Positions 1-31,447 of a DNA stretch of 31,447 nucleotides are shown here, piece after piece. The stretch's first letter is position 1, and every line of letters begins with the position of its first letter. The notes below the pieces were generated by a model that saw only the letters and a program-made list of their open reading frames with translations, was not told where the DNA came from and did not search any database. The position numbers and the translations under genes are program-made. This stretch comes from a virus, in IMG/VR virus record IMGVR_UViG_3300037961_002605, positions 1 through 31,447 of that record. The stretch is one strand, 5' to 3'.

Positions 1-100
1 GTAGGAATAATTTGAACAGAAGTTACATCCGTTCCAACATTAGATGCTACAACTAAGTTTTCAGGATAAGTTGCTATTATGCAATCGTTTGGCATTCCGG
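1..100. repeat. Direct terminal repeat, left copy
   Basis: Bases 1-100 match bases 31348-31447 except at position 99 (G here, A at 31446). The repeat lies inside the major capsid gene and both copies keep the same reading frame. This is what an assembler leaves when it linearises a circular or circularly permuted genome. The mismatch changes a proline codon CCC to CCT, so it is silent. A true short direct terminal repeat is possible but less likely, because it would cut the capsid gene in two. Confidence 0.9.
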
Positions 101-881
101 GACAAACATAAATTGGATACCCCATGAACGTAAGATTGTCAAAATTTGCCGCCGCACCCAACGCTTGGAAAGTAGTTGCGTTTGCTAGTGCTTGTGCATA
201 TAGGGCATATGTTCCTGTATTCATATAGAAACCAAAACCTGTTTTTCCTACCATTGCACTATTAGTAGTTAATGCTTGATTAAGAACATCATTCATTAAA
301 CCAATAATTGTTCCAACTGCAGGTGCATTTGCAAAATCAACTTCTGCAAAATCTTTACAAGCTGATGCCTCTATACCTGTATCATCAAAGTTTCCATCGT
401 TAGATACAAAACCTATACCATTTGCAGATCCCATCCACAAATTAGTTTCGTATTCTTCCGCCACTTTTGCCGCAGTAAATTCTAATAAATACTTTTCAAA
501 TGTTTGAGGTAGATTACCATTTCTATCCATTCCCTGTCCAATCCATGTTGGAAATACAGTTGAACGACATAATTTTTGATTTACTTGATAATCGTTCAAA
601 GTGATAGTTTCTTCATTTGTTTGGAAATCATCTCCATTCTGCCAATCACAATTTGCCGCTCCAATTAAAGCCGTAGACGACATTCTTATCATTACTGCTT
701 TTGAAGTCAAACCATCTAAAGTTCTAACAAAACCTTTTGCAATAGTATCATTAGATTTTAGTGCCGCATTTAAATAAGGTAACGACAATTCACCCGCATA
801 AGTATCGCCCTGAATATCAGGATTTGCAAATTCGTATCTTTTTGCTAACGACATCTTGTTTAAATTATAATTTTTAGCCAT
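1..881 (-). CDS. Major capsid protein, N-terminal part (continues at 31347 across the join)
   Basis: The frame opens with ATG at 881 (MAKNYNLNKMSLAKRY) and stays open to base 1. On the closed circle it continues at 31347 and stops with TAA at 31239-31241, giving 990 bases and 329 residues. The size, the position just after the scaffold-like and protease genes, and the soluble mixed alpha/beta composition fit an HK97-fold major capsid protein of a Bacteroidota phage. Recognisable stretches include TLDGLTSKAVMIRMSSTALI and, near the join, GYPIYVCPGMPND. The leader before the start is A-rich and has no Shine-Dalgarno motif, as is normal in this phylum. The assignment rests on context and gene order; I could not align it to a capsid family. 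Confidence 0.8.
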   Translation of the reverse strand, partial: MAKNYNLNKMSLAKRYEFANPDIQGDTYAGELSLPYLNAALKSNDTIAKGFVRTLDGLTSKAVMIRMSSTALIGAANCDWQNGDDFQTNEETITLNDYQVNQKLCRSTVFPTWIGQGMDRNGNLPQTFEKYLLEFTAAKVAEEYETNLWMGSANGIGFVSNDGNFDDTGIEASACKDFAEVDFANAPAVGTIIGLMNDVLNQALTTNSAMVGKTGFGFYMNTGTYALYAQALANATTFQALGAAANFDNLTFMGYPIYVCPGMPNDCIIATYPENLVVASNVGTDVTSVQIIP

Positions 882-899
882 TTTATTATTCTTTAAAAT

Positions 900-1595
900 T
901 TAATTATTAAAATAGTGTCGTTGCCTTTCTGCTACCGACATTGTTGTTAGATCCACTTTTGAATGAGCATATTCAGACAATTCAACAGGAACCGCCTTCA
1001 CACCCTCTGATGCAGGAGAATCTTCTAACTTAGATTCTAATTCATCAATTTTATTAACTAATTCTGAAACTAGTTCTGAATTTTCTATTGCAGATAACTC
1101 CTCTTTGTCTTCTTCAGGAGTTTCTTCCATCGCTTTTTCTTCTATAAAAGCAACTACCATTTTAGCAATCTCAGAAGATAATTCTTCTGTCACTTCATCG
1201 GGAGTTTCTTCATATATTTTTTTTGCCATTTCTTCTGAAACATCATCTTCTGCTTCAATTACTTCTTCTACTTTAGGTGCTTCTTCATCTGCTCTCAATT
1301 CTGTTTCTGACATTTCTTCTTTTTCTTCTTCATTTTCTTCTTCTCCTAAAACAGAAATTTTAGAATCAACAATTTCTATTGACGTTCCATCTTTTAATGT
1401 ATATGTTCCTGATTCTAAAGGTTGAGCACTGCCATCATCTCCAATAACGAATACACTACTTCCAATAGCCATTTCATCGTCTTCTGTTGCAATCACTCTA
1501 CCATCATCAAGGACAGCCTCTGCATATAATTCAATTTTGTATGTTTTACCTTTTGAAAGGTTTAATAGTTTTTTGATTTTTTGAATTGTAGTCAT
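900..1595 (-). CDS. Acidic scaffold-like head protein
   Basis: This 231-residue protein lies between the prohead protease and the capsid gene, where scaffolding proteins usually sit. Residues 1-85 look like a small beta-rich domain (YKIELYAEAVLDDGRVIAT, then IGSSVFVIGDDGSAQPL). Residues 85-195 are very rich in Glu and Asp with predicted helical or coiled-coil character (ELVSELVNKIDELESKLED). The last 35 residues are neutral to basic (AERQRHYFNN) and could bind the capsid protein. This layout of an acidic helical body with a short basic end is typical of phage scaffolds. No catalytic motif is seen. The plus-strand Ser-rich frame over the same bases is the mirror of the GAA codons and is not a gene. 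Confidence 0.65.
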   Translation of the reverse strand: MTTIQKIKKLLNLSKGKTYKIELYAEAVLDDGRVIATEDDEMAIGSSVFVIGDDGSAQPLESGTYTLKDGTSIEIVDSKISVLGEEENEEEKEEMSETELRADEEAPKVEEVIEAEDDVSEEMAKKIYEETPDEVTEELSSEIAKMVVAFIEEKAMEETPEEDKEELSAIENSELVSELVNKIDELESKLEDSPASEGVKAVPVELSEYAHSKVDLTTMSVAERQRHYFNN

Positions 1596-1633
1596 TTCAT
1601 TATTTCTTTTAAATATATTATTACTCAGTTTGT

Positions 1634-2494
1634 TTATTTATTCATATAATTATTCCAAATATCATACGATGTTTTAAAGTTGTTTTTAGTTTTTAAAACC
1701 TCTTTATAGTGTTCAATTTTTTCTTTTCTTTTTTTTGCTAACATGGTATGATCCTTACAAGCCATGTAATATGTTTGTCCATCAATTTCGTGTGCATGTG
1801 CTCCAACACAATCGTAAAATAATTGTCCAAATAATTCTGCTTTTTCTATATCTTTATAAACAGGCACACCGTCCAAAGTCATGTCAGGTCGTAATTCTGC
1901 GTTCATTAATACAGATTTTATATCATCCATTACTTCTACTTCATCACATGTTTCGCATTCTTCTTTTTGCATATTTACTACTGAATCAACAAAATACCCT
2001 TCAATAGAAAAACCTTTTATATTACCTTTTTTAACTTGCTCCCAAACATCTGAATTATCAACTTTCATTTTTATAAACCACGTCCCTATTGGTAATTCTT
2101 TAAAACCATATTCTTCCGACTTGTCAAACTTGCTTTCTTTTATCCAACTTTCAATAACACTAACTCCACCGATTTCCATTTTATGTTCATATGTAGCATT
2201 ATTATTTTTTAAAGTTTTCATAAACAATTCTTGTGCTTTGTAAATTGTATCTTCTTTAAAAAAAACTAAATACTCTTCGTTAGTTTCTCCATCTATTCTT
2301 GGTATTTTTTTATTTGGGATCAATGCAGGTCCAACTAAAATTTGTTTGTCTTCATCTATTTTAGCCATTGAAATAAACTTATCATTTGATAAGGCTACCC
2401 AATTTTCTTCTATTGCGGGGTTTTCAACTAACGATACTGCCTGTATTCCAAACTGTTCTTCGTTCTCATCTATTACTAATTCTACTATTTTCAT
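1634..2494 (-). CDS. XkdF-like prohead serine protease
   Basis: The 286-residue protein matches what I know of the XkdF family (Peptidase_S78_2). Residues about 50-60 read VGPALIPNKKIPR, followed by ATYEHKMEIGGVSVIESWI with the likely catalytic His and then KGFSIEGYF with the likely catalytic Ser. The protease domain covers roughly residues 1-170. A Cys-rich linker (EECETCDE) leads to a C-terminal domain with CVGAHAHEIDGQTYYMACKDH, a His/Cys pattern that could bind zinc. The expected role is cleavage of scaffold and capsid proteins during head maturation. It directly precedes the scaffold and capsid genes. The zinc role is inference. Confidence 0.75.
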   Translation of the reverse strand: MKIVELVIDENEEQFGIQAVSLVENPAIEENWVALSNDKFISMAKIDEDKQILVGPALIPNKKIPRIDGETNEEYLVFFKEDTIYKAQELFMKTLKNNNATYEHKMEIGGVSVIESWIKESKFDKSEEYGFKELPIGTWFIKMKVDNSDVWEQVKKGNIKGFSIEGYFVDSVVNMQKEECETCDEVEVMDDIKSVLMNAELRPDMTLDGVPVYKDIEKAELFGQLFYDCVGAHAHEIDGQTYYMACKDHTMLAKKRKEKIEHYKEVLKTKNNFKTSYDIWNNYMNK

Positions 2495-2533
2495 TTGCTT
2501 TATTTTTACTAAATATAATTTCTAATCATTTGT

Positions 2534-4240
2534 TTACATTGTTGTCTGTTCGTTTACTTCATTTTGTAGCGCTTGACTTTCTGAAATATCGTTTGTAACT
2601 ACATATGCTTGAACAGGCTCAGGTTCCCAATCTTGTTGATTTGTTGATGCTTCACCAATTAAATTAGGTGTCATTGAAGGTTGATTTGATGGTCCAATTC
2701 CAGGTGGTCCCGATCCTCCTGTTGGTGCAGGATCATCCGCAGTTTCTTCTCCTTCTTCATTTGTAGACATAATATCTCTAACACTAGCCATTCCCGACAA
2801 ACCTACCGCTGCTGCTTGTATAAAATTCCATGGTGGCGGTCCTGATGCTAGTGCTTTTGTTATACCCTGATATGTATTTATTAATGCTTGTGCGACTGCT
2901 AATTTTTTTGCCGCTTTACTATCCTTTTTTGCTAAACTACTTAATGCTCCAAACATTTGACTTGCAATTCCTAATTTAGCATCCATTGTCGCTTGATCTA
3001 TTTTTCTTCTTTGATTTGCCGCATCTTGATCAATTTTTAATAACATATCTTCCAACTGTTGTTTGTCCGATATTGTTCGTCTAGCTAATTCCCTTTTTCT
3101 TTCCGCATCAACTTCTATTGCACTATATTGTTTGTCTAATTCAGATTGTCCCATCGCAGTTAATTCCTGCATATTTGCAATCCTTTCATCTTGTAGTGCC
3201 GCTTCATTAGTTTTTTGTTCAGATTGCATTCCTGTTATCTTTGCATCTATTCCAATTAATTCTGTTTTTAGTGCATATAATTCTTCTAATCTTTCAGGTG
3301 TTTCTCCCTCTAAAGCATTTAATTGTCTTACTGCAGATATTTGGGCATTTATGGCATCTTTTTCTGCTTGTGCCTGTTTTTCTAATATCTCATTTAATTT
3401 GTCATTTGCCGCAATTCTTTCGTCTATTGTTAGCCTTACATCATCCCTAATCTGTCTTTGACTTTCTGCTTCACGATCATATTGTTCAACTAATCGTTGT
3501 TGTGCTAAAGCCAAAAGTCCGTAATTCTTTTTGGTTTCTGTAATGGCTTTTCCTTGTTCTATTATACTGTTTACAGTTACTCCTTCAAATGTATTTTTAA
3601 ACTCGTCTGCTACTATTGTAGATATGTTTTTAATTTCTCCTACTGCTTCACTAAAATCATCTACTATACCCTGTCCCGCAGTGACTAATTCATCTGTTAA
3701 TTCTTTTATTTTTGCTTTTGAATCATCTACCCCCTGTTGTAATTCATTAATTTTAGTTAGATCACCACTTCCTAATGGAGATTTGTGCCATGCTAAAGCA
3801 AGTTTTTGAATACCTAATTTTAATCCATGAAAAGCTAATTCCATTGGAGTTAATGCAACTGTCATTATGTTTTTTAGTATTCTTCCTAAAGCATCAAAAT
3901 TTGCAGAATTTTCACTCACTTTATTATATACTGAAACTAAAGTATCTGAAACCATTTTAAATACAACACCAATAGAATTGAATACTGTTTCTACTGCATC
4001 TGCTACCGCTTGGTTTTTCATTAAGGCATCGGTTAATTTGCCTACTATTTGAACTATAATTGCAAATCCTGCCGCCTTCATTGCTAAACCCACTCCTTTG
4101 AAACCTTTTGCTAAACCGCCTGTTGCTTGTTCAGTTTTTTTGGAGGACTCTTTTATTTCGTCTATTCCGTCTTTTATATCGTCTAGCTTTTTATTAGCAT
4201 CGCCCGTATCTAAATTCATTCTAAAATCTACTTGTTCCAT
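2534..4240 (-). CDS. Tail tape measure protein
   Basis: At 568 residues this is the only long coiled-coil protein in the tail region. The N-terminus (residues 1-45) is a charged helix, followed by a Gly/Ala hydrophobic stretch (GLAMKAAGFAIIVQIVGKL) and further hydrophobic helices to about residue 150. Residues 225-420 form long coiled coils rich in Gln, Glu, Lys and Ala. The segment near residue 430 (AVAQALINTYQGITKALASG) followed by AAAVGLSGMASVRDI is a signature I associate with tape measure proteins of Bacteroidota phages. The last 75 residues are Pro/Gly/Thr-rich. It should set tail length; 568 residues is short for a siphovirus. It starts inside the 3' end of the 58-residue gene. Confidence 0.8.
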   Translation of the reverse strand: MEQVDFRMNLDTGDANKKLDDIKDGIDEIKESSKKTEQATGGLAKGFKGVGLAMKAAGFAIIVQIVGKLTDALMKNQAVADAVETVFNSIGVVFKMVSDTLVSVYNKVSENSANFDALGRILKNIMTVALTPMELAFHGLKLGIQKLALAWHKSPLGSGDLTKINELQQGVDDSKAKIKELTDELVTAGQGIVDDFSEAVGEIKNISTIVADEFKNTFEGVTVNSIIEQGKAITETKKNYGLLALAQQRLVEQYDREAESQRQIRDDVRLTIDERIAANDKLNEILEKQAQAEKDAINAQISAVRQLNALEGETPERLEELYALKTELIGIDAKITGMQSEQKTNEAALQDERIANMQELTAMGQSELDKQYSAIEVDAERKRELARRTISDKQQLEDMLLKIDQDAANQRRKIDQATMDAKLGIASQMFGALSSLAKKDSKAAKKLAVAQALINTYQGITKALASGPPPWNFIQAAAVGLSGMASVRDIMSTNEEGEETADDPAPTGGSGPPGIGPSNQPSMTPNLIGEASTNQQDWEPEPVQAYVVTNDISESQALQNEVNEQTTM

Positions 4241-4404
4241 GCTCTTTTTATTTGTTTAATAAAGTTTCTAAATGTTTTTATTTTGTTGTTTTTTCCATAT
4301 AAAAAATCATATTCTTTTCTTCCATATAATTCTACTTTGTTTATTATTTTTATTTGATATAACAAAGATTTTCCTATTGCATTTATATTGTCTTTTAATT
4401 CCAT
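4228..4404 (-). CDS. Small basic hypothetical protein (58 aa)
   Basis: This short gene fills the gap between the 262-residue tail protein and the tape measure. It starts with ATG at 4404, inside the last codons of the upstream gene, reads MELKDNINAIGKSLLYQIKI, and ends NFIKQIKRAWNK with TAG at 4228-4230, inside the start of the tape measure gene. The double overlap and the lysine-rich amphipathic composition support a real gene. Small genes just before the tape measure often encode assembly factors, but nothing here identifies the function. Confidence 0.6.
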   Translation of the reverse strand: MELKDNINAIGKSLLYQIKIINKVELYGRKEYDFLYGKNNKIKTFRNFIKQIKRAWNK

Positions 4405-5183
4405 AATAAAGAATCTTTTAAACTGTTTGTTTTTGAATTTAAAAATATATCAGTTTCGTCCTGAAATACTGCTCTACCCCCAACACTCAAATTGAAATCT
4501 AATTCTTGAAAATCAAAATTGACATCCGCAATCCAGTTACAAATTTGGTTAGGGTTTTGTGAATAAACTTTTAAATATACTCCTCCTTTTTGTTGGTTAG
4601 GACTTAATGTAGATTTTGGTTTATCATTTATTAAGGGCTTTACAATACATGATCCTATGTTAGTGTCTGCATATAAAATTTTCTGTCCATGAGAATATCC
4701 ATTTGTATTTGCTTTAGTTACAGTATAATTTCCATTTACTCTTTTTACTATAAATAAGAATTCTTGAATAGACATTTCTCCTATATTTCCCCTCGTTCCA
4801 CCAACTACTGATACAGTTAGTTTACCTGAAATTTTTAAAATACCACTAGAACGAAAAACACAGAAATTTCCACAACTATCGTTTGTGGCTTGTAATACTG
4901 ATGAGCCACTAAAATTATCTACTTGTGCAGGTGGTTTTTCTAAAGTGGTTGCAAATAATTGTGTTGTGTGTGATTCTCTATAAATAGGAGAAGTATAAGG
5001 ATTATTTGATTTGTAATAAGATTGTGAAACATTAGATTCTGCGGTTTGTTTAAATAATGGTGTTCTATCTATTGCAGAACCATAAGGCTTTAAATACCTA
5101 CTACTTTTTTCGGTTAGAATTGGAATTCTCTTTTCCATATTTCTATACCATGCATTTCCCGTAATTGTTTTGTTTTTTGCCAT
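4395..5183 (-). CDS. Putative minor tail protein (262 aa)
   Basis: I do not recognise the family. The N-terminal 100 residues are polar and rich in Ser, Tyr and Asn (YKSNNPYTSPIYRESHTTQL). The C-terminal part looks beta-rich (SGILKISGKLTVSVVGGTRG, GGVYLKVYSQNPNQICNW). There is no signal peptide or membrane segment. It lies six bases after the 1096-residue tail protein and just before the tape measure, so a role as a baseplate or tail-tip component is likely from context alone. Confidence 0.5.
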   Translation of the reverse strand: MAKNKTITGNAWYRNMEKRIPILTEKSSRYLKPYGSAIDRTPLFKQTAESNVSQSYYKSNNPYTSPIYRESHTTQLFATTLEKPPAQVDNFSGSSVLQATNDSCGNFCVFRSSGILKISGKLTVSVVGGTRGNIGEMSIQEFLFIVKRVNGNYTVTKANTNGYSHGQKILYADTNIGSCIVKPLINDKPKSTLSPNQQKGGVYLKVYSQNPNQICNWIADVNFDFQELDFNLSVGGRAVFQDETDIFLNSKTNSLKDSLLWN

Positions 5184-5188
5184 ATTAA

Positions 5189-8100
5189 TTATTCTTCATA
5201 AGCCATACAAAAATAAAGTCCATTGTTAGATTCAATCGGTGTCCCATTCCCCTCTAAACAACATTCAGGATCATCTACAAAAACAGTTGGAGAACCACCA
5301 CCATCAGGGATCCAATAGGGTATAGCTAAAGCTACAATAAAACTTCCTGTGTCTTGTCCTACATAAAAGATTGATCCATCTGGATTAAGTTGAGGAGAAT
5401 AACCACATGTAGATAATTCTCTCCTATTAGTTAGGACTATATTTACTAATGTTACTTTTACAGATGCCTTTGCTCCGACTTGATAATTAGATATTTCAAT
5501 TATTCTCCACCATGAATCTTCAATAAAAATTTCATCATTAAATTTAAATTGTGCTATATCTATTTCATCTAAATGAAAATATCGTATCATAACCCTACTA
5601 TCAGGGTGGTATAAACTATTTAAATAATCTCTCCAATATGTGTTGTAATATCCATTCAAATTAATTGGTGGTGTTCCAGGATAATTTGTATTTATTGGTA
5701 ATTGATTTTGTGCTATTATAGGAAAATTTGTTCTCCACAATAAAATTTTACCATCGGGTTGTAATGGAGTTGTATTTGAATATGCGGTATTATCTGCAGT
5801 TACTTCAAAAACACTACACAACGGATATTCATCGTATTGTCCAACTTGTGGTGCTCCACTTTCATCTACCCAATGCATGTAATATAATCCACCCTGATCT
5901 ACAACATTTACAGGGCTACCACCGTAATAAAATAATTTTGGATTAGTCGCAGGAAAGTCCATTTGACCTTCTTCTGTATAAGAATAATTTTTATGTAATA
6001 AAACTCTAAATAAATATGTGTCGTAATAAGGCACAAATTCATCTCTTATAATATCAACTATATATGGAGAAAATATAGGTGTGTTAGTTTGGTTTTGTCC
6101 TGATGTATATGTATCAAAACTATATACAGCATCGTATCTTCCATAAGGACTTAATTCTTCAGGAAAATCTTGTTTTACATGCCTATTAAAATAATCTTCA
6201 TCGGGTAAATCTTTTAAATGAATTTCTTTAAATCTTAACTCCGTTGTAGGTTTTATTATTGTTTCTTTTTCGTTATCTATTTTTTTTGTCCAATCTTTTT
6301 TTGTCATATTAGATTCAAGCAAAAATTCTTGCATTGGCTCTATTATTAAGTTTGTTGAACTATTAGGATCCGACTGAATCACTAGATTAAATCTACCTAT
6401 TAAATCTTTTAAAAACGATGCTTGTGTTATTTCAGGATCTAAACAATTATGAATACTAACTTGTTGTCCATATGGATTGACTGTTGTTCCCGCAAATTCC
6501 CTATAAAAAGTTAGCATTGTTCTTACTTCGTAACCATCTATTGTCCCAACAACTCCAAAATTATTTACTCCTCCATAATTTTCAGGAGCACCTAAAATTG
6601 CAATTGGTATTGGTAATGATGTGTCATATCCATAATCACTATTGTTTTGTCCAACCATTTCATTTTTCCTACAAAACCACGCACAATTTCTACCCTCTTG
6701 ATCTCCATCATCTATTACAAACCAATTAAAAGTTGAAAAGTCATTTGTATTCCAATTTGATCCATTCCATATACCTACTCTAATTTTTGGCTTTAATTTA
6801 TCTCCTTCTTGAACTATTGCATATTCGTTTGAAAATTCCCAGTTTATTGGTATCCATGGAGCATCTGAAAGATTACCCGTAACATCGTCACAATGAACTT
6901 GAGATCCACTAGTTAATGTTCTATTAAAACTAACAGGAGGATCTTGATTACATAAATTTGCCGATGTGTGTTGGACATTTCCTTTTGGATAATTAACACT
7001 TTGAATAGGCGAAATGGCTACCCTAACACCATCTTGATTGTAAATTACTAATTGAACTCCTAATCTTCTATTATAATTAAATGCACCGCTTAAATTACTT
7101 TCATAATCTGTGTAGGGTATATTTACATCGTTTGTTCCATATCCACTTCCTCCACATTCGTCGCAATCGCCACCTAAAACAGTTATTAAACATATGTGAC
7201 TATCAAACTTAATTTTTAATTCATTTAGTTGATATATTTCTGATGATTCCCACTGCATATCCCCACCTCCATCAACAGAACTACCCGATCCATCAGGAAA
7301 AAATATACCACCATCAGTTGTTGTAACTGCAGATGAACCCGATGGCAAAGTTGCTAGTGCTCCATCATTTACTAAAGTATTGGACAAAAGAACTCCATCA
7401 GGATCGTTTATAGGAATAGTATCCCATTTTACAGAACTTGTATACCAATTATTATCTAAATTATCAATGGAAAGATTATTCATTGCACCCCCCGCTCTTT
7501 GTAGCGTGTTAGGATCTAAATTATAACTACCCTGTGTTGGAGAATAAATTATTTGCATTTTTCTTTGCCCTATTCTACAAGCATCTACCATTGGTGGTGC
7601 GGTTGAGGGATTAGTTAATGCCGCATGTGTTCCTTCTCCTTCCATCCAATTACATGTTGTCATGTATAATCTTCTAAAATATACACTATCAAAAAATGAC
7701 GATGTCCACGTATAACCATGTGATTGAAATAATACTTCTAACATTGTTCGTAATTGAACTGCAGGCTTTAATCCTGTTAAAAATAATTTGTGTGGAGAAT
7801 AACCAAAAACATCTACATATGCTCCTGCCCCTCCTGCCGCAGTATCATCCCAAACTTGATACGATGTATTTGAACCATCATTTCCTAAAAAATCATCAGG
7901 ATTGTATAATAAAGGAAATTTATTACTGGATATAGGATATACTATTTTACAACAACTTCCAACAATATCAACAAAATTACTAGGCATTGTATTATTCCAT
8001 GTATTAGTAATGTTTGTAGAGGTTAAGTCATGATTGTATTCTGTAACATTTGCCCACGATTGTTGTAGTGTTTTATTTCCCATTAAAGAAAATAAATCTG

Positions 8101-8479
8101 CTACATCAGACAATAATAAAACTTCGTAATACTTAGCTTTTTTGTGTTTAGATTTTAAAGTTAATTTGCCTTTCAATTGAACTGCACCATTAAGATACAT
8201 TTCTGCACTAACTGTGGTCATTGTTGAAAAAGATGAAACTTCTTCTCCACCAACAATAGTTGAATCCCAAAATGAAAAAAACTCATCATTAATATCGGTA
8301 AATGGTAATCTAAATGTTTGTGAATAGCTTGATTGTCTTTTACTAGGATCTTTTATATCCGCAAATTTATAATTTATTGAGATATTAGGATCTTCCATTA
8401 AATCTAACTCATATGCTTTATGTGAATTTTCAGCTAGAGTTTGTTTTCTATATGCAACTAATTTTATTACAGGTTTCAT
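5189..8479 (-). CDS. Large tail/baseplate protein (1096 aa)
   Basis: This is the longest gene in the genome. The N-terminus (residues 1-170) contains RQSSYSQTFRLPFTDINDEF, which I recognise as a recurrent motif of large tail proteins in Bacteroidota phages. The middle is Gly/Asn/Tyr-rich with predicted beta structure, including a Cys patch (GGDCDECGGSGYG). Residues about 680-760 (SFLKDLIGRFNLVIQSDPNS, then LIIEPMQEFLLES) resemble tail hub or Dit/Tal-like domains. The last 70 residues hold a Cys pair (DPECCLEG). The upstream gene ends at 8480, immediately before this start. It is probably a distal tail or baseplate hub protein with host-contact regions; the exact part is not resolved. Confidence 0.6.
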   Translation of the reverse strand: MKPVIKLVAYRKQTLAENSHKAYELDLMEDPNISINYKFADIKDPSKRQSSYSQTFRLPFTDINDEFFSFWDSTIVGGEEVSSFSTMTTVSAEMYLNGAVQLKGKLTLKSKHKKAKYYEVLLLSDVADLFSLMGNKTLQQSWANVTEYNHDLTSTNITNTWNNTMPSNFVDIVGSCCKIVYPISSNKFPLLYNPDDFLGNDGSNTSYQVWDDTAAGGAGAYVDVFGYSPHKLFLTGLKPAVQLRTMLEVLFQSHGYTWTSSFFDSVYFRRLYMTTCNWMEGEGTHAALTNPSTAPPMVDACRIGQRKMQIIYSPTQGSYNLDPNTLQRAGGAMNNLSIDNLDNNWYTSSVKWDTIPINDPDGVLLSNTLVNDGALATLPSGSSAVTTTDGGIFFPDGSGSSVDGGGDMQWESSEIYQLNELKIKFDSHICLITVLGGDCDECGGSGYGTNDVNIPYTDYESNLSGAFNYNRRLGVQLVIYNQDGVRVAISPIQSVNYPKGNVQHTSANLCNQDPPVSFNRTLTSGSQVHCDDVTGNLSDAPWIPINWEFSNEYAIVQEGDKLKPKIRVGIWNGSNWNTNDFSTFNWFVIDDGDQEGRNCAWFCRKNEMVGQNNSDYGYDTSLPIPIAILGAPENYGGVNNFGVVGTIDGYEVRTMLTFYREFAGTTVNPYGQQVSIHNCLDPEITQASFLKDLIGRFNLVIQSDPNSSTNLIIEPMQEFLLESNMTKKDWTKKIDNEKETIIKPTTELRFKEIHLKDLPDEDYFNRHVKQDFPEELSPYGRYDAVYSFDTYTSGQNQTNTPIFSPYIVDIIRDEFVPYYDTYLFRVLLHKNYSYTEEGQMDFPATNPKLFYYGGSPVNVVDQGGLYYMHWVDESGAPQVGQYDEYPLCSVFEVTADNTAYSNTTPLQPDGKILLWRTNFPIIAQNQLPINTNYPGTPPINLNGYYNTYWRDYLNSLYHPDSRVMIRYFHLDEIDIAQFKFNDEIFIEDSWWRIIEISNYQVGAKASVKVTLVNIVLTNRRELSTCGYSPQLNPDGSIFYVGQDTGSFIVALAIPYWIPDGGGSPTVFVDDPECCLEGNGTPIESNNGLYFCMAYEE

Positions 8480-10093
8480 CTATATTGTGTTTGTTAATAC
8501 TGCATTAGAAAAACAAATGTCAATTTCATATTTAACTTTATCCTTCTTTGATTTATATTGTTTTGTGTATGATTGTTTTTCTATATAAACCCTTTGTGAC
8601 ATGGTTTTTTTACTTATTCCACCGTAATCGTATTCCACTTGTTGTTCTCTAAATATGTAAAATACTTCAGGAGATGATAATAAAGATTGAATCAATATAT
8701 TTTCGTGTTCTGATAATTCTCCCGTTCTTAATTTTGCTTTTCTTGTCATTACGGAAGTGACCGCTTTTTTTCCATCTAAAGGTCTTATTCTATATCTATC
8801 TGAACTTAAACTGTCTGCTCCAACAACAGGCTCTACTCCTTTGGTTTTTGTTTCCCATGATTCTGTCCAACTTCCTGTAAAATTAAAATAATCATATGTT
8901 CCTAAATGATTAATCCATCCTAATCTAATTACTTCTTCTCCTTTGCAATTTTTGTTATCATCGTGAACGAAATAATAAACTTTTGTTTTTTGTTGTATAT
9001 TTGCATTTTGTCCAACTGCACTCCATCCTGACACTTCATAATAATCGTATTCTTCATGTTCAAAAGGTCCCCAATCTACTGTATTCGTAGATGTAAATAA
9101 TCCTGTTTCTTCATCGTATAAATTTACATAATGACTTTGTGCATTCATTCCTCTTATGTTTCTACCACCTACACCAACAAATATCAAACTATCTGCATCT
9201 GTTTGATTTGTTGTGGCATAAGGAAAAGCACCGTTTGAGTCATTTATTTGAAAGTAAACATCTGTAAAATCTGTTCCTGAAATTTTACATTTTGTTCCAT
9301 CTTTTTTACGAAATGTGAATTTTATATGATTTACATATGTATATCCATTTCCTCTATTCCATAAGGCTAATGTATGTAGATCATAATATCTTTCTACGTA
9401 TTGTATGTATCCTGTTAAAACACCTCCATTTTCGTTTAAACAACCTTTTCTGTAATCGTATATATTTTGTTTATTGTATGACGCAGGTAATACAGACAAA
9501 AATCTTCTATCAAAATATGTTTGTTGATATTTTTCTGCTTGAAATTGATCAGGAAAAGCATAAGTATTTCCCCAATAATTAAACTGATCAAATGCTGTTT
9601 TTACTGCTGCTAAAGTAACCTGTGGTCCATTATTTTCTACTAAATCTCCATTCTGTGTTTCGCTATATTCTTCACTTAATCTTGCTCTAAATGTTATATA
9701 ATTTCCGCTATTTCTTGAAATAAGTGTTGTGCTATACATACCTATTTCATGAATAGGAGGTTCATTATTAGGATCTTGTCCTGCCGATTGTGAATAATAA
9801 GTAAATGAAGTCAATGAATTTAAAATTCCTCTAATGTCAAAAATTGCAGTCGGTGATGTCGTGCTAAAAGTATTTGGTCTTTGTTTAAAAGTCGCATGTA
9901 AAGTTGATCCTGTTGAATCATATATTTTTAATACTAATTTATACCTAAATTTACTAGACATATCAGTCGTTTGTTGTCCTGTAATAGGCATAAAAGATTT
10001 TGAATTTATAGCATATACTTCCCCCGTTTCTGTTCCTCCTGATGTGCTATTATATTCATCGTCTATTGGTATTTGATTTATTCTTAAAGCCAT
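8480..10093 (-). CDS. Structural tail protein (537 aa)
   Basis: This is a beta-rich protein with many Tyr, Thr and Asn residues, and no signal peptide or membrane segment. It begins MALRINQIPIDDEYNSTSGG and ends with a lysine-rich region followed by YEIDICFSNAVLTNTI. Segments such as RYKLVLKIYDSTGSTLHATF and AIFDIRGILNSLTSFTYYSQ suggest repeated beta sandwiches. Its size, position between the gp10-like gene and the large baseplate protein, and direct abutment to both indicate a virion tail component. I cannot tell whether it is a tube-associated or baseplate protein. Confidence 0.5.
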   Translation of the reverse strand: MALRINQIPIDDEYNSTSGGTETGEVYAINSKSFMPITGQQTTDMSSKFRYKLVLKIYDSTGSTLHATFKQRPNTFSTTSPTAIFDIRGILNSLTSFTYYSQSAGQDPNNEPPIHEIGMYSTTLISRNSGNYITFRARLSEEYSETQNGDLVENNGPQVTLAAVKTAFDQFNYWGNTYAFPDQFQAEKYQQTYFDRRFLSVLPASYNKQNIYDYRKGCLNENGGVLTGYIQYVERYYDLHTLALWNRGNGYTYVNHIKFTFRKKDGTKCKISGTDFTDVYFQINDSNGAFPYATTNQTDADSLIFVGVGGRNIRGMNAQSHYVNLYDEETGLFTSTNTVDWGPFEHEEYDYYEVSGWSAVGQNANIQQKTKVYYFVHDDNKNCKGEEVIRLGWINHLGTYDYFNFTGSWTESWETKTKGVEPVVGADSLSSDRYRIRPLDGKKAVTSVMTRKAKLRTGELSEHENILIQSLLSSPEVFYIFREQQVEYDYGGISKKTMSQRVYIEKQSYTKQYKSKKDKVKYEIDICFSNAVLTNTI

Positions 10094-10094
10094 A

Positions 10095-10649
10095 TTATTT
10101 GTCTTCTATTTTTAAGTAATTTTCTACATCTTTTGCAAAAGCATCTGCAATATCTTTTTTAAATTGTTCCATGTTTTTTAATAATGGTCTACTAAAAAAT
10201 TCTGTTCCTTCTAAACCCCTTTTATGTATTGCAATAGCCATCGCAAACGATAATGATTGATGTGTTATAAATCTTCCTTTTTCATCTCTACCTTTTATGC
10301 CTTTTGATTTTATCCACGATATTAATGATTTTGGTGGTATCATTTTTTTGCTCTTTTTAAATGTAGGTGTTTTATTTACATTAAATAATGATTGTGAAAG
10401 TGGTGTTAGTTTTTGTTTCTTTTCGTTTTTTGTTCCTTTTACTCCAATATCTACAAACTTTGCATAATTAGGCATCGTGAATACAATTGACATACCATCT
10501 TCAAAATCTCCATCAACTCTAAAGTCCATTTTATTATATAAGGATCCACTTCCCTTTTTATTATATCTTGTTAAATTTGCTCTTGCATTTTGAATTTGTT
10601 TTTTTCCAAATTCTGCCCAAACTTTAAACACTTCAGGAAAATCACTCAT
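10095..10649 (-). CDS. HK97 gp10-like tail completion protein
   Basis: This 184-residue basic protein contains MPNYAKFVDIGVKGTK near residue 57 and SLSFAMAIAIHKRGLEGTEFFSRPLL toward the end (split here as SLSFAMAIAIHKRGLEG and TEFFSRPLL). The pattern of a central 'Y..FvD.GvkGt' followed by 'I...G...t.Ff..pl' is typical of the HK97 gp10-like family, which helps join the tail tube to the head. It is one base from the previous gene. The family call is from motif memory and is moderate. Confidence 0.55.
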   Translation of the reverse strand: MSDFPEVFKVWAEFGKKQIQNARANLTRYNKKGSGSLYNKMDFRVDGDFEDGMSIVFTMPNYAKFVDIGVKGTKNEKKQKLTPLSQSLFNVNKTPTFKKSKKMIPPKSLISWIKSKGIKGRDEKGRFITHQSLSFAMAIAIHKRGLEGTEFFSRPLLKNMEQFKKDIADAFAKDVENYLKIEDK

Positions 10650-10650
10650 A

Positions 10651-11232
10651 TCAATTATTATCTATTATTACTTTTGTTGTATTATCTGAATCATCCTTAC
10701 TAATTGCATTTAGTCCTGATGTTGTTTCTACTTGTAAAGAAAAATTATATCCTATAACTTGATTTGAAAAACTAGCTATAAATGGAGTTAAATTTATAGG
10801 TGTTACTACATTATATTCAAAAACAGGAATAACACTATCTTGTGCCGCTTCTGAAGTTGCTCCTCCATGTTTTAATTTACCTATCATTCTTTTTGTAAAA
10901 TCTAATAAGTTTCTTAATTGATATGTTCTATTTCCTTTTGGCTCTACTAATAGTGGTTTTTTATTAGGTGCTGTATTTACTCCCTGTATATCTCCATCAT
11001 CCAAATCGCATACTGTAATATCAATTGTGTAAGTTGTATAACCACTATATAAATTCACACTAGTTAATTCTGAATACACTAATGGATATGTATCACGATG
11101 TAAGTTTTCTAAATCAATTTCTGTGATAGGACCGAAAATAAATTTCATTCCGTCTTCTTGTCCGCATCTTTGTATATAGGTTAAAACTTGCGTTAATGGT
11201 AAATCATTAAGTTGATTATGAACTCCAGGCAT
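10651..11232 (-). CDS. Putative tail or neck protein (193 aa)
   Basis: This hypothetical protein follows the chaperone pair and precedes the gp10-like gene. It reads MPGVHNQLNDLPLTQVLTYI at the start, has a beta-rich centre (YSGYTTYTIDITVCDLDDGD) and a helical patch (LRNLLDFTKRMIGKLKHGG). No known motif was recognised. Neighbours in siphoviruses at this place are tail terminator or tail tube proteins, and a length near 190 residues fits either. That is inference from position only. Confidence 0.45.
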   Translation of the reverse strand: MPGVHNQLNDLPLTQVLTYIQRCGQEDGMKFIFGPITEIDLENLHRDTYPLVYSELTSVNLYSGYTTYTIDITVCDLDDGDIQGVNTAPNKKPLLVEPKGNRTYQLRNLLDFTKRMIGKLKHGGATSEAAQDSVIPVFEYNVVTPINLTPFIASFSNQVIGYNFSLQVETTSGLNAISKDDSDNTTKVIIDNN

Positions 11233-11233
11233 T

Positions 11234-11449
11234 TTATTTCTTATTTAATTTTTCTCTATCTAATATAAATTTGTCTTGTTTAAAAGATAAAAATGTTAGT
11301 GCTTGATATATAGGAACTTTTGAAACTTCATTCATTCTTAAAATATCATTATTAGCTAATTCAAACAAAATCGGATACCACCCCCATTTTTCTTTGTATC
11401 TATCATCTGTTGTTATTATTTTTTCTTCTTTTGTTCCTGCATTTTGCAC
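11234..11449 (-). CDS. Tail chaperone C-terminal (T-like) segment, probably reached by -1 frameshift
   Basis: As a free-standing ORF it starts with GTG at 11449 and encodes 71 residues (VQNAGTKEEKIITTDDRYKE onward, ending DREKLNKK). The same frame, however, is open back to the T10 run at 11506-11515 without a stop. A -1 slip there would join residues 1-172 of the upstream protein to 19 new residues (starting SFRNETFSRF) and these 71, making about 262 residues. This is the arrangement of lambda G and GT and of many siphoviruses. The GTG also overlaps the upstream TAG, so coupled reinitiation is the alternative. A homopolymer sequencing error would instead make one continuous gene. Confidence 0.65.
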   Translation of the reverse strand: MQNAGTKEEKIITTDDRYKEKWGWYPILFELANNDILRMNEVSKVPIYQALTFLSFKQDKFILDREKLNKK

Positions 11450-12021
11450 TACTTCAACTTTTCCAAATAATTGTTCGAATCTGCTAAAAGTTTCGTTTCT
11501 AAACGAAAAAAAAAATCAAGAACTCCAAAAGGTATATCCATTGTTAAGTTTAACATTTTTTTATCTTTTTCTTCATCAGGATCGTATGGCTCTATTTCAT
11601 ATCTACCAAATTTATCTACCTTTCCTACCAAAGGTCTATATAAAATAGACATTAATTTATGTAGATTATTGTTTAAATTTTCATCGCAATAATGTTCTAA
11701 ATCAATAAACTCTCCTGTGCTCATTTCTGACATATTAGGTATTAAAGAATATGTTTTTCCTTCCACCTCTATATGCTTTTTCATTTCTATTTTCTCTCTA
11801 CCTGTATTTGTCATTTTAACTATTAAACTGTAAGCCTTTTCAATATCTTTCATAAATACCTTTTTTAAGGTTTTTACGGGCACTTTACAGAAAATAGATA
11901 CTCCTTCTAAAGATTTAATTCTATCCGATTTTTTGCTATCAAACAACTTTATAAAATCATTGTATTGTTTAATCGTAATATCTTCCCATTTTGTAGGAAC
12001 ATTAATTTTAATCTTTTTCAT
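11449..12021 (-). CDS. Tail assembly chaperone (G-like)
   Basis: This 190-residue protein begins MKKIKINVPTKWEDITIKQY, a pattern ('W.diTi.qy..l') that I associate with tail assembly chaperones of Bacteroidota phages. It is mainly helical (RIKSLEGVSIFCKVPVKTLK) with a small beta section (EVEGKTYSLIPNM). Its end reads GVLDFFFRLETKLLADSNNY, where the FFF is coded by ten consecutive T. The second product of a -1 shift at this site continues into the next frame. It lies between the terminase and the tail structural genes and should coat the tape measure during tail assembly. Confidence 0.65.
   Translation of the reverse strand: MKKIKINVPTKWEDITIKQYNDFIKLFDSKKSDRIKSLEGVSIFCKVPVKTLKKVFMKDIEKAYSLIVKMTNTGREKIEMKKHIEVEGKTYSLIPNMSEMSTGEFIDLEHYCDENLNNNLHKLMSILYRPLVGKVDKFGRYEIEPYDPDEEKDKKMLNLTMDIPFGVLDFFFRLETKLLADSNNYLEKLK
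11506..11515 (-). other. Ten-T slippery run, candidate -1 frameshift site
   Basis: On the coding strand the codons are GAT TTT TTT TTT CGT. Slipping back one base after the third TTT gives TCG TTT AGA and so on, with no stop for 91 codons. The zero frame ends 18 codons later at TAG (11449-11451). U-rich slippery stretches are well known for ribosomal or transcriptional slippage. I did not identify a clear downstream pseudoknot by eye. Confidence 0.6.
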
Positions 12022-12053
12022 TTTTAATAAATATAATTTTTAATTATTTGTTT

Positions 12054-13220
12054 TTAGTTAATATAATACTTTCCAAAATTTGGTTTTGCTAGAACCATTA
12101 AACACCCGTATCTTATTGCATCTAATCCGTGATCATCTTTTTTAATAGGCTTATTTAATATAATACCTTCCTTATCTACTTCGTATTTATACGTTCTAAA
12201 CTCCTTTAATAAGTTATGGCTTTTTCTTGTTACATGTAATGTATATCGTCTTAATATATCAATACTCATGCTTACACTATCCTTTCCCTTTGATGTTGGT
12301 TTTATATTCCATCCTAAGCGATAAATTTCTTCAATGGACTTAGGTTCTGCAGAATCTCCATATATTGGTGCTCGTCTATCAATCCCCAAAGATAAAAATT
12401 TGTCGCATAAGTCATTATTAGTAAGTCCTCGTTCATAAATTAATTCATTAAAATATAAATTGTTATCCTTTTTAAAAATTTGTATTAAAGCGCTTTGACT
12501 AACTGCAAAACCAAAATCTAAACCATACACCAAGTGTTTTGCATTTTCAGGAATTTTTTCTATTGTTTTAACATTTGGAAATATAAGTGCCTGTGATTGT
12601 CCTCTTTCTCCTAAACCATAAATGTTCCAATAGTTTTCATCGGTATCTTTTAGCCTTTCAATTTCATCAATTAATGTTTTTTCTAAAAACGGGTTATCCT
12701 TGTATGTAGATTGAATAAATGTGCAATCATCTCTAGTTAAAACTCTATCGTAGATCCAATGAAATTCATCACTTGGATTAAAGTCCATATATACTCTATT
12801 TGTCGTTCTAATAATCAACTGAAAATAATCTTCGTATGATAATTCATTACTTTCATTAATAAATAAAGTGTGTCGTTTTGCACCCCTCTTTTTTTGAGGT
12901 TGATCCAATGAAATAAATTCTATTTTATTTGTTCCAAATGTGAATACCTGTTCTGACTTATTATGTATGTTTTCTGAATATAAACCATATTCGGTTAGGA
13001 GATTAATAAAATCTCTTAACACTGATATTCTCAAACTTGGAAATGATTTTCTTACTACTGTAAATAGTTTATTATTTCCTTCTAGTGCTTGTATTAATAA
13101 TAATTGTAATATCGCATATGTTTTTCCACTTCTTGTTCCTCCTTGATTTACAACTATTTTTGTTTTAGCATTATAGTTTTTTTCAAATACATTAGTCGCT
13201 TTTAGGTTTAACGATTTCAA
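12054..13220 (-). CDS. terL: Terminase large subunit
   Basis: The 388-residue protein has the full TerL layout. Walker A is GGTRSGKT (residues 27-34), Walker B is HTLFINE (117-123), and a coupling segment RTTNRVYMDFNPSDEFHW follows (138-155). The RNase H-like nuclease has acidic residues in YGLDFGFA (D235), IYGDSAEP (D289) and DHGLDAIRYG (D363 and D367). It packages DNA into the prohead as ATP-driven motor and cuts genome units. The pattern fits the Terminase_3/PBSX XtmB type. The start overlaps the small subunit by 29 bases. The length is slightly shorter than the usual 400-450 residues but no motif is missing. Confidence 0.92.
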   Translation of the reverse strand: MKSLNLKATNVFEKNYNAKTKIVVNQGGTRSGKTYAILQLLLIQALEGNNKLFTVVRKSFPSLRISVLRDFINLLTEYGLYSENIHNKSEQVFTFGTNKIEFISLDQPQKKRGAKRHTLFINESNELSYEDYFQLIIRTTNRVYMDFNPSDEFHWIYDRVLTRDDCTFIQSTYKDNPFLEKTLIDEIERLKDTDENYWNIYGLGERGQSQALIFPNVKTIEKIPENAKHLVYGLDFGFAVSQSALIQIFKKDNNLYFNELIYERGLTNNDLCDKFLSLGIDRRAPIYGDSAEPKSIEEIYRLGWNIKPTSKGKDSVSMSIDILRRYTLHVTRKSHNLLKEFRTYKYEVDKEGIILNKPIKKDDHGLDAIRYGCLMVLAKPNFGKYYIN

Positions 13221-13551
13221 TTTCTATTTTGTTTATTTGTTCTTCTCCACTTGTAAGATCAAGTTGTTGTTTTTCAACATAACCTCTTGCTTTTCCTATT
13301 GTTTTTAAATAGAATAATAATTCAGGAGTATTACCTTTTTTAACCTTTTGTATTAATGATGCTTCTGCTATGTCAAGATAACTTTCTCTAATTTCTATTA
13401 AAGTGTCTTTTAATTCAGGATATTTTTCTATGTAATTATATATTGTTTTTCTTGTGCATCCTAAACTTTTACATGCTATTGATATAAAACCACCCGCTTT
13501 TTGAATTGCGTCTTTAATTTGTTCTAATGTGTATTTGTCTTTATTAGCCAT
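13192..13551 (-). CDS. terS: Terminase small subunit
   Basis: This 119-residue protein sits directly before and overlapping the large subunit. The N-terminal half has a helix-turn-helix (GFISIACKSLGCTRKTIYNY, residues about 16-35) that should recognise the packaging site. The middle is helical for oligomerisation, and the C-terminus (LDLTSGEEQINKIEIEIVKP) is the usual segment that contacts TerL; the 'q.dltsg...i..iei' ending is typical. The start ATG overlaps the stop of a 39-residue membrane-type gene as TAATG. Confidence 0.85.
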   Translation of the reverse strand: MANKDKYTLEQIKDAIQKAGGFISIACKSLGCTRKTIYNYIEKYPELKDTLIEIRESYLDIAEASLIQKVKKGNTPELLFYLKTIGKARGYVEKQQLDLTSGEEQINKIEIEIVKPKSD

Positions 13552-13670
13552 TATTTAAATAATTTTAAGTAGTGTGTTATATATAAAACAATCGGTGTTC
13601 CTAGAATTATTGTAATTATATTAATATGTGGTTCCCCACAAAAACCAAACAAGTGTTTTATTATTTCCAT
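13551..13670 (-). CDS. Small membrane protein (39 aa)
   Basis: The gap before the small terminase holds ATG at 13670 followed by 39 codons: MEIIKHLFGFCGEPHINIIT, then IILGTPIVLYITHYLKLFK. Its TAA overlaps the terminase ATG by one base (TAATG), the same packing seen between established genes here. Residues 17-33 form one hydrophobic segment. The N-terminal HLFGFCGEPH is distinctive and looks like a motif I have seen in small phage proteins, but I cannot name a function. Confidence 0.6.
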   Translation of the reverse strand: MEIIKHLFGFCGEPHINIITIILGTPIVLYITHYLKLFK

Positions 13671-13702
13671 ATCCTTTTTTTAATGTGTGTAATAATGTAT
13701 AA

Positions 13703-14344
13703 TTATTTTAATGATTCTATTGGTATATTTAATGTTTCTATTATAGCAAACTCCATTACTTTACTTTCATTATCATATCCTAAAACATCTTTTATTTTCA
13801 TTTTTAATTCTAGCCATCTTTTATATGTTTCTTCTGATACTTTTACATTTATAGTTTTATCAAATTTATCATCACTAAATGTATCGCTTAAATCTTCTAC
13901 TTCAAAATTATCCCAATTAAACTCCCCTACTTCTAACATGTTTTTTATTTCATCTTCTGTATATGGTAAAGTTTTTTGTAATTCTTCTATATCAAATTCA
14001 TTATTTAATTCTGTAATAATTTCAGATAATTTTATTGGATCACTTTTAAATTTGGTTTCGTTAGTTTCAATTGCTATTCTACTTGCTTGAGTTTGTGTTA
14101 TCTTTCCAAAATTATAACAATGTGCTTTTTTTAGCTTTAATTCTTTCATAACGTCTAAACGATGATTTCCATTTACTACTTCAAAAAAACCTGTATCTAA
14201 TTCCCTAATTAATAAATTTTCTATTTGTCCGTTTCTTTTTATGTTTTCAGTTAATTTTTCAGTTAGAATTTTGTTTTCTTCTTTGTAATTCCAATCCGCT
14301 TTTACTAATTGTTTTATTTCTACATCTACATATCCTTTTTTCAT
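13703..14344 (-). CDS. ParB/Srx-fold protein next to DpdA
   Basis: This 213-residue protein starts MKKGYVDVEIKQLVKADWNY. It carries a ParB N-terminal-like domain (residues about 1-95) with the 'GQIENLLIREL' strand and the box VVNGNHRLDVMKELK (57-70). The box corresponds to the G.RR-type motif of ParB/Srx folds, here GNHR. The C-terminal part is helical and charged and ends NIPIESLK. Such proteins act as DNA-binding CTPases, nucleases or ATP-using enzymes. Its ATG overlaps the DpdA stop (ATGA), so it is part of the modification cassette. It could bind or sense modified DNA, or regulate packaging; that is inference. Confidence 0.7.
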   Translation of the reverse strand: MKKGYVDVEIKQLVKADWNYKEENKILTEKLTENIKRNGQIENLLIRELDTGFFEVVNGNHRLDVMKELKLKKAHCYNFGKITQTQASRIAIETNETKFKSDPIKLSEIITELNNEFDIEELQKTLPYTEDEIKNMLEVGEFNWDNFEVEDLSDTFSDDKFDKTINVKVSEETYKRWLELKMKIKDVLGYDNESKVMEFAIIETLNIPIESLK

Positions 14345-15207
14345 ATTATTGTTTTTAATGGTTCATAATTGTAATACTTATTGTTTATGTGTTTATTTAA
14401 TTTATTGTATGCTTTTGCACATAAATATAAGTTTCTGTGATAATCTTTTTCTCCTCTTGTAAATTTCATATGTTTATATTTATTAAAATACGATTTCCAA
14501 GTATTAGTATGTATATTCAATCCTGTTATTTTATTACCATTAAAATAAAAACCCGTTCCATATTTAACACTACTCATCCAACTTGTTGAATCACAAGAAT
14601 AATATCCTTTTTGTTCCATTAAATTTTGTTGTGTGCAGCCTAATAAATGTATTTTTATATTTGGGTTTATTTTATTAGCTAATAACACTAATTGCTTAAT
14701 TGTTTTTTCTATATTACTTTTACCTTTTAACACTATTCTCATTTCAGGAACAGAAATTGCGATATATGGATAATTTTTACATAATTGCCTAAAACCTTTT
14801 TCTCCTTCCTCTACATGCCAAACATAAATTGTTTTATCTAAATCATAATGTTTTTTAAATATGGCTCTAAATCTTTTTAAACTTTCTAATCCTAAAACCT
14901 TATGCACATCCATTTCCACTATATAATGATTGTAATTAATAGTTTTTAAATCTTTTAGATATTTATAAGTGTATTCTAATAAATCATCTTCTGTATATGT
15001 TTTGTCGGATCCTGCTCCAAACATCATCGTAAACAATCCACTATCCATGATCCAATCAAGATTTCTAGTTTTATTATACCATTCTAGCCAACTAGGTAAA
15101 AATTTATCTTTATGTTTCCAATATGAAGTAAGCATTGATGGATGTCCCGCTTTGTATATTGGCTCAATATGATAGTCCATGTCTGCTCCTGCTAAAAATA
15201 GTTTCAT
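14341..15207 (-). CDS. dpdA: DpdA-like DNA 7-deazaguanine transglycosylase
   Basis: This 288-residue protein has the spaced motifs of the tRNA-guanine transglycosylase fold in its DNA-acting branch. They are MDSGLFTMMFG (D55 in the 'DSG.F' box that holds the base), IVEMDVHKVLG (D100), YVWHVEEG (128-135), YIAISVPEMR (148-157), KIHLLGC (185-191) and SCDSTSWMSSVKYG (D206, the likely nucleophile). The role would be to remove guanine from phage DNA and insert a 7-deazaguanine base. It is short compared with bacterial TGT (about 370-400 residues) and I saw no zinc-binding Cys/His cluster at the C-terminus, as expected for phage DpdA types. It overlaps the QueD-like gene by four bases. The subfamily (DpdA1-4) cannot be settled by eye. 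Confidence 0.82.
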   Translation of the reverse strand: MKLFLAGADMDYHIEPIYKAGHPSMLTSYWKHKDKFLPSWLEWYNKTRNLDWIMDSGLFTMMFGAGSDKTYTEDDLLEYTYKYLKDLKTINYNHYIVEMDVHKVLGLESLKRFRAIFKKHYDLDKTIYVWHVEEGEKGFRQLCKNYPYIAISVPEMRIVLKGKSNIEKTIKQLVLLANKINPNIKIHLLGCTQQNLMEQKGYYSCDSTSWMSSVKYGTGFYFNGNKITGLNIHTNTWKSYFNKYKHMKFTRGEKDYHRNLYLCAKAYNKLNKHINNKYYNYEPLKTII

Positions 15208-15524
15208 AATTTAATTTCTGCTCCGTTTTCGTTATCTTCTAATACCTTACAATAATTTAATTTAAACTGATCCATTAAAACTCTTGCGATCATTTCACAA
15301 CTCATTGTTCCAAAGTTTGATTTGTATGTTTTATCTAACCACTGAAGGATCTTGTTTTTAAACATTATAATTTCTATATCTCTATCATCATGACTAACTT
15401 CTTTTTTACATGTTATATAAAAAGTGTGTCGGTGCATATCTTTTAAATACTTTACTTCTTCAAGTGGACAATCTGCCCAACAATGGACACCCGCATATTG
15501 TAATTTAACTATTATGTTTGTCAT
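15204..15524 (-). CDS. Diverged QueD-like (T-fold) protein, candidate CDG decarboxylase
   Basis: The 106 residues align by eye with QueD. LQYAGVHCW (H14) matches the first zinc His, HRHTFYI (H31, H33) matches HGHTYYI, TMSCEMIARVL matches TSAENL, and VLEDNENGAEI matches the terminal catalytic Glu region. The LDHG motif of true QueD is missing, and the Cys nearest the HxH (C19) is farther away than in QueD. A separate intact QueD is at 17087-17506, so this copy probably does something else. With DpdA but no QueC, decarboxylation of 7-carboxy-7-deazaguanine (the function predicted for DpdL in the literature) is the best guess. It overlaps both neighbours by four bases. Confidence 0.65.
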   Translation of the reverse strand: MTNIIVKLQYAGVHCWADCPLEEVKYLKDMHRHTFYITCKKEVSHDDRDIEIIMFKNKILQWLDKTYKSNFGTMSCEMIARVLMDQFKLNYCKVLEDNENGAEIKL

Positions 15525-16393
15525 TTATTATTATGTATTTGCATTATTTCGTTTCTTGCTTTATCATCTTCTTTGAATATACCTCTCATAATTGAGGTGG
15601 TAGTCCATGTATTATGTTTTTTAACTCCTCTCATTTCCATACACATATGTTTAGCTTTTAAAATAACCGCTACTCCTCGTGGTTGTAATTCTTTTTCTAA
15701 AAAATCTGCTACTTGCATTGTGATCCTTTCTTGGTTTTGTAATCTTCTCGCAAATGTTTCTAATGTTCTTGCCAATTTACTTAAACCGACAATCCTTTTA
15801 TTAGGAATATATGCTATTGTTCCATGTCCAAAGAACGGTGCAATATGATGTTCGCATAAAGAGTGAAAAGGTATATTATTTTGAACTATCATTTCATCAT
15901 ATCCTTCGCCTTCAAATGTTGTGCAATTCCATTTCGGAGGACTTAAAAACTCTTTAAAGAATTTTACATATCTTTTTGGTGTATCTTGTAAACCCTCTCT
16001 TGTTGCATCTTCTCCAAAGTATTCTAATAATCGTATAACATTTTCTTCAACTTCTTTATCTCCACTATTCTCCCATGGAAATTCAAGCCATTTACCTTTG
16101 TATTCTTTTTCTCTTTTATCAAATAAAAAATAGAAATCAGCATTCGGATACTTCTTTTTCCACTTTTCATATGTTGTTCCACTATCGTATAAATCATCAA
16201 CAATAATGTCTGCTTGTTCAGGATCTTCTACTACCTGAATTTTTTCATTACAAAAACCCAACATACCAACTACCACCTGTCCACCTCTTGGTATTCCATA
16301 TGCTTTATGTTTTTTATTCTCTAATTGGTTAAGAATTTTATCTATTTGTAGATATATTTCTTCCCACTTTAAACTCCTGTTGTTTGATTCCAT
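15521..16393 (-). CDS. folE: Phosphoribosyltransferase-GTP cyclohydrolase I fusion
   Basis: The protein is 290 residues. Residues 1-108 are a purine-type phosphoribosyltransferase: IPRGGQVV (34-41), the PRPP loop IIVDDLYDSGTTY (63-75) and KWLEFPWE (101-108). Residues 115-275 are GTP cyclohydrolase I: TPKRYVKF (138-145), LCEHHIAPFFGHG (C180, H182, H183), GLSKLARTLE, RRLQNQERIT (217-226) and AKHMCMEMRGV with C251. All zinc ligands are present. The FolE half should convert GTP to dihydroneopterin triphosphate, the first step to 7-deazaguanine. The first domain may salvage guanine. It overlaps QueE by 25 bases. It is one reading frame, so not an artefact of two genes. Confidence 0.88.
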   Translation of the reverse strand: MESNNRSLKWEEIYLQIDKILNQLENKKHKAYGIPRGGQVVVGMLGFCNEKIQVVEDPEQADIIVDDLYDSGTTYEKWKKKYPNADFYFLFDKREKEYKGKWLEFPWENSGDKEVEENVIRLLEYFGEDATREGLQDTPKRYVKFFKEFLSPPKWNCTTFEGEGYDEMIVQNNIPFHSLCEHHIAPFFGHGTIAYIPNKRIVGLSKLARTLETFARRLQNQERITMQVADFLEKELQPRGVAVILKAKHMCMEMRGVKKHNTWTTTSIMRGIFKEDDKARNEIMQIHNNK

Positions 16394-17103
16394 ATTATTA
16401 TTTGTAATCTAGTTGAAAAATTAAAACCATGTTTTAAACACAATTCTACTACTTCTGGGGTATTATCACTTAATTCGTCTATATCGCTCGCAGAAGGCAT
16501 TAAATACACTTTATTTGGAAAGATATTGCATTTATCTATTATGTTTAATATCTCTTGCATGTCTTCTTGTCTACTAACTACGAATTTAAATATACTTCTT
16601 GTTAAATTTAAAAAATTCAATGTATCGGGCTTGTATCTCCTCTTTAAATCTTCTCCGCTATTTGATAATTTAGGGCTACAATTATACAAATCTATGTAAG
16701 TAAACAATTTTCCTTTTGGTGTTATTGTTCCGTTTGTTTCTATTTCAATAAAAGGTTTATATCCTAAAAAATCTACCAACATTTCAATAAAAGGTTCTAA
16801 AGATTTTTGTTGTAGTAATGGCTCTCCTCCCGTTATTATTAAATGTGCTCCATTATAAAATTCTTTTTCATATGCCATTAATTCTGCAACTACTTCTTCA
16901 ATAGGTAAATTTCTTCCTGTTCTCCAAACTTCTATACTATCACATCTCCAAGTTGCTCCATTATGTAGTTTTTTATCCTTTTCAGTTCCTCTACCACCAC
17001 ACATCAAATTACATGCTGTTAATCTTAAAAAAACTGCAGGTATACCCATTGTTTTACCTTCTCCCTGTAAAGAGAAAAAGTGTTCACTAATTGCTAATTT
17101 CAT
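16369..17103 (-). CDS. queE: 7-carboxy-7-deazaguanine synthase (QueE), radical SAM
   Basis: This 244-residue protein starts EHFFSLQGEGKTMGIPAVFL after six residues, the standard QueE N-terminus. The cluster-binding cysteines are C31 and C35 (ACNLMC) and C54 (ATWRCDSIEVW). They are separated by an insertion of about 16 residues relative to the common CX3CX2C form. The SAM motif ITGGEPLLQ (90-98) and IEIETNGT follow. The enzyme makes CDG from carboxytetrahydropterin. It overlaps QueD upstream by 17 bases and the FolE fusion downstream by 25. The Cys spacing is unusual but all three ligands are present, so it is likely active. Confidence 0.88.
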   Translation of the reverse strand: MKLAISEHFFSLQGEGKTMGIPAVFLRLTACNLMCGGRGTEKDKKLHNGATWRCDSIEVWRTGRNLPIEEVVAELMAYEKEFYNGAHLIITGGEPLLQQKSLEPFIEMLVDFLGYKPFIEIETNGTITPKGKLFTYIDLYNCSPKLSNSGEDLKRRYKPDTLNFLNLTRSIFKFVVSRQEDMQEILNIIDKCNIFPNKVYLMPSASDIDELSDNTPEVVELCLKHGFNFSTRLQIIIWNQTTGV

Positions 17104-17506
17104 ATGTCACAATACTTGATGTCGTTTCCTGTAATGTTATTTTCTTTATTGGTAAGTGTTCTGATACTTTATTATATATAAATTTGCATAAATTTTCTGC
17201 ACTAGTAACATCTTCCATTATAGTTAATTTTAAAGATGTTTTTTCTGTTTTCATAAAATCGTTAAGATATTTTAATAATGGATCGTTGTTATGTATTAGT
17301 AATCCATGATCAAGTTGTTTTATAATAGGATCCACAACATCATCTATATCGCTAAATAAAAAAGTTATTCCTGTTTTTGGATTATAATTAAATTCAAATT
17401 GCATTGTTATATAATATGTGTGACCATGTAAATTACTACACTTATCATTTAAATTTTCGTTTCTATGTCCTGCGTAAAAATGGTATTTCTTTTCTATGTT
17501 ATACAT
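17087..17506 (-). CDS. queD: 6-carboxytetrahydropterin synthase (QueD)
   Basis: This 139-residue protein has all QueD elements. They are HFYAGHR (H14), CSNLHGHTYYI with catalytic C23 and zinc ligands H27 and H29, LDHGLLIH (D66, H67), the TSAEN box (101-105) and LQETTSS (E127). It converts dihydroneopterin triphosphate to 6-carboxytetrahydropterin for QueE. It is the first gene of the modification cassette in the direction of transcription, 60 bases after the Cys-rich 127-residue gene. The start is the ATG preceding YNIEKKYHFYAGH. Confidence 0.9.
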   Translation of the reverse strand: MYNIEKKYHFYAGHRNENLNDKCSNLHGHTYYITMQFEFNYNPKTGITFLFSDIDDVVDPIIKQLDHGLLIHNNDPLLKYLNDFMKTEKTSLKLTIMEDVTSAENLCKFIYNKVSEHLPIKKITLQETTSSIVTYEISN

Positions 17507-17566
17507 TTTTTGATCTTATTTATTATCCAAATGATTAATTGACCACCTATATAATGTTTGTTATAT

Positions 17567-17950
17567 TTATCTTTCACAACTTTTTAAATAAACTCGTCTT
17601 AAATTATCCAATGTTTTTTTATTACAACTTCCGCAACTGCTCCACTCTGCAGGCTGTTTGAATAAATCGCTATATATCATTCCTAATTCTTGTCTATTTA
17701 CAGGATTTAATCTATTGCCATTTTTTTCTACTTCTTCCATTATTCTTTCAAAACATTTTTTTTGTGTTTCATTCATTGGTTTAATGTTTTTTATTCTTGG
17801 AAACATCTTATTAAGTTTCATTTGCCTTTCCTCACATCCACAATCATCAATTCCAATTGCTTTTGAAATTATTTTAACCGCTTTGTGAATTCCTGTTTTT
17901 TGGGTTATTTTGAAAATATCATCTCCCAAACCTTTTGATTTTTCTACCAT
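17567..17950 (-). CDS. Cys-rich conserved phage protein (127 aa)
   Basis: The protein has the motif GIDDCGCEERQMKLNKMFPR at residues 33-52, which I recognise from many Bacteroidota phage and host proteins of unknown function. A second Cys cluster, WSSCGSCNKKTLDNLRRVYL, lies near the C-terminus. The two pairs (CGC and CGSC) could bind zinc. The rest is helical. The start ATG at 17950 overlaps the stop of a 30-residue membrane peptide. No function can be assigned. Confidence 0.65.
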   Translation of the reverse strand: MVEKSKGLGDDIFKITQKTGIHKAVKIISKAIGIDDCGCEERQMKLNKMFPRIKNIKPMNETQKKCFERIMEEVEKNGNRLNPVNRQELGMIYSDLFKQPAEWSSCGSCNKKTLDNLRRVYLKSCER

Positions 17951-18036
17951 ATTGCTATTATTAAAAAAATTATAATTATTAAACTAGTTATTGCAACAAA
18001 TGTGTTTGCTATAAAATCTTCTTCATTTTTCATCAT
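17944..18036 (-). CDS. Single-pass membrane micro-protein (30 aa)
   Basis: The ORF reads MMKNEEDFIANTFVAITSLI then IIIFLIIAIW and ends TAG at 17944-17946. A charged N-terminus is followed by one hydrophobic segment of about 18 residues. It overlaps the end of the sigma-like gene (18023) and the start of the Cys-rich gene (17950), which is the packing used throughout this operon. It may instead start at the second ATG (18033). The function is unknown; small membrane peptides in early regions often modulate the host envelope, but this is speculation. Confidence 0.5.
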   Translation of the reverse strand: MMKNEEDFIANTFVAITSLIIIIFLIIAIW

Positions 18037-18556
18037 TTAATTTATTTTTTACGTTTTTAATTGATTTATATAATGTATTTCTATTTATTCCTGTTTCTTT
18101 AGCCATTGAGTTCAAACTATGTCCCATCATGTGATAAATTCTAAATACTTCTGCATCAAACCAATCTAAATTATTAAGAATTTTTTGTGCTTTATGTAAT
18201 TTTTTTTCAAACTCTTGTGCTTGTTTAATGCCATTTAATTGCATTATATTTAAATAATACTCTTTCCAACCTGTTAATTCTATATTTAGGTCTAAAATTT
18301 CATAATACTTGCGATATTTTTTGTGGTATGGAGAAGTTTTACTATGATATTGATTTACCATGATTCTTACAATAAAAAAAATAAACTTGTTTTCATTTAT
18401 TAGCTTTACAATTATCCCTCTATCTATTTTATTATATAGGATCAAAATTGTTTCATGTAATAAATCTCCTGAATCAGAATTACCACCTGTTATAGTGGTA
18501 GATGTTTTTTGTAATTTTTCGTAATTACATTTAAGAAATTCGTCTAATTCCGACAT
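18023..18556 (-). CDS. Sigma-70-like (ECF-type) protein
   Basis: The 177-residue protein has a region-2-like N-terminus (DSGDLLHETILILYNKID, residues about 28-45). Its C-terminal helix-turn-helix (NLDWFDAEVFRIYHMMGHSL, then AKETGINRNTLYKSIKNVKNK) resembles sigma region 4. This two-domain layout is that of small ECF sigma factors. It could direct host RNA polymerase to middle or late phage promoters, which would explain why few consensus promoters are visible outside the early one. The similarity is clear at the C-terminus and weaker at the N-terminus, so a simple DNA-binding regulator is the alternative. Confidence 0.6.
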   Translation of the reverse strand: MSELDEFLKCNYEKLQKTSTTITGGNSDSGDLLHETILILYNKIDRGIIVKLINENKFIFFIVRIMVNQYHSKTSPYHKKYRKYYEILDLNIELTGWKEYYLNIMQLNGIKQAQEFEKKLHKAQKILNNLDWFDAEVFRIYHMMGHSLNSMAKETGINRNTLYKSIKNVKNKLNDEK

Positions 18557-18815
18557 TTAAAATACTTGGAGTTCCTATATTTTTCAACATATCATATTCT
18601 GTTTTTGAAATTCGGCTACAATCCTCGTATGCTACTAACCCTTGTTTGTCTGTAAAAAACTTAAAAGGGTTTTCAATTTTTTTCAAATCTCTTAAAATAA
18701 AATTATATTCTTTGCCATTTATTAATATAATTCTTAACAACCAGTTGTTAGTATCTTCATAATTCCACCACAATCGTCCTCGTCTAGTGTTTTCAAATGT
18801 TGGTTTTACTTTCAT
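18531..18815 (-). CDS. Hypothetical early protein (94 aa)
   Basis: The protein begins MKVKPTFENTRRGRLWWNYE and contains LLRIILINGKEYNFILRDLK and KFFTDKQGLVAYEDC. It ends GIRRIS. It looks like a small alpha/beta domain with basic patches. Its stop lies 26 bases inside the sigma-like gene. I recognise no family; DNA binding is possible from the basic, aromatic start but is not shown. Confidence 0.6.
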   Translation of the reverse strand: MKVKPTFENTRRGRLWWNYEDTNNWLLRIILINGKEYNFILRDLKKIENPFKFFTDKQGLVAYEDCSRISKTEYDMLKNIGTPSILNVGIRRIS

Positions 18816-18818
18816 TTT

Positions 18819-18950
18819 TTAATCTGTTGTTACTTGATCCGCGTATTCACATGCGTCTTCATTTTGATTATAATAATTCACATAAATAAATTCACTATAA
18901 TTTTTATACCATTCTAGTTCTTTTTCTAGTTTTTTAATTTCTTCTTGCAT
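18819..18950 (-). CDS. Small coiled-coil protein (43 aa)
   Basis: The ORF is MQEEIKKLEKELEWYKNYSE followed by an acidic tail rich in Tyr and Asn (FIYVNYYNQNEDACEYADQV). The first 18 residues have heptad leucine and charge pairing expected of a coiled coil. It overlaps the VRR-NUC stop region (start at 18950, VRR-NUC ends at 18926) and ends three bases before the next ATG. The function is unknown. Confidence 0.55.
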   Translation of the reverse strand: MQEEIKKLEKELEWYKNYSEFIYVNYYNQNEDACEYADQVTTD

Positions 18951-19312
18951 TTTTTGTTATTTAATTTTGATATTGTCCCATTTAAATACCTTTCTATTAC
19001 ATTTATTGTTTCATCAAATCCGTAAGTAATTTCAGAAATATAATTTCTACTATTTAACTGATCCCTCCACCACAACTGTTCTTTTGTTGGTCTACCTTTT
19101 TTTATTTTAACTTCTATTGCTAAACCATGATAAGGAGCAACGGGTTCGTAAAAAAATATATCGGGCATTCCTTTTTTATATCCTGTTTCCTTCATTTTAA
19201 TTGCTTGTCGCATTGATGTTCTAACTCCACCAACACTTGCACAATATAAGAGTTTAGGATATTTTAATTTCAAGTATTTTATAATTGACTTTTGCAATTC
19301 ATGTTCTTTCAT
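18926..19312 (-). CDS. VRR-NUC domain nuclease
   Basis: This 128-residue protein fits the VRR-NUC fold of the PD-(D/E)XK superfamily. The N-terminal helix has KEHELQKSIIKYLK with E6 area acidic residues. The core has YKKGMPDIFFYEP (D51) and GLAIEVKIKKGRPTKEQLWW (E67, K69, Q79). VRR-NUC enzymes act on branched or flapped DNA, and in phages they often sit with replication genes, so Holliday-junction or flap cleavage is likely. The C-terminal 25 residues are lysine-rich. It overlaps the HNH gene by four bases. Confidence 0.8.
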   Translation of the reverse strand: MKEHELQKSIIKYLKLKYPKLLYCASVGGVRTSMRQAIKMKETGYKKGMPDIFFYEPVAPYHGLAIEVKIKKGRPTKEQLWWRDQLNSRNYISEITYGFDETINVIERYLNGTISKLNNKKCKKKLKN

Positions 19313-19554
19313 ATATTTTTCAAATGAATTTCTTTTACTTTTTTATTAAACTCTTTGTTTTGTTCTGCTTTTATATGACAAGATCTACATAAAGCCACAA
19401 GATTTGCAATAAAATCTTTTGTTTTACTACCCCCCATACCCCGTGGCTCTATGTGATGGATGTCTACTGCAACTGCATTACAGTATTCACATAAAATTAC
19501 ATCATCTAAACAATAATCAAAATGTTGCATATATATTTTAGTGTGTTTTTTCAT
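19309..19554 (-). CDS. HNH endonuclease (81 aa)
   Basis: This is a small HNH protein with zinc Cys pairs LCEYC (C22, C25) and CRSCH (C56, C59). The catalytic core is VDIHHIEPRGMGG (H33, H34), followed by NLVALCRSCHIKAEQ (N51, H60). The order Cys-x2-Cys, DxHH, N, Cys-x2-CysH is the standard beta-beta-alpha metal finger of phage HNH enzymes. The length of 81 residues is close to minimal. It may nick DNA in replication, degrade host DNA or help packaging, although packaging HNH genes usually lie next to terminase. It starts within the end of the zinc-finger micro-gene. Confidence 0.85.
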   Translation of the reverse strand: MKKHTKIYMQHFDYCLDDVILCEYCNAVAVDIHHIEPRGMGGSKTKDFIANLVALCRSCHIKAEQNKEFNKKVKEIHLKNI

Positions 19555-19690
19555 GTCGTTTTTTTAAGTGTTTTTGCATATCATCTTTTACCCCTTTAGA
19601 ATAAAAGGATCCTTTACAGAATATACATTTACCTTCCTTAATTAATGACATTCTAATACATCTACAACAAAATCTAAATACTTGGCTCAT
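19538..19690 (-). CDS. C2H2-type zinc-finger micro-protein (50 aa)
   Basis: The ORF starts with ATG at 19690, overlapping the stop of the DUF4373 gene (ATGA), and ends TAA at 19538-19540, inside the HNH gene. It reads MSQVFRFCCRCIRMSLIKEG, then KCIFCKGSFYSKGVKDDMQK, then HLKKRHEKTH. C22, C25, H41 and H46 form a plausible C2H2 finger, and C8, C9 and C11 add more possible ligands. The basic tail suggests nucleic acid binding. The double overlap and the motif make it a convincing gene. Confidence 0.65.
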   Translation of the reverse strand: MSQVFRFCCRCIRMSLIKEGKCIFCKGSFYSKGVKDDMQKHLKKRHEKTH

Positions 19691-20454
19691 AATTTTTTCT
19701 TTTTCCATATTTGACCTGCATTAGGAGAATACGTGCTTTCCCAACCTAATGATTTTAAATGTTTTGTATATTCAACTTGTTGTTCAGGCGGTAGATTCTT
19801 CATAAAAAAAGCATCGTAATAATCTTTAAACTTTTTTTCTTTTGGTTTATTAAATGATGAATTTGTCCATCTTTTTAATCTTCTTGAAAGATCCCAAGTT
19901 TTTTCCATTTCAAATCTCATTTTACTACCTGATTTATTAGGTTCAGTCCAGTAATCTATAAATGCTTTTTGATCCTCTAAATCTATATCTTTAAAATTAA
20001 ATACTTGTTTTTGAAAGGCTTCAAGCCTTAAAAGAATATCATCTTTTTTAATTTCTTTTGTTTTACTTTTATTTAATTTAATAGCATTGCTGTTGGATTG
20101 CGATTGCATTACATTTGCTTTATTCCATCGTTTTTCTGCGTTCTCCCGAGCTTTTACACTTTTTTTAATGATTTCCCCTATTGTTTCATTTAATCGTTCA
20201 GAATAAAAGCAATTTTCGGTTATTGTAAATAAATCAAAATCATTAATAACAGATTCTAATTTTTTTGGATCACATTGTAAAGCAAAAGCCAAAGTTTCGT
20301 AATCATCTATACATAACATATTTTTATCTGCAAACAGCATTTCTATTAAACAAAAGTAAATTCCATACCCCTCTAAACCTAATTTTTTTCGTAATCTAAT
20401 TATTTTAATATCATTACGAGCATTACTATCGTGTGGAAAATATGTCTGTTTCAT
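19687..20454 (-). CDS. DUF4373-type replication initiator-like protein
   Basis: The 255-residue protein starts YFPHDSNARNDIKIIRLRKK and continues GLEGYGIYFCLIEMLFA, the signature of the DUF4373 (Lin1244/Lin1753-like) N-terminal domain, a winged-helix domain in phage replication proteins. After about residue 120 there is a polar linker, then a second helical part (QKAFIDYWTEPNKSGSKMRF) typical of DnaD-like C-termini, ending with a basic GQIWKKKKL. It probably binds the phage origin and recruits the host helicase. The phage shows no helicase or polymerase of its own, so this is the likely key replication factor. Confidence 0.75.
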   Translation of the reverse strand: MKQTYFPHDSNARNDIKIIRLRKKLGLEGYGIYFCLIEMLFADKNMLCIDDYETLAFALQCDPKKLESVINDFDLFTITENCFYSERLNETIGEIIKKSVKARENAEKRWNKANVMQSQSNSNAIKLNKSKTKEIKKDDILLRLEAFQKQVFNFKDIDLEDQKAFIDYWTEPNKSGSKMRFEMEKTWDLSRRLKRWTNSSFNKPKEKKFKDYYDAFFMKNLPPEQQVEYTKHLKSLGWESTYSPNAGQIWKKKKL

Positions 20455-20713
20455 TGTGTTCTATTTTTTTTAATGTTGGACTACTATCGGCATCTATAAT
20501 CTTTTTTCCTTTGAATAATTTGGTTTGTAAATTTAACAATTCATCTCCACTTTCTGCATGATGTAAAATGTTTTTCCATTTAAAAAAGTTTCTAAAATTA
20601 TCCCCTATACACGTTCTATAAGATTTGCCGTCCTCTCCTTTACAGAATATGTAGTAGAAAAAGCCACCATACTTTGATGGCTTTTTCGTGTGTTTTAAAT
20701 AAATTGCTTTCAT
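20426..20713 (-). CDS. Hypothetical early protein (95 aa) with a terminator-like hairpin in its first codons
   Basis: The protein reads MKAIYLKHTKKPSKYGGFFY then YIFCKGEDGKSYRTCIGDNF and ends NETDIFSTR. The first 60 residues look beta-rich and could be an OB-like or phage regulatory domain. It overlaps the DUF4373 gene by 29 bases and follows the SSB-like gene by two. Codons 9-18 encode a 10-bp inverted repeat followed by T residues (20657-20687), so its transcription may be attenuated. No function is assigned. Confidence 0.6.
   Translation of the reverse strand: MKAIYLKHTKKPSKYGGFFYYIFCKGEDGKSYRTCIGDNFRNFFKWKNILHHAESGDELLNLQTKLFKGKKIIDADSSPTLKKIEHNETDIFSTR
20657..20687 (-). promoter_or_regulatory. 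Intragenic terminator-like hairpin (possible attenuator)
   Basis: GAAAAAGCCA at 20657-20666 pairs with TGGCTTTTTC at 20678-20687 around an 11-base loop. On the transcribed (minus) strand the hairpin ends in GGCTTTTTC, like a Rho-independent terminator, but it lies inside the first 20 codons of the 95-residue gene and upstream of the replication initiator. A translating ribosome would cover and melt it, which is the logic of attenuation. Confidence 0.45.
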
Positions 20714-20715
20714 AA

Positions 20716-21120
20716 TTAAAAAGGTAATTTTTCTTGTGGTCCTTTTTTCAATATCTCATACATTTCATAAGCAACTTCATTAATTTGATCCTTAGTTATT
20801 ACTCCATGACAAAATTGAAGATTTGCGATATTCAAACCCTGTGCAAATCTGATATTATCCTGAACATCGGATCCATTAGTAGAATAATTTGCTCGTGGTT
20901 GAAAATTACTAACGGGTTTTATTTTAAAATACCCATTTTTTTCAGTGAATTCATATTCGGTTTCTTCTCCCTCTTTGAATTTACATTCTTGAGATTTTGA
21001 AAGATTTTCCCCAATATCTCCATTTTCCATTTCAATTTCAAACTTATACATAAGTCCATAATTTCCGTCCCAAGTTCCATTCCCTGTTACTCGGGTAACA
21101 ATAGATTTTTTAATACTCAT
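20716..21120 (-). CDS. Single-stranded-DNA-binding-like protein
   Basis: This 134-residue protein has a beta-rich N-terminal part (KSIVTRVTGNGTWDGNYGLM, YKFEIEMENGDIGEN, TEYEFTEKNGYFKIKPV) consistent with an OB fold. A linker follows (NFQPRANYSTNGSDV), then a helical tail ending QEKLPF. Bacterial and phage SSB proteins end in a short acidic tip with LPF or IPF, and the last three residues here match. The tip is less acidic than usual. It lies before the replication initiator. The call is reasonable but rests on layout rather than a strong motif. Confidence 0.55.
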   Translation of the reverse strand: MSIKKSIVTRVTGNGTWDGNYGLMYKFEIEMENGDIGENLSKSQECKFKEGEETEYEFTEKNGYFKIKPVSNFQPRANYSTNGSDVQDNIRFAQGLNIANLQFCHGVITKDQINEVAYEMYEILKKGPQEKLPF

Positions 21121-21127
21121 AATTCTG

Positions 21128-21346
21128 TTATTTATTTATAGTTTTTTTAAAATCAATATCAAGCACCCGACATATTGATTTTAGTTTATTAATTGTTAAT
21201 TGGTATGGATGCTCTAAATACTTTAACATTGTTGGATAACTCCAACCTAAAGCATGTTGTAATTGTCTTTTATTAAGACCTTTATTTTCTCTTGCGACAT
21301 ATAATGTTGTCCGCAAATCTTTTTCGCTTTTTAAATTAATTCTCAT
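21128..21346 (-). CDS. Cro/XRE-like helix-turn-helix protein (72 aa)
   Basis: The protein has the five-helix layout of Cro/XRE regulators: KDLRTTLYVARENKGLNKRQ, then LQHALGWSYPTMLKYLEHP (turn and recognition helix) and QLTINKLKSICRVLDIDFKK. It is about the size of Cro. It lies in the early operon without a divergent partner, so it is more likely an early-to-late switch or self-repressor than a lysogeny repressor. Its stop lies just before the SSB-like gene and its start overlaps the 103-residue gene (ATGA). Confidence 0.7.
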   Translation of the reverse strand: MRINLKSEKDLRTTLYVARENKGLNKRQLQHALGWSYPTMLKYLEHPYQLTINKLKSICRVLDIDFKKTINK

Positions 21347-21654
21347 AACGATTTTATTTTATTTAATTTACTTATTGTTTTAAGTGGTTCTACCGCTCTA
21401 TCTTTTTTATCTACACTAAATATCATTTTTTTAACAATAACATTATCTACCGAAAAAGAAAACACTACACATCGTTTTCCTTTGTGCGTTTCAAATCTTC
21501 TAGTTATTATTGTTTCTAAAAAGTCGTGTGAATTATTACTACTTGATCCTACCACTATATTATTTACTCCTGTGTCTTTAACACCATAACTGACACCTGA
21601 TTTATATATACATGCCGTTATATTATTCCATATCGGATATTGTCGTCCAAACAT
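21343..21654 (-). CDS. Hypothetical early protein (103 aa)
   Basis: It starts MFGRQYPIWNNITACIYKSG and contains NNIVVGSSSNNSHDFLETII, ETHKGKRCVVFSFSVDNVIV and KKMIFSVDKKDR. The pattern suggests a small alpha/beta domain with two central strands. No motif was recognised. It overlaps the HTH gene by four bases and is likely translationally coupled to it. Confidence 0.6.
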   Translation of the reverse strand: MFGRQYPIWNNITACIYKSGVSYGVKDTGVNNIVVGSSSNNSHDFLETIITRRFETHKGKRCVVFSFSVDNVIVKKMIFSVDKKDRAVEPLKTISKLNKIKSL

Positions 21655-21674
21655 AATTTTTTTCTTTTAATTAA

Positions 21675-21959
21675 TTAATCTTTTCTAAATGTTTCCCATT
21701 CATAACCCTTCCAACAATCATCACTACAAAATTCAAGTGAATCGTCAGGATCTTCGTCGTGTAATTCTTCTCCACAATAGCCACAAAGTTTTGGAGCATA
21801 ATCGCAGTGTTCTTTACATTCTGAACAAATTTCGTGATCATCATAAACGGGAGCGCCACAACAATTAGATGCACCGCTTTGAAATAAAAATTCATCTTGT
21901 TTTTTCATATTCCAAAAATTAAAGTGGTTAGAAATCTTCCTATCATATAAGTAAAACAC
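21675..21959 (-). CDS. Zinc-ribbon type Cys-rich early protein
   Basis: The core reads SNCCGAPVYDDHEICSECKE, then HCDYAPKLCGYCGEELHDED, then LEFCSDDCWKGYEWE. That gives at least four CX2-4C pairs, enough for two zinc ribbons or a treble clef. The C-terminal LEFCSDDCW resembles the 'FCS..C' ends of small zinc proteins. The start is uncertain: ATG at 21908 (MKKQDEFLFQSG) gives 77 residues and a cleaner N-terminus, while ATG at 21959 gives 94 residues and leaves less gap to the upstream gene. The role is unknown, perhaps nucleic-acid or host-protein binding. The overlapping frame 21671-21895 is not a gene. Confidence 0.65.
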   Translation of the reverse strand: MFYLYDRKISNHFNFWNMKKQDEFLFQSGASNCCGAPVYDDHEICSECKEHCDYAPKLCGYCGEELHDEDPDDSLEFCSDDCWKGYEWETFRKD

Positions 21960-21974
21960 ATTACTAATATCAAT

Positions 21975-22253
21975 TTATTTATTTTCATCGCTTATCCATT
22001 TATTAGGGTTGATATTTAGTTTATCAATTAATGTTTCTATATGTTTTATTTCTCCTTCCCAATACTTTATATTATCAACAAACGATTCTGCTAGATCAGG
22101 ATAATCAATAATATCTTTTCTTGCTTCAGATATTTTTCTAATAAATTCCTCTTTTCTATAATCAAGTGTTATAGATAATGTTGCAACTTCTTTGGGTGTA
22201 AAGCCTAAATCTAAATAAAGGCTAAATTTGTCTAATTTGAATTTTGTTTCCAT
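21975..22253 (-). CDS. Hypothetical early protein (92 aa)
   Basis: This is the first larger gene after the early promoter. It reads METKFKLDKFSLYLDLGFTP, then KEVATLSITLDYRKEEFIRK, with a helical second half (IKYWEGEIKHIETLIDKLNI). It may form a helical bundle. No family was recognised. Position suggests an early host-takeover role, which is inference only. Confidence 0.6.
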   Translation of the reverse strand: METKFKLDKFSLYLDLGFTPKEVATLSITLDYRKEEFIRKISEARKDIIDYPDLAESFVDNIKYWEGEIKHIETLIDKLNINPNKWISDENK

Positions 22254-22283
22254 TTTGTGTTCTAATTTTAATTTATAACTATT

Positions 22284-22328
22284 TTAATTTGTAAGATCAG
22301 GAACGATAATACTAATATCTTTTTTCAT
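22284..22328 (-). CDS. Micro-ORF in early leader (14 aa)
   Basis: ATG at 22328 opens MKKDISIIVPDLTN and TAA follows. It overlaps the TGA of the 32-residue ORF as ATGA, the coupling used by real genes here. The left arm of an inverted repeat (GATCAGGA at 22295-22302) lies within it. It could be a leader peptide or a chance ORF; it is too short to judge. Confidence 0.25.
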   Translation of the reverse strand: MKKDISIIVPDLTN

Positions 22329-22347
22329 TTCTTACCTGCTCCTGATC
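22295..22347 (-). repeat. Inverted repeat in the early leader
   Basis: GATCAGGA at 22295-22302 is the reverse complement of TCCTGATC at 22340-22347, with a 37-base loop. In the RNA it would pair the end of the 32-residue ORF with the end of the 14-residue ORF and enclose the ATG of the latter. This could couple or block its translation. Eight perfect pairs could also be chance. Confidence 0.35.
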
Positions 22348-22423
22348 CTACATGAAATACCGGTATGAATTTAAAGGTAATTAAACCTGCACAACTTGTA
22401 TTTCTTATAATTGTTCGCAACAT
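22325..22423 (-). CDS. Small early ORF (32 aa)
   Basis: ATG at 22423 opens MLRTIIRNTSCAGLITFKFI then PVFHVGSGAGKK and TGA. It is the first ORF after the early promoter (about 65 bases downstream of the likely start site) and has an A/G-rich leader (GAAAAGAGCAGAAAACC). Its composition is non-random, with a hydrophobic centre and a Gly/Lys tail. It ends in an ATGA overlap with the next micro-ORF. The right arm of an inverted repeat lies in its last codons. A leader peptide or a short host-acting peptide are both possible. Confidence 0.45.
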   Translation of the reverse strand: MLRTIIRNTSCAGLITFKFIPVFHVGSGAGKK

Positions 22424-22490
22424 TGGTTTTCTGCTCTTTTCTCATTAATTCGGATTAGTTGGAAAATATATTACCCGAACAATTATACAC

Positions 22491-22522
22491 CAAATATAAA
22501 AAATAATTTATATATAATGCAA
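22491..22522 (-). promoter_or_regulatory. Early promoter of flavobacterial type
   Basis: On the minus strand TTG (22522-22520) is followed after 21 bases by TATATTTG (22498-22491). This matches the known Flavobacterium and Bacteroides consensus, -33 TTG and -7 TAnnTTTG, with spacing in the reported 17-23 range. Transcription should begin near 22485 and read the early operon. It lies in the longest gene-free stretch, with A/T tracts upstream. A TATAAT just downstream (22487-22482) is probably incidental. Confidence 0.65.
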
Positions 22523-22577
22523 CAGAAAAGGAGAAAAAATAAAAAAAAATTTATATAACAGATATAATTAAAAGAAA

Positions 22578-22653
22578 AAAAAGGGGTATATATTAGAACA
22601 CATATTCAGATTGCGGAGACGACATTAAAACAATCTGTATATACACCCCCTTT
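22578..22653 (-). terminator. Late-operon terminator with nested hairpin
   Basis: AAGGGGTATATA (22581-22592) pairs with TATATA and CCCC (22638-22649), with a two-base CA bulge. On the minus strand the stem ends in CCCC followed by eight T, a strong intrinsic terminator. Unusually, the 45-base loop contains its own perfect stem, CAGATTG (22607-22613) with CAATCTG (22631-22637). It follows the last late gene (stop at 22663). Confidence 0.75.
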
Positions 22654-22662
22654 ATAAGATGA

Positions 22663-22803
22663 TTATTTTTTATACTTATTAGCAATCATTTTAAATTGCC
22701 TTTTAAGTTTTTTTAGGTTGTATACCTTTTTATAATTTTCATCATACTTATATTCAACTTCCAAACTTATTGATTTACTATATGTATGTTTTTGTTTATT
22801 CAT
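22663..22803 (-). CDS. Small basic protein, last gene of the late operon (46 aa)
   Basis: ATG at 22803 overlaps the TGA of the metallophosphoesterase (ATGA) and opens MNKQKHTYSKSISLEVEYKY, then DENYKKVYNLKKLKRQFKMI and ANKYKK. It is strongly basic (about one third Lys/Arg), with a probable N-terminal strand and a C-terminal basic helix. It ends ten bases before the terminator stem region. Nucleic-acid binding is plausible. No family was recognised. Confidence 0.6.
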   Translation of the reverse strand: MNKQKHTYSKSISLEVEYKYDENYKKVYNLKKLKRQFKMIANKYKK

Positions 22804-23480
22804 AATTTCATTAACAAATTTATTGGTAATTTTCCTGAATTACAAATCACTGCACAACCGATTGCGGGTTTCTTTCCGTATTTCGCATATGCCATTGCAT
22901 ATGTCTCATGATTGATCCCGCATCCAATTTGCATCCCAAACACTCTAAAATTTTGTCCTACATAATGTTCGCAGTATGCTTGTGTGTGTAAATGTCCCTG
23001 AACAGTATTCATCATATCTGATCTACATTTTGTTCTAGCCGTTCCGCCCTCTCCATGTAAATACTGAACTCCATCCTTTACATATCGTTCTACAAAATTC
23101 CAATTTGGAACTTCTAATACTTCTTTATATGATTTTATCCATTTGCTAGGAATAGCGCTTGTCTGTGCCTTTCTTGAAACCATGCGATCATGATTCCCAA
23201 TTATTACAGTGGCTTTTGGAAAGGCTTTATACCAACGTGAAATTCTTTCTATTGCAAAATCTAATTCATCAGATCCTGTCATTAATTCACTACCCCCGTA
23301 TGTCTCATGGTAACTGGCGTAGTGGTTATCAATGATGTCCCCTATGAAAACAACTTCTGTGCAATTAAATTCGTTGTATTTGGATATGCAGAATTCTAAA
23401 TAACTATCTAAAGAAAAGGGTTCGTGTAAATCTCCTATACACAACAAATTATCTACACCATAACTCTCCCGTTGTCGCAT
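22800..23480 (-). CDS. Metallophosphoesterase
   Basis: This 226-residue protein has all calcineurin-like phosphoesterase motifs: GDLH (16-19), GDIID (47-51), GNHD (95-98), YLHGEGG and GHLHT. These bind two metal ions and hydrolyse phosphomonoesters or phosphodiesters. The only ATG in frame is at 23480, but the frame stays open for 22 more codons upstream and reads like protein (KVKKTHRLRLTKSEHDLIKD). The true start may therefore be non-standard, or the leader may be a remnant. It lies at the end of the lysis segment, where its substrate is unclear; nucleotide or DNA-end processing are options. Confidence 0.8.
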   Translation of the reverse strand: MRQRESYGVDNLLCIGDLHEPFSLDSYLEFCISKYNEFNCTEVVFIGDIIDNHYASYHETYGGSELMTGSDELDFAIERISRWYKAFPKATVIIGNHDRMVSRKAQTSAIPSKWIKSYKEVLEVPNWNFVERYVKDGVQYLHGEGGTARTKCRSDMMNTVQGHLHTQAYCEHYVGQNFRVFGMQIGCGINHETYAMAYAKYGKKPAIGCAVICNSGKLPINLLMKL

Positions 23481-23539
23481 GTCTTTGATTAGATCATGCT
23501 CCGATTTAGTTAATCGTAATCTATGAGTTTTTTTTACTT

Positions 23540-23920
23540 TTATGTTTTTTTAACTTTTTCAAAACTTCGCCCACCAAAGTAAGCACCAATCACCGTAATT
23601 AAAACGAGTTGTAGTAAATCAATCCAATTATCTTTAACATTGAAATCAATTACTCCACCTTCAATAAAAATTAATAATACAGTTGAAACAACTAAAAAAG
23701 CTAATGTCAAAGGTCTAATGTTTGCAGGTAACCACCCCGCTTGATTATCACTTTCCCATCTTCTAGTTATTTGTTCTTCTGCATTAGCTTGTGCATTTAA
23801 TATCAATTCTTTAAATTTAATTTTTAATTCTTTTCGTTCGGCATCCGTTGTCACAACATTATCAACGAGTTTATTAACATCTAAATTAAGTCCACCAAAT
23901 AAGTTTTTTAAAAATTTCAT
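23540..23920 (-). CDS. Holin, 3-TM family
   Basis: The 126-residue protein fits the family I know as 'holin of 3 TMs' (PF11351). It has an amphipathic N-terminus, a charged helix (AERKELKIKFKELILNAQAN), then RRWESDNQAGWLPANIRPLT with the characteristic W...nvRP motif. Hydrophobic segments follow at about 74-92 (LAFLVVSTVLLIFIEGGVI) and 101-117 (LLQLVLITVIGAYFGG). It forms the inner-membrane lesion that releases the endolysin. It shares one base with the M15 peptidase gene. Confidence 0.8.
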   Translation of the reverse strand: MKFLKNLFGGLNLDVNKLVDNVVTTDAERKELKIKFKELILNAQANAEEQITRRWESDNQAGWLPANIRPLTLAFLVVSTVLLIFIEGGVIDFNVKDNWIDLLQLVLITVIGAYFGGRSFEKVKKT

Positions 23921-24408
23921 TATTTATAATCTTTTGTTATGTCTTTATATCTTGTTCTTCCATTGTCTGAATAAGCGCTTAAAATTTGATTTCTATTACC
24001 TTTACAATTAAAAGAAATATGGATCCAACTATAATCAAACTCCTCTATCATTTGATCAAATTCTAAACCCAATTCTAAAACAGCATTAAACAACACTCTA
24101 TTATCCATTTTGCCATCTTTGTAGTATTGTATATCTGCCGCTTGACCTTTGCAGTGTTGTGAAGTTGCTATATATTTTCCGTCAATTATTTTATGTGCTC
24201 CACCGATTGCTTTATTTAATTCAGTAGAACGAAAACCTGATGTTACCCTTATTGATCCAACTGAATTTCGTAATGGTTGTAATAGATTGTTTACTAATTC
24301 CTGCAAATTGTCTATGTGGTCAATGTTAGGTTTATTTGATAATCCCTTTCGTTTTGCAGTTTCAGATTTTTCAAATTCCCAAAGTGTAAAGTTTTTAGAT
24401 AGTTTCAT
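23920..24408 (-). CDS. M15-type endolysin (peptidase)
   Basis: The 162 residues match Peptidase_M15 (D-Ala-D-Ala carboxypeptidase-like). They include LQPLRNSVGSIRVTSGFRST (about 44-62), SQHCKGQAADI with zinc ligands H85 and D92, and the third ligand in SWIHISF (H130). There is no signal peptide, as expected for a holin-dependent enzyme. It should cut peptide cross-links of the host peptidoglycan. It starts in an ATGA overlap with a 27-residue membrane peptide and is followed directly by the holin gene. Confidence 0.85.
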   Translation of the reverse strand: MKLSKNFTLWEFEKSETAKRKGLSNKPNIDHIDNLQELVNNLLQPLRNSVGSIRVTSGFRSTELNKAIGGAHKIIDGKYIATSQHCKGQAADIQYYKDGKMDNRVLFNAVLELGLEFDQMIEEFDYSWIHISFNCKGNRNQILSAYSDNGRTRYKDITKDYK

Positions 24409-24488
24409 ATTTTAGATAAATAACTTATTAATAATACATTTAAAGTTGCTAGAGATAAAAAAATTAGTATTGCCAAAACATCCTTCAT
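24405..24488 (-). CDS. Single-TM micro-protein in lysis cluster (27 aa)
   Basis: ATG at 24488 overlaps the TAA of the thioredoxin-like gene by one base. The ORF reads MKDVLAILIFLSLATLNVLL and ISYLSKI, and its TGA overlaps the endolysin ATG. It is almost entirely one membrane helix with a charged end. Both overlaps fit a coupled lysis gene. It might be a holin regulator or a small pinholin-like protein, but this is inference. Confidence 0.5.
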   Translation of the reverse strand: MKDVLAILIFLSLATLNVLLISYLSKI

Positions 24489-24832
24489 TATTCAAATCGC
24501 TTTAACATTATTTTATCTATTACTTTTTGTATATCTTTTTTTGTGCAAGTTAACTCTAACATTAAGTTTGCTTCAAATCGGTCTACTTCTATTCCATCGT
24601 CAAAAATTATAATTGTAGGAACAGAAATAATATCGTATTTGTCTTTCAATTCAGGATTGTGACATATAATAACATTCTCTTTTTTACATTCTTTTAATGT
24701 TGTTATATTAAAATCATTATCGCTATTCCATTCACTATTATAATGAATAACCGAAACTTGACCATTACAAGCCACAACTCCGAAAAACCACATGGCTACA
24801 ACATAAAATACTATCAATAAAAAATTTTTCAT
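24488..24832 (-). CDS. Thioredoxin-like lipoprotein lacking CXXC
   Basis: The first 21 residues are a hydrophobic signal ending VVAC, a plausible lipobox with C22. The rest resembles a thioredoxin fold: VSVIHYNSEWNSDND replaces the usual WCxxC segment, and the cis-proline region SVPTIIIFDDG (70-80, P72) is well conserved, followed by EVDRFEANL. The active-site Cys pair is absent, so redox activity is unlikely and a binding or chaperone role is more probable. Similar proteins occur, as far as I recall, in other flavobacterial phages. It lies in the lysis cluster. Confidence 0.65.
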   Translation of the reverse strand: MKNFLLIVFYVVAMWFFGVVACNGQVSVIHYNSEWNSDNDFNITTLKECKKENVIICHNPELKDKYDIISVPTIIIFDDGIEVDRFEANLMLELTCTKKDIQKVIDKIMLKRFE

Positions 24833-24837
24833 TTTAA

Positions 24838-25107
24838 TTATTTTAATTCATAAACCCGCTCCTCTATTCTTTCTAAACTTTTTTCTACCTTTTCTAATCT
24901 ATCTGCATTTGACATGATCGTTTTTCGTATTAATTCATCCTTTAATTCAAATTCTTTTTCACTAATAGGCATTTTCGGTAAGGTTTTTGCTAACTCCACT
25001 TCTGCTTTTAATGTAAAATAAGTCGTAGAAATACCAACAATAAAGCCAACAACCATTATTATTGTTTTTAAATCTAAAGTGAATTCGCTTTTTTCATTTA
25101 ATTTCAT
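24838..25107 (-). CDS. Membrane-anchored coiled-coil protein (spanin- or holin-accessory-like)
   Basis: The protein has 89 residues. Residues 12-32 form one membrane segment (LKTIIMVVGFIVGISTTYFT) after a short charged N-terminus. Residues 55-89 form a coiled coil (SNADRLEKVEKSLERIEERV). One anchor plus a coiled coil is the layout of inner-membrane spanins, and the position in a lysis cluster fits. An outer-membrane partner could be the thioredoxin-like lipoprotein just downstream, but this is speculation. It starts in an ATGA overlap with a 59-residue membrane gene. Confidence 0.5.
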   Translation of the reverse strand: MKLNEKSEFTLDLKTIIMVVGFIVGISTTYFTLKAEVELAKTLPKMPISEKEFELKDELIRKTIMSNADRLEKVEKSLERIEERVYELK

Positions 25108-25283
25108 TTCTTACAACTTTTATCTGCTAGTCCTTGACTAATAAGCAAAGCAATCGCTATTAATACTACATTATTTACCGCTTGGTCGCTAATTCCTATT
25201 TTATCTGAAAAAAACAATAGAAAAATTGTTCCTACTGCATACCAAAATTTCTTACTAGATGTTATTTTTTTTAATAATTCCAT
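25104..25283 (-). CDS. Two-TM small protein, holin-like (59 aa)
   Basis: ATG at 25283 opens MELLKKITSSKKFWYAVGTI, then FLLFFSDKIGISDQAVNNVV, then LIAIALLISQGLADKSCKK. Two hydrophobic segments are separated by a short polar loop, with a basic N-terminus and the ending 'isqGlaDk', which I have seen in small phage membrane proteins annotated as holins. Its TGA overlaps the next ATG. With the 3-TM holin already present, this may be a second holin or antiholin. Confidence 0.55.
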   Translation of the reverse strand: MELLKKITSSKKFWYAVGTIFLLFFSDKIGISDQAVNNVVLIAIALLISQGLADKSCKK

Positions 25284-25285
25284 AT

Positions 25286-26314
25286 TTATATAATTAAAAT
25301 GTTAAGTCCTAAATTTATTGAGTAATTTTTTCTATCAAAATACTTCAAATAATTTATATCAGTATAAAGAGATAAGATTCTAGTCAATTTTAAATTACCT
25401 ATAATACCAAAATCATAATCTATCCCTTCATGTCCATATTCTGTTAATGCAAAACTTTTAAATAAATAATTTCCATACAATAAAACAAACCAATTTTCTG
25501 CGTATTTATAATATGATAATCCCGCAACAATAGATAATGTATTTTGATTACCCAATAGATCCATTTCTCTTTTATTATATTCTTCTACGTAATCTGCATA
25601 AAAATTGTGTGCCTGTTGTATTGAATTTGCGATTGTATCGCCATCTTGATTTGTCCATATTGTATATGCATCTTCCCATCTATCCATATATCCATTCATA
25701 TTTGCATCAACAAAAGCTGATTCGCTTTGTATACCTAATTGCTCCTGTATTGAATCAAAATTATTGTAATTTGGAAAATCTTTTTTAAATGGATTAATAC
25801 TATAAATCCTATGATTTCTACCAATTACACCCAAAGTTGCCTGAAAATCGCTAAAATTAGCCTTAAAACGCAAATCTACTAGCTTGTAATTAAGATCCAC
25901 GTAACCATTGTTAGATGATTGTATTTTAGCTATATAATTTTTTCCTGTATAACGAAACCAAAAATCACTATTTGTATACTCTATTCCTCGGTCTTTGATT
26001 TTTTCATACTGTAATAAGTATTCAAAATTACCAATCGGAGATCTGTGAATAGTAGCATTATTTTCTTTTCCGTCGTAATAGAATTTAGGTTTTTTTTCAA
26101 ATTTGTATCTACCTATTTTTTTTATTCCTATTTGATAACGATAATTGGATCCAAATTCATTAGTTGTTTCAATCAATTCATTATTTATATACTGATAAGT
26201 TTCTACGGGTTGCATTGTAGAATTCATGGAATAACCACCATATACAGTTGAGTATTTGTAAAATTGCCCAAAACTTAATAATGGAAATAATAATATGAAT
26301 AAAACTAATTTCAT
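25286..26314 (-). CDS. Secreted outer-membrane beta-barrel-like protein
   Basis: This 342-residue protein has a clear signal peptide, MKLVLFILLFPLLSFGQ, cleaved after or near SFG, the ending typical of Flavobacteriia. The mature part alternates hydrophobic and polar residues in many strands rich in Tyr, Phe and Asn (FWFRYTGKNYIAKIQSSNNG, YVDLNYKLVDLRFKANFSDF). The end reads NYSINLGLNILII, similar to the closing strand of a beta barrel though without a final Phe. DANMNGYMDRWED near residue 205 resembles a calcium-binding loop. It is not a virion-like protein; an outer membrane location in the infected cell is likely, for example to block superinfection. That role is inference. Confidence 0.6.
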   Translation of the reverse strand: MKLVLFILLFPLLSFGQFYKYSTVYGGYSMNSTMQPVETYQYINNELIETTNEFGSNYRYQIGIKKIGRYKFEKKPKFYYDGKENNATIHRSPIGNFEYLLQYEKIKDRGIEYTNSDFWFRYTGKNYIAKIQSSNNGYVDLNYKLVDLRFKANFSDFQATLGVIGRNHRIYSINPFKKDFPNYNNFDSIQEQLGIQSESAFVDANMNGYMDRWEDAYTIWTNQDGDTIANSIQQAHNFYADYVEEYNKREMDLLGNQNTLSIVAGLSYYKYAENWFVLLYGNYLFKSFALTEYGHEGIDYDFGIIGNLKLTRILSLYTDINYLKYFDRKNYSINLGLNILII

Positions 26315-26520
26315 TATTTTTTAGCTTTATGTTTATTAATAGCATCTGTAACATTATTAATATGTGTAGATGTAACTATTGTTTCTAAATGAGTGTTTTC
26401 TATGGTTTCCAATAACTCATCTTTTAATGCAATACATTTTTCTAACTTATCTTTGTTGTTACTAGCTATCGCATTTTCCATTAATAATTCAAGAAATAAT
26501 AATTTAAATTTATCGTCCAT
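26314..26520 (-). CDS. Helical hypothetical protein (68 aa)
   Basis: The protein is almost all helix: MDDKFKLLFLELLMENAIAS, then NKDKLEKCIALKDELLETIE, then a Thr/Asn-rich turn and AINKHKAKK. It has no membrane segment. It shares one base with the barrel gene and lies one base from the fibre-like gene. The function is unknown. Confidence 0.55.
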   Translation of the reverse strand: MDDKFKLLFLELLMENAIASNNKDKLEKCIALKDELLETIENTHLETIVTSTHINNVTDAINKHKAKK

Positions 26521-26521
26521 A

Positions 26522-27124
26522 TTAAGCTATTTTTAAAAATTGATAAGTGCAATAAACATCCATATTCCATCCACCATTAAAACTATCGTTTGACCAAACA
26601 CCTAATTTTGAATTTAAAATCGGAATAGTTGTTCCTACTCCAAAAGAAATTCCTGAATTAAATTGGCTAGATCCTGTTGAATACAAACTCCACATTCTTG
26701 ATCCTGATGCAGAAGTGTTTATATTATTCATAAGATCGTTTTTATAATCTAAATAATAATAATATAAACTAATTGGCTTGTTTGTGGTAGGATTTAAATA
26801 TCCAAAATATAAATTATCAGAAGATGATTCTTGCGTTGCTCCCGCATCCCAATAACAATGTAAAAAAACCCTTAAAGGTATTGCAATATGACCTGTTGGT
26901 GGAGCATCGCAAACTGCAACAGGAGTATTATTATATTTTAATTTTTGAACATCACTATTAATTATAGTTGTTTTTTTTGTATGTATTAAATATCCTGCTT
27001 CTAGTTTTTTACTCGTTCCTGCAGATGATGAAGTGGTGTCTGAAATATCTACAACATGTAAAAAATCTCCACTACCAACTTCCGTTAGCGCTGTTTTGTC
27101 TGTTAGTTTTACTGGACTTGCCAT
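26522..27124 (-). CDS. Tail fibre- or appendage-like protein (200 aa)
   Basis: The N-terminus (VKLTDKTALTEVGSGDFLHV then VDISDTTSSSAGTSKKLE) is a motif I know from phage fibre and appendage proteins, where it forms a short attachment domain. The C-terminal 120 residues are aromatic and beta-rich (HCYWDAGATQESSSDNLYFG, WNMDVYCTYQFLKIA), as expected for a receptor-binding head. No enzyme motif was seen. It follows the portal and connector genes, outside the main tail block, so a head fibre is an alternative. Confidence 0.6.
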   Translation of the reverse strand: MASPVKLTDKTALTEVGSGDFLHVVDISDTTSSSAGTSKKLEAGYLIHTKKTTIINSDVQKLKYNNTPVAVCDAPPTGHIAIPLRVFLHCYWDAGATQESSSDNLYFGYLNPTTNKPISLYYYYLDYKNDLMNNINTSASGSRMWSLYSTGSSQFNSGISFGVGTTIPILNSKLGVWSNDSFNGGWNMDVYCTYQFLKIA

Positions 27125-27190
27125 GTTTTAATAGTTTTTTAATATATTTTTTTAACAATAGGATATTCCTATTTCTTGGTTTGCTTTTTC

Positions 27191-27778
27191 TTAACATATA
27201 TCAATATATTTAGAAAGACCTGTTCCTTGTGCCCACGCTTTTAATTTATTAGATTTAAAATCAGGGTTAAAATCTACATTCATATTTGAATAGTATGATG
27301 TTTTAGAAGGACTTAATTCTCCACCCGTATTAGAACTATATTCAGGAAATAAATCAGTTTTATTTGAAATATAATCTATCATTCTTTTCATGTAGAATTC
27401 TCCCATATTAATTGCGTTTTCCATAATAGGTTTTAATTCTTCGTATGTTGCTCCATTTCCTTGTTCGTTGTTCATTTGAGTTACCGAGTGACCACTAAAT
27501 TTTAATCGTAATACGGGTAATAATTCTGCAAAAGCAAATTGAACTAATGATTTTTGTATATAATTTTCAACGAGTGTTTTATAATCATCTTCTAGTGATC
27601 CATCTGCTATATCATTTTTTAATTTATTATATAAATCATCTCCTAATTTAGGATATATATATTTGTCTTGTGCTAACAAAATTACAGGCATAATAATATC
27701 TGCATCAATAGTATCCGATAATGGAGTGTCTTTTATTAATCTATTTCTTGTTATAAAAACTACGTGATTTGTTGCCAT
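27191..27778 (-). CDS. Head-tail connector (gp6-like)
   Basis: This 195-residue protein lies just after the portal. The first 60 residues include DTIDADIIMPVILLAQDKYI then YPKLGDDLYNKLKNDI, followed by a helical segment (YIQKSLVQFAFAELLPVLRL). This resembles head-tail adaptor proteins of Bacteroidota phages (the DUF6712 type, as I recall), which have the same 'I..iq..yi.p.lG..ly..l' start. The C-terminal third is Asn/Ser-rich. The placement supports a connector role. Confidence 0.65.
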   Translation of the reverse strand: MATNHVVFITRNRLIKDTPLSDTIDADIIMPVILLAQDKYIYPKLGDDLYNKLKNDIADGSLEDDYKTLVENYIQKSLVQFAFAELLPVLRLKFSGHSVTQMNNEQGNGATYEELKPIMENAINMGEFYMKRMIDYISNKTDLFPEYSSNTGGELSPSKTSYYSNMNVDFNPDFKSNKLKAWAQGTGLSKYIDIC

Positions 27779-27779
27779 A

Positions 27780-29681
27780 TTATTTTAATCTATAATCTCC
27801 TACTTTTCTTGCATAACTGTCATCCACTTTTGGAGTAACCCCCATTGAATTTGCAAAAGATTGTGAAACTTCTTTAAATCTATTTAATGTTCCATTAGGT
27901 AAAAATTCTCCACCCTCGTATGTATTTCCTTCATCATCTACATATGTATACCCTTCAGGAACTTGTTTTCTAAAATACCAAACCCTTTCCCAATAATGTT
28001 TACAATTAACTCCTCCTTTGTATAAAAATATATCGTATTTATTTGTGCCTTTAGGACCGAAACCTTTATTGACCGCTCTACTACTTGCCTTTTTTAAATC
28101 TTCAACAGTATATAATGTTCCGCTTTCTGACTTTGCTACCATTTTTTGACAAAAGGATCTACTATTGTGTGAAATAGGTCCTACATATCTATACAACAAT
28201 CTAAACATACCAATATCCGATGCTCTTGTTATAGCATTTGGTTTACCCGCAGGAGCATATGCAAATTCATGGTATTTTGGAATAGTATCGGGTTCTGCTT
28301 TTTCTGAGTGTGCTTCAAACCACATGTGATCGTTTACTTCTATTCCTATTTCATCAAAGTATGCTAAACAAACTTTTTCGTTTTCATCGTTTATTTCAAT
28401 GTGTTTAGATAAGTTTTTTTTATCATGTTGGTTTACTATCTCTCTTAATTGCTCAATCGTCTTTTCCGACATGGTTTGTTCTACCCCCTCTTTCTCTTGA
28501 TCTTCTTCATCCATAACTTTTAAAGAATCTAAATCTAAGAAATCTGCAGGTTTTAATGTTTTTATATATATAGGAAGTGTTATTTTATTTACTTTAAATA
28601 ATTCTTTTAAACCATCTATTAAAGTGTTTTGAAATACAGAAATTACCGTATTATTAAAAAGTGAATATGAATCACGTAATTCGTCTGCATTATTTCCAAA
28701 CCCTGTTCCATCTCCTTTTACTCCAAATAATAAAGGGCTAGTTACACGATGTGAGGTTAGCACTTTTCGTGATACTTCGGTAGATAAAAATTGGTATGAA
28801 TCATCGTTATCGTTAGGTGTTAATGGGACAACCTCAGGAGTGTGATCTTTGCCATCATTGAACGTCATAATTATTTTTCCCGCGTTACCCCCTGAAACAA
28901 ACTTAGAGTTAATTTTTCGTTCTATTTCTCTCCTTTCTTCTTCTGTTGGAACCCCATTTGAAAAATTAATCATTGCACTAGGAAAAAAGCCATTATCTAA
29001 ATTCGCTAAATGAAACTCCGCTACTGACATGTCTAAACGTATGTAATCCGCACCACCTATGTAATCAGGTAGTCCATAATAAAACGATTGAGGATTGTAT
29101 TCTTTTATGCAATATACTTGACTTGCATCCGTTCTGTTTTTTTCATCAAATGCTTTTATTGTTTGTGGAGGATGTTTTCTAGTATCATTCCAATCGTAAC
29201 AATAATAGTATTCGTTAATTTTTCCAAAAGCATCACATTTTCCAACTCTAATATATTGTGCAGGAATATGTTTTATTTCTGCTATTCGTGTCCTTGCTTT
29301 ATTCCATATGACATTTATATAACATGCTCCAAATAATTTTAAATCAAATGAAAGATGTTTTATAGTATTATGATTACTGTCAGTTAGGAGTTTTGTTAAT
29401 TGTAGATATTGTTCTTTTTGTGATTCATTAAATTTCTCTTTTTCTGCTACATCTATTCCCTGTAATGTTCCATCTTGATCGCCTGCAATCATTGATGAAA
29501 CTCCTTTTACTATTGCAGAGTGAATACCCGAACCCACAAACAATTCTATAAGGTATTGTGGATATAAATTATCTTCTCCAAATGAGATCCAATTTTTTCT
29601 ATCGTCTTCAATTATATGAGGTATATTATAGTGAGATAAATTCACTACTGAAACATCATAATTTTTTTTGTTTTTAGCCAT
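27780..29681 (-). CDS. Portal protein with a C-terminal extension
   Basis: The 633-residue protein has portal hallmarks. N-terminally it has WISFGEDNLYPQYLIELFVG and SGIHSAIVKGVSSMIAG. The core includes SFDLKLFGACYINVIWNKAR and YCIKEYNPQSFYYG, and the helical domain has PLLFGVKGDGTGFGNNADEL then RDSYSLFNNTVISVFQ. After residue 400 there is an acidic linker and an extra domain with YRYVGPISHNSRSFCQKMV (about 505-523), GVNCKHYWERVW and Cys/His residues resembling the end of MuF-like head morphogenesis proteins. The portal forms the dodecameric DNA gate of the capsid. Confidence 0.78.
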   Translation of the reverse strand: MAKNKKNYDVSVVNLSHYNIPHIIEDDRKNWISFGEDNLYPQYLIELFVGSGIHSAIVKGVSSMIAGDQDGTLQGIDVAEKEKFNESQKEQYLQLTKLLTDSNHNTIKHLSFDLKLFGACYINVIWNKARTRIAEIKHIPAQYIRVGKCDAFGKINEYYYCYDWNDTRKHPPQTIKAFDEKNRTDASQVYCIKEYNPQSFYYGLPDYIGGADYIRLDMSVAEFHLANLDNGFFPSAMINFSNGVPTEEERREIERKINSKFVSGGNAGKIIMTFNDGKDHTPEVVPLTPNDNDDSYQFLSTEVSRKVLTSHRVTSPLLFGVKGDGTGFGNNADELRDSYSLFNNTVISVFQNTLIDGLKELFKVNKITLPIYIKTLKPADFLDLDSLKVMDEEDQEKEGVEQTMSEKTIEQLREIVNQHDKKNLSKHIEINDENEKVCLAYFDEIGIEVNDHMWFEAHSEKAEPDTIPKYHEFAYAPAGKPNAITRASDIGMFRLLYRYVGPISHNSRSFCQKMVAKSESGTLYTVEDLKKASSRAVNKGFGPKGTNKYDIFLYKGGVNCKHYWERVWYFRKQVPEGYTYVDDEGNTYEGGEFLPNGTLNRFKEVSQSFANSMGVTPKVDDSYARKVGDYRLK

Positions 29682-29682
29682 G

Positions 29683-30165
29683 TTAAATAGTTATATATGT
29701 TTCATTTGGGTTACTGTCTTTTGTAGAAATATAAGATGTCCATTTAATTTCTTTATCATTGTCTGTTGAAGGACTAACTAGCAAATGTTCAAAAAACACT
29801 TTATAAAAGTCGCTACTATTATTTGCAGAATTATTTTGATTATAATGAACAGTTAATTCATAAAGTCCATATGGAAAATCATTCGTCCCAAACTGAACAC
29901 AACCACCATTTGTAGATGCTGAACTATTAGTTAAATCTTCATCAGTTGCAATAGATGAAGTTTGTATAAACAAATTTACAACTTCTTTTTTTTCTTCTAA
30001 ATACCACAAGTAAGGTTTTACTAACTTTTGTTTGTTAGTTTCTTTGTTTTTTATTTTTATTGTAGGTATAAATGCATTGTTTGAATTCTCAATCCACATA
30101 CTATCTAATATGTTTGCAAGAATTCTAACAGTTTTTTTAGAACTTGTAACTTCTGCATCTATCAT
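29683..30165 (-). CDS. Hypothetical structural protein before the portal (160 aa)
   Basis: A Ser/Thr/Asn-rich, likely beta-sandwich protein: KKTVRILANILDSMWIENSN, IPTIKIKNKETNKQKLVKPY, GLYELTVHYNQNNSANNSSD and FYKVFFEHLLVSPS. It begins three bases after the stop of the 50-residue gene and ends one base before the portal. I do not recognise a family. Its position suggests a head decoration or neck part. Confidence 0.55.
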   Translation of the reverse strand: MIDAEVTSSKKTVRILANILDSMWIENSNNAFIPTIKIKNKETNKQKLVKPYLWYLEEKKEVVNLFIQTSSIATDEDLTNSSASTNGGCVQFGTNDFPYGLYELTVHYNQNNSANNSSDFYKVFFEHLLVSPSTDNDKEIKWTSYISTKDSNPNETYITI

Positions 30166-30318
30166 CTATTCACTTTTTTTAGAAGTTTTTACAAACCAAG
30201 AATCGCCATACATTATTTTAATTTCTTCTAATTGATGAGGTTGCATATTTCCTAAAGTAGTTAACCACCCACCAATTTTTTTGTCTTTGTATTCTTCTTT
30301 TACTTTTAATTTTGCCAT
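30166..30318 (-). CDS. Small conserved head-region protein (50 aa)
   Basis: ATG at 30318 opens MAKLKVKEEYKDKKIGGWLT, then TLGNMQPHQLEEIKIMYGDS, then WFVKTSKKSE; the TAG abuts the next ATG (TAGATG). The pattern 'v.eeYkdk.igg......m...qleeik..yg..wFv' resembles short phage head or head-tail proteins in many genomes, with a small strand at each end and a helix between. It is the first gene after the terminator and intergenic region at 30319-30586. The exact function is unknown. Confidence 0.6.
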   Translation of the reverse strand: MAKLKVKEEYKDKKIGGWLTTLGNMQPHQLEEIKIMYGDSWFVKTSKKSE

Positions 30319-30373
30319 CGTAGTTTCTTTTTTATAAATATAAAATTAATGTTTTTGTTTTTATATATGTAAA

Positions 30374-30401
30374 ATTATAGCACCTTATTTAATGCGTAAA
30401 A
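30374..30401 (-). promoter_or_regulatory. Possible promoter of the portal operon
   Basis: On the minus strand TATAAT (30379-30374) follows TTTTAC (30401-30396) after 16 bases. The same place gives TAATTTTA, one base off the flavobacterial -7 TAnnTTTG, but no TTG lies at the right distance. It is between a terminator and the first gene of the portal operon, where a promoter is expected. Motif support alone is weak. Confidence 0.3.
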
Positions 30402-30522
30402 TCTTTGATTTAAGCCACTTTCTACCCTCTCCCGTCTAAATACATTAGCTACCCCGAGAAAATGAATTAACAGACGTAAGTTTTTAAAAGTTTGCAAATG
30501 TGGTTTTTTTTAGTGAAAGCAT

Positions 30523-30563
30523 AAAAAAAGAGGACAAACCATCGTCAAATGTGCCCTCTTTTT
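30523..30563 (-). terminator. Intrinsic terminator after the 197-residue gene
   Basis: AAAAAGAGG (30525-30533) pairs with CCTCTTTTT (30555-30563); the loop adds ACA/TGT pairs. On the minus strand it ends in CCTC followed by seven T, a typical Rho-independent terminator, 24 bases past the stop at 30587. The T run on the plus strand means it could act in both directions. Confidence 0.75.
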
Positions 30564-30586
30564 CAAAACAGAATATGAAAGTTTTA

Positions 30587-31180
30587 TTATAATGTTGGGT
30601 AGCTACCGTTAGTCAATGTTATTGCCGCACCACCTGAATATGTCAATCCATCAAAAGGATAATTTGATGTTCCTGGAATTCCACCTCCTTTTTTAACCGC
30701 TATATTTCTAGGTTCATTCGCAGTAAGGGTTATATTAAACCCTGACATATCTCCCTTTGCTTGTCCTGTTACCATTGCACCGCCTGAACATTCTGCTCCC
30801 CAAAAATAACCCATACAATGAACATTGTGGTTTGCATCCAAAACAAATGCTTGAAATCTACCAACTATTAATGCTTGAAGGGATTTAAAATCATTGTCAT
30901 CTATTTTATGAAATGCCAATTCTGCGACTTGCTCAACTGCTGTTGAACCTGTTGCAGGATCAGTCGTTATATTTGATGTGTAACTACTTGAATTAGGTCT
31001 AACGTCAAATACAAATAATTCATCTGAATTTGCAAGTGTGTCAATTAAACCATTATTATTTGTAGCCAAAACCCAATCAGTTGCAAAGTTAAATTTGTAA
31101 GGAGCAATATAAACTTTTATTATACCCCCAACAGAATCTTTACATGAAACTAATCTTCCTGAAACCGTATTACAAGCCAT
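30587..31180 (-). CDS. Structural protein after the capsid gene (197 aa)
   Basis: The protein begins MACNTVSGRLVSCKDSVGGI then IKVYIAPYKFNFATDWVLAT. The short start with two Cys and SVGGI..vY is one I associate with structural proteins in Bacteroidota phages. The middle is helical (STAVEQVAELAFHKIDDNDF) and the C-terminus is Gly/Thr-rich (GGIPGTSNYPFDGLTYSGGA). It lies between two hairpins (31204-31229 and 30523-30563), so it may be made in high amount as its own unit. A head decoration or tail tube protein would fit. Confidence 0.55.
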   Translation of the reverse strand: MACNTVSGRLVSCKDSVGGIIKVYIAPYKFNFATDWVLATNNNGLIDTLANSDELFVFDVRPNSSSYTSNITTDPATGSTAVEQVAELAFHKIDDNDFKSLQALIVGRFQAFVLDANHNVHCMGYFWGAECSGGAMVTGQAKGDMSGFNITLTANEPRNIAVKKGGGIPGTSNYPFDGLTYSGGAAITLTNGSYPTL

Positions 31181-31203
31181 TTTTTATATATTTTTTTAAG
31201 TTA

Positions 31204-31229
31204 AAAGGGAGTATATTTCAACTCCCTTT
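31204..31229 (-). terminator. Hairpin after the capsid gene
   Basis: AAAGGGAGT (31204-31212) pairs perfectly with ACTCCCTTT (31221-31229) around an 8-base loop, ten bases after the capsid stop. On the minus strand the stem ends CCCTTT and continues TAACTTA, so the T tract is short. It may be a partial terminator or an RNA-stability hairpin between the capsid gene and the 197-residue gene. Confidence 0.6.
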
Positions 31230-31238
31230 ATAATCAAT

Positions 31239-31447
31239 TTATGCATGAACAGAAGATCCGAATACTCCATCAGTTGGAATACCTACTCCAACCCCGTAAG
31301 CCCATCTCATAACAATTCTAACTTGATCACTTCCATCGTATTGATACGTAGGAATAATTTGAACAGAAGTTACATCCGTTCCAACATTAGATGCTACAAC
31401 TAAGTTTTCAGGATAAGTTGCTATTATGCAATCGTTTGGCATTCCAG
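31239..31447 (-). CDS. Major capsid protein, C-terminal part (continues from base 1)
   Basis: This is the 3' end of the capsid gene whose start is at 881. The unique part is 31239-31347; 31348-31447 duplicates bases 1-100. The tail reads MPNDCIIATYPENLVVASNV and ends GVFGSSVHA. The ATG at 31442 is an internal methionine, not a start. A 9-bp hairpin follows the stop at 31204-31229, so the head transcript may be attenuated here. Confidence 0.8.
   Translation of the reverse strand, partial: GMPNDCIIATYPENLVVASNVGTDVTSVQIIPTYQYDGSDQVRIVMRWAYGVGVGIPTDGVFGSSVHA
31348..31447. repeat. Direct terminal repeat, right copy
   Basis: This is the second copy of the sequence at 1-100, with one mismatch at 31446. 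Joining base 31347 to base 1 gives a circle of 31,347 bp and restores one uninterrupted capsid reading frame. Confidence 0.9.

Follow-up and report, generated by a model that had tools for sequence, protein, structure and literature searches.

The 31,447-nucleotide viral DNA analysed here (the window) carries a DNA-modification cassette of the known 9g-type pathway in which, as judged from gene content, a 106-residue protein of QueD fold replaces QueC. We consider it likely that this protein is a decarboxylase of 7-carboxy-7-deazaguanine (CDG) and that the transglycosylase DpdA would insert plain 7-deazaguanine, giving dDG, rather than CDG into the phage DNA.

Cassette and closed genome

As the preliminary description had proposed from the letters alone, six overlapping genes lie at 13703-17506, all of the ORFs being recovered there on the minus strand, with neighbours overlapping by 4, 4, 4, 25 and 17 bases. 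In the order of transcription they encode QueD, QueE, a PRT-FolE fusion, the 106-residue protein, the transglycosylase and a ParB-like protein, and the gene names are backed by Pfam, PHROGs and NCBIfam for all except the 106-residue protein.

17087..17506, minus strand: QueD, 6-carboxytetrahydropterin synthase, 139 aa (PTPS Pfam, 1e-25)
16369..17103, minus strand: QueE, CDG synthase, radical SAM, 244 aa (phrog_2076, 5e-57)
15521..16393, minus strand: PRT-FolE fusion, Gpt-like PRT at about residues 1-112 and GTP cyclohydrolase I at 113-287 (FolE, 2.5e-65)
15204..15524, minus strand: protein of QueD fold occupying the QueC slot, proposed to decarboxylate CDG (DpdL), 106 aa (phrog_17812; model; exclusion of QueC)
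14341..15207, minus strand: DpdA, 9g-type DNA guanine transglycosylase, 288 aa (phrog_887 'queuine tRNA-ribosyltransferase', 9e-26)
13703..14344, minus strand: ParB-like protein, conserved DpdA neighbour (phrog_723, 3.5e-22)
1..98, no strand: terminal direct repeat, left copy (identical to 31348-31445)
31348..31445, no strand: terminal direct repeat, right copy (identical to 1-98)

The terminase genes come directly after the cassette, which takes up 12% of the genome (3804 of ~31,347 bases), the share of about 12 percent estimated earlier. An identical gene set and order was found in independent contigs, complete in three and partial in two, and such recurrence with the order kept is far beyond chance. 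The usual layout of related loci is ParB, DpdA and then either QueC or the 106-residue family, with QueD, QueE and FolE nearby.

The record of 31447 bases is labelled linear in IMG/VR, and the reading of the contig as a fragment that this label suggests was ruled out by the terminal repeat. A gene running off the left end (881..3) resumes in frame from the right end to 31239, yielding one protein of about 329 residues; together, the 98-bp terminal repeat and the gene across the joint indicate a closed genome of ~31,347 bases (about 31.35 kb), and relatives gathered by terminase are often about 30-33 kb long. No match to the QueC family PF06508 was detected anywhere in the closed genome and, because the genome is closed, the absence of QueC is real; neither an amidotransferase nor a reductase was found in it, so that the earlier statement on QueC and the amidotransferase holds. 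The closest terminases from isolates belong to Bacteroides and Phocaeicola phages, which makes a Bacteroidota host likely, as far as terminase relationship can tell; a Bacteroidota-type promoter motif showed no excess over chance.

QueD (17087-17506) retains the Cys and HGH zinc motif, the LDH dyad and the ET glutamate; its catalytic set C23, H27, D66, H67 and E127 is invariant in the family alignment, and H14 and H29 are found in the window protein. QueE matched the QueE structure 4njg in the PDB (2e-9), with conservation of C31, C35 and C54 of the radical SAM cysteine cluster and of T91-G92-G93-E-P95, the GGEP motif. The FolE domain passed the curated cut-off (219.7 bits versus 27; TIGR00063, 203 versus 181.6). 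These family matches and the closed genome bear out the proposed self-contained FolE, QueD and QueE route to CDG, combined with DpdA, on a ~31-kb phage.

The domain fused to FolE resembled xanthine-guanine PRT (8.6e-6; weakly against the PDB, 0.015) and has an intact PRPP motif, VDDLYDSGTT. The preliminary description had recognized the fusion and missed the Gpt-like nature of its PRT, as well as the sibling phage L284 with QueC and QueF that is described below. The same fusion is present in NP1, MMDA13, PSASB_03 and others and in both kinds of cassette, those with QueC and those with the 106-residue protein, and phage BUCT-ZZ01 carries a stand-alone xanthine-guanine PRT beside QueE. Since each exchange by DpdA frees a guanine, the Gpt-like PRT probably turns this released guanine back to GMP and thereby supplies the FolE to which it is fused with GTP. 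The literature searched contained no description of either DpdL or the PRT-FolE fusion.

The AF2 model of DpdA, built from 52 aligned sequences, had a mean pLDDT of 94.5, and its best solved matches were tRNA-guanine transglycosylases (TGT; Z 17.6, 263 residues, rmsd 3.8 Å), with a TGT also the top Foldseek match; the model of 14341-15207 is TGT-like, in keeping with the barrel expected for it earlier. D55-S-G, E98, D100, H187, D206 and S207 were invariant in the 52 rows, and profile comparison with a single TGT sequence, in which the TGT aspartates are D102, D156 and D280, aligned one motif, D55-S-G, and that weakly. The family profile found the 9g DpdA at E 2.6e-21 and that of NP1 at 3e-22, which identifies the window transglycosylase as a 9g-type DpdA. 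The former match ruled out an nt-1-type DpdA2, the nt-1 DpdA2 not being detected from the 9g DpdA (Hutinet et al. 2019, PMC6884629). A ParB-like gene was located no more than 700 bp from DpdA in 56/80 loci and was present in 58/80 DpdA loci compared to 8/80 loci gathered by the 106-residue protein. The product of this gene probably assists DpdA in its action on DNA, a likely role being to bring the enzyme there.

The 106-residue protein in the QueC position

The AF2 model of the 106-residue protein (pLDDT 96.9) had E. coli QueD as its best match, with Z 12.5 over 103 residues; the sequence gave no match to PTPS Pfam, and its PHROG match was the unnamed phrog_17812. H14, H31, H33, H45, R48, E51, S75-C76-E77 and E96 are invariant in the family. 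The three histidines occupy the zinc-ligand positions of QueD, H14 being matched by motif rather than by exact column, and in the alignment the protein retains the glutamate corresponding to the one that anchors the pterin ring in QueD-type enzymes. While the zinc triad and the fold are kept, the catalytic Cys and the Asp-His dyad of QueD are absent from the entire family, and H45, R48, E51 and S75-C76-E77 are invariant residues specific to it. The missing Cys and Asp-His ruled out the protein as a second QueD, and the cassette already contains one complete QueD at 17087-17506. The protein had earlier been described as a second QueD-like one, which is right for the fold and wrong if a second QueD is meant. 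The 106 residues contain no apparent motif for binding ATP, folate or SAM. In actinobacterial chromosomes, DpdL was observed near FolE, QueD, QueE and a PRT (L194), which may point to a nucleoside-type product cluster.

Occurrence of the 106-residue protein was compared with that of QueC in several sets of sequences, in which the contigs were mostly fragments. Among 47 loci with DpdA and QueE, 22 had the 106-residue protein, 19 had QueC, six had neither and none had both (p=2.6e-8). A test on longer, whole records gave a similar picture: the 48 QueE-bearing viral records included 20 with the 106-residue protein and 10 with clear QueC, none of them with both (p=0.003), and inclusion of weak QueC matches brought two records with both (p=0.011). 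In these two of the 20 DpdL records, a weak match exceeded the QueC cut-off (24 bits), and a partial match was seen in Vibrio D479 (33 bits); all of these are probably other ATP pyrophosphatases. QueE accompanied the 106-residue protein in 35 of 38 long records, none of which had QueC over the cut-off. Ten of 11 isolate phages with the protein likewise had no QueC over the cut-off, the 11th being Vibrio D479 with its weak partial match, and QueC was present in 7/7 isolate phages examined that had no 106-residue protein. When the table of QueE loci was drawn from flanks alone, the exclusion did not reach significance (p=0.35), a probable effect of the shortness of many contigs.

Shared ancestry fails to explain the exclusion, since the QueC/DpdL label switched several times across a tree of 85 DpdA proteins, in which the sisters L150 (QueC) and L153 (DpdL), with support of 100/100, had opposite states. 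Taken together, these comparisons of gene content indicate that the 106-residue protein and QueC stand in for each other where the pathways branch at CDG; the exclusion leaves the type of reaction to inference.

Proposed pathway and alternatives

In the pathway that we propose, FolE would convert GTP to dihydroneopterin triphosphate, QueD would form carboxytetrahydropterin and QueE would form CDG, the intermediate shared with the sister cassettes. There, QueC uses ATP to convert the carboxylate of CDG first to an amide and from that to a nitrile. In its place, the 106-residue protein would strip the carboxyl group from CDG to give 7-deazaguanine (DG), because for a zinc-type protein of this size, having no apparent cofactor site and standing at the QueC branch, removal of the carboxylate is the simplest reaction. 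After replication, DpdA would swap DG for guanine in the phage DNA to yield dDG, with the ParB-like protein aiding it on DNA and the PRT returning the released guanine to GMP. The modification likely protects from restriction, the purpose already favoured in the preliminary description. The prediction made there, of CDG or a direct derivative, now stands for the derivative, and decarboxylated 7-deazaguanine is more likely than CDG because the supposed second QueD belongs to a distinct family taking the place of QueC; dDG was one of the nucleosides that the description had named for LC-MS.

CDG may still be the final base, with DpdA inserting it directly and the 106-residue protein acting only as a CDG carrier or DpdA partner. 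A closed genome in which QueC, amidotransferase and reductase are all missing would suit this, as would the gene adjoining DpdA in 38 of 39 loci, just as a partner's would, and dCDG is reportedly a known phage base (Cui et al. 2023). We nevertheless regard it as unlikely, given that the family looks enzyme-like, its zinc triad being joined by polar residues that are both new and invariant (H45, R48, E51 and C76), and that it also occurs in phages with another type of transglycosylase, ACP17 for example. It is rather improbable that the protein makes something else from CDG, for instance an amide or an ester, for DpdA to insert: it does branch off at CDG, and substituents at C7 are acted on by QueF and QueF-like, which are related to it in fold, but with no apparent ATP, folate or SAM motif a cofactor-free decarboxylation would seem to fit best.

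The two other alternatives look for the outcome outside the cassette. QueC is common in bacteria, and help from the host was discussed by Hutinet et al. 2019 (PMC6884629), so that a host QueC could complete the pathway and leave preQ0 or ADG in the phage DNA; we judge this highly improbable, since another conserved protein fills the QueC slot and L284, the sibling, has kept a QueC of its own. That the genes instead raise host tRNA queuosine and leave the DNA unmodified has hardly any likelihood, even though QueD and QueE also serve queuosine synthesis in tRNA, since the transglycosylase falls within the 9g DpdA family, of which a member modifies DNA (PMC6884629), has a ParB-like neighbour and is encoded in a cassette that ends short of preQ0.

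We thus favour decarboxylation of CDG and insertion of 7-deazaguanine, and the function of the QueD-fold protein, which occupies the QueC position and never occurs with a clear QueC, is testable by comparison. Many restriction enzymes contact the N7 of guanine, and if 7-deazaguanine is made, guanine would be hidden by loss of N7 alone, with no bulky group added.

Comparison with known systems

The sibling L284 (IMGVR_UViG_3300030090_004833) matches the window phage over 9.1 kb at 94.7% DNA identity, has a 99.7% identical TerL and carries its cassette at the same site. It differs in carrying QueC, QueF and a divergent DpdA instead of DpdL and DpdA. Its QueE is 96% identical at its end, the PRT-FolE fusion 75% and ParB 63%. 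The exchanged block would thus comprise DpdA and the enzyme making its base, and the divergence extends from there into FolE and ParB. From these gene sets, L284 should make preQ1, with dPreQ1 as its DNA base, and the window phage something else from CDG. The pair lets the matching of each DpdA to its own base be examined, and a near-identical pair with different tail modules lets base protection against restriction systems be compared directly. Tentatively, we propose that phages alter their base chemistry by exchanging the CDG-branch enzyme together with a matching transglycosylase while the upstream pathway is kept, that the window phage and L284 form a near-isogenic pair (dDG versus dPreQ1), and that the fused Gpt-like PRT recycles DpdA-released guanine into GTP for FolE.

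Faecalibacterium phage Roos shares with the window a DpdL adjoining a 9g-type DpdA but has a genome without QueE and must rely on host CDG. Six other records likewise combine DpdL and DpdA while lacking QueE over their full length, Roos being the one known to be complete among the seven. Such an arrangement is explained if DpdL converts host CDG to the substrate of DpdA, whereas a second QueD would not explain it.

Phages 9g, NP1, PSASB_03 and MMDA13, which represent the 9g-type DpdA pathway (Hutinet et al. 2019, PMC6884629), share QueD, QueE, FolE and a homologous DpdA with the window and differ in having QueC or Gat-QueC where the window has the 106-residue protein. Conversely, Cellulophaga phage phiST, Acidovorax phage ACP17, Xanthomonas phage X1 and Chryseobacterium phage MA9V-3 resemble it in the 106-residue family, QueE, FolE and the lack of clear QueC, but a phrog_887 search found no transglycosylase in any of the four, and the window's DpdA profile found none in phiST, ACP17 and X1. 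Cui et al. 2023 are said to have described dDG and dCDG in phages and to have predicted a CDG decarboxylase, DpdL. The 106-residue protein may be this DpdL, which, like the window protein, is proposed to branch off at CDG and to give 7-deazaguanine.

Cassette site in a sibling phage and another DpdA locus

At the site where the window has its modification cassette, the sibling phage IMGVR_UViG_3300030090_004833 has genes for QueC and QueF together with a divergent DpdA (L284:148-3565), and its structural genes are nearly identical to those of the window. Fusobacterium phage phiFN37 (L005:4054-11410) combines DpdA with three ParB-like genes and a transporter for a queuosine precursor.

Genome ends and a structural-region protein

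Positions 1-98 of the window recur at 31348-31445 as a 98-bp direct terminal repeat, which closes the contig, in contrast to its 'linear' label in IMG/VR. The reading frame of the gene at 881..3 carries on across the ends to 31239. One large protein had no PHROG match, and nothing similar was found among 50,697 phage records:

5189-8479, 1096-aa protein, structural region

DpdL homologues on other contigs and in longer proteins

The Paractinoplanes ferrugineus chromosome (L194:8986-16244) encodes a homologue of DpdL, the proposed CDG decarboxylase, in the neighbourhood of FolE, QueD and QueE, along with a phosphoribosyltransferase, a PfkB kinase and a methyltransferase. No QueC was seen at this locus, whose genes may together make a decarboxylated pyrrolopyrimidine nucleoside. 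A QueD homologue lies close to the DpdL homologue on four Magnetospirillum contigs (L180, L181, L183 and L184), and FolE and QueD accompany those on two contigs of possibly viral origin, binned as Nitrosarchaeum and Nitrosotalea (L186 and L177). Longer proteins with a C-terminal DpdL domain are encoded by Chryseobacterium phage MA9V-3 (L007:5165-6046) and Vibrio phage Bakedbeans (L011:5218-6369).
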